DNA of 44,292 bases, from positions 1 to 44,292 of the forward strand of contig NZ_CAKZMP010000025.1 of NCBI RefSeq assembly GCF_937128705.1. Direction: 5' to 3'. This document shows positions 1 through 44,292 of this stretch, in pieces. The notes below the pieces were generated by a model, which saw only the letters and a list, made by a program, of their open reading frames with translations, did not search any database and had not been told where the DNA came from. Source of the DNA: an uncultured Kiloniella sp. (lineage in GTDB: Bacteria > Pseudomonadota > Alphaproteobacteria > Kiloniellales > Kiloniellaceae). The position numbers were made by a program, and so were the translations under genes. Every line of letters starts with the position of its first letter. Within the stretch, counting starts at the first letter, position 1.

Positions 1-776
1 CGTCATTGGCGCTGTCTGAATATTTCACCCATATCGATTTTCTAAAACAACCCTTTGTCGTGCTTAGCTTTATAAGCGCGCAAATGTGGCTTCCGGGTAT
101 TTTTGAGAGCAATGCCGAGCATATGGGATCTGCCCCATTATGGACGCTCCGTTATGAGATTTTGGCCTATATTGGGACAGCGATTATCTTCTCTCTGGGC
201 CTATTGAAGAAAAAATGGATGGTGCTCGCGCAATTTATTGTGCCGTCAATTGCCTGGGTCGCGGCCCATGGATTAGGTGTTTTTGAGATGATGCCTGGGA
301 CAGTACAAAACCTCTTACGGTTTGGGATTGCTTACGGCCTTGGTGCAACAATTTATGCCTATCGAGATCGCTTAAGCTTTCATGTTATCGGTATACCGCT
401 CATTATTGGACTTGCGGCGCTCCTTCATAAACTCCAAATCTTTGAAGTCGCGATGAATGTGATGCTCGCTTATTTCGTGATGTGGGCCGCTTATATCAAA
501 GCGCCCAAACTGAACTTTCTACAAAAACTCAGCGATGTCTCCTATGGCGTCTATATTTATCACTGGTGTATTTTACAGCTGCTCTTCATGTGGATGCCAA
601 AGCTCTCTGTCACGGCGCTGTTCCTCATCACCTTGCCGATTACGTTTTTGCTAGCGACGCTGTCATGGCATTTTGTTGAAAAACCAATGTTGAAACACAA
701 GACTGGTTTCTCAAAATATCTGCGCTTTGGCCGAAAAAAGCCGAGCTATGATGTTAAGGCTGTCTTACTCGATTAG
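1..776 (+). CDS. Acyltransferase family 3 membrane protein, 3' part only
   Basis: This is the C-terminal part of an integral-membrane acyltransferase of the Acyltransferase_3 (OafA/NodX-like) family. Such proteins move acyl groups onto surface sugars or other envelope molecules. The reading frame is open to the left edge. The track start is a TTG inside the gene, so the true start lies outside the window. About 256 residues are visible, with several hydrophobic helices. The stretch SYGVYIYHW near residue 178 is the typical C-terminal family signature, followed by a last helix ending in HFVEKP. The catalytic N-terminal His region is not in the window. The stop codon overlaps the convergent lpdA stop by four bases. 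The acceptor substrate cannot be told. Confidence 0.8.
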   Translation, partial: SLALSEYFTHIDFLKQPFVVLSFISAQMWLPGIFESNAEHMGSAPLWTLRYEILAYIGTAIIFSLGLLKKKWMVLAQFIVPSIAWVAAHGLGVFEMMPGTVQNLLRFGIAYGLGATIYAYRDRLSFHVIGIPLIIGLAALLHKLQIFEVAMNVMLAYFVMWAAYIKAPKLNFLQKLSDVSYGVYIYHWCILQLLFMWMPKLSVTALFLITLPITFLLATLSWHFVEKPMLKHKTGFSKYLRFGRKKPSYDVKAVLLD

Positions 777-2170
777 AAGTGTATCGTCCGATCATAGGCA
801 TCCAGCACAGATTCATGCATCATCTCTGACAAGGTTGGATGCGGGAAGACAGTGTGCATAAGCTCTTCTTCCGTTGTCTCAAGCCCCATCGCAACAACAA
901 AACCCTGAATAAGTTCAGTGACTTCCGCGCCAATCATATGTGCCCCGAGTAGTTCACCTGTCTTGGCGTCAAAGATCGTTTTGACCAGACCTTCGGCCTC
1001 ACCAAGCGCAATAGCCTTTCCGTTACCCGCAAAAGGGAAGCGACCGATTTTAACATCACGGCCTTCCGCTTTGGCTGTCTGTTCGTTCAGACCCACAGAT
1101 GCAATCTGTGGATGGCAATAGGTACAACCGGGGATCTTTGACTTATCAATCGGATGTGCAGACAAACCCGCAATCTTTTCAATACAAACAACACCTTCGT
1201 GTTCAGCCTTGTGCGCCAACATTGGCGGACCAGCCACATCACCGATCGCAAAAACACCCGGTACATTGGTGCGCGAAAACTCATCCGTAACAATACAGCC
1301 ACGATCAGTTTTGATACCAAGAGCTTCCAAACCAAGGTTTTCAATATTACCAACAACACCAACCGCGGAAATCACACGATCAACGGTGATCTGCTCAGTC
1401 TTGCCATTTTTCTCAAGTGTCGCAGTGACCTGATTGGATTTTTTATCGAGCTTGCTGACTTTGGTTCCTGTACGGAATTTCAAACCATGTTTACCCAACT
1501 GCTTTTGGGCTAGCTTTGAAATCTCATCATCTTCCACGGGCAAAATTTTATCAAAAATTTCAACCACGGTAACGTCGGCACCGAGAGTGCTGTAGAAATC
1601 AGCAAATTCAATACCAATAGCACCAGACCCGACAACCAACATTGATTTTGGCATCGTATCAGGACGCAAAGCTTCGCGATACGTCCAAACAAGCTTGCCA
1701 TCAGGCTCTAATCCCGGAAGAGTTCGGGCACGAGCACCCGTTGCAATGATAATATTTTTGGCTGTTAAAGCCGTTTTTTTCTTATCTTTGCCCTCAACGG
1801 TCATTTTGCCAGCAGCGGTTAAAGTACCTGTGCCATCAAAGACTGCTACCTTGTTCTTCTTAAGAAGATGACCAACACCGCCATTTAGCTGCTTTGATAC
1901 ACCCTTGGAACGCTCAACGATTTTTTGTAAATCAAAACTGATATTTGATGCGGACAAACCATAGTCTTCCGCATGCTTCATGTTACGATAAATTTCGGCA
2001 GATCGCAGTAATGCCTTCGTTGGGATACATCCCCAGTTCAGGCAGATTCCTCCGAGGTGATCTTTTTCCACTACAGCCGTTTTCAGGCCCAGCTGTGCCG
2101 AACGTATCGCCGCCACATAACCACCAGGGCCACCACCAAGAACGATAACATCAAAGTTAGTATCACTCAT
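773..2170 (-). CDS. lpdA: Dihydrolipoyl dehydrogenase (E3) of pyruvate dehydrogenase
   Basis: E3 reoxidises dihydrolipoyl groups of the E2 core using FAD and NAD+. The 465-residue length is normal for the family. Visible motifs are the FAD-binding GGGPGG at residues 12-17, the redox-active disulfide CLNWGC (C43 and C48), a second nucleotide-binding GSGAIG near 181, the FAD contact AIGDVAG, and the C-terminal HPTLSE with the catalytic His444/Glu449 pair. It is the last gene of the pdhA-pdhB-pdhC-lpdA operon, starting 12 bases after pdhC, so it most likely serves PDH rather than 2-oxoglutarate dehydrogenase. Its stop overlaps that of the convergent acyltransferase gene. Confidence 0.97.
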   Translation of the reverse strand: MSDTNFDVIVLGGGPGGYVAAIRSAQLGLKTAVVEKDHLGGICLNWGCIPTKALLRSAEIYRNMKHAEDYGLSASNISFDLQKIVERSKGVSKQLNGGVGHLLKKNKVAVFDGTGTLTAAGKMTVEGKDKKKTALTAKNIIIATGARARTLPGLEPDGKLVWTYREALRPDTMPKSMLVVGSGAIGIEFADFYSTLGADVTVVEIFDKILPVEDDEISKLAQKQLGKHGLKFRTGTKVSKLDKKSNQVTATLEKNGKTEQITVDRVISAVGVVGNIENLGLEALGIKTDRGCIVTDEFSRTNVPGVFAIGDVAGPPMLAHKAEHEGVVCIEKIAGLSAHPIDKSKIPGCTYCHPQIASVGLNEQTAKAEGRDVKIGRFPFAGNGKAIALGEAEGLVKTIFDAKTGELLGAHMIGAEVTELIQGFVVAMGLETTEEELMHTVFPHPTLSEMMHESVLDAYDRTIHF

Positions 2171-2182
2171 AATTTCATCCCC

Positions 2183-3511
2183 CTAAAGAAGCATGGAGAG
2201 AGGTTCTTGGATCAAGGCTTTGAAGGCAGCCATGTATTCTGCACCAACGGCCCCATCAACCACACGGTGGTCAACAGATAGGGTACAGGTCATCACTGTC
2301 GCAATTGCCAAGGCACCATCTTTAACGACAGGACGCTGCTCTCCGGCACCAACGGCAAGAATACATCCCTGTGGCGGGTTGATGATGGCAGAGAAGTCTT
2401 TAATACCAAACATACCAAGGTTAGAGATCGAGAATGTCCCCCCCTGATATTCTTCTGGTTTTAGTTTGCCATCACGTGCACGACCAGCCAGATCTTTCAT
2501 CTCTCCAGAGATAACACCAAGACCTTTATTCTGAGCAGCTTTAATGATTGGCGTAATCAGACCTGATGGCGTTGCAACAGCCACAGATATATCAGCGTTC
2601 TTATAACTAAGAATACCCTCATCACTAAATGAGGCGTTTGCAGCAGGTACTTTTTTCAACGCCAGAGCCGCCGCACGAATAACAAAGTCATTCACGGAAA
2701 TCTTCACATCACCACTTGCATTCAATTCTTTACGGAATGCGAGTAGCTTATCCATTTCACAATCAACAGATAGATAGAAATGAGGAACCGTTTGTTTGGA
2801 CTCACTCAAACGGTTGGCAATCACACGACGCATAGAGCTCAATGGCTCCAAATCGTATTCCATACCAAGCATATCTGCGAGTTCACGCGCATTTGGTCCC
2901 GATGCAGCCGACGCTGCTTTGGCCGGTGCCGCAGCAGATGTTTCAGTCGAAGCACCCGCTTTGCCAATCCCTTGCTCTAAAGCCGACAGGATATCAGCCT
3001 TCACAATACGCCCATGAGGCCCTGACCCTTTAAGGGCAGAAAGCTCAAGGCTTTCTTGCGAAGCCATCCGTCTGGCAAGAGGACTTGCAAAAATACGGTC
3101 TCCACTTGCTGAAACGGGTGCTGGCCCAGTTGGCGTTGACGGGGTTGTTGATGGTGGCGTTTTCTCTGCTGTTGACGCAGCGGAAGCAGCTTCTTCTTGC
3201 TTCGGCTCAGCCTTAGCGGCAGATGCTTCAGTTTCAGATGAAAAATTCTCTAACGCACTGGCATCTTCGTCTTCTTCCAGCAAGACAGCAATCGTCTGAT
3301 TAACCGCTACACCTTCTGTTCCGCCGGGAACAAGAATCTTGGCAATTGTACCTTCCTCAACCGCCTCTACTTCCATTGTCGCTTTATCAGTTTCAATTTC
3401 CGCAAGAACATCACCGGAATTAACAGTATCACCTTCATTCACCAGCCAACGGGATAATGTACCTTCTGTCATTGTAGGCGACAGGGCGGGCATAAGAATA
3501 TTTATAGGCAT
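2183..3511 (-). CDS. pdhC: Dihydrolipoamide acetyltransferase (E2) of pyruvate dehydrogenase
   Basis: E2 forms the core of the pyruvate dehydrogenase complex and passes the acetyl group from lipoate to CoA. Domains in order are one lipoyl domain (residues 1-78, ETDKATMEV with lipoyl Lys43), an Ala/Pro/Glu-rich linker, a peripheral-subunit-binding domain (about 140-175, FASPLARRMA...GPHGRIVK), a second Ala-rich linker, and the catalytic domain ending in DHRVVDG (His415, Asp419). The 442-residue size is usual for alphaproteobacterial E2. It sits between pdhB (21 bases upstream) and lpdA (12 bases downstream). With the lipoyl domain on PdhB, the complex has two kinds of swinging arm. Confidence 0.97.
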   Translation of the reverse strand: MPINILMPALSPTMTEGTLSRWLVNEGDTVNSGDVLAEIETDKATMEVEAVEEGTIAKILVPGGTEGVAVNQTIAVLLEEDEDASALENFSSETEASAAKAEPKQEEAASAASTAEKTPPSTTPSTPTGPAPVSASGDRIFASPLARRMASQESLELSALKGSGPHGRIVKADILSALEQGIGKAGASTETSAAAPAKAASAASGPNARELADMLGMEYDLEPLSSMRRVIANRLSESKQTVPHFYLSVDCEMDKLLAFRKELNASGDVKISVNDFVIRAAALALKKVPAANASFSDEGILSYKNADISVAVATPSGLITPIIKAAQNKGLGVISGEMKDLAGRARDGKLKPEEYQGGTFSISNLGMFGIKDFSAIINPPQGCILAVGAGEQRPVVKDGALAIATVMTCTLSVDHRVVDGAVGAEYMAAFKALIQEPLSMLL

Positions 3512-3532
3512 CGTATTTCTCCCCTGCTCTAC

Positions 3533-4915
3533 TTATGAGCGATAGCAGACTTCTTTGGCCGAAGTAACAATATGAGAACTCTGTGGTAGCGCAAGCTGCT
3601 CAAGGTTCGCGGCGTAAGGCAACGGAACGTCAACACCCGCAACACGTTGAACCGGAGCATCAAGGTAATCAAACGCCTGTTCCATAACCATTGCTGAAAT
3701 CTCGGATCCAACGCCAGAGAAAGCCCAGCCCTCTTCAACCGTCACAAGACGATTAGTCTTACGCACGGAATTAAGAATGGTCTCGGTATCCAGTGGGCGG
3801 ATTGTTCTCAAATCGATAACTTCTGCAGAAATGCCTTCTTTTGCCAGCTCTTCTGCCGCTTCCAACGCTTTTCCAACCATAATAGAGAAAGTCACGATAG
3901 TAACGTCAGTACCCGGGCGAACAATCTTGGCTTTACCAATTGGCACGGTCCAATCATCCGTATCCGGCACGTCAAAACTTTGTCCGTAGAGAAGTTCATT
4001 TTCGAGGAAGATCACCGGGTTCGGATCACGAATGGCAGACTTAAGCAGTCCCTTGGCATCTGCAGCAGAATAAGGGGACACAACTTTAAGCCCCGGACAA
4101 TGCGCATACCAACTTGCATAACATTGAGAATGCTGAGCACCAACACGGGATGCCGCACCGTTTGGTCCACGGAAAACAATCGGACTGCTAACCTGACCAC
4201 CAGACATGTAACGTGTTTTTGCTGCTGAGTTAATAATGTGGTCAATCGCCTGCATCGCAAAGTTGAACGTCATAAATTCAACAATCGGGTTTAGACCATA
4301 AAACGCGGCACCAACACCCAACCCGGCAAAACCATGCTCTGTAATGGGTGTATCAATAACGCGCTTGGCACCAAACTCATCAAGCAGCCCCTGACTGATT
4401 TTGTAAGCCCCTTGGTATTGAGCGACTTCTTCACCCATGAGGAATACTTTTTCATTACGGCGCATTTCTTCTGCCATTGCATCACGCAACGCTTCGCGAA
4501 CTGTCGTGCTGATAAAAGGTCCGCCCCATTCGCTCTCTGGCGCTACAGATTCTGCTTTTGGTGCTTCTGGTGCAGCCACATTGGCAGCCTCGGATGATAC
4601 AGCGGCTGGCTGGGATTCAGCCTGAGCTACAGGTGCCGCAGCTGAATAATTACTCAGGTCCGCATCACTTTCGTCTTCTTCAAGAAGAAGGGCGATTGGG
4701 GTATTTACAGCAACATTATCCGTATCACCATCAACAAGGATCTTACCAAGAATCCCGTCGTCAACAGCTTCTACTTCCATCGTCGCTTTATCTGTTTCAA
4801 TTTCGGCCAGAATATCACCTGATGATACACTGTCGCCTTCGTTTTTCATCCAACGCGCAAGTTTCCCCTCTGTCATAGTGGGGGAAAGCGCAGGCATAAG
4901 AATTTCTATTGGCAT
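3533..4915 (-). CDS. pdhB: Pyruvate dehydrogenase E1 beta subunit with N-terminal lipoyl domain
   Basis: This is the beta half of the thiamine-diphosphate-dependent E1 heterotetramer that decarboxylates pyruvate. Residues 1-78 are a complete lipoyl domain with ETDKATMEV and Lys43, nearly identical in layout to the one on PdhC. An acidic and Ala/Pro-rich linker runs to about 130, and the transketolase-type E1 beta body fills the rest ([35 protein letters not shown], and a C-terminal half with VTVEEGW). A lipoylated E1 beta of about 460 residues is an established alphaproteobacterial feature, as in Sinorhizobium and Zymomonas. It lies 27 bases after pdhA in the same operon. Confidence 0.97.
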
Positions 4916-4942
4916 ATTTTCTTCTCCGGAATGACGGACAGC

Positions 4943-5980
4943 TTACGCGTCAGCGTACACATCGGTGTAAAGTTCAGAAGGATCTGGCTCGGGGCTAGAC
5001 TGTGCAAATTCAGCAGATTTGGAAACAATCGCTTTAACATCCTTATCGATTTGCTTCATACCTGCTTCGTCTATTACATTCTTTTTTTCCATGACCGCGC
5101 GGAGACGTTCAATTGGATCGCGTTCTTCACGCACTTTTTGAACTTCTTCTTTTGAACGGTATTTAGCTGGATCAGACATGGAATGCCCACGATAACGATA
5201 GGTCATCATCTCCATGATGTACGGGCCCTTGCCACTTCTGGCATGTTCCACAGCAATCTTAGCCGCTTCACGCACAGCAACAACGTCCATACCATCAACT
5301 TGCATACCGGGAATTCCATAGGCACTGCCACGATGATAAAGTTCAGTGCTATTCGCAGAAGAACGTTCAGTTGACGTTCCCATGCCATAACGGTTGTTTT
5401 CAATGACATAAACAACAGGCAGATCCCATAAGGAAGCCATGTTGAATGATTCATAAACCTGCCCCTGATTCAATGCGCCATCACCCAAATAGGCAACATT
5501 GACTGCATTTTCGTCCAGATACTTATGAGCAAAGGCAATGCCTGTTCCAATAGGAACCTGAGCACCAACAATACCATGCCCACCATAGAAGCCTTTTTCT
5601 TCGCTAAACATGTGCATAGAACCGCCCTTACCTTTGGAGTATCCGCCGATACGCCCGGTAAGTTCAGCCATCACACCATCAGGATCCATACCACAAGCAA
5701 GCATGTGTCCGTGGTCACGATAAGATGTCAGAATCGTATCACGATCTTCTAACACAGATTGGATGCCAACAACGACAGCTTCCTGCCCGATGTAAAGGTG
5801 ACAAAATCCACCGATCAAGCCCATGCCATACAATTGTCCCGCTTTTTCTTCAAAGCGGCGGATCAAAAGCATTTCACGATAAAAATCAAGGATCATTTCA
5901 TTGTTAACGTCGGATGGAAGCGCAGAAGAGGCTGTCCGTTTCTTAGGGGCCCGTTTGGTGGGCGTTTTTTTAGTCGCCAT
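4943..5980 (-). CDS. pdhA: Pyruvate dehydrogenase E1 alpha subunit
   Basis: This is the catalytic alpha half of E1, binding thiamine diphosphate and Mg2+. The ThDP motif runs from GDGALNQG to IENN with the usual spacing. RYRGHSMSDP is the conserved loop near the active site. The ORF track begins at an upstream GTG (6034). I choose the ATG at 5980 because it gives the usual Lys/Ala-rich alphaproteobacterial N-terminus (MATKKTPTKR), with a weak GGGA eight bases upstream, and a protein of 345 residues. It is the first gene of the operon. The 186 bases upstream to ftsB are AT-rich and carry a TGC-rich motif listed separately. Confidence 0.95.
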   Translation of the reverse strand: MATKKTPTKRAPKKRTASSALPSDVNNEMILDFYREMLLIRRFEEKAGQLYGMGLIGGFCHLYIGQEAVVVGIQSVLEDRDTILTSYRDHGHMLACGMDPDGVMAELTGRIGGYSKGKGGSMHMFSEEKGFYGGHGIVGAQVPIGTGIAFAHKYLDENAVNVAYLGDGALNQGQVYESFNMASLWDLPVVYVIENNRYGMGTSTERSSANSTELYHRGSAYGIPGMQVDGMDVVAVREAAKIAVEHARSGKGPYIMEMMTYRYRGHSMSDPAKYRSKEEVQKVREERDPIERLRAVMEKKNVIDEAGMKQIDKDVKAIVSKSAEFAQSSPEPDPSELYTDVYADA

Positions 5981-6135
5981 GCGAGGTTTCCCGTTCAAGT
6001 TAGTGTTACGCACTAAGGGGTTTATGTCTCGCACCTAAAATAAGGGAAAAGTAATTTTATTACAATAGATTTTATACCCTTGATTTATAAAGATTTTTTC
6101 TACATTAACTGAAAATAAGTTAACTCAAGAAAAAA

Positions 6136-6152
6136 TGCTGCATTGCACAATA
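6136..6152. promoter_or_regulatory. TGC-rich motif upstream of pdhA (possible PhaR-type site)
   Basis: TGCTGCATTGCACAATA lies in the AT-rich gap between ftsB and pdhA, upstream of pdhA, and is the only G/C-rich patch there. It resembles the TGC/GCA-rich sites described for PhaR-like regulators in alphaproteobacteria. Similar words occur upstream of gltA. The regulator is inference only. Confidence 0.3.
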
Positions 6153-6166
6153 TTTAGTTAATTATT

Positions 6167-6481
6167 TTAGCGCTGTTTTATAACCAGATATTCGTTTTCG
6201 CGACCGTAATTAAGAACATCCCGCGCCCGTTCTTCCAAAAGGTCAGGATCCAGGTTATCAGGACGCAAAAGGGCAACCCTTGATTCCAGTTCTTGGCGAT
6301 CACCTTGAACACCAACCATTTCAATTTGTTTGGCTTGCAGATTTTGGGTGAGATGGATCCACGCCCAAACCCCACGATCACCTTCAATTGTGTGATACGC
6401 GAAATAAGCAACCAGTGACGCGCCCAAGACCTGCGGGATCACGACACGGGATCGTTTATGAATCTCTCTAAATAAAGACAT
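6167..6481 (-). CDS. ftsB: Septum formation initiator FtsB/DivIC family protein
   Basis: This is a small bitopic division protein expected to join FtsL and FtsQ in the divisome. Its 104 residues contain a short cytoplasmic N-terminus, one membrane helix (about 14-30, VIPQVLGASLVAYFAYH), and a periplasmic segment with the family hallmark GDRG. A short coiled coil follows, then LRPDNLDPDLLEERAR and a tail with NYGRENEYLV. This layout is typical of the alphaproteobacterial FtsB/DivIC gene usually found between eno and pdhA. It reads the same way as pdhA, 186 bases upstream of it. Here the usual neighbour eno is pushed away by the zinc island at 6590-8604. Confidence 0.88.
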   Translation of the reverse strand: MSLFREIHKRSRVVIPQVLGASLVAYFAYHTIEGDRGVWAWIHLTQNLQAKQIEMVGVQGDRQELESRVALLRPDNLDPDLLEERARDVLNYGRENEYLVIKQR

Positions 6482-6589
6482 TTACTCTAAATCAATTTTA
6501 TTTGCATGCAGCCTAACTAATCTAACAGATAAAATAGTTATTGGGAATAAACAAAGCATTAATGCTCAATACAGAACACAAAAACACAA

Positions 6590-6619
6590 TTGACATACGT
6601 TATGTTATAACATAACAAT
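6590..6619 (+). promoter_or_regulatory. Sigma-70-like promoter with Zur-like operator
   Basis: A consensus -35 TTGACA (6590-6595) and a weaker -10 AACAAT (6614-6619, 18-base spacer) flank GTTATGTTATAACATAAC (6599-6616), a perfect 18-base palindrome. This matches the TGTTATAACA core of Zur boxes described in proteobacteria. The position between -35 and -10 fits direct repression under zinc-replete conditions. Zur itself is not in the window. Confidence 0.75.
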
Positions 6620-6649
6620 CATTCAAACATCTGATTTGAGGTGATAATT

Positions 6650-7849
6650 ATGAACAAACTAAGTGTAACAGTCCTTTCTGGTTTTCTTGGGGCAGGCAAA
6701 ACAACCCTTTTAAACCAAATTCTCAACAATACGGAGCTCGAAAGAGTTGCTGTTATCGTAAACGACATGAGCGAAGTGAATATCGACGCTGATGTTCTTC
6801 AATACAAAAATTCATCTCTTTCTCAAACGGATGAAAACCTTGTTGAAATGACGAACGGTTGCATTTGCTGCACATTAAGAGAAGATTTACTTCAAGAAGT
6901 CAGTAACTTGGCAGGTTCTAATAAATTCGACCACTTAATTATCGAATCATCTGGAATTTCAGAACCCCTTCCCGTTGCAAGTACTTTTGAATTCAGAGAC
7001 GAAAATGGCTATAGCCTCTCAGATGTGACCACCCTAGACAACATGGTCACGGTTATTGATGCAGGAAATTTATTAAATGACTTCTCCTCTTCTGACCTGC
7101 TATGTGACACCGAAGAATCACTCGGTCCAGAAGACAAACGCTCCCTCGTTAACTTGCATGTCGATCAGATTGAATTCTCAAGTACTATTATTCTGAACAA
7201 AACGGACCTGGCATCGGAAGAAACATTAAAAGAAGTCAGAAAAGTAATTAAGGCTCTAAACCCTGATGCAACAGTTTTTGAAACAGAACAAGCAAAAGTA
7301 CCCCTAACAGAACTTCTTGATACACATCGTTTTAGCTTTGAAAAAGCCCATGAACACCCTCTTTGGGCAAAAGAACTTTATGGATATGAAAATCATGTTC
7401 CTGAAACAGAAGAATATGACATCCACAGCTTTGTTTACAGGTCAAAAAAACCGTTCGTTCCCGAAAAAATTGCACACTTCTTTAGTCAAAAACAAAACGG
7501 TGTCCTCAGATCAAAGGGTCATTTCTGGCTATCAAATCGACCAGATCAAGTTGGCGAAATGTCCCAAGCAGGAAAATACACTACGACGGAATTGATTGGT
7601 AAATGGTGGTCTTCTGTCCCCAAAAACAGGTGGCCAGACGATCAAGAATTCATCACACAAATTAAAAAAAATTGGGATCCCGCATTTGGCGACCGTCGGA
7701 ACGAAATCGTTTTCATTGGTTCTCAAATGAATAAGGAAGAAATAATTAACCGCCTTAATGACTGCTTAGTCAAAGAAGACGAATTTCTTCCTGAAACTTG
7801 GCAATCGCAACATAAAGATTGCTTCAATCACTGGGCTCAACAGGCCTGA
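6650..7849 (+). CDS. CobW/ZNG1-type GTPase, probable zinc metallochaperone
   Basis: This is a G3E-family P-loop GTPase of the COG0523 group, whose zinc-regulated members (ZigA, ZagA, ZNG1) are thought to deliver zinc to target enzymes during deficiency. The Walker A is GFLGAGKT (residues 11-18), the metal-binding CxCC is C71-I-C73-C74, ESSGISEP follows, and NKTD is the guanine-specificity motif. A CobW C-terminal domain follows ([12 protein letters not shown]). The track uses a GTG at 6641. I choose ATG 6650 because GAGGTG (6638-6643) sits six bases upstream as a ribosome site. Length is 399 residues. It is the first gene behind the Zur-like promoter and is followed 38 bases later by the DUF4198-like gene. 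A zinc role is inferred from the operator. Confidence 0.9.
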
Positions 7850-7887
7850 CGACAATAACATTCAAAAAAACAAAGATATTTTATACA

Positions 7888-8604
7888 ATGAGAAAACTTC
7901 TCCCTGCCCTATTACTTACCCTCCTCCCCACAGCCAGCTTTGCACATGGCATATGGATTACTGATCGTTTTGGCGAGCCATCTATCGTCTATGGTCATGG
8001 TGCGTCAGATGACTCCTATCAGGATGAAAAGCTGAAATCAGTCCAAATACACATGCCAGATGGCACAGTGAACACAGGGAAAACGCGTAAGACTGAAAGT
8101 TATATCAACATTAAAATTCCAAAGAAAACACAAGCTGTAACAGCCGTTTTCGATAATGGATATTGGACAAAAGACACAAAAGGGAAATGGCATAATCTAA
8201 AAAAATCACAGGTAGAAAATCCAGTATCTGCAGGACATTATTTTAAATACACCACGCACATTCCACTTGGTGCAGACACCTTAGAAAAACCTTTGGGTCT
8301 GCCATTAGAAATTTTTCCCCTGCAAAACCCGCATGATCTAGAGCAAGGAGACAAGCTGTCTCTTCGGGTTCTTTTGAATAAAAAACCTGTGGAAGGATTG
8401 AAGGTAATCGCTGATTACATCAATGACGAAGCAGCTAAGAAATTGATCACTGACGAAAACGGTGAAGTAACAATTACAATAAGGAATCAGGAATTAAACG
8501 TGATTGCAGTCTCGACAACCAAAGAACTCGAAGACAAAACTGATGCAGATAAAGAGGGTTATTTCTCTACCCTTTCATTTGCCTTGGAACATAAACACCA
8601 TTAA
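7888..8604 (+). CDS. Periplasmic DUF4198-like protein, probable metal binding
   Basis: This is a 238-residue secreted protein. The signal peptide MRKLLPALLLTLLPTASFA ends in an AxA-type site, so the mature protein would begin His-Gly-Ile-Trp. That is like the DUF4198 family, whose mature N-terminus usually reads H-x-x-W and which is related to NikM-type metal-uptake components. The body includes VYGHGASDDSY and beta-rich segments, and the C-terminus is His-rich (LEHKHH). The track's earlier start (7819) overlaps the GTPase gene and would bury the signal peptide, so ATG 7888 is preferred. Co-transcription with the CobW GTPase under a Zur-like box suggests zinc scavenging or storage in the periplasm; that role is inference. 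Confidence 0.75.
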   Translation: MRKLLPALLLTLLPTASFAHGIWITDRFGEPSIVYGHGASDDSYQDEKLKSVQIHMPDGTVNTGKTRKTESYINIKIPKKTQAVTAVFDNGYWTKDTKGKWHNLKKSQVENPVSAGHYFKYTTHIPLGADTLEKPLGLPLEIFPLQNPHDLEQGDKLSLRVLLNKKPVEGLKVIADYINDEAAKKLITDENGEVTITIRNQELNVIAVSTTKELEDKTDADKEGYFSTLSFALEHKHH

Positions 8605-8646
8605 ATCCGTTGCTCTGATAGTATTCATCGGATCAAATATTATACC

Positions 8647-8695
8647 ATAATAAAACAGGGGCCTCGGTTCATTCCAAGGCCCCTGTCGATCTTTT
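8647..8695. terminator. Bidirectional terminator between the DUF4198 gene and eno
   Basis: The stem CAGGGGCCTCGG (8656-8667) pairs with CCAAGGCCCCTG (8674-8685) with one mismatch around a TTCATT loop. On the minus strand it is followed by TTTTATTAT, a good tail for eno. On the plus strand the T-tract is only TTTT, giving a weaker end for the zinc island. Confidence 0.8.
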
Positions 8696-8744
8696 ATACA
8701 AAACGGTTCCGAATAAATCCAGTACCGCCCTTAATATAACTTAA

Positions 8745-10028
<1,284 letters not shown>

Positions 10029-10082
10029 CTATCTCCGTTAAGAAAGTTGAGGCGCAGAGAGGGGCAGGCCTCGGTATCATAA

Positions 10083-10946
10083 TTAAGCAATAGACACAGG
10101 ATGTGCTTTTGCCAGTTTGTCGAGCTCAACCAGAAGCGAAAGAAGCTCTGGAAGCTCTTGCACCCGGATCATGTTTGGCCCATCACAAGGGGCATTATCA
10201 GGATCCTGATGAGTTTCCATAAAGAGGCCAGCAACGCCGACAGACACGGCAGCGCGAGCCAATACAGAAATGAATTCTCTCTGACCGCCAGAGGTCGCAC
10301 CCTGGCCACCAGGCTGAGCCACAGAATGCGTTGCATCAAACACAACAGGACATCCTGTTCCCATCGCCATTATTGGTAGAGAACGCATATCAGATACAAG
10401 CGTATTATATCCAAACGATGCGCCGCGCTCACACACCATTACCTTGTCATTACCTGAATCGATAATTTTCTGTGAGACGTTTGCCATATCCCAAGGGGCT
10501 AGAAACTGCCCTTTTTTGACATTGATTGCCCGACCTGTTTTAGCAGCAGCAACCAATAGATCAGTCTGACGGCACAGAAAGGCTGGAATTTGCAAGACAT
10601 CAACGACCTGCGCAACAGGTTCACACTGATGTGCCGCATGTACATCAGTAATAACCGGACATCCAAACTTAGATTTGATTTCTTCAAAAATAGATAAAGC
10701 TTCATCCATCCCAATGCCCCGAGAAGAACTAAGGCTAGTACGGTTGGCTTTATCAAAAGAAGATTTGTAAATAAGGGGAACAGAAAGCTTTTCACAGGCT
10801 TTGGTTAAAACCTCTGCCATTTCCAGTGCATGCGCCCTGCCTTCCATTTGGCAAGGACCTGCAATCAATACGAATGGTAAGTCATTACCAAAAGTAACAT
10901 TACCAACTTTAACGTGTCGCGATTGAAGGTCTGCATGCACTGCCAT
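10083..10946 (-). CDS. kdsA: 3-deoxy-8-phosphooctulonate synthase (KDO-8-P synthase)
   Basis: This enzyme condenses phosphoenolpyruvate with arabinose 5-phosphate to make KDO-8-phosphate for lipopolysaccharide. At 287 residues it is normal in size. Recognisable segments are [21 protein letters not shown] (phosphate and PEP binding), ITDVHAAHQ, and [12 protein letters not shown] (metal and substrate). It lies between pyrG and eno on the same strand, the usual order in alphaproteobacteria. Linkage with eno is sensible because enolase supplies its PEP substrate. The 74-base gap to pyrG shows no strong hairpin, so read-through from pyrG is possible. Confidence 0.97.
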
Positions 10947-11020
10947 AAAAATTACTTCCTATTCTTCCCTATAAATTACACCACCTAGTTCATTGAACCC
11001 AAGTTTTATCAACCCGAGAC

Positions 11021-12664
<1,644 letters not shown>

Positions 12665-12677
12665 TTAATTCAGTTTC

Positions 12678-12706
12678 AACAAAACCGGGACCTTACTGGT
12701 CCCGGT
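12678..12706 (-). terminator. Rho-independent terminator after secG
   Basis: On the minus strand ACCGGGACC, an AGTAA loop and GGTCCCGGT form a perfect nine-base stem followed by TTTGTT. It lies 34 bases beyond the secG stop and upstream of the pyrG start. Confidence 0.8.
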
Positions 12707-12739
12707 CAATGATAGTACGTAACGGAAATAATCCGAAAC

Positions 12740-13075
12740 TTATTCTGAAACCGGAGGAGCAACTGGTTGCTCAGTCTCGGTTTGAATTGCAGGAACAGTA
12801 ATATCATCCGTAATAGAACTTGTCGTACGTCCTGTATCTGCAAGGATTGTCAGCAACAAACTAGAAGCAATAAAAGCTGCCGCCAAGATTGCTGTTGTAC
12901 GGGTTAGCAGGTTTGCAGTGCCTTGCCCGGTGAGAAAACCACCAAAGCCGCCTGAACCACCACCGGAACCGCTTCCTCCCATTCCAAGGGCACCGCCTTC
13001 GCTTTTCTGCACAAGGACGACGCCAATAAGGGACAAAGTAATCAACAAATGAATGACCAAAAGGACGTTGTTCAT
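12740..13075 (-). CDS. secG: Preprotein translocase subunit SecG
   Basis: SecG is a small inner-membrane partner of SecYE that stimulates protein export. Its 111 residues show the usual two membrane helices (about 1-22, LLVIHLLITLSLIGVVLVQ, and 57-80, TAILAAAFIASSLLLTIL). Between them is the Gly/Ser-rich cytoplasmic loop (KSEGGALGMGGSGSGGGSGG). An acidic, Thr/Pro-rich tail follows, as is common in alphaproteobacteria. It lies between tpiA and pyrG, its standard position. Hairpins on both sides suggest that it is transcribed largely on its own. Confidence 0.95.
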   Translation of the reverse strand: MNNVLLVIHLLITLSLIGVVLVQKSEGGALGMGGSGSGGGSGGFGGFLTGQGTANLLTRTTAILAAAFIASSLLLTILADTGRTTSSITDDITVPAIQTETEQPVAPPVSE

Positions 13076-13130
13076 CGTTAGTAGTCTCTCAAAATTTCCG
13101 GGATATACTATCCCTATTCAACACTAAACC

Positions 13131-13158
13131 ACACACTCTAAATCTACCCAGAGTGTGT
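13131..13158 (-). terminator. Hairpin between tpiA and secG
   Basis: ACACACTCT (13131-13139) and AGAGTGTGT (13150-13158) form a perfect nine-base stem with a ten-base loop. On the minus strand the tail is GGTTTAG, not a clean T-run. It is therefore a weak terminator or an mRNA-end stabiliser. A second short hairpin (GGCT-ATTT-AGCC) lies nearer the tpiA stop. Confidence 0.45.
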
Positions 13159-13223
13159 AGTTATCATGCACCTATTCAAAACTTAACAGGCTATTTAGCC
13201 TTTTCAGATCGATATGACCAGTG

Positions 13224-13970
13224 TCATCTAACACCAATCGCCCAAAAATCTTCTACTTTCAAGCTCGCGCCACCAACCAAAGCACCATCAACATTAGACA
13301 CAGCAAGCAGTTCAGCTGCATTTTCTGGCTTAACAGATCCACCATAAAGTATCCGAATCTTTTTTGCCGCATCTTCGCCAAAACGGTCATTTAGCAGACT
13401 GCGAATAAAATTATGTACGTCAGCAACATCTTCTGGCGTTGCCGTTTTACCTGTACCAATGGCCCATACAGGCTCATAGGCGAGCACAATGTTATCCGGA
13501 TCACAATCATCAGGCAGTGATTCTGTTACCTGCGCTTTGATCACGCTCAAAGTCTCACCTGATGCACGCTCTTCTTCGGTTTCGCCAATGCAGATTATTG
13601 GGGTTAGACCTGCTTTGAGGGCAGCAGCGCTCTTAGCGTTTACATCTGCATTGGTCTCGCCGTGATCTGTACGTCTTTCAGAGTGTCCTGTTATGACATA
13701 TCCGCAGCCAATATCTTTGAGTAATTCGGCAGATGTATCACCCGTATGGGCCCCAGAGACATTGGCATGACAATCCTGACCACCTACAGCAAGATCAGTG
13801 CCTTTTGTCAACGAGAGAACAGTACCAAGCAAAGCCGCTGGGGGACACACAACAAAATCAGACGATACAGAACCCTGGTTCAATTTCCCCAAAAGCCCTT
13901 CTACCAACTCGGTAGCAAAGGTTACAGATCCGTTCATCTTCCAATTACCAGCAATAAATTTGCCTGCCAT
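13224..13970 (-). CDS. tpiA: Triose-phosphate isomerase
   Basis: TpiA interconverts dihydroxyacetone phosphate and glyceraldehyde 3-phosphate. The start at 13970 gives MAGKFIAGNWKMNG, the canonical N-terminus with the active-site Asn/Lys, and 248 residues. The longer track ORF (to 14081) adds 37 residues that fit no family member. Other signatures are GHSERR (catalytic His), AYEPVWAIGTGKTA (catalytic Glu and flexible loop), and ILYGGSVKPENA plus GALVGGASL (phosphate binding). AGAGA upstream of the ATG is a fair ribosome site. It is divergent from ppiD across a 268-base gap. Confidence 0.97.
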   Translation of the reverse strand: MAGKFIAGNWKMNGSVTFATELVEGLLGKLNQGSVSSDFVVCPPAALLGTVLSLTKGTDLAVGGQDCHANVSGAHTGDTSAELLKDIGCGYVITGHSERRTDHGETNADVNAKSAAALKAGLTPIICIGETEEERASGETLSVIKAQVTESLPDDCDPDNIVLAYEPVWAIGTGKTATPEDVADVHNFIRSLLNDRFGEDAAKKIRILYGGSVKPENAAELLAVSNVDGALVGGASLKVEDFWAIGVR

Positions 13971-14238
13971 ATTCGATTCTCTCTGATTAGTAATGTGTAA
14001 ATTATGGGCACATCTATACAGTGTCATTCGCAACAATCCAAGACTACAGGCCAAGACTGCAGGATTTTTTAATGTGAACAAGCTGCTTGATCACGACAAA
14101 GAGGTCAAAAACTTCGCAACATTGTAATATGGTGCATATTCTTGAAAAACCCTGTTGCCCAGCCTTTGCTCCATCCCTAAGATGCCCGGCACGATTATGT
14201 ATACGAAATTAACTTTATAAAAATTTCACGGGTAAGTT

Positions 14239-16131
14239 ATGGCTCATAAAAAACCAGGCCTTTTTAAACGTATTGTTGTTTTGGCTTTATTCTGTCTGTT
14301 GATCCTGAGTTTTGCGGCTTGGGGTATCCAGGATATTTTCCTAAATCTCGGCAACAATCAAACAGTTGCAAAAGTTGGTGACATTGAAATCGCCCAAGAA
14401 GAGTTCGCAAGCAATTTTTCCCGTGAGACCAATGCTCTTTCGCAACAGTTGGGACGCGCCCTTGATGCACAGGAAGCTCAGCAGCTCGGCCTCGACAATC
14501 GCGTGATTTCTCGCTTGGTTGCCAGAGCACTTTCACAAGTGCAATCGGACGAGATGGGATTAACCGTTTCGCGTGAGCAACAGCAAAAAGAGATCCAGAA
14601 GATTGATGCCTTTAAAAATGAGGCCGGACTTTTTGATGCCGCACGCTTTCAATCCACGCTCTATCAGGCTGGTCTTTCAGAAACCGCTTTTCTTGCTGAT
14701 CTCAGCAAAGATATACAAAGACAGCAAATCAACAATGCCATCACAGGGGCAATTCCTGTACCGCAGAAAATGGCCGAACGCCTTTACAGCTATCAAACTG
14801 AAAAACGTATCGTTGACTATATCGAAATTCCCTACAGCAGATTTTCTCAGCTAGCGGACCCGACAGATGCAGAACTTGCATCGTACTATGAAGAAGAAAA
14901 GCAAAACTACCTGGCACCTGAATATAAATCAGTCAGCTACATCTTTCTTGATCCATCAAAAGCCGCCCAGAATGTTGTTCTGACAGATGATCAAATTCAA
15001 GAAGAATTCTTAGCACAAAAAGACAGCCTTTCTCTTCCCGATCGTCGTAAACTTGTTCAAATGCTGCTCAGTGACGAGACCAAAGCAAAAGAAGCTTATG
15101 AAAAAATCCTCAATGGTGCTGACTTTAATGAAATCGCTACAGAAGTAACGGGTTCTGCAGGTATTGATCTTGGGGTGATGGAACAAGCAGATCTATTACC
15201 AGAACTACAAGACTCTGTTTTTGGTATGGAAAACGCAGGTGTTGTTGCCCCGGTTAAATCCCCCTTGGGATGGCACATTGTTTCAGTCCTAGAGATTTCT
15301 CCCGCACGGGAAGCACTGTTCGAAGAAGTAGAAGAGCAAATCAAAAAAGATGCCGCATTACGCATCGCAACTGATGAAATCATTTCTATCGCCAACCAGC
15401 TTGATGATGAAATTGCATCAGGTGCAACACTAGAAGAATCTGCGAACAAGCTTGGACAAGAAATACTAAGTTACGACGCAATTGACGCAGAAGGACTTGA
15501 TCGCAGCGGCTTGCCACAACTTGGCTTAGCAGAAAATGTCAGATTCCGCGACGTTATTGCGCAGACTGAATCTGGTTCAGATAGCTTGCTCACTGAACTC
15601 GAAAATGGTGGCTATTTCCTTCTAAAAGTAAATTCAATTACACCTCCAGCACCGCGCCCGTTGGCAGAGGTAAAATCTCAACTGGTGACTTCTTGGCTTG
15701 AAAACAAACGAAACGAAGAAGCAAAAGCTGTCGCAGAAAATCTTGCTGAAGAAGCTAAAAATGGCTCACCTTTGCAAGCAGTGACGGATGAAGCAGCTGA
15801 GTTAATCAAATTTGGTGTTGAGATGAACCGCTTCTCAGCAAGTATCGGTGAAGCACTCGCCCCTGCATTGGTAAGGGATATCTACAAGGCAGAAAAAGGT
15901 GATGTTATTACGGGTCAAGCCGACACAGGGTATCTGGTTGTAAGGCTAACAGAAATTGAACAACCAGATTTATCAGCTGTTGCCGAGGAAATTGAGAGCA
16001 CAAAGGGGTCAATCGAAAACTCCTACAAAAACGATATTTACGCACAGTATATATCTGCCCTTGAAAAAGACTTTGTTGTTGAGATCAATCAAAACTCAAT
16101 CAATCAAGTTATCAACCCTTATAGCAATTAA
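14239..16131 (+). CDS. ppiD: PpiD/SurA-type membrane-anchored peptidylprolyl isomerase
   Basis: This is a periplasmic folding factor anchored in the inner membrane, thought to help proteins leaving the Sec channel. Its 630 residues have a cytoplasmic Lys/Arg start, one membrane helix (about 13-31, VLALFCLLILSFAAWGI), a long SurA_N-like chaperone region (about 40-240), and a PpiC-like parvulin domain (about 275-355, RRKLVQMLLSD...SPLGWHIVSV). An extended alpha-helical C-terminal region follows. Parvulin catalytic residues look weakly conserved, as in E. coli PpiD. The gene ends eight bases before trpE, the usual alphaproteobacterial pairing, so trpE is likely co-transcribed. Confidence 0.9.
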   Translation: MAHKKPGLFKRIVVLALFCLLILSFAAWGIQDIFLNLGNNQTVAKVGDIEIAQEEFASNFSRETNALSQQLGRALDAQEAQQLGLDNRVISRLVARALSQVQSDEMGLTVSREQQQKEIQKIDAFKNEAGLFDAARFQSTLYQAGLSETAFLADLSKDIQRQQINNAITGAIPVPQKMAERLYSYQTEKRIVDYIEIPYSRFSQLADPTDAELASYYEEEKQNYLAPEYKSVSYIFLDPSKAAQNVVLTDDQIQEEFLAQKDSLSLPDRRKLVQMLLSDETKAKEAYEKILNGADFNEIATEVTGSAGIDLGVMEQADLLPELQDSVFGMENAGVVAPVKSPLGWHIVSVLEISPAREALFEEVEEQIKKDAALRIATDEIISIANQLDDEIASGATLEESANKLGQEILSYDAIDAEGLDRSGLPQLGLAENVRFRDVIAQTESGSDSLLTELENGGYFLLKVNSITPPAPRPLAEVKSQLVTSWLENKRNEEAKAVAENLAEEAKNGSPLQAVTDEAAELIKFGVEMNRFSASIGEALAPALVRDIYKAEKGDVITGQADTGYLVVRLTEIEQPDLSAVAEEIESTKGSIENSYKNDIYAQYISALEKDFVVEINQNSINQVINPYSN

Positions 16132-16139
16132 AACTAACA

Positions 16140-17657
16140 ATGAAGAATCCAGTTACATTCGAGGCGTTTTTAGAAACCTACAATCAACAGAAACCACAAG
16201 TCGTGTGGACAACCTTGATTGCGGATCTGGAAACGCCCGTTTCTGCCTTTTTGAAACTGGCAGAACGACGCGCCAATAGTTTCCTTTTCGAATCAGTCGA
16301 AGGTGGCAACACAATTGGACGCTACTCCTTTATCGGGTTTGATCCTGATTTGGTGTGGCGATGTAACGGATCAAAAGCTGAAATTAATCGTCAATACCAA
16401 ACATCGCCAGATGCTTTCGTTGATGAGAATGACAAAGCTTTGGAAAGTCTGCGCAAACTAGTAGCAGAATGCAGGTTTGACTTACCCGAAGATTTCCCAC
16501 CTATGGCGGCCGGTATTGTTGGCTACATGGGGTATGAAACGGTTCGTCAAATGGAACACTTACCAACGGATACCCCCGATAACTTGGGGCTGCCCGAAGG
16601 AATGTACCTACGTCCGACCGTAACAGCCATCTTTGATCGCGTAGAAGATCAGATTTTGGTCACAACTACTGTCTGGCCAAACGATACCATCAGTGCCCGC
16701 GATGCTTTTGAGGCGGCGCATAATCGATTGTCCGCTGTAACCGCAGATTTCAACGCGCCTTTGCAGCACAAACCAGAGGCATTTGAAGGCGATTTGGTGT
16801 TACCAGAAACAGCATCCAATCTTACCCGCGAAGAATTTCACGGTATTGTTGAACGCGCAAAAGAATACATTCTTGCCGGAGATATTTTCCAGGTTGTTCT
16901 ATCACAGCGTTTCTCTGTACCCTTTACGCTTCCACCCTTTGCACTCTATCGGGCCTTACGGAGATTAAACCCCTCGCCTTTCCTGTTCTTTCTGAACTTT
17001 GGTGATTTTTCTGTTGTTGGGTCCAGTCCTGAAATCCTTGTTCGTGTCAGGGATGGTAAAGTCACGATCCGCCCAATTGCCGGTACGCGCAAACGCGGCG
17101 CCAACTCAGCCGAAGACAAAGAGCTTGCTGCGGACCTGCTTTCTGATCCAAAAGAACTTGCTGAACATTTAATGTTACTTGATTTGGGCCGTAACGATGT
17201 CGGGCGCGTTGCAGAGGTCGGTAGTATCGAAGTGACCGAGCGGATGATTATTGAGCTCTACAGCCACGTTATGCATATCGTCTCTAACGTCGAGGGTACG
17301 CTCGATACAAAACGCGCTGATATGATTGATGCTCTCGCCGCAGGTTTCCCTGCTGGTACCGTATCCGGTGCGCCCAAGGTACGTGCAATGGAAATAATCG
17401 ACGAACTAGAACCGGAACGTCGTGGTATCTATGGCGGGGCTGTTGGGTATTTCGGTGCTGGTGGCGGTATGGATACCTGTATTGCTTTGCGTACGGCGAT
17501 CGTCAAAGACCAAACAATGTATATTCAAGCTGGTGCTGGCGTGGTTGCGGACTCTGTACCTGAATCAGAATATCAGGAATGTCATAACAAAGCCCGCGCC
17601 CTTATCCGTTCGGCCGAAGAAGCCGTTCGTTTTGCTGCCCAAAAAAACAATATCTAA
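16140..17657 (+). CDS. trpE: Anthranilate synthase component I
   Basis: TrpE converts chorismate to anthranilate, using ammonia supplied by TrpG. Its 505 residues are normal. The N-terminal domain has the Trp feedback-site region (LLESVEGG-like FLFESVEGGNTIGRYSF). The chorismate-binding domain has PIAGTRKRGA, LLDLGRNDVGRV, SHVMHIVSNVEG and FPAGTVSGAPKVRAMEII. The ATG lies eight bases after the ppiD stop, so the two genes form an operon. The partner gene trpG is not next to it but about 6 kb downstream, beyond an oppositely oriented block. I see no Trp-codon leader peptide or attenuator directly upstream. Confidence 0.97.
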   Translation: MKNPVTFEAFLETYNQQKPQVVWTTLIADLETPVSAFLKLAERRANSFLFESVEGGNTIGRYSFIGFDPDLVWRCNGSKAEINRQYQTSPDAFVDENDKALESLRKLVAECRFDLPEDFPPMAAGIVGYMGYETVRQMEHLPTDTPDNLGLPEGMYLRPTVTAIFDRVEDQILVTTTVWPNDTISARDAFEAAHNRLSAVTADFNAPLQHKPEAFEGDLVLPETASNLTREEFHGIVERAKEYILAGDIFQVVLSQRFSVPFTLPPFALYRALRRLNPSPFLFFLNFGDFSVVGSSPEILVRVRDGKVTIRPIAGTRKRGANSAEDKELAADLLSDPKELAEHLMLLDLGRNDVGRVAEVGSIEVTERMIIELYSHVMHIVSNVEGTLDTKRADMIDALAAGFPAGTVSGAPKVRAMEIIDELEPERRGIYGGAVGYFGAGGGMDTCIALRTAIVKDQTMYIQAGAGVVADSVPESEYQECHNKARALIRSAEEAVRFAAQKNNI

Positions 17658-17691
17658 GATATAAAGGCAACATTTAAGTTATTACCATAAA

Positions 17692-17711
17692 GCTCTCATT
17701 TGCTTGAGAGC
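17692..17711. terminator. Weak hairpin between convergent trpE and the GST gene
   Basis: GCTCTCA (17692-17698), a TTTGCT loop and TGAGAGC (17705-17711) form a perfect seven-base stem in the gap between the two stop codons. The flanking sequence is A/T-rich but there is no long T-run, so this is a weak bidirectional terminator at best. Confidence 0.5.
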
Positions 17712-17717
17712 ATCATT

Positions 17718-18362
17718 TCAGGGTCTCTTAGGCTCTGGAAAGCTAGGCAAAATATCCGGAGTAGAAACTCCTTTCATGACCGCAGGTTTCTTTTTCATAG
17801 CAGAATACCAAGCATTTAAATATGAATGATGAGCTATGCTAAACCCCATGTGAACTGCGGTATAAACCCAGCCAAAAATAGCCATATCAACAATCGAATA
17901 GCTTTTAAGGAACCACTTTTCCGATCTGGATAGATATTTATCCAGCACACCATAAAGGCGTTCCCCCTCTTTGCTATATCGCTCTAAAGCGTATTCGTTA
18001 TTCGCCTCCCCCGCATGAAAAGCAAAATGTGCTCTTTGACCAAATAAAGGTCCGATTGATGCCGCTTGAAAGAACAAAAGCTCCATACCTTTCGCGCGTT
18101 CAGATTTATCTGATGGAAAGAACTGTCCCGTTTTTTCCGCCAAATAATGTAAAATTGCATTTGATTCAGAAATTGTAATCTTTGTATCTGTATCTTGTAA
18201 GATAGGAATTTTAGCGTTTGGATTCATTTCAATAATCGCGGGGTCAAACTGCTTTCCTGATCGCACATCAATAGTCTCAAGATTATAAGGCAGGCCCATT
18301 TCTTCTAAACCAATAGTGACTTTATAGACGTTTGGTGTGTTCAAGCCATAAAGTGTTAACAT
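17718..18362 (-). CDS. Glutathione S-transferase family protein
   Basis: This is a 214-residue cytosolic GST with a thioredoxin-like N-terminal domain (1-78: LYGLNTPNVYKV, then NAKIPIL with the cis-Pro, then SESNAILHYLAEK for glutathione gamma-glutamyl binding). An all-helical C-terminal domain follows, with SIVDMAIFGWV. It resembles the Ure2p/YfcG-like or nu-class group, but the substrate is unknown. GGGGAG five bases before the ATG is a strong ribosome site. The start lies 13 bases after the ABM-fold gene, so the two form an operon, divergent from a TetR regulator. A role in detoxifying an electrophile or quinone is an inference from the context. Confidence 0.9.
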   Translation of the reverse strand: MLTLYGLNTPNVYKVTIGLEEMGLPYNLETIDVRSGKQFDPAIIEMNPNAKIPILQDTDTKITISESNAILHYLAEKTGQFFPSDKSERAKGMELLFFQAASIGPLFGQRAHFAFHAGEANNEYALERYSKEGERLYGVLDKYLSRSEKWFLKSYSIVDMAIFGWVYTAVHMGFSIAHHSYLNAWYSAMKKKPAVMKGVSTPDILPSFPEPKRP

Positions 18363-18375
18363 ATTTTCTCCCCCC

Positions 18376-18786
18376 TTAATTCAAATGTTGATGGCTAGAC
18401 ACAACAGCGTATGGATGAAAATCTGGCTTTGCCATTGTGAAAACCTTTGCCATTTCAGGGGCCTTACCAGCTTGAAGCTTAATAATAAATGCTTCTAATG
18501 AGGCCTTATCCTGCCACTGCGCGTAGTTAACAACATGCTTTGAATCCAAAGATCGATGAACGTTCCCAGAGATAAATCCAGGCTCATGGATCAATGTTTT
18601 ATGTAACGCCAATTCAAGCTGTGTAACCAATGCCTCTTGATCACCGTCAACAGGCGTGAGGATATTAATCATAGTCAGAATATTTTTTTCAGGATTAATT
18701 GTTGTTTTTACATCCTGTGCATTAGCGATGGATAAACTGCTCAACACAGCCATCACACCCATAAATTTAAATAACCTTCTATACAT
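18376..18786 (-). CDS. Exported antibiotic-biosynthesis-monooxygenase (ABM) fold protein
   Basis: Residues after about 35 match the small ferredoxin-like ABM domain (LTMINILTPVDGDQEALVTQL, then EPGFISGNVHRSLDSKHVVNYAQWQDKASLEAF). This fold is found in cofactor-free monooxygenases and related dimeric alpha/beta-barrel proteins. The N-terminus is a signal peptide (LFKFMGVMAVLSSLSIANA, cleavage before QDV), so it is probably periplasmic, which is uncommon for this fold. The track starts at 18798. I choose ATG 18786 because GGAG lies six bases upstream of it and nothing comparable precedes the first ATG. It is the first gene of an operon with the GST and lies opposite a TetR gene. The substrate is unknown. 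Confidence 0.75.
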   Translation of the reverse strand: MYRRLFKFMGVMAVLSSLSIANAQDVKTTINPEKNILTMINILTPVDGDQEALVTQLELALHKTLIHEPGFISGNVHRSLDSKHVVNYAQWQDKASLEAFIIKLQAGKAPEMAKVFTMAKPDFHPYAVVSSHQHLN

Positions 18787-18855
18787 TGTCTTCTCCATTT
18801 TTAATTTATATAATGATCACTACACATATAATTTTTCCAACACAAGGATTCTTTA

Positions 18856-19437
18856 GTGACCGTTACAAATAAGAAAAGGGGACGCCCAAGAGGTTTTGAT
18901 AAAAACCAAGCACAGGAAATTGCTCTTCAGCTATTTTGGAAAGATGGATATGAGGCAACTGGTTTATCTAAATTGACGAAAGCAATCGGTGTTGGCGCCC
19001 CCAGTCTATACGCCGCATTTGGATCAAAAGCCCAGTTGTTCGAAAAGGCTGTCAATTTATATCAGGCTCAATGCACACCTTTCTTTCAAGAAGCATTTGC
19101 TGCGGACAATCTAACTGACTTTGTTCATTTACTTTTCGGCAGCGCCGTCAAAAGTTATACACAAGAAAATGCTGGTCGAGGATGTCTTGTTTTAGATGGA
19201 ACCCGTAATGCATCAGACCCTGAAGCACTTAAAATAACTCAAAAAATACGAGAGAATTTCCATCGGCAACTCGTTGAAAAATTGACCCAACTTGGTGCAG
19301 AAGAACCAGCACAGACGGCTGATGTTTGCCAGACAACAATGACTGGTCTTTCAGGCGCAGCGCGTCACGGCTTACCCCGTGACAAAATGCATGATGTTGC
19401 CCAAACACTAGCAAGCGGTATATGCGCAAAATCATAA
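18856..19437 (+). CDS. TetR/AcrR family transcriptional regulator
   Basis: This is a 193-residue repressor-type protein. The N-terminal helix-turn-helix begins RGRPRGFDKNQAQEIALQLFWKDGYEATGLSKLTKAIGV and continues SLYAAFGSKAQLFEKAV. The C-terminal ligand domain contains GCLVLDGTRNASDPEA and several cysteines. The start is GTG at 18856, supported by AAGGAT seven bases upstream. It is transcribed away from the ABM-GST operon across 69 bases, the classic arrangement for a local repressor. TGATCA at 18814-18819 is the most symmetric short word in that gap and might be the operator core, but the evidence is thin. Confidence 0.9.
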   Translation: MTVTNKKRGRPRGFDKNQAQEIALQLFWKDGYEATGLSKLTKAIGVGAPSLYAAFGSKAQLFEKAVNLYQAQCTPFFQEAFAADNLTDFVHLLFGSAVKSYTQENAGRGCLVLDGTRNASDPEALKITQKIRENFHRQLVEKLTQLGAEEPAQTADVCQTTMTGLSGAARHGLPRDKMHDVAQTLASGICAKS

Positions 19438-19546
19438 TATGTGACGAGGCAATACCATTCAGAACACTATCTTTTATCAGGGAGTATTCCCACAGCATAA
19501 CAACAGCACAACAAAAGAGTGCATCGAAAGTCAGTTGCTAAAAAAA

Positions 19547-20815
19547 TTATGGATCTATTTGTTTTGATGCGTTTTTTAATGCCATAATCCGAGAGATCGG
19601 TACAATATCAAACCCGCGGTCTTCAGCTTCCTTGATCCATTTATGTAAAACTTCAACCGTTGATTTATGCGGGTGACCGATTGCAATTGCATGACCATTT
19701 TTTATTGCGATACGTTCGGCTTGTTTTAGCTGTTTTAAAATTTCCAATGTATTTTTATAGTCATTATCAATAAAAACATCGCGTCTAAGAACAGGAACGC
19801 CCATAGAGGCAGCAACAGAAGCAGCGACACTACGCGGAGAAGTTCTTGAATCCATAAAGAAATAATCTGTCCGCTCTATTCTGGACAACACAACTTCCAT
19901 TCCACGTCTCCACCCTGTGAATTTGCTGCCCATATGATTATTGATACCGATATAGCCATCAAACTGAGACATACCCCATTCCAGACGAGCGAGGATTTCC
20001 TCATCACTTAATCCGGTCAACAGTGCTTTCGGACCAGGATCTGCAGAACCAAGTGGTTCCATAGGAACATGTAACATTAACTCGTGTCCTCGCCGGCTTG
20101 CCTCCGCAGCCATCGCTTTGACATCAGGCGCATAGGTCATAAAAGCCAGGGTGATTGCTCCGGGTAACTCTATGGCGAGTTCAGCCCCTCTTTTATTTAC
20201 ACCCACATCATCCAGCACAATAGCAATCATGGGGCGCTCAGGCTTTATCCATTCGGTTTGCACATCGGGATCAACCAAAGGCTTTTTCTGTGGAGGCAAG
20301 GCAGCGACTTGATCATTCCCCACCTCAGATTGATCTCCCGATGCCGTTACAGATACATTATTTGTTTTCTTTGACGATTTTACAGGCTCTTTAGTCTCTT
20401 TGATTGCATAATTTTGAGTTATTGACTTTTGGACTAAAGCTTTTTCTGTCGACGCGGGATCCTTATCTTCAGAAACCGTAACGTTTGGGGGAAGATTAGA
20501 TTGTTCGTTGGTGCGCCCATCTTCCAAAACAGTATCACCAATAGAAATATCGCCAAGATTAATAGGATGCGGCTTGTTTGAAGGTGCCGCGGCCAGAGCT
20601 TCCTGCTTGGCCTGTTCTTCTGTTAACTGAGGTCGAGGTTCAGGTGATACAGAGCTAACTTTGTCCTTTTGGAGAATAAGGACGGAAGAAACAGCCAAAG
20701 CAATAAAGAAAAGAAACCCAGCGACAATAAACAGACTTCCACGATGGGAACGCCTGCTTTTATTCGACTTCTTTGGCAAAGGGCCTGTTTTTTTTGTCTT
20801 ACGTTTTAAAGCCAT
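19547..20815 (-). CDS. Divergent polysaccharide deacetylase family protein (YibQ-like)
   Basis: The protein has 422 residues. It has a basic cytoplasmic start (KRKTKKTGPLPKKSNKSRRSHRG), one membrane anchor (about 29-48), a long low-complexity linker to about 190, and a C-terminal catalytic-like domain of the DUF610/YibQ group. In that domain IAIVLDDVG has the paired Asp, and HELMLHVPMEP, INNHMGSKFTG, FMDSRTSP and AIGHPHKST follow. The family is related to carbohydrate esterases and is often placed near cell-wall hydrolase genes. The real substrate is unknown. It lies downstream of cueR on the same strand with a 107-base gap, so it could receive some copper-induced read-through. Confidence 0.88.
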   Translation of the reverse strand: MALKRKTKKTGPLPKKSNKSRRSHRGSLFIVAGFLFFIALAVSSVLILQKDKVSSVSPEPRPQLTEEQAKQEALAAAPSNKPHPINLGDISIGDTVLEDGRTNEQSNLPPNVTVSEDKDPASTEKALVQKSITQNYAIKETKEPVKSSKKTNNVSVTASGDQSEVGNDQVAALPPQKKPLVDPDVQTEWIKPERPMIAIVLDDVGVNKRGAELAIELPGAITLAFMTYAPDVKAMAAEASRRGHELMLHVPMEPLGSADPGPKALLTGLSDEEILARLEWGMSQFDGYIGINNHMGSKFTGWRRGMEVVLSRIERTDYFFMDSRTSPRSVAASVAASMGVPVLRRDVFIDNDYKNTLEILKQLKQAERIAIKNGHAIAIGHPHKSTVEVLHKWIKEAEDRGFDIVPISRIMALKNASKQIDP

Positions 20816-20922
20816 GAATCCACTCTGTTCCGAGGGATTATATGTATATCAGCCTTACAGGAGTGAACAGTATAAACTCATAAAACTTGTCATCCGCCCT
20901 GATCTTGGTATATCGGCATAAT

Positions 20923-21321
20923 TCAACGGTCAGTTTGGGCGAAATCGTTCAAAATAGGACAGTCAGGCCGATGATCCCCCTGACACTTTTCGATCAAGTT
21001 GCTCAAGGTATCTTTCATACTTTGCAGTTCTGCGATTTTACGATCCATGTCCGCAACATGCTGCTTCGCCAGTTCTTTCACCTGTGCACTTGCTCTGTTG
21101 CGATCATTCCAAAGCATAAGAAGGGCAGAAACCTCATTGATGGAAAAACCTAAACTTCTGGCGCGCTGGATAAACTTGAGGGTTTCAATATCCTTTTCCT
21201 GATAGGCACGATAGCCAGAAGATGTTCTTCCCGCAGGTTCGATCAAACCAATGGATTCATAATATCTGATCGTTTTTGCCGGCAATCCGGAAACTTCAGC
21301 AACTTGACCAATTTTCATCAT
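20923..21321 (-). CDS. cueR: CueR-type Cu(I)-responsive MerR family regulator
   Basis: This is a MerR-family activator. The N-terminal winged helix reads KIGQVAEVSGLPAKTIRYYESIGLI. A long dimerisation helix follows. The metal loop CQGDHRPDCP has the two cysteines seven residues apart that mark monovalent coinage-metal sensors such as CueR. The track starts at a TTG. I choose the ATG at 21321, whose A is also the last base of the copA stop (TGATG); the next ATG at 21318 is equally possible. Translational coupling to copA means the sensor is made from the operon it activates. The promoter at 23577-23607 has the matching architecture. Confidence 0.93.
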   Translation of the reverse strand: MMKIGQVAEVSGLPAKTIRYYESIGLIEPAGRTSSGYRAYQEKDIETLKFIQRARSLGFSINEVSALLMLWNDRNRASAQVKELAKQHVADMDRKIAELQSMKDTLSNLIEKCQGDHRPDCPILNDFAQTDR

Positions 21322-23543
21322 CAATCAATCCGTTTTAAAGAAGAATAAAGCGATAAAGAGCTAACCATGACAGTAACTGAACTCAATGCCATCGCCAATC
21401 CCGCCAGCAAAGGACTTAATAAACCGGAAGCAGCAAGTGGCAACCCAATAACATTATACACAAAAGCCCCAATAAGATTATGCGCTATTTTGTTGTGTAT
21501 AACCTGCCCTGCCCTAATCGTTTTATACACCAGATAGGGATTGCTCTGAATAAGCGATGCATCTGCAGTATTAATCGCAACATCACTGCCATCGCCCATA
21601 GCTAGGCCAACATCCGCCCCCGCCAACGCAGGGGCATCGTTAATACCATCCCCAACCATAACAACGACTTCATTCTGTTGATGTAATTTTTTCAAGTATG
21701 CCAGCTTATCTTCTGGAAGAAGATTTCCCTCTACCTTTTCAATAGACAATTTCTCGGCAACCTTTTGAGCTGCCAGTTGCTGATCCCCACTGAGCATAAC
21801 AACAGAAATTCCCTTACCTTTCAGGGCTTGAACAGTTTTAAGCGATTCAGATTTTATTTTATCCTGTAATGCAAAACCGCCAATAACCGTCATAGCATCA
21901 TCGACTTCTTTTCTCGCAACCCAAACCATTGATGCTCCACGTGCATTATTGTCTTCGATAAAGTCATAACAACGATCAAGCGCCACTCCTGCTTGTTGCA
22001 TATAGCGCTCACTTCCCAGTAAATAGGTGGCACCAGAAAGCACCGCGGAAAGACCGAGTCCTGGAACGGCTGTTATTTCCTCAAATTCCTTCGGTTTAAT
22101 TTCATCATCAATGTACTCAACAATTGCCTTCGATAGTGGATGCGCACTATCTTTCGTAAGCCCAAGAACTACAGATAAGGTTTCTGCATTATCTTTATTA
22201 GTGGGATAGGTAGTTGCAATAACTTCCGGACGTCCTTCGGTCAGAGTACCCGTTTTATCAAAAACCACTGTGGTTGCTTTTGATAATTTCTCAATCACAT
22301 CGGCATTTTTAACCAAGATCCCCATTCGTGCGGCCTGACCACTCCCGACCATGATTGCCGTAGGTGTTGCAAGCCCCAACGCGCAAGGACAGGCTATAAC
22401 AAGAACAGTAACTGCGTTGATAATCGCGATTTCTATACCAACACCACCAAAGGTCCACCACCCCAGAAAAGTCAGCAATGAGAGTAACAATACCCCGGGA
22501 ACAAAGACGGCGCTTACCTTGTCGACCAGCTTCTGTATTCTGGGTTTGGTACTACGCGCTGTTTTAACCTGCTCAATAATCTGAGACAGACGAGAGCTTG
22601 TCCCAAGAGTTGTCGGAACTAGATGCAACACGCCTTCGCCATTCACCGTACCCCCGATAACCGAGTCTCCGATATTTTTGGCAACGGGCATTGCTTCACC
22701 CGTGATCATAGCCTCGTCAACCTGACTCGTTCCCTTGCGTATTTCGCCATCGACAGGAACAACATCACCCGGCCTGACAATAACAATATCATTGGCCAAA
22801 ACCTTTACAGCGGGAACGGTCAGTTGTTTTTCATCACGAAGAACTGTTGCATTCAACGGTTGAAGTCGAATGAGAGCGTCCAAGGCTTTATTGGTTTTCC
22901 CTTTGGCTTTTTCTTCAAGAACCTTTCCCAGAAGAACAAGCGTAATGACGGCGGCCGATGCTTCGAAATAAAGCGCGTGTGCCAAATGTGATGACCAGGA
23001 CATCCATTCAGAATAATCGCCCAGCATAATAAAAACAGATAATCCAAAAGCAGCAGATGTACCAATAGCGACAAGAGTATCCATATTACTCTGTCCATAC
23101 CTTACGGCCTGCCAGATTCCTTTATAAAAACGCGCACCTGCAAAAATTTGTACTGGTAGAGCCAAGAGAAACTGTATCAAAGGCGGAATGGAAAAGTTAA
23201 TGCCAAATGGCAAGAAAGCCATTTGCCCCACCAATGGAAATGTTAAAAGCAACGCCAAGAGGAATAAGCGCATATCTGAAGTTTCAGGATCAATCGCTTC
23301 GCCACCAACTTCATCATATGGGTTTACTTCTGGCACAAGAGAAGCTTGATAACCTTTATCTGCTAAGCTTTTTAACAATAAATTTTGATCAACATAGCCC
23401 GCCAAGGTCACGGTTGCTGTGTTACTCATCAAATCCGGGGACGCACTAATTACCCCCTCAACTGCGGTTAGCGCCTTTTCAACAGAACGAACGCACCCAG
23501 CACAGGACATTCCCTTAACAGTTAACTCAATGGATTTTGACAT
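21321..23543 (-). CDS. copA: Copper-exporting P1B-type ATPase
   Basis: CopA pumps Cu(I) from cytoplasm to periplasm. Its 740 residues have one N-terminal heavy-metal-associated domain (GMSCAGC, C14 and C17) and eight expected membrane helices. The ion-path motif is ACPCALGLATP, the phosphorylation site is DKTGTLTEGRP, the P1B-specific His-Pro is in DSAHPLSKA, and the hinge is GDGINDAPALAGADVG. The C-terminus has MALSSVTVMVSSLSL, typical of Cu(I) pumps. Many homologues have two HMA domains, and here there is one. It is the first gene of the copA-cueR operon and lies inside the trpE-trpG interval on the opposite strand. Confidence 0.96.
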   Translation of the reverse strand: MSKSIELTVKGMSCAGCVRSVEKALTAVEGVISASPDLMSNTATVTLAGYVDQNLLLKSLADKGYQASLVPEVNPYDEVGGEAIDPETSDMRLFLLALLLTFPLVGQMAFLPFGINFSIPPLIQFLLALPVQIFAGARFYKGIWQAVRYGQSNMDTLVAIGTSAAFGLSVFIMLGDYSEWMSWSSHLAHALYFEASAAVITLVLLGKVLEEKAKGKTNKALDALIRLQPLNATVLRDEKQLTVPAVKVLANDIVIVRPGDVVPVDGEIRKGTSQVDEAMITGEAMPVAKNIGDSVIGGTVNGEGVLHLVPTTLGTSSRLSQIIEQVKTARSTKPRIQKLVDKVSAVFVPGVLLLSLLTFLGWWTFGGVGIEIAIINAVTVLVIACPCALGLATPTAIMVGSGQAARMGILVKNADVIEKLSKATTVVFDKTGTLTEGRPEVIATTYPTNKDNAETLSVVLGLTKDSAHPLSKAIVEYIDDEIKPKEFEEITAVPGLGLSAVLSGATYLLGSERYMQQAGVALDRCYDFIEDNNARGASMVWVARKEVDDAMTVIGGFALQDKIKSESLKTVQALKGKGISVVMLSGDQQLAAQKVAEKLSIEKVEGNLLPEDKLAYLKKLHQQNEVVVMVGDGINDAPALAGADVGLAMGDGSDVAINTADASLIQSNPYLVYKTIRAGQVIHNKIAHNLIGAFVYNVIGLPLAASGLLSPLLAGLAMALSSVTVMVSSLSLYSSLKRID

Positions 23544-23576
23544 AAAAATACACGCTTCTGGTTTGCTAATAAGGCA

Positions 23577-23607
23577 AATATGAGGCTTACAGTTACAGGA
23601 AGGTCAA
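23577..23607 (-). promoter_or_regulatory. CueR-type promoter of copA-cueR with 19-base spacer
   Basis: On the minus strand TTGACC (-35, 23602-23607) and CATATT (-10, 23577-23582) are separated by 19 bases, the overlong spacer that MerR-family activators correct. Between them is ACCTTCC-N7-GTAAGCC. Its left half is identical to the E. coli copA CueR half-site, while its right half is degenerate. Confidence 0.75.
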
Positions 23608-23612
23608 GCCAT

Positions 23613-23634
23613 GAGTTATAAAAGAGTTATAAAA
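23613..23634. repeat. Perfect 11-base tandem repeat upstream of copA
   Basis: GAGTTATAAAA occurs twice in direct tandem (23613-23623 and 23624-23634), one helical turn apart, immediately upstream of the copA -35. It may act as an UP-element-like A/T tract or as a paired protein site. Nothing identifies a binder. Confidence 0.6.
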
Positions 23635-23743
23635 AAATCAAATCTTAAAATAAATCAGGCTTTTCCTTATTTCTTCGGCATAATCTTGCTGCTATAACTT
23701 TTGCAATCTAACTTTAGAAATCAGCGAAAGCCCGTGTACCGAA

Positions 23744-24307
23744 ATGTTATTACTGATCGATAATTACGACAGCTTCACTTATAATCTCTACCATTTCCTT
23801 GGGGAGTTGGGCGCGACGATCTCTGTCGAACGCAACGATCAGATTTCTGTTGATCAGGTATTGGAGCTTAACCCGGAACGTATTGTTATCTCTCCCGGTC
23901 CCTGCGATCCTTCTTCTGCGGGTATATGCCTTGAGCTTATTGAAAGGGTAGCTGGCAAAATTCCTGTATTGGGTGTTTGTCTGGGACATCAATCAATTGG
24001 TCAGGCCTTCGGGGCAAATGTTGTTCGTGCCCCAAGCCCAATGCACGGTAAAACCAGCCCTATTAAGCACAACGGAAAAAGTGTTTTCAAAGGTTTACCA
24101 GATCCGCTAACGGTCACGCGCTACCACTCATTGACAATTGAACCAGCCAGCATGCCTGATTGCCTGGAAGTTACGGCTTGGACCGAAGATGGCGTCATTA
24201 TGGGGCTTCAGCACAAAGAACTCCCGCTACATGGTGTTCAATTTCACCCCGAAAGCATTGCCTCTGAAAAAGGCCATGATCTCTTGAAAAATTTTCTGAC
24301 GGTTTAA
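23744..24307 (+). CDS. trpG: Anthranilate synthase component II (glutamine amidotransferase)
   Basis: TrpG releases ammonia from glutamine for TrpE. At 187 residues it is a stand-alone class I amidotransferase. The N-terminus [14 protein letters not shown] is diagnostic, the nucleophile is Cys79 in GVCLGHQ, and His168/Glu170 are in QFHPES. The segment [10 protein letters not shown] is typical of the anthranilate/para-aminobenzoate subgroup, so it may also serve folate synthesis as PabA. It opens the trpG-trpD-trpC run, is divergent from copA across 200 bases, and must use its own promoter there. No Trp-rich leader peptide is visible. Confidence 0.96.
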
Positions 24308-24375
24308 CAAAGCCAAGCTTTGATTAAGTCTCATCGACTTGAGCCATTAGAATAAACAATAAGGAGGCTTGTTCC

Positions 24376-25410
24376 ATGTCAGGGGAACTAAGCGACATAA
24401 AATCATTTATCGCCTACGTGGCTGACGGCAACAATCTAACTGCCCAGCAATCGGAATCTGCCTTTGATCTGCTAATGACAGGTGAAGCCACTTCCGCACA
24501 GGTTGCCGGGTTATTGATGAGCTTGCGAGTCAAAGGTGAGACTGTTGATGAAATAACGGGCGCGGCGCGCTCTATGCGCAGTAAGATGCTGACCATCAAA
24601 ACACCAAAAGGTGCCATTGATGTCTGTGGTACAGGCGGTGATGCAAAAGGCACGCTTAACGTTTCAACAGCAACAGCTTTTGTTGTTGCGGGCGCGGGTG
24701 CCATAGTCGCAAAACATGGTAACAGAGCCGCTTCATCAAAAAGTGGCGCTTCCGATGTTTTGGGGGCGCTGGGTATTGGTCTTGAAGCAAGTGTTGATGC
24801 CGTTGAAAAAGCTTTGGCAGAAAATGGAACCTCTTTTCTCGCGGCCCCTTTATATCACTCTGCCATGCGCCACGTTGGCCCAACACGGGCAGAACTTGGC
24901 ACCCGGACAATCTTCAACCTTCTGGGTCCCCTCTCCAACCCCGGAAAGGTAACTCGCCAAATCACAGGTGTTTTCGGACGAGAATGGGTAGAACCGATAG
25001 CACAGGTATTACAGGCCATAGGACACGAAAAGGCTTGGGTTGTGCATGGCGCTGAAGGGCTTGATGAACTATCAATTTCCGGCCTCAGTTATATTTCTGA
25101 GCTGGATCAAGGACAAATCAAAAACTTTGAGATAATCCCTGAAATGGCCGGGTTGGAAAGATCCCCCATAGAAGAGATTATTGGTGGCGATGCAGCCTTT
25201 AATGCCGCTGCAATGCGGGAAATGCTCAGCGGAACCAAGAATGCTTATCGTGATGCTGTAGTCTTGAACTCAGCCGGGGCATTAATCGTTGCAGGGATGA
25301 CGAATGACCTCAAAGAAGGCGCTGCAATGGCAGCAAAGTCAATTGATAGCGGTGCCGCCCTCGCAAAGCTTGACGGTTTGGCTTCATATACAAACAAGGA
25401 AACAACTTAG
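24376..25410 (+). CDS. trpD: Anthranilate phosphoribosyltransferase
   Basis: TrpD joins anthranilate to PRPP, the second step of tryptophan synthesis. It has 344 residues, with an N-terminal helical bundle ([31 protein letters not shown]). The PRPP-binding glycine-rich loop is [21 protein letters not shown], with [14 protein letters not shown] following. Anthranilate contacts lie around [30 protein letters not shown] ten bases before the ATG is a strong ribosome site. Its TAG stop shares its last base with the GTG start of trpC, so translation of the two is coupled. Confidence 0.97.
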
Positions 25411-26204
25411 TGAGTGATGTTCTAAAACGCATTTGTGATGATAAACTCGAATTTGTACGAGACAGAAAACAAAAAACCTCTCTTTCTGAGTTGGAAGCTA
25501 AAGCCGCATCCCAAGATACTCCGCGCGGATTTTACCAAGCTCTGAAAACCAAATACGAACAAGGCAAGTATGGCCTGATCAGTGAAATCAAAAAAGCATC
25601 GCCAAGCAAAGGCCTCATTCGAGCAGACTTCGACCCCGCATCATTGGCTAAAGCATACAAAGCTGGTGGTGCAACATGCCTTTCAGTCCTAACGGATGAA
25701 CCTTACTTTCAAGGTGCCGATCAATATTTGCTCGACGCACGTGCCGCTGTCGACCTTCCGGCTCTGCGCAAGGATTTCATGCTTGAACCCTACCAGATTT
25801 TTGAATCCCGCGCACTTGGCGCAGATTGCATACTCCTGATTATGGCAGCATTAGAGGATCAACAGGCAAGCGAACTTGAAAACCTTGCTTTTGACCTTGG
25901 AATGGACGTGCTGGTAGAGGTTCATAATGCAGAAGAACTGACCAGAGCGTTAAATACACTAAAGTCACCTCTTCTTGGGGTGAATAACAGAAACCTGAAA
26001 ACACTTGAGGTTGATATAGCAACCACAGAAGAACTGTCTAAAATGGTTCCGCAGGACAAACTTCTTGTTGCTGAAAGCGGTTTATATAACCCAACAGATT
26101 TAAAACGGATGCAAGCAATTGGCGCGACAACCTTTTTAATTGGGGAATCATTAATGCGTCAGGAAGATGTTACGGCAGCCACCATTAACCTTCTAAAGCA
26201 ATAG
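25410..26204 (+). CDS. trpC: Indole-3-glycerol phosphate synthase
   Basis: TrpC closes the indole ring to make indole-3-glycerol phosphate. It is a 264-residue single-domain TIM barrel, not fused to TrpF. Motifs are [21 protein letters not shown] (catalytic Lys), [53 protein letters not shown], and [11 protein letters not shown] near the phosphate site. It starts with GTG overlapping the trpD stop by one base. moaC follows after about 90 bases in the same direction, the common alphaproteobacterial order. trpF, trpB and trpA are not in the window. Confidence 0.97.
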
Positions 26205-26295
26205 GCTCCGCTAATTCCCCGGAAACTGTTATGCGATCAATAAATTAGCAAAACTATAAAATGACTGAAATCGCAGACTAAAGTTGGATAAAGAG

Positions 26296-26781
26296 ATGTC
26301 ATCAGGAAACGAACTCACTCACTTCGATCAAGAGGGTAAAGCTGTCATGGTTGATGTTTCGGATAAAACCGAGACCACTAGAACAGCAACAGCCAAAGGG
26401 CGGGTATTGGTTCAACCTGAAACAATGCAACTTATCCAACAAGGCGGCTTCAAAAAGGGTGACGTTCTCGCCATCGCACGTCTTGCCGGTATCATGGGGG
26501 CAAAAAAAACCCCTGACCTCATCCCCCTATGTCACCCTCTGATGCTAACCTCAGTGAAGGTAGATTTCACTCTGGACCCAGACAATAACGCGATTGAAGT
26601 TATTGGAACGTGTAAGTTAACGGGACAGACTGGCGTCGAGATGGAAGCACTGACCGCTGTATCAATTGCCTCTTTGACTATCTACGATATGTGCAAAGCA
26701 GTTGATAAGGGCATAAAAATTACAGACATCAGACTTATCAAAAAAACGGGTGGTAAATCAGGCACCTACGAGGCAAAATAA
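26296..26781 (+). CDS. moaC: Cyclic pyranopterin monophosphate synthase
   Basis: MoaC acts with MoaA in the first step of molybdenum cofactor synthesis, converting the cyclic GTP intermediate to cPMP. The ORF track starts at a TTG (26284). I choose ATG 26296 because TTGGA lies about seven bases upstream and it yields [21 protein letters not shown], close to the family start. Length is 162 residues. Signatures are [28 protein letters not shown] and [29 protein letters not shown]. It overlaps moeA by one base (TAATG), so the two are translationally coupled. Confidence 0.96.
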
Positions 26782-27974
26782 TGATACTGGTTGAAGAAGC
26801 TTTAAAACGGGTACTCGCAGGATTTACAAAACTGTCCCCCGAAACTGTTTCCCTTCACGATGGCTTGGGACGGGTTCTCGCAAAAGATATCAAGGCCAGA
26901 TTAACACAACCTCCGACAGATGTTTCTGCCATGGATGGTTTTGCCGTTAAATCCTCTGACATTCAATCTGTTCCTGTAACACTTAAAATCAGGGGCGAAG
27001 CCCCGGCTGGTGGAAGCTACGAGGCTCAACTCCAAGACGGCGAAGCAGTTCGTATCTTTACTGGTGGCCCCGTCCCACTTGGGGCTGATTGTATTGTTAT
27101 TCAGGAAAACACCGATCATGACGATGAAGAGGTAACTGTTAAACAAAGCGAAGAACCTGGTCGCTTCATTCGCCCCGCTGGACTGGACTTTAGCGAGGGG
27201 CAAATCGGCCTTGAAAAAGGTACGCTACTTTCGGCACGAGACCTCGCACTTGCAGCAGCCATGAACCACCCCTGGCTAGAGGTATATCGGAAGCCTAAAG
27301 TTGCAATACTGGCAACTGGAAATGAAGTTGTCCTGCCCGGCGTAACACCCGGCCCCAATCAAATCATCAGCTCGAACACAACCGCTCTTATGTCATTTGT
27401 TAGAGAATGCGGCGGTGAACCTATATCGCTTGGTATTGCCCCTGATGACAAAGAAGCTCTTTCAGCGATGGCCAAGGGAGCAGAAGGCGCTGATCTTTTG
27501 TTAACAACAGGTGGGGCCTCTGTTGGCGATCACGATCTTGTTCGTTCCGTACTTGGTGAACAAGGTTTGGAAATTGATTTTTGGCGCATTGCCATGCGCC
27601 CGGGAAAGCCTCTTATCTTTGGTAAGCTCGGGAAAACACCGATGATCGGTCTTCCCGGAAACCCGGTTTCAACACTTGTATGCGCTTACATTTTTGCCCG
27701 CCCGGCCCTGTGGAAAATGACAGGTAGAGACCCTGATAACTTACAGGTAGAAAAAGCTATACTCACTCAAGATTTGGGTGAAAATGATAAGCGTCAGGAT
27801 TATTTAAGAGCAAAGTTATCAACAAACTCATCAGGACAACTACAAGCCACGCCTTTTGAGCGGCAGGACAGCGCGATGTTAAACCTACTTCGCAAGGCTG
27901 ACTGCCTTGTGATTCGCGCCCCCTTCGCTTCGCCTGTAGCCAAAGGTACAGAAGTAGAGATAATTCGGCTTTAA
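26781..27974 (+). CDS. moeA: Molybdopterin molybdenumtransferase
   Basis: MoeA inserts molybdate into adenylated molybdopterin. It has 397 residues in the usual domain order. MSAMDGFAVKSSDI lies near the N-terminus and RIFTGGPVPLGADCIVIQENT follows. The MoCF-binding domain has VAILATGNEVV, LLTTGGASVGDHD, MRPGKPLIFG and GLPGNPVSTLVCAYIFARPAL, and a small C-terminal beta domain ends the protein. It overlaps moaC and is followed by the lexA operator region. Molybdoenzymes served by it are not in the window. Confidence 0.96.
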   Translation: MILVEEALKRVLAGFTKLSPETVSLHDGLGRVLAKDIKARLTQPPTDVSAMDGFAVKSSDIQSVPVTLKIRGEAPAGGSYEAQLQDGEAVRIFTGGPVPLGADCIVIQENTDHDDEEVTVKQSEEPGRFIRPAGLDFSEGQIGLEKGTLLSARDLALAAAMNHPWLEVYRKPKVAILATGNEVVLPGVTPGPNQIISSNTTALMSFVRECGGEPISLGIAPDDKEALSAMAKGAEGADLLLTTGGASVGDHDLVRSVLGEQGLEIDFWRIAMRPGKPLIFGKLGKTPMIGLPGNPVSTLVCAYIFARPALWKMTGRDPDNLQVEKAILTQDLGENDKRQDYLRAKLSTNSSGQLQATPFERQDSAMLNLLRKADCLVIRAPFASPVAKGTEVEIIRL

Positions 27975-28012
27975 CGGTAAGAAAAGACGCAAAACAGCTT
28001 GACCTGAAACGA

Positions 28013-28054
28013 GAACCAAAGTAGAACAAATGTTATGTTTTTGTTTTGTTCTAC
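28013..28054. promoter_or_regulatory. LexA (SOS) operator region of lexA
   Basis: GAAC-CAAAGTA-GAAC at 28013-28027 matches the alphaproteobacterial SOS box (GAAC-N7-GAAC, the complement of GTTC-N7-GTTC). A second degenerate box GTTT-N7-GTTC lies at 28037-28051 in the other orientation. The two overlap a perfect ten-base inverted repeat, GTAGAACAAA and TTTGTTCTAC (28021-28030 and 28045-28054). This fits LexA autoregulation. Confidence 0.8.
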
Positions 28055-28087
28055 AGAAATCCAGTTCTGTATTTCGGGGGAATTTTA

Positions 28088-28789
28088 ATGCTGACCAAGA
28101 AACAACGTGAGCTATTGCTTTACATTCGGGATCACTTATCTCGAACAGGTGTTTCGCCTTCATTCGATGAAATGAAGGACGCACTGGCATTAAAATCAAA
28201 ATCAGGCATTCACCGCCTAATAACAGCCCTGGAAGAACGAGGCTTTATTCGACGGCTTGCGCACAGAGCGCGAGCAGTTGAAATTCTGAGACTACCAGAA
28301 GATTTAGGGCCTGTTCCGCAAGCTCAGGAATTTAATGCCCTAAAACAGCAAAACAATCGCCTGCTTAATGAAAACATCGAAGCGGCCAATCAATCATCCG
28401 AAGACACTGTACAGCTCCCTCTTTATGGGAAAATTGCAGCAGGTACACCGATTGAAGCACTAAATGATCCCGATAATTACGTTGACGTTCCTTTGAACCT
28501 TCTAAACGGTGGCGATCACTATGCCCTGACAGTTGAGGGGGATTCAATGATCGAAGCAGGCATTCTTGATGGTGATACTGTTTTGATCAAAAGATGCGAT
28601 ACCATAGAAAATGGTCAAATAGGTGTGGCTTTTGTTGATAATGCAGAAGCAACTCTTAAGCATGTCAGACGCCAAAGTGGCAAAATAGAACTAGAACCAG
28701 CTAATGCTGCCTATGAAACTAAAACCTATGAATCTGACAGAGTTCAAGTACAAGGCAAGCTTGTTGGCCTACTAAGAACATATCATTAA
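28088..28789 (+). CDS. lexA: LexA repressor
   Basis: LexA represses the SOS regulon and cleaves itself when RecA is activated by DNA damage. The start at 28088 (MLTKKQRELLLYIRDHL) is canonical; the longer track ORF runs into the operator. The winged helix-turn-helix occupies about 1-70. The self-cleavage bond is Ala118-Gly119 in KIAAGTP, the catalytic Ser153 is in EGDSMIEAG, and the catalytic Lys191 is in ATLKHVRR. Length is 233 residues, usual for alphaproteobacteria, which have a longer linker than E. coli LexA. Its promoter region carries matching SOS boxes. It converges on comEC. Confidence 0.97.
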   Translation: MLTKKQRELLLYIRDHLSRTGVSPSFDEMKDALALKSKSGIHRLITALEERGFIRRLAHRARAVEILRLPEDLGPVPQAQEFNALKQQNNRLLNENIEAANQSSEDTVQLPLYGKIAAGTPIEALNDPDNYVDVPLNLLNGGDHYALTVEGDSMIEAGILDGDTVLIKRCDTIENGQIGVAFVDNAEATLKHVRRQSGKIELEPANAAYETKTYESDRVQVQGKLVGLLRTYH

Positions 28790-28829
28790 CAGTATATTAT
28801 TCGACGTTCTCAATACTTTAAATTAAAAA

Positions 28830-30941
28830 CTATTCACTTCTACTCCAAGGGCGATCACCGGTAATTTTATTAACCTTTTGTATGTTCGGGGTGCCCTGCA
28901 TAATTGATATGCTATGCACTCCACCCTTCCTCAAGCCCCATTTATCCAAAGAAAGGGAACTATGGTCTGCGCCATTTTCCCGACACCATCGTGGAATTTT
29001 CAGCCCAGGCACCACAAGTAGTTGCCCCTGATTACACTCCTCCAGAAAAGCTGTACCGTTCTTTACAAAAGAGATTTTCACACCTTTTAATCTTATGCGG
29101 CAAGCTTCTTCGTCACATTTCAAATAGGTACGAGGTAGCTCTTCCCAAGGCTTAACGCTTTTTAGGGCAAGGTCCTGTTTCCAGATCCGAGCGACAAACC
29201 TCGACCGTCTCGTGTTGTTGAGATAAAGCGTATCATTGATAGCAATACCTATTAATTGTCCTTTGGGGTCAACTAAGATATCAGGATCAGAAGAAAACAT
29301 ATTGATAAAAATAACAAAAAATACGACAGGAATGATCCCGAACCACCTAAGTCTAGTTTTAAAAAGACAAAGCCAAATGCCACCTAATGTTACAATAACC
29401 AATGCAAGGACTGGAAAAGCACTTAACCTCCATTCTCCATAAGGAATTTGAGAAATGGCACGGGAAATCCATAATAAAAATTCAAAAGCATGCCCTAGCA
29501 ATTGAATTGCCCATCCTTCCAATCCCAAAGGAAACGACACATAACATATCAAAACCAATGGCATGAGGATGAAAGCCGTGAAGGGAACGGCCACCAAATT
29601 AGCAAGAATTCCGTATAAAGGCAGGCTATGAAAATGATAGAGAACAAAAGGTGCCGTCGCGATCGAGGCTACAAGGGAACAATAACAAGTAAGTTTTATC
29701 CCATTTAGCATTTTTCCCACAAAATGCTGTTCAACATTTTTATGAGAATACCTCTCGAAAAAAGCGACAAGCGCCAGAACCGCAGAAAACGACATCTGAA
29801 AACTGGCTGAGATCAAAACTTCAGGGTAAATCAGAAGCAAGAACAACGCCGCGACGGAAACCGTTCTGATGGAAAGGGCTTTACGATCGAACACCACAGC
29901 GCCCAAACTTACTGCTATCATAATAAAAGCACGTTGGGCTGACAGAGGATGATTAATGAGTAACAAATAAAAGAAACAGAAAACGATTGCAGCGACCGCC
30001 GCGATCTTTTTGATGGGATAATTTAATGCAAGACTTGGAAATAAAGCTAAGACAAAGCGAATGACAAAGAAAACAATCCCGGCCATCAACCCCATATGTA
30101 ATCCGGAAATTGCCAATAAGTGAGCTAGCCCCGCATTACGAATTTCTTCTTTTGTTACCTTAGAGAGTCCTCTTTTTTGCCCCGTTAGAAAAGTTACAAC
30201 AAGATCCCTTTGATCACCTTCTATATATTTCCCCACATCTCGGACAATTGAATTACGAGTTTCTGCTATCACCATACTCAGGTATTCAAGGAAATGCGGA
30301 CTTTCCTTCATACTTCGCTCTTCGAGTATCTCTGCCTTGCCAAGAATATAACCAACCGCACCTATCTGTTGATAATAAGCATATCTTGCATAATTAAATC
30401 CACCGGGGATACTGGGTCGTGCCGGAGGCTGGATAACGGCCAAACCCCTCACACGCATTCCGATATGGATATCTTCCTGAAGAAGATTTGACTTTAATCG
30501 TATGGTATGAGGCGTACTGAGCCATTTGAAAGCTTTTCCCGATAGATTATCCAACAAGTACCTCTGCCCTGGGGAGCTTGGCTCTATCTGAACAACCCGC
30601 CCTTCGAAGTAACTGGGACCGAATTGCCGCTCAATTATCGGCGCAGCTATTCGATCAGTCCGATAGGTTGCAGCAACAAGCCCCAATAAAACGAGGGAGG
30701 CAGCAATTAAAATATATCTGGTCAGTAAATAAATTGCGCCTTTGGCATTATTCCTATCGGGAGTAGGAAAAATATAAAACAGGGCAGCTATCGCGCTCAA
30801 CAAAATCAGAAAAATAATGAGAGATAACAGTAAACTTGGCTCAAAAGGCAGCGAGAAATAAAGACCAATTCCTGTCCCAATAAAAACAGGTAACCAATTG
30901 GCAAACGCCCCCTGCTCTTTGGCAAACAACTCTGACAGCAC
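28830..30941 (-). CDS. comEC: ComEC/Rec2 family DNA-uptake channel protein
   Basis: ComEC forms the inner-membrane channel for incoming single-stranded DNA in natural transformation. It has 703 residues. N-terminal helices are followed by a periplasmic OB-like DUF4131 region (about 100-210, PARPSIPGGFNYARYAYYQQ). The Competence domain (about 230-520) has AGLAHLLAISGLHMGLMAG and NHPLSAQRAFIM. The last 150 residues are short and I see no HxHxDH metallo-beta-lactamase motif, so the nuclease-like domain of the Bacillus protein is missing or reduced, as in many alphaproteobacteria. It converges on lexA with only 40 bases between stops and no clear terminator. Confidence 0.93.
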   Translation of the reverse strand: MLSELFAKEQGAFANWLPVFIGTGIGLYFSLPFEPSLLLSLIIFLILLSAIAALFYIFPTPDRNNAKGAIYLLTRYILIAASLVLLGLVAATYRTDRIAAPIIERQFGPSYFEGRVVQIEPSSPGQRYLLDNLSGKAFKWLSTPHTIRLKSNLLQEDIHIGMRVRGLAVIQPPARPSIPGGFNYARYAYYQQIGAVGYILGKAEILEERSMKESPHFLEYLSMVIAETRNSIVRDVGKYIEGDQRDLVVTFLTGQKRGLSKVTKEEIRNAGLAHLLAISGLHMGLMAGIVFFVIRFVLALFPSLALNYPIKKIAAVAAIVFCFFYLLLINHPLSAQRAFIMIAVSLGAVVFDRKALSIRTVSVAALFLLLIYPEVLISASFQMSFSAVLALVAFFERYSHKNVEQHFVGKMLNGIKLTCYCSLVASIATAPFVLYHFHSLPLYGILANLVAVPFTAFILMPLVLICYVSFPLGLEGWAIQLLGHAFEFLLWISRAISQIPYGEWRLSAFPVLALVIVTLGGIWLCLFKTRLRWFGIIPVVFFVIFINMFSSDPDILVDPKGQLIGIAINDTLYLNNTRRSRFVARIWKQDLALKSVKPWEELPRTYLKCDEEACRIRLKGVKISFVKNGTAFLEECNQGQLLVVPGLKIPRWCRENGADHSSLSLDKWGLRKGGVHSISIMQGTPNIQKVNKITGDRPWSRSE

Positions 30942-31057
30942 GAAAATTATCCCCCTCTCCCCAGTGTATTACAATAAAAGGGAAAAACATCATATTTCTT
31001 CAACTCAAACCAATTATGATATGTCTTTATTTTTGTGCATGAATAACTCATCAGCGG

Positions 31058-31185
31058 TATACTAAAGTTATACAAATTAAACCTGCCTATTTGCGAGATA
31101 GGCAACAATGTGTTAAACCTCGGCGAAACCCAGTCTTTGTTATCCAGGTCGAAAGTTTAACAGAACTTCGCAAACACCGGATAAC
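31058..31185 (+). promoter_or_regulatory. Candidate promoter and structured leader of gltX
   Basis: TATACT (31058-31063) is a good -10, preceded by GG, but lacks a well-spaced -35. Downstream come a seven-base hairpin (TGCCTAT 31084-31090 with ATAGGCA 31098-31104) and two interleaved complementary pairs. These are TGTTAAAC/GTTTAACA (31111-31118 with 31155-31162) and GTTATCC/GGATAAC (31139-31145 with 31179-31185), which have pseudoknot topology. No known RNA family was recognised. Nothing else is visible in the comEC-gltX gap except the GAAGATCTTC palindrome next to the start codon. Confidence 0.4.
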
Positions 31186-31233
31186 CCTCACTAAGACTAG
31201 CACCCAAAACCTCTGGATTATCGGAAGATCTTC

Positions 31234-32649
31234 ATGAGCCATTCCACGAAACAGGTCGTGACCCGTTTTGCACCTTCACCTACTGGATTTCTTCATATTG
31301 GAGGCGCACGCACAGCGCTCTTTAACTGGCTCTTCGCCAAACATCATGGCGGAAAATATTTGTTGCGTATCGAAGATACTGATCGCAAGCGTTCAACTCC
31401 GGAAGCAATCGAGGCCATAATAGACGGTCTGAACTGGCTGGGGCTTAACCATGACGATGAGATTACATACCAGTTTTCTCGCGCTGAACGACACCAGCAG
31501 GTCGCTCAACAGCTTTTGTCAGAAGGCAAAGCCTATCATTGTTATTGCAGCCCTGAAGAGCTGACTGAAATGCGTGAAACCGCACGTGCCGAAGGTCGTC
31601 CAATGAAGTATGATGGCCGCTGGCGTGATCGCCCTGCATCTGAAGCACCTGAAGGCGTTAAACCAGTCGTACGCCTGAAAATGCCACAAGAAGGCGAAAC
31701 CCTTATCAAGGATCTAGTCCAAGGTGACGTTACAGTCGCCAACAGCCAACTTGATGATATGGTATTGCTAAGAGCAGATGGTACACCAACTTACATGCTA
31801 TCTGTCGTCGTTGATGATTACGATATGGGGATCACGCACATTATACGTGGCGATGATCACCTGACAAACGCTTTCAGACAGGCACAGCTGTTTAAAGCAA
31901 TGGGGTGGGAACTCCCATACTTTGCTCACATACCTCTTATCCACGGCGCAGATGGGGCTAAACTATCAAAGCGACATGGTGCTTTGGGTGTTGAGGCCTA
32001 TCGCGATGAAATGGGGTATCTGCCAGAAGCCCTACGCAACTACTTATTACGTTTAGGTTGGGGGCACGGCGACGAAGAAGTCATTTCTACCGAACAAGCA
32101 ATTAAATGGTTTGATATTGATGGCGTAGGTAAATCACCTTCTCGCTTTGACTTTGCAAAGCTTGAAAACCTGAATGGCATCTATATCCGTAATGCGGATG
32201 ATAGCTATCTCGCTGATATTATCTCTCCTCTCATTTCCGCAAAAGAAGAGATTGTTATATCTGCAGACCAGAAAGCTGTTCTTGTCAAAGGAATGTCTGG
32301 CCTGAAAGAACGCGCAAAAACGATTATCGATCTCGCCGAAAGTGCTGGCTTTTACGTTAAAAGTCGTCCCTTGCAACTAAACGATAAAGCCAAGAAACTT
32401 TTATCAGTTGAAGGCAAAGAGAATTTAAGCAACCTGCTACCAATTCTTCAGAACCTTCCAACTTGGGAAGAAGAACCCTTGGAAGCTACGGTAAAAGGCT
32501 TTGCCGAAGAGGCTGAGTTAAAACTCGGAAAAATTGCCCAGCCTTTACGCGCTGCACTAAGTGGTTCCAATGTATCTCCGGGAATATTTGAAGTCATGGA
32601 GATATTGGGAAAAGACGAATCACTCAACCGAATTACAGATCAAATTTGA
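31234..32649 (+). CDS. gltX: Glutamate--tRNA ligase
   Basis: This class I aminoacyl-tRNA synthetase charges tRNA-Glu. Where GatCAB is present, many alphaproteobacteria also use such an enzyme for tRNA-Gln. Its 471 residues include the HIGH motif as [14 protein letters not shown] near residue 19, the glutamate-binding region [12 protein letters not shown], and the KMSKS motif as KLSKRHG near 250. A helical anticodon-binding domain of discriminating GluRS type makes up the C-terminal third. [10 protein letters not shown] marks the zinc-like insertion region. It is followed by gltA after 110 bases. Because alphaproteobacteria often carry two GluRS genes, the exact tRNA specificity is not settled. 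Confidence 0.96.
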
Positions 32650-32670
32650 GGTTATAAATAATTAAAAATA

Positions 32671-32723
32671 TTGCAGCGCACAATTTGATCTTAAGTAGCA
32701 AAAGTATTATGCTGCTGCGCAAC
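32671..32723 (+). promoter_or_regulatory. Two TGC-rich words upstream of gltA
   Basis: TTGCAGCGCACAAT (32671-32684) and TGCTGCTGCGCAAC (32710-32723) lie in an otherwise A/T-rich gap before gltA. They resemble the motif upstream of pdhA (TGCTGCATTGCACAAT). A common regulator of acetyl-CoA entry is possible, for example of PhaR type, but this rests only on word similarity. Confidence 0.3.
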
Positions 32724-32759
32724 AAACCAGAATAATAACAAAGAGCAGAGGTTCCAAAT

Positions 32760-34064
32760 ATGTCAGATACCGACAACAAAAATAGCGTTACCGTTACGGA
32801 CAACCGCACCGGACACAGTTGGGATATGCCGATCCTTCAGGGAACTTGTGGACCAAATGTTATCGATGTTAGGAAACTTTACAGCGAATCTGGTTGTTTT
32901 ACATATGATCCAGGGTTCACTTCAACGGGTAGTTGTGATTCCTCTATTACCTACATTGACGGTGACAAGGGGATATTGCGCCACAGAGGATATTCTATTG
33001 AAGATTTAGCCTCTGGAAGTGACTACATGGAAACATGTTATCTTCTGCTGAATGGTGAACTACCGACGAAAGCAGAATCTGACGAGTTCAAAAATCAAAT
33101 CACCTACCACACAATGCTCCATGAACAGATGCTGAATTTCTACCGCGGTTTCCGCCGTGATTCGCATCCGATGTCAATTATGGTTGGTGTTGTAGGGGCT
33201 CTTTCTGCGTTTTATCATGATTCAACTGATATTCGCGACCCACAACAGCGTTTGATAGCATCACATCGTCTTATTGCGAAGATGCCAACAATTGCTGCTT
33301 ATGCCTATAAATATTCTATCGGTCAGCCCTTCGTCTATCCAAAGAACGATCTTAGCTATGCCGAAAACTTCCTTCACATGACTTTTTCTGTTCCATGTGA
33401 GGAATACAAGGCAAGCCCCGCGCTTGTTCGTGCAATGGATCGCATTTTCATTCTACATGCAGATCACGAACAAAATGCATCAACCTCCACAGTACGTATC
33501 GCAGGCTCAAGTGGTGCAAATCCATTCGCTTGCATTGCGGCTGGCATTGCATCTCTTTGGGGACCTGCTCACGGCGGGGCAAACGAAGCTGTTCTCAACA
33601 TGCTTCAACAAATTGGGCATAAAGACAATATTCCAAAATTCATCGAACGGGCAAAAGACAAAAATGATCCATTCCGTCTGATGGGCTTTGGTCACCGTGT
33701 TTATAAAAATTACGATCCACGTGCATCTGTGATGCGTGAATCCTGTCATGAAGTCCTTGAAGAGCTCGGTATCAACGATCCGCTTCTTGAACTTGCAATG
33801 GAACTTGAAAAAGTTGCGGTTTCTGATCCGTATTTCGCCGAGAAAAAACTATTCCCGAATGTTGATTTCTATTCAGGTATTATTCTCCGAGCGATGAACT
33901 TCCCAACATCTATGTTTACAGTTCTCTTTGCCTTGGCAAGAACCGTTGGGTGGGTCGCGCAGTGGAAAGAAATGATCGAAGATCCAAGCCATAAAATCAG
34001 CAGACCTCGTCAGCTTTATCTTGGTTCTGATGAACGTGATTTTATCCCTGTAGAAAAGCGTTAA
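32760..34064 (+). CDS. gltA: Citrate synthase (hexameric, type II)
   Basis: GltA condenses acetyl-CoA and oxaloacetate, the entry to the TCA cycle. At 434 residues it fits the NADH-sensitive type II group of Gram-negative bacteria, with the N-terminal beta-rich extension ([17 protein letters not shown]). Catalytic segments are [29 protein letters not shown] (catalytic His), [15 protein letters not shown] (His and substrate Arg) and the Asp in [18 protein letters not shown] ribosome site precedes the ATG. A strong terminator follows at 34114-34147, so gltA ends its transcript. Confidence 0.97.
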
Positions 34065-34113
34065 GCTTCATAACGCGACATTACAACTGTCAAAGCATCT
34101 AGATAGTTACAAT

Positions 34114-34147
34114 AAAAAAACCAGCTGTGTTTCACAGCTGGTTTTTT
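34114..34147 (+). terminator. Rho-independent terminator after gltA
   Basis: CCAGCTGTG (34121-34129), a TTT loop and CACAGCTGG form a perfect nine-base stem, flanked by a run of seven A and a run of six T that can extend it. It lies 56 bases after the gltA stop and would also work in the reverse direction. Confidence 0.9.
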
Positions 34148-34253
34148 CATCTCTATTTTTAGGACCTTTTCTTTATTGATCTGTTGTCAGAAAAGAAAAA
34201 TCTGAGGTCAATCTTCAACAACCCCAATCACATCACACAAAAAAATTACGACA

Positions 34254-34287
34254 TAAAAAAAGCGGCCCCAAATCTGAGGCCGCTTTT
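34254..34287 (-). terminator. Rho-independent terminator after aapP
   Basis: On the minus strand AAAAGCGGCC, a ten-base loop and GGCCGCTTTT form a perfect ten-base stem followed by further T residues (TTTTTTATG overall). It ends the aapJQMP transcript 20 bases after the aapP stop. Confidence 0.88.
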
Positions 34288-34306
34288 CCTGAGAAAACAG
34301 AAATTA

Positions 34307-35080
34307 TTAATGTGCCAAAATTTGGCTCAGGAATTTCTGTGTTCTCTCCGATTGAGGATTATTAAAGAACTCTTCTGGTTCATTTTGCTCAATAATCTCA
34401 CCGCCATCCATAAAGATAACTCTATCCGCAACTTTACGTGCAAATCCCATTTCGTGGGTTACGCAAAGCATTGTCATGCCTGTTTCAGCAAGCTCAATCA
34501 TTGTATCAAGAACCTCAGCAATCATCTCAGGATCAAGAGCCGATGTTGGCTCATCAAACAACATGATGCGTGGGTTCATACAAAGAGAACGTGCAATAGC
34601 AACACGTTGCTGCTGACCACCAGAAAGCTGTCCAGGGAATTTACTTGCCTGATCTGGAATTTTAACACGTTCCAGATAGTGCATTGCAATTTCTTCGGCT
34701 TCTTTCTTCGGCATCTTGCGGACCCAAATAGGCGCAAGAGTACAGTTTTCAAGAACACTTAGATGCGGAAAGAGGTTAAAGTGCTGGAAGCACATACCAA
34801 CTTCACGACGGATCGCATCAATGTTTTTGAGATTTCCTGTCAGTTCAATATTATCAACGATAATATCGCCCTGCTGATGCTCTTCCAAGCGGTTGATGCA
34901 TCGAATCAATGTGGATTTACCTGAACCGGAAGGACCACAGATAACGATCCGCTCCCCCCGTTGAACGTTCAGATTGATATCTTTCAACACATGAAACTGG
35001 CCATACCATTTGTGAACACCGTTCAGCTGGATAGCCACCTCATCTGTTTTTTTCGAGGTATTGGTACTTGCATTACTCAT
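34307..35080 (-). CDS. aapP: General L-amino acid ABC transporter, ATP-binding protein AapP
   Basis: This is the cytoplasmic ATPase of a polar amino acid importer. Its 257 residues contain the Walker [10 protein letters not shown], the Q-loop region [12 protein letters not shown], the ABC signature [15 protein letters not shown], the Walker [15 protein letters not shown] and the switch His in VTHEMGFA. A 20-residue Ser/Thr/Lys-rich N-terminal extension precedes the domain, as in the rhizobial AapP. It is the last gene of aapJ-aapQ-aapM-aapP, 15 bases after aapM, with a terminator directly downstream. Confidence 0.95.
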
Positions 35081-35095
35081 AATACCACGGGCTCC

Positions 35096-36205
35096 TTATC
35101 TTTTATGACCAGTGTGAAGTTTATTTTCAAGCCATAGGCTGTAACGCGACATTGCAAAACAGGATATGAAGAACAACAGCGCAATAAAGGCATACGTTTC
35201 CGGTGCCAAACCACGCCACTTAACATCTGCAACAGCCACCAGACCAATACCGATCAAATCAAACAAACCGATAATTGAAACAAGTGTTGTATCTTTGTAC
35301 AGACCTATAAATGTGTTCACAATTCCTGGAATAACAATGCGAAGTGCCTGTGGAAGAATGATTAAACGCATGGATTGCCAATAGCTTAGCCCCATAGCAT
35401 CTGCACCTTCATACTGACCTTTCGGAATAGCCTGAAGACCGCCACGAATGACCTCTGCCATATAAGCGGAAGAGAACAAGGCAACACCGATCAAAGCACG
35501 AAGTAACTTGTCAAAGTTCACGCCCTCAGGCAGGAACAATGGCAACATATTCGACGCCATGAAAAGAATGGTGATCAAAGGTACACCGCGAATAAACTCG
35601 ATAAAGCAAACACACAGTGTCCTAACAATCGGCATATTGGATCGACGCCCAAGCGCCAACACAATACCAATTGGCAAAGAGGCAACAATACCAGTAACCC
35701 CCAAGACAAGGGTTAGTAACAACCCACCCCATTCATCAGTATCAACAGTTTCCAGTCCCCAACCACCACTCAGGAGGTAAAAAGCAATAAAAGGAAATAT
35801 TGCTGAGAACAGAAGAAACTTCCCACGATGCGGTATGTTATCAAATAATACCGGAACAATGGCAACAACCATCAAGATAAAGGTAAGGTTTGGCCGCCAA
35901 TATTGATCAGTTGGATAAAGCCCATACATAAATTGATGGAAACGATCTCCAATCACAAGCCAGCACGCGCCACCTAAATCACAATCTGCTTTCGTTTCCC
36001 CCGTAAAGGTTGCCCCCGTTAAGGTCCAGAAAATTATTGCAGATAAAACATGGTAAAGAAAAAAGACAGCAACCAGTGTTAGAATTGTATTACCAACACT
36101 TGAAAATAATCTCTTCTTAAACCATGCAATTAATCCGGCTTCGCCCAAAGGCGGAGGAAGATCAGGATGCTCACCAGGAGCATATTGTTGTTCAGTTACA
36201 CTCAT
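35096..36205 (-). CDS. aapM: General L-amino acid ABC transporter, permease AapM
   Basis: This is one of two different membrane subunits that form the translocation path. It has 369 residues, unusually long for a His/Glu/Gln-type permease, because of an N-terminal extension with extra helices and a cysteine pair (ADCDLGGACWLVIGDRFHQF). This is the expected size for AapM/BztC-type proteins. The core has the permease signature EGADAMGLSYWQSMRLIILPQALRIVIPG, which docks on AapP. It starts nine bases after the aapQ stop. Specificity is set by AapJ and is probably broad. Confidence 0.94.
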   Translation of the reverse strand: MSVTEQQYAPGEHPDLPPPLGEAGLIAWFKKRLFSSVGNTILTLVAVFFLYHVLSAIIFWTLTGATFTGETKADCDLGGACWLVIGDRFHQFMYGLYPTDQYWRPNLTFILMVVAIVPVLFDNIPHRGKFLLFSAIFPFIAFYLLSGGWGLETVDTDEWGGLLLTLVLGVTGIVASLPIGIVLALGRRSNMPIVRTLCVCFIEFIRGVPLITILFMASNMLPLFLPEGVNFDKLLRALIGVALFSSAYMAEVIRGGLQAIPKGQYEGADAMGLSYWQSMRLIILPQALRIVIPGIVNTFIGLYKDTTLVSIIGLFDLIGIGLVAVADVKWRGLAPETYAFIALLFFISCFAMSRYSLWLENKLHTGHKR

Positions 36206-36214
36206 CTGCCCCTC

Positions 36215-37411
36215 CTACCTTTCTACCAAACTAACGCGGTTATTATACCAGTTCATAAATGCTGAAATTAGCAAGCTAATTGTCAGATATACGAGCATGG
36301 TAATAAAGATCACTTCAATCGCCTGCCCTGTCTGGTTCAATGTCACACCGCCAAAAGACTGCACAATATCCGGGTACCCAATGGCAACCGCAAGTGATGA
36401 GTTTTTGGTCAAGTTAAGATATTGACTGGTCATCGGAGGAATAATCACCCGAAGAGCCTGGGGCAGAATAATCAGGCGCATTGTCCAACTTGGACGTAAG
36501 CCCAATGCCTCAGATGCCTCTGTTTGTCCGTGAGAAACAGATTGAATTCCCGCACGAACGGTTTCAGAGATAAAGGCTGCTGTATAAAGACTTAGCGCGA
36601 ACCAAAGAGCAGTGAATTCAGGCTTGATAACCACACCACCTTTGAAGTTAAAGCCTTTTAATTCAGCATATGCAAAATCAAGAGGAAACCCCGTCACAGC
36701 AAAAGCAAGAAGTGGCAAGCCGATAATCATCGCTGTATTTGTCATAAATACAGGATATATCTTACCAGTAGCGGCCTGAGTTTTCTTTGCCCAACGCGCA
36801 AAAAAGATGCTCGCAACAATCGCAACAACCAATGCGATGGGCACAAGCATAAACCCATCACCAGGTAGCGGTTCTGGTAAAACAAGACCACGTTTGTTCA
36901 AGATTATAATATCATTAAACATTGTAATACTTTGCTTTACGGAAGGCAAAGCGAGGAAAATCGCATACCAGAGAAGAATTTGCAGCAACAGAGGAACGTT
37001 ACGAGTAAATTCGACATAACAATAAACAATTCTACTCACCAACCAGTTTGGTGATAGACGCAAAACACCCAGGAAAACACCTAAAAATGTTGCTGCAATA
37101 ATTCCTAAGAAGGAAACCAGAAGTGTATTGAACAACCCAACAAGGAATACCCGTCCATGTGTATGAGTTGCTGTATATTCCATAAAGGGAGAAATGGCGA
37201 TATCGTATCCAGCGGCAGCATCAAGAAAAGCAAAACCGGTTTGAATACCGCGTTTTTCAATATTATGCGCTGTGTTATAAACGATGAATACGAGGAATGC
37301 GCCTAGCAGGCCTATTACAAGAGCCTGAAAGAAAAGCGATCTAAACCGCTGATCCGAAAAGAGCGATGCTCCACCCGACCCACGGGCATTTTGTGCAGTT
37401 TCAGCCGACAT
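36215..37411 (-). CDS. aapQ: General L-amino acid ABC transporter, permease AapQ
   Basis: This is the first membrane subunit of the amino acid importer. It has 398 residues with a long N-terminal part typical of AapQ/BztB, including a membrane helix (about 31-50, LVIGLLGAFLVFIVYNT) and a periplasmic stretch. The inner-membrane component core has FTRNVPLLLQILLWYAIF, AGIQSVSHGQ and the coupling loop EASEALGLRPSWTMRLIILPQALRVIIP. GGAGG lies about five bases before the ATG. The 110-base gap from aapJ carries a nested stem-loop that may lower expression of the permease genes relative to aapJ. Confidence 0.94.
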   Translation of the reverse strand: MSAETAQNARGSGGASLFSDQRFRSLFFQALVIGLLGAFLVFIVYNTAHNIEKRGIQTGFAFLDAAAGYDIAISPFMEYTATHTHGRVFLVGLFNTLLVSFLGIIAATFLGVFLGVLRLSPNWLVSRIVYCYVEFTRNVPLLLQILLWYAIFLALPSVKQSITMFNDIIILNKRGLVLPEPLPGDGFMLVPIALVVAIVASIFFARWAKKTQAATGKIYPVFMTNTAMIIGLPLLAFAVTGFPLDFAYAELKGFNFKGGVVIKPEFTALWFALSLYTAAFISETVRAGIQSVSHGQTEASEALGLRPSWTMRLIILPQALRVIIPPMTSQYLNLTKNSSLAVAIGYPDIVQSFGGVTLNQTGQAIEVIFITMLVYLTISLLISAFMNWYNNRVSLVER

Positions 37412-37442
37412 ACTGCCTCCTAAATGCTTATTTTTATTAAAA

Positions 37443-37512
37443 TTAAAGCCTGTTTAGCTAAGGTAGGGCCACCAATTCTGGCAGCCCCACGCAAAGTTAA
37501 ATCAGGCTTTAA
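37443..37512 (-). promoter_or_regulatory. Nested stem-loop between aapJ and aapQ
   Basis: An outer perfect ten-base inverted repeat, TTAAAGCCTG (37443-37452) and CAGGCTTTAA (37503-37512), encloses an inner nine-base stem. On the minus strand the inner stem is GGGCTGCCA-GAAT-TGGTGGCCC, with two G-T wobbles. The stretch after the outer stem is A/T-rich (TTTTAATAAAAAT). It fits a transcript-end stabiliser or partial terminator that sets a high aapJ to permease ratio. Confidence 0.6.
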
Positions 37513-37521
37513 TGTCTCGAC

Positions 37522-38529
37522 TTAGCGCATTGGAGGAGCGTAAAGAAGACCACCATCTTTCCATTGAGCGTTGATACCGCGCTCGATGTTCAGAGTATCA
37601 GTAAGGTTTCTTTTGAAAGACTCACCATAGTTACCAACGTTTTTAACTACGTTGTATGCCCATTTAGCGTCCAGACCAAGCTGCTCGCCCATGTTGCCTT
37701 CAGCACCAATAAGACGAAGAACAGATGGGTTTGTAGAAGAAGCCATCTCGTCAATGTTCTCAGAGGTCACACCAAGTTCTTCAGCAATGATCATCGCGTT
37801 AAGAGTCCAGCGGGCAATATCACCCCACTGTTGGTCGCCGTGACGTACGAGAGGACCTAATGGCTCTTTGGAAATGATTTCTGGAAGAACAATCTGCTCA
37901 TCAGGAGCGGAAAGTGTGGAGCGAAGAGAATACAGACCGGAAGCATCTGTTGTGTAAACGTCACAACGACCTTCGTCATATACTTTCCCGCCTTCTTCGG
38001 CAGTTGCAACTGGAACTGTTTCGTATTTCATGCCTTGAGCACGGAAATAGTCAGCCAGGTTAAGCTCAGTTGTTGTACCAGTCTGAACACAAACAGAAGC
38101 ACCGTCTAGCTCAGTCGCGCTGGAAACACCGAGTGATTTGTTTACGAGGAAACCTTGACCATCGTAGTAGTTAACGCCTACAAACTCAAAACCAAGGTTA
38201 ACATCACGGGAAAGTGTCCACGTGGTGTTACGCGCAAGCAGATCAATCTCACCAGACTGAAGAACGGTGAAACGCTCTTTAGAAGTCGTGGGAGTGATTT
38301 TCACTTTCATTGGGTCGCCCAATACAGCTGCTGCAACTGCGCGACATACATCAACGTCAAGACCTTCCCAAACGTTTTCTGCGTTAGGAGCAGCAAAACC
38401 AGGTAGAGGTGTTGCGACACCACAATTAAGCTCGCCGCGAGCTTTAATATCGTCAAGAGTACCAGCCTGAGCTGCTGTTGTCATTGCTGTGGCCGCTGCG
38501 GCCGCAAACAGGACTTTTCCGAATTTCAT
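37522..38529 (-). CDS. aapJ: General L-amino acid ABC transporter, periplasmic binding protein AapJ
   Basis: This is the soluble receptor that captures amino acids in the periplasm. Its 335 residues begin with a signal peptide, MKFGKVLFAAAAATAMTTAAQA, cleaved before GTLDDIKARGELNCGV. The SBP_bac_3 fold follows, with GLDVDVCRAVAAAVLGD, TTSKERFTVLQSGEIDLLARNTTWTLSRD, VCVQTGTTTELNLADYF, VYTTDASGLYSLR and a C-terminal NIDEMASSTNPSVLRLIG. The match in order and length to rhizobial AapJ and Rhodobacter BztA is clear. It is the promoter-proximal gene and is probably the most highly expressed of the four. AGGGAAG precedes the start. Confidence 0.95.
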   Translation of the reverse strand: MKFGKVLFAAAAATAMTTAAQAGTLDDIKARGELNCGVATPLPGFAAPNAENVWEGLDVDVCRAVAAAVLGDPMKVKITPTTSKERFTVLQSGEIDLLARNTTWTLSRDVNLGFEFVGVNYYDGQGFLVNKSLGVSSATELDGASVCVQTGTTTELNLADYFRAQGMKYETVPVATAEEGGKVYDEGRCDVYTTDASGLYSLRSTLSAPDEQIVLPEIISKEPLGPLVRHGDQQWGDIARWTLNAMIIAEELGVTSENIDEMASSTNPSVLRLIGAEGNMGEQLGLDAKWAYNVVKNVGNYGESFKRNLTDTLNIERGINAQWKDGGLLYAPPMR

Positions 38530-39023
38530 TTTTTGTGTCTTCCCTGCTGTTTAACACGTTTATTGTTTGTTTAAGACGCCGCAAACAGGACATCCCGATT
38601 AATTTTTCATCGGCATACAAATTGTTCATCAACGCAATAAACATGTATAACCAGTAACCTATCTAAGCCTCTCAGAAAACAGCATTTTTTACTTTGTTAG
38701 GGGACAATTTTCCTTGCTATTGAAAAAAATCTTATAAATCAACAAATTAGACACACATTACTTTTTCAAACTTTCTTCGTTTTCTGCAAAAAATTTGTAC
38801 ATACAGATTTCAAACATGGTTAATTTGTCTTTTTTTTTGATTTTTTATCCTTAAAACGGCGTATAACCTCTTAAAAAAGAATCCTTCTGAATTGTTACAC
38901 ATCAAAACCTCACCTTTCCGGCCTTCACAGAATTACTTGCAATCGTCTGCTTCTATCGTGATGCTGCCATTCACAAAATAACGTCCACTATAAACATCAT
39001 AATACGGTAATAGAGAAATCCTA
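38530..39023. other. Long A/T-rich divergent gap between aapJ and metC
   Basis: This 494-base non-coding stretch must hold both divergent promoters. A short inverted repeat CCGAT...ATCGG lies in the aapJ leader near 38595-38613. A striking T9-GA-T6 tract is at 38830-38846, and further A and T runs lie around 38710-38800. I found no convincing -35/-10 pair, sigma-54 site, tRNA or small ORF. ORF 38453..38644 (minus) is not credible. Confidence 0.5.
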
Positions 39024-40205
39024 ATGTCGAACAATAAATATGCCGCAGAAACTAAAGTTACCCAACTTGGTCGGGATCCAATGGCAAACTTTGGGGTCGT
39101 TAACCCACCTGTGTATCATGCCTCTACCATTCTCTTTAAAGACACAGCAGAAATGGAACAAAGGGCTGCGACAAAGTTCGACAAAGGAACAATGAATTAT
39201 GGGCGTCAGGGCACACCGACAGTCTTTGCCTTGGAAAATGCGATTGCTGAATTAGAAGGTGGGTATGGTGCTTTTTCTGTATCCTCCGGCCTTGCTGCCA
39301 TTACGACAGCAATTCTGAGTGTTGTAGAATCCGGCGACCACATTCTCGTAACAGATTCAGTTTACGCCCCCACTCGTTTTTTCTGCAAAGACGTTCTTAA
39401 ACGCATGGGCGTAGAAACAACTTATTACGACCCGCTCATCGGTAAAGATATTGAACAGCTAATTCGCCCGAACACACGCCTTGTTTTCACAGAATCACCC
39501 GGTTCGCACACATTTGAGATGCAGGATATCCCAGCGATCACCAAAGCTGCGCACAATAAAGGCGTCTTGGTGATCATGGATAATACGTGGGCGACCCCCC
39601 TGCTTTGCAAATCCTTTGAACTTGGTGTGGATATTTCTGTGCACGCTGGTACGAAGTATATCGTCGGGCACTCAGACGCCATGTTAGGGCTGATTATTAC
39701 AACAGAAGAGCTCTATCAAAAAATCAAAGAAACCACTTTTCACTTAGGACAATGCTCTGGCCCCGATGATGTTTACCTCGCCCAACGCGGCTTAAGAACA
39801 ATGGCGGTCCGCTTGAAACAGCACCATGAAAGCGGATTAACTGTGGCTAACTGGCTCTCAAAGCGCCCAGAAGTCTCTTCTGTTCTTCACCCTGCCCTTG
39901 AAAGCGATCCTGGTCACAAGATATGGAAGCGCGATATGACAGGGGCAAGCGGCCTGTTCGGCTTTATCCTCAACCCAACGTCAAAGGCAGCCGTCAACGC
40001 GATGGTTGACAGCTTGAACCTTTATGGAATTGGTTATAGTTGGGGTGGGTATGAAAGCCTTATTCTCCCAAGTGATCCAAGCTCCATCCGCACAGCAACA
40101 AAGTGGTCTGCTGCCGGACCGTTAATAAGACTGCATATCGGCTTAGAAAGCCCTGATGATCTCATCATGGATCTAGAGGCTGGCTTTGAAAAATTATCAT
40201 CCTAG
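39024..40205 (+). CDS. metC: Cystathionine beta-lyase
   Basis: This PLP enzyme of the Cys/Met-metabolism family is expected to cleave cystathionine to homocysteine. It has 393 residues. Signatures are MNYGRQGTPTVFALENAIAELEGGYGAF, SSGLAAITTAILS (PLP phosphate contact), DNTWATP (the Asp contacting the pyridine N), and the Schiff-base Lys in SVHAGTKYIVGHSDAMLG. The sequence around that lysine and the WGGYESL C-terminal segment fit the MetC branch better than MetB or MetY. hisI follows 11 bases later, so the two are co-transcribed, an unusual metabolic pairing. Confidence 0.92.
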   Translation: MSNNKYAAETKVTQLGRDPMANFGVVNPPVYHASTILFKDTAEMEQRAATKFDKGTMNYGRQGTPTVFALENAIAELEGGYGAFSVSSGLAAITTAILSVVESGDHILVTDSVYAPTRFFCKDVLKRMGVETTYYDPLIGKDIEQLIRPNTRLVFTESPGSHTFEMQDIPAITKAAHNKGVLVIMDNTWATPLLCKSFELGVDISVHAGTKYIVGHSDAMLGLIITTEELYQKIKETTFHLGQCSGPDDVYLAQRGLRTMAVRLKQHHESGLTVANWLSKRPEVSSVLHPALESDPGHKIWKRDMTGASGLFGFILNPTSKAAVNAMVDSLNLYGIGYSWGGYESLILPSDPSSIRTATKWSAAGPLIRLHIGLESPDDLIMDLEAGFEKLSS

Positions 40206-40216
40206 GAATCCCATTC

Positions 40217-40627
40217 ATGAGTAATACTAAGTTTGATACCCTTCTATCCAGCCTCAAATTCAATGACCAAGGCCTTATACCTGCTATCGCCCAAGATAGT
40301 GTTAAGGAAGATGTCCTCATGATGGCTTGGATGAATAAAGCATCTATCGAAGAAACTTTCGCCAGTGGTCGTGTCTGTTACTGGTCAAGATCACGTCAGG
40401 CGCTATGGAAAAAGGGCGAAACATCTGGCCAGCACCAAGAACTCGTTGATTTCCTTATCGACTGTGATCGAGACACCGTATTGGTAAAAGTTAAACAACA
40501 CGGCGTCGCGTGCCATACAGGTCGCCGGAGTTGTTTTTATTTTTCAGTTTCTGAAAACGGCGACTGCAAAGAAACCTCGGACATTGAGATAGATCCTAAA
40601 GATCTTTACAAGGGTAAGCCTTCATAA
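40217..40627 (+). CDS. hisI: Phosphoribosyl-AMP cyclohydrolase
   Basis: This enzyme hydrolyses phosphoribosyl-AMP in the third step of histidine synthesis. The protein is monofunctional (136 residues), without the fused HisE part found in enterics. Motifs are MMAWMNKASIEETFASGRVCYWSRSRQALWKKGETSG, DCDRDTVLVKV (metal-binding Asp residues) and GVACHTGRRSCFY (zinc cysteines). It lies 11 bases after metC and ends in a strong terminator at 40651-40692. No other his gene is in the window. Confidence 0.96.
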   Translation: MSNTKFDTLLSSLKFNDQGLIPAIAQDSVKEDVLMMAWMNKASIEETFASGRVCYWSRSRQALWKKGETSGQHQELVDFLIDCDRDTVLVKVKQHGVACHTGRRSCFYFSVSENGDCKETSDIEIDPKDLYKGKPS

Positions 40628-40650
40628 AAAATCATCATTAATACGAATAA

Positions 40651-40692
40651 ATAAAAGCTGCTCTGGTCAATTATGAGCAGCTTTTATTTTTT
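40651..40692 (+). terminator. Rho-independent terminator after hisI
   Basis: ATAAAAGCTGCTC (40651-40663) and GAGCAGCTTTTAT (40675-40687) form a perfect 13-base stem with an 11-base loop, followed by a run of six T. It lies 24 bases after the hisI stop. Confidence 0.92.
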
Positions 40693-40823
40693 ATATCTCA
40701 GAAAATACGAGACCGCTAAAAAATCAAAAAAACCAGCGAACTACCTGAAATATTAGCAGAGCATTAACCCATTCACTCTATCTTTGGCATAATATATTAA
40801 TTAAAGATGTTAGGTGTGTGAAA

Positions 40824-41603
40824 ATGAATTCGGGTTCTGTTATCAGCGAAGAAGAAGCAGATAAACTCGCTGAAGGCGAAATGTTGGATGAAGCAAGAGA
40901 TGTGGCATCCAGTCTGGAAGTCAACCTTCAGCAAGTTCGAACAGGCGGACTGGATGGGAAAACTGCTGCTGAACGTTTAGCGCAAGATTCGTCTAACCTA
41001 AGATTTAAGGCAAAATCAGTAAATATACCGGGCTTAGCAGCCATAACCCATAGGCTGGATGAATATCTTTCCGGCCTAACAGATCTTGAACCCAAACACA
41101 TTCAAGACCTTCAAACCTATAGTGACAAGATTTCCGCGTTGCTTGACGGCGAAGCTTTACCAGCAGAAAACATTGCCGAAGTTGTGCGCTCTATGCCGCA
41201 CCAGATTACTTTTAATGTCGAAGACATCGAAATTACAAACACAGAAGTTTTGCTTGTGATCCCGCAAAAAACTGCTGGCAAGGTTGTGGCTCGTGAACTC
41301 GCAGCATGCGGATATCGTGTTACGTCACTAACGGAACCTCTGGAAGCAATCACAATGATTCTGGAAACAAAGCCGGATCTCGTCATAACCTCTATGGTTA
41401 TGCCACGACTTGGTGGGGCTGATCTCGCTTGCGCCTTGAAGGCAATGCCATCGACCAAAAAATCGCACGTCGCTGTGTTGACAAGCTTGCCATCTGATCA
41501 TCCAGACATGCAGGAATTACCAATGAATGTCGGTGTAATTCGTCGGGGAACAACCTTTGGTGACGACCTTGCTGACGTCCTGCAAAAATTTAATATTACA
41601 TAA
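40824..41603 (+). CDS. Degenerate Hpt-like plus pseudo-receiver signalling protein
   Basis: This 259-residue protein (ATG 40824, with TAGGTG seven bases upstream; the track uses a GTG at 40818) has two regions. The helical N-terminal half (about 15-110) looks like a histidine phosphotransfer bundle. Where such domains have A-H-D, it reads LAQDSSNLRFKAKSVNI, so the phospho-His appears to be Gln. The C-terminal half (about 142-257) follows the CheY fold: VLLVIPQ, PDLVITSMVMPRLGG, AVLTSL and GVIRRG. The acidic pair, the phospho-Asp (Ser at about 190) and the Lys are all replaced. It may act as a phosphorylation-independent scaffold. PilZ and CheZ genes lie nearby. I do not recognise a named family. 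Confidence 0.75.
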   Translation: MNSGSVISEEEADKLAEGEMLDEARDVASSLEVNLQQVRTGGLDGKTAAERLAQDSSNLRFKAKSVNIPGLAAITHRLDEYLSGLTDLEPKHIQDLQTYSDKISALLDGEALPAENIAEVVRSMPHQITFNVEDIEITNTEVLLVIPQKTAGKVVARELAACGYRVTSLTEPLEAITMILETKPDLVITSMVMPRLGGADLACALKAMPSTKKSHVAVLTSLPSDHPDMQELPMNVGVIRRGTTFGDDLADVLQKFNIT

Positions 41604-41635
41604 AAAAAGTAAAATCAGACATTGCTCATTTAGAA

Positions 41636-41686
41636 CCGCACGTTATGTATAAGGGGAACTTACCCCGCACAATGTGCGGTTTTTTT
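41636..41686 (+). terminator. Terminator or attenuator just upstream of ppiC
   Basis: CCGCAC-AAT-GTGCGG (41665-41679) followed by seven T is a compact terminator. A second copy of the 5' arm, AACCGCAC (41634-41641), can pair with the same 3' arm (GTGCGGTT), and GGGG...CCCC (41653-41666) offers another stem. The T-run ends only 29 bases before the ppiC start codon. Confidence 0.75.
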
Positions 41687-41715
41687 ATGGATAAACACTT
41701 TTACGGAGAAACACC

Positions 41716-42036
41716 ATGTCTGATCAAGTTCGTGCATCACACATCCTGCTTATGTACGAAGGCTCTATGCGTTCTACAGCAACACGTTCACAAGAAGAAG
41801 CTCAAACTCTTATCCAGGATCTGAAAACCCAGGTCGAAGCCGGCACTGCGTTTGCTGATTTGGCAAAAGAACATTCTGACTGCCCATCAGGTAATGAAGG
41901 TGGTGATCTCGGCCACTTTGGCAAAGGAATGATGGTTCCGGAATTTGAAGAATCCGCGTTCTCAATGGAAGTCGGTGAAACCAGTGGTGTCGTTGAAACA
42001 TCTTTTGGGTACCACCTTATTCAACGCACCGAATAA
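41716..42036 (+). CDS. Small parvulin-type peptidylprolyl isomerase
   Basis: This is a single-domain 106-residue parvulin of the PpiC type. The core signatures are RASHILLMYEGS, AFADLAKEHSDCPSGNEGGDLGHFGKGMMVPEFEESAF, VGETSGVVETSFGYHLIQ. The catalytic-site His residues (in ASHILL and GYHLI) and the Cys in HSDCPS are present. There is no signal peptide, so it is cytoplasmic, unlike PpiD. GGAG seven bases before the ATG is the ribosome site. A terminator lies inside the short leader, with no room for a promoter between them, so expression probably depends on read-through or attenuation. Confidence 0.92.
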   Translation: MSDQVRASHILLMYEGSMRSTATRSQEEAQTLIQDLKTQVEAGTAFADLAKEHSDCPSGNEGGDLGHFGKGMMVPEFEESAFSMEVGETSGVVETSFGYHLIQRTE

Positions 42037-42105
42037 GACAAAGTTAACGAGATTCTGCTCAAATTTATGCTGATCAAATTTGTATAAATAACAAAGGGAC
42101 AGACT

Positions 42106-42402
42106 TTGGATACGGATAAGACAGACCGCCGTCGTCATAAGAGATATCAAAAATCAATCCTGGCATTGGTAAAAATCAATGAGCATTGGGAAAAAACTGA
42201 ATGTTTTGATATATCTGGTGGTGGAGTATGTTTAGATTCTCCAGCCCGTCCCGAACTCGGCAAAACCCTCGAGCTACATATTGAAGGATTTGGACGCTTT
42301 GAAGGGAAAACCATCCGACATCTTGCAGATGGTTTCGTCATTCAATTCAGCTCCTCAGAACATATCCTGAACCAGCTCGCGACAGATCTCGACAACTCAT
42401 AA
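42106..42402 (+). CDS. PilZ domain protein, probable c-di-GMP receptor
   Basis: This is a 98-residue single PilZ domain. The N-terminal RRRHKRY carries the RxxxR ligand motif, and DISGGGVCLDS matches the D/NxSxxG motif, so both parts needed to bind cyclic di-GMP are present. The start is TTG at 42106, supported by AAAGGGA six bases upstream. It lies 69 bases after ppiC on the same strand and converges on cheZ, with a shared terminator. A role in flagellar or surface behaviour is likely but not shown. Confidence 0.87.
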   Translation: MDTDKTDRRRHKRYQKSILALVKINEHWEKTECFDISGGGVCLDSPARPELGKTLELHIEGFGRFEGKTIRHLADGFVIQFSSSEHILNQLATDLDNS

Positions 42403-42436
42403 AAAAAGCGGGGAAAATAACATTCCCCGCTTTTTT
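42402..42436. terminator. Bidirectional terminator between the PilZ gene and cheZ
   Basis: GCGGGGAA (42408-42415), a seven-base loop and TTCCCCGC (42423-42430) form a perfect stem with an A6 run before and a T6 run after. It serves the PilZ gene on plus and cheZ on minus equally well. Confidence 0.92.
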
Positions 42437-42463
42437 GTTTCATCAACTATGATACGTAATTAT

Positions 42464-43192
42464 TTAATCAAATAACGCATCGATGTCATCTTGTGTAATG
42501 CCTTCGTTTTCGGCTGCAGGACCGTTCATAAGCTGATCATCACCTTCTCGACCATCTTCGACACCAACCGGCAGATCCATAAACGCTTCGGCACCCCAAA
42601 TGTTAATCATCGATACAATACGATCTTCAATAAAACGAAGCGTATTAATAATTTTCGTCATTCGTTGACCTGTAACATCTTGAAAGTTTGAAGCCTCAAG
42701 AATTGTAATCACATGATTAGCAATTTTGTCACAAGCCGTTTGCACATCCGAATCATCGCTCATTAATGCAGAAAGTTCATTTACGGTTGCTTCGATCTGC
42801 TCATTCGCATCCAAAATGCTATTTGTGGCTGTTTCCGTGGCCATAACAATCGCATCAAGCTCATTGGTTGACTGGGCAAAGGGATCATCAACATCATCAG
42901 GGTGTTTGATTTGGGCGATCTCTTTCTTCGTCTTCCCAATCATCCGAACCATTTGTGCAATTTCGACACGAACGTCTTCCGCGTCGTTAAAGCTTTTCTC
43001 GGCATCGGTTTGCTGAGCAGATGTATGCCGAACAGCTGCATTTGATTGTTTCAAGGCAACGATTTCGGACCTCAGCTCATTAATAGATTCAAACAACTGC
43101 ATGTTTGAAACATTGGCATTCGGTGACAATCCCCTACGAAGTCGAACTCCTCGTTCAGCAGCGTATTCTTTTCTTGGATCGTTATTACTCAT
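42464..43192 (-). CDS. cheZ: Chemotaxis protein phosphatase CheZ
   Basis: CheZ dephosphorylates CheY-P to end the tumbling signal at flagella. Its 242 residues are largely helical. The active-site helix reads EASNFQDVTGQRMTKIINTLRFIE, matching the conserved Asp and Gln (DxxxQ) of the family. The extreme C-terminus ITQDDIDALFD is the CheY-binding peptide, resembling the FliM N-terminus, after an acidic flexible linker. The N-terminal 60 residues are variable. It stands alone here without che operon neighbours, but a pseudo-receiver protein and a PilZ protein are encoded within 2.5 kb. Confidence 0.9.
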   Translation of the reverse strand: MSNNDPRKEYAAERGVRLRRGLSPNANVSNMQLFESINELRSEIVALKQSNAAVRHTSAQQTDAEKSFNDAEDVRVEIAQMVRMIGKTKKEIAQIKHPDDVDDPFAQSTNELDAIVMATETATNSILDANEQIEATVNELSALMSDDSDVQTACDKIANHVITILEASNFQDVTGQRMTKIINTLRFIEDRIVSMINIWGAEAFMDLPVGVEDGREGDDQLMNGPAAENEGITQDDIDALFD

Positions 43193-43322
43193 CTCTTACT
43201 CCCAAAAATCCCCCGTATTTGATGATGACGATACCCCAACAAAATTAATGAAAATTGAATATGTTGTTATTTTAGCGATTAAATTTCAGTTTTTTTTGAC
43301 CAGTTGAACAAATTTTTGATCT

Positions 43323-43350
43323 TTGACAATAAGGATTAGTTGAACATATT
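43323..43350 (+). promoter_or_regulatory. Candidate sigma-70 promoter of the BMP-family gene
   Basis: TTGACA (43323-43328) and CATATT (43345-43350) are spaced by 16 bases. Transcription would start near 43357, almost exactly at the 5' arm of the leader structure at 43353-43416. Confidence 0.55.
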
Positions 43351-43352
43351 AG

Positions 43353-43416
43353 CTTTTTGCCTCACCATACATACCCGAGTCCGAGTAGATATCGGATTAA
43401 GGCAAAAAAGATTTTT
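43353..43416 (+). promoter_or_regulatory. Structured leader RNA, candidate riboswitch
   Basis: The outer stem P1 is TTTTTGCCT (43354-43362) with AGGCAAAAA (43400-43408). The inner stem P2 is AGTCCGA-GTAGATA-TCGGATT (43378-43398, one G-U pair). A 15-base 5' internal loop (CACCATACATACCCG) faces a single base on the 3' side. A short T5 follows at 43412-43416, so P1 may double as a weak terminator. The compact two-stem, strongly asymmetric form recalls the NMT1 (xanthine) riboswitch type, but I cannot check the consensus. Confidence 0.45.
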
Positions 43417-43446
43417 ATAACTGATAAACAGGGATTGGGCTCTCAA

Positions 43447-44292
43447 ATGAAGAAGCTATTCCAGACGGCTGCTGCGTCAATTATTGCATTAACGGCTGCA
43501 GCCTCACACGCAGAAGACATAAAACCAGCCGTTGTTTTTGACATGGGTGGTAAATTCGATAAATCCTTCAACGAAGGCGTTTATAACGGCGTAGAAAAGT
43601 TTTCAAAAGAAACTGGCATTAAGTATCGTGAATTTGAAGTTACGAATCCTTCACAACGTGAACAGGCTATTCGTAAAATGGCACAACGTGGCGCGGACCC
43701 AATCGTTGGTGTTGGCTTTGCTCAAGGCCCCGCTATTGAAAAAGTTGCCAAAGAATATCCAGATATTCGTTTCACAATAATCGATTCAGTTGTTGACCTG
43801 CCAAATGTACAGTCCGTTGTCTTTAAAGAACATGAAGGATCTTTCCTTGTTGGTGTTCTTGCTGCGATGGCATCCGAAAACCAAAAAGTTGGCTTTATTG
43901 GCGGCATGGATATTCCGCTTATTCGTAAATTTGCCTGTGGCTATGCTCAAGGTGCTAAATACGCGGTTAATTCTGCCGAGGTTTATAGCAACATGACGGG
44001 TACAACACCATCAGCTTGGAACGACCCAAGTAAAGGTAGCGAGCTTGCAAAAAGCCAGTTTGATAAAGGTGCTGATGTGATCTTTGCCGCTGCTGGCGGA
44101 ACAGGTATCGGTGTTTACCAAGCAGCTAAAGATGCAGGTAAATACGCAATTGGTGTGGATTCAAACCAAAACCATATACAGCCAGGAACAATGCTAACTT
44201 CCATGACCAAAGGTGTAGATGTTGCTGCCTATAACGCATTCAAGGATGCAATGGAAGGCACCTGGAAACCAGGTCTTCATGCGCTAGGCCTT
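43447..44292 (+). CDS. BMP family ABC transporter substrate-binding protein, 5' part
   Basis: This gene is absent from the ORF track because it runs off the right edge with no stop; 282 codons are visible. The N-terminus MKKLFQTAAASIIALTAAASHA is a signal peptide. The mature protein follows the Bmp/Med/PnrA fold: VVFDMGGKFDKSFNEGVYNG, YREFEVTNPSQREQAIRKMA, IVGVGFAQG, HEGSFLVGVLAAMAS, VGFIGGMDIPLIRKFACGYAQGA, FAAAGGTGIGVYQAA and AIGVDSNQN. Family members bind nucleosides or purines for ABC import. The partner ATPase and permeases would lie outside the window. A structured leader and a promoter precede it. Confidence 0.9.
   Translation, partial: MKKLFQTAAASIIALTAAASHAEDIKPAVVFDMGGKFDKSFNEGVYNGVEKFSKETGIKYREFEVTNPSQREQAIRKMAQRGADPIVGVGFAQGPAIEKVAKEYPDIRFTIIDSVVDLPNVQSVVFKEHEGSFLVGVLAAMASENQKVGFIGGMDIPLIRKFACGYAQGAKYAVNSAEVYSNMTGTTPSAWNDPSKGSELAKSQFDKGADVIFAAAGGTGIGVYQAAKDAGKYAIGVDSNQNHIQPGTMLTSMTKGVDVAAYNAFKDAMEGTWKPGLHALGL

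Follow-up and report, generated by a model that had tools for sequence, protein, structure and literature searches.

A stand-alone alphaproteobacterial protein family joining an Hpt-type domain to a pseudo-receiver

Phosphorelay domains that lack their phosphorylation sites are rare: their share is 0.9% among Hpt domains and 2.0% among receivers (PMC12632262). Bacterial pseudo-receivers such as receiver 2 of PleD and REC1 of ShkA retain the CheY fold without the phospho-Asp and the acidic pair, and how they switch has been stated to be an open question (reviewed in PMC12632262). On the Hpt side, the plant protein AHP6 lacks the phospho-His and inhibits its pathway, providing a model for an inhibitory, phosphate-less Hpt protein (PMC3572949). 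Pseudo-receivers and pseudo-Hpt proteins are each already known; what appears to be new in the present work is a family in which the two are fused. No description of such a family was found in the open-access literature searched, though one may exist elsewhere.

The protein considered here is encoded in a 44,292-nt stretch of Kiloniella DNA (the window). Its C-terminal half shares with the bacterial pseudo-receivers a CheY fold devoid of the Asp and the acidic pair. Unlike them, it is fused to an Hpt-type domain and has no kinase or enzymatic output, and the clade to which it belongs (the window clade) keeps the active-site Thr and has a conserved Arg at the Lys and Lys+1 sites. The N-terminal half resembles the P1 (Hpt) domain of CheA in fold and profile; however, members of the window clade have neither the phospho-His nor the Gly at H+4, nor an attached kinase core. 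AHP6 is likewise an Hpt protein without phospho-His, but it is eukaryotic, single-domain and of independent origin, and its inhibitory action has been demonstrated, whereas any inhibition by the protein described here is conjectural. A Kiloniella paralogue (G000:C238:8250-, L002/L104) shares both the Hpt and the pseudo-receiver half with the window protein (26% identity) and has also lost the Asp; in contrast to the window protein, it still has its phospho-His and is extended at the C-terminus by a further receiver whose motifs are intact (Hpt-PsR-REC). Both types of loss are found in one small protein: the Asp is missing throughout, and close relatives differ in whether they still have the His. 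The family constitutes a natural comparison series for the role of each half without phosphate, in culturable marine bacteria.

The gene and its two folds

The open reading frame is intact, running from an ATG at 40824 to a stop codon at 41601-41603 and encoding 259 amino acids. An in-frame GTG two codons upstream of the ATG is a possible alternative start. Full-length orthologues, 57-99% identical to the window protein, occur in Kiloniella and related genera. The frame is genuine and lies at the coordinates given in a preliminary description of this DNA. The window genome is that of a Kiloniella; identity is 98-99% to the orthologues of K. majae, K. spongiae and K. litopenaei and 85-86% to that of K. 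laminariae. The gene is kept in 9/9 Kiloniella genomes, full-length in every sampled one, and is present in every sampled genome of genera g2 (n = 8) and g4 (n = 4). The gene and its domains are as follows.

40824-41603 (stop included), + strand: whole gene, 259-aa Hpt-like plus pseudo-receiver protein (open reading frame; full-length orthologues)
40848-41192, + strand: pseudo-Hpt domain, residues 9-123, five helices, CheA P1-like (AlphaFold2 models, fold matches, profile matches)
41244-41588, + strand: pseudo-receiver domain, residues 141-255, CheY fold (AlphaFold2 model; PDB receiver matches by fold and profile; Pfam Response_reg)

The preliminary description had proposed an Hpt-like bundle followed by a CheY fold, in a layout not known from any named family. 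Structure prediction and PDB matches agree on both folds. An AlphaFold2 model of the full protein, built with 24 relatives, consists of five helices and a (beta-alpha)5 domain (mean pLDDT 85, pTM 0.79), and a fold search with this model matched PDB receivers (E 2.6e-6). Since only receivers were present among the top 50 matches, the N-terminal domain was modelled separately (45 relatives; pLDDT 94.5). The four best fold matches of this second model are CheA P1 domains, with TM values of 0.66-0.71 and weak Foldseek E values (0.016-0.08). Profile searches of the PDB find receivers and CheA P1 domains, which argues against chance resemblance: a profile of 24 orthologues matched receivers at E 7e-13 and CheA P1 domains at E about 2e-5, and a profile of the N-terminal domain (45 members) matched CheA P1 at E 1.4e-10. 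The top match of the latter profile (E 3.4e-16) is BRIC1, a designed repeat protein; the repeats matched in it resemble CheA P1.

Family models are less responsive. Pfam Response_reg (PF00072) scores the window protein at E 1.8e-6 and 28.5 bits, under its gathering cut-off of 30.2; Pfam Hpt (PF01627) does not match the window protein and matches 29 of the 45 family N-terminal domains. None of the NCBIfam models exceeds its curated cut-off, the best reaching 31.7 bits where 180 are required, in line with the absence of a named family. Altogether, predicted structure and profiles assign the N-terminal half to the four- or five-helix Hpt bundle and the C-terminal half to the (beta-alpha)5 receiver fold. 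The latter is a pseudo-receiver as the term is used in PMC12632262, a receiver still recognisable with its key phosphotransfer residues gone. The N-terminal half is classed as a pseudo-Hpt domain, derived from Hpt but without the status of a functional one.

Phosphorylation-site residues

The position of the phospho-His was set by aligning relatives that keep the HxxKG motif, such as L031 (AHSLKGFAGS) and the paralogue L002 (MHNLKGQGS). The codons corresponding to the phosphotransfer positions of both halves are listed below.

40992-40994, + strand: Ser57, Hpt phospho-His position (His in 36/88 rows of this column; Ser, Ala or Thr in 28/28 window-clade rows)
41004-41006, + strand: Phe61, H+4 position, Gly in most active Hpt domains (Leu, Phe or Met in 28/28 clade rows; Gly in 30/36 His-bearing rows)
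41259-41264, + strand: Ile146-Pro147, acidic-pair (metal) site (alignment)
41391-41393, + strand: Ser190, phospho-Asp site (Ser, Ala, Thr or Gly in the clade; Asp or Glu in 0/88 family rows)
41481-41483, + strand: Thr220, retained active-site Thr (Thr in 28/28 clade rows and 34/36 His-bearing rows)
41541-41546, + strand: Arg240-Arg241, Lys and Lys+1 sites (Arg-Arg in 28/28 clade rows)

In place of an HxxKG motif with a phosphorylatable His, the window protein has Ser57, Arg60 (at the Lys position) and Phe61. The preliminary description had named a Gln as the replacement for the phospho-His, a reading that the alignment overturns. Gln54 was rejected as the substitute: it lies three residues upstream of the His column, in a column mostly occupied by Arg among His-bearing relatives. 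The receiver assignments, on the other hand, were correct, with Ile-Pro for the acidic pair, Ser for the phospho-Asp and Arg for the Lys. The accompanying statement that every catalytic position was lost applies to the phospho-acceptors, the acidic pair and the Lys, but not to Thr220. Other residues of the clade are constrained as well: P147 and Q148 are invariant, and D/E79 and Y81 are each kept in 28/28 rows. Gly237 of the window protein occupies the Lys-3 position, where Y-T coupling uses an aromatic residue (PMC12632262). Because the needed residues are missing, neither half is predicted to be capable of normal His-Asp phosphotransfer. Replacement of the lost acceptors by a phospho-Ser is unlikely, since the clade has variously Ser, Ala, Thr and Gly at these sites.

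Distribution, order of losses and selection

Of 385 sampled alphaproteobacterial genomes, 46 (36/276 genera) yielded full-length relatives in profile searches, some with two to four copies. In a sample of 399 genomes of the phylum, 11 were positive, all of them Alphaproteobacteria, and no relative was found outside this class; no plasmid-borne relatives were found. The family is discrete: among the matches listed in an order-level search, full-length proteins (E <1e-38) are followed directly by single-domain ones (E >1e-13). In 63 genomes of the order searched permissively, no full-length relative keeping the Asp was among the matches listed. These stand-alone Hpt-pseudo-receiver proteins form an alphaproteobacterial family that had no name before.

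The possibility, raised in the preliminary description, that the replaced residues are uniformly lost among orthologues holds for the Asp, gone in all 88 aligned rows, and not for the His, which 36 of them (33 of 79 non-redundant rows) retain. As the His-bearing proteins are the more distant relatives, the double loss was not a founding trait. On a 79-row tree, parsimony requires 8 changes between His and non-His, and a scenario in which His is never regained requires 10 losses; these counts are approximate, as the tree, built without the motif columns, is a quick one with many weakly supported inner branches. The window clade (28 rows), with Ser, Ala or Thr at the His position and Leu, Phe or Met at H+4, has 100% SH-aLRT support. 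The pattern suggests that the Asp was lost first, in the family ancestor, and the His later, several times (about 8-10 losses). In nine loci (L092, L120, L110, L157, L122, L128, L029, L030 and L098), one acidic residue of the metal site is kept although the Asp is gone. The gene of the Kiloniella paralogue lies at G000:C238:8244-9470. Two aminotransferase genes adjoin it; both also flank family members in other taxonomic families (L150), and one does so in L147.

Purifying selection on the gene is very strong. Compared with K. spongiae, dN is 0.010 and dS 0.99, giving a dN/dS of 0.010, the lowest among six genes with a computable ratio (cheZ, 0.019; metC, 0.032; pilZ, 0.213). Values from K. 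spongiae alone were used, dS being saturated for hisI and for most comparisons with more distant Kiloniella. Across 22 rows of the clade, 56 of the 259 positions are invariant. The loss of both phospho-acceptors and of the metal site might in itself suggest that a former phosphorelay protein survives here as a decaying relic. Such a relic is refuted by this selection and by the full-length state of the gene in sampled Kiloniella, which leave it next to no probability. Recent decay, which the preliminary description had tied to orthologues keeping both His and Asp, is likewise excluded by the low dN/dS and the universal absence of the Asp; of the two residues, only the His is kept in some relatives. 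Elsewhere in the window, a minus-strand gene at 37522-38529, labelled solute-binding (gltI/aapJ-like) without a domain search, has a dS of 0.12 against K. spongiae, compared with about 0.75-1.9 in its neighbours; recent recombination or strong codon bias may be the cause.

Genomic context and proposed role

The preliminary description had noted cheZ and a PilZ gene within 2.5 kb. Both are indeed there, cheZ at 42467-43192 on the minus strand, 0.9 kb from the gene, and the PilZ gene (c-di-GMP type) at 42106-42402, 0.5 kb away. Two strong hairpins flanking the gene suggest that it has its own transcription unit.

40650-40688, + strand: hairpin followed by a T-rich tract, probable hisI terminator (-18.7 kcal/mol, z -5.7; absent from the consensus-scan list)
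41632-41683, + strand: hairpin with a T tract just downstream, probable terminator (-27.6 kcal/mol, z -5.3; core listed at 41665-41679)

The gene is probably transcribed alone, as a monocistronic unit. Greedy ORF calling being unreliable in the GC-rich relatives, neighbourhoods were judged from clusters and a limited number of Pfam scans, which indicate that the genomic neighbourhood of the family is not conserved among sampled loci. A nearby cheZ was recognised in Kiloniella and in none of the sampled loci of other genera; PilZ and PpiC neighbours are common only to Kiloniella and genus g4 (L107), and the neighbours identified outside Kiloniella are mostly metabolic or transport genes. An operon with cheZ or the PilZ gene is unsupported, given the flanking hairpins and these non-conserved neighbourhoods, and the tie to cheZ is a weak one. 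At the level of whole genomes, a CheZ homologue is present in 43/46 family-positive against 105/339 family-negative genomes (odds ratio 32; 385 genomes) and, within FliG-positive genomes, in 42/43 against 93/185; the statistic ignores phylogeny, a confounder, and counts the whole family, the His-less clade together with His-bearing members.

We favor the view, with a probability of about one half, that the window protein is a phosphorylation-independent binding protein of a phosphorelay, in which the pseudo-Hpt half docks and the pseudo-receiver half selects or senses. The receiver half of the family ancestor would already have been Asp-less and turned into a conserved binding or regulatory module, with the Hpt half still carrying phosphate; in the window clade, the Hpt half would then have lost the His and the Gly at H+4. 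The present pseudo-Hpt half would dock the receiver or kinase of a phosphorelay and pass no phosphate, while the pseudo-receiver half would set the choice of partner or sense a state. The net effect might be scaffolding or competitive damping of the target pathway. In yeast Ypd1, bulky residues at H+4 nearly abolish phosphotransfer and modestly weaken receiver binding (PMC6341664), a behavior that fits a binder unable to transfer phosphate. The preliminary description had also proposed partner binding without phosphorylation; the loss of both acceptors, the maintenance of the folds and the purifying selection speak for it, and the binding itself we infer. The target may plausibly be a motility or chemotaxis pathway; no pathway is named by context because the neighbourhood is not conserved. 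Extended to the whole family, the scheme becomes tentative: an ancestral Asp-less receiver half acting as sensor or adaptor, joined to an Hpt half repeatedly turned into a pure binder, would make these proteins phosphate-free regulators of a chemotaxis-type phosphorelay.

Other explanations were weighed against phosphorylation-independent binding. The receiver active-site surroundings are conserved throughout the family (T220, S221, G242, F245 and a mostly basic residue at 240, Arg in the window protein), a counter-point to the adaptor reading, as such conservation suits a ligand pocket no less than a protein interface. The altered pocket, with its clade-invariant Arg-Arg, might bind a small anionic ligand such as c-di-GMP or some other nucleotide, the pseudo-Hpt half then being a partner-binding output. 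The pseudo-receiver of Caulobacter ShkA does bind c-di-GMP (PMC7010744), and the neighbouring PilZ gene would suit such a ligand. However, the DDR linker motif of ShkA is not seen in the window protein, and the PilZ neighbour is shared with only one other genus and evolves fast, making a ligand sensor rather unlikely. Slightly less likely still is a chemotaxis component that acts as a competitor of CheY at CheA, or of CheY-P at CheZ or the motor. The kinship of the Hpt half with CheA P1, the co-occurrence with CheZ and the proximity of cheZ in Kiloniella render a chemotaxis role possible; yet the association is open to the phylogenetic confounding noted above, and competition with CheY, which the preliminary description had drawn from the nearby cheZ and PilZ genes, finds no support in a gene that appears to have its own transcript and whose neighbours in other genera include no recognised cheZ.

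A further alternative places a phosphate on a different residue; one candidate is His76 in helix C, which is conserved in 27 of the 28 clade rows and in 29 of the 36 His-bearing ones. The second His of CheA P1 is not phosphorylated. His76 aligns with this residue and coexists with the true phospho-His in relatives, which accounts for its conservation without phosphorylation; moreover, the Gly at H+4 needed for efficient transfer is replaced by a bulky residue. Hidden phosphorylation is on these grounds improbable.

Two observations concern the neighbouring genes themselves. The window genome (G000) contains four CheZ-family matches, one of which is the window copy, at 42467-42748. The PilZ gene is 69% identical to its K. 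spongiae counterpart and, with a dN/dS of 0.21, evolves far faster than its neighbours; it was unmatched in K. laminariae by the dN/dS script, yet a PilZ-cluster gene occupies the same place there (L118).
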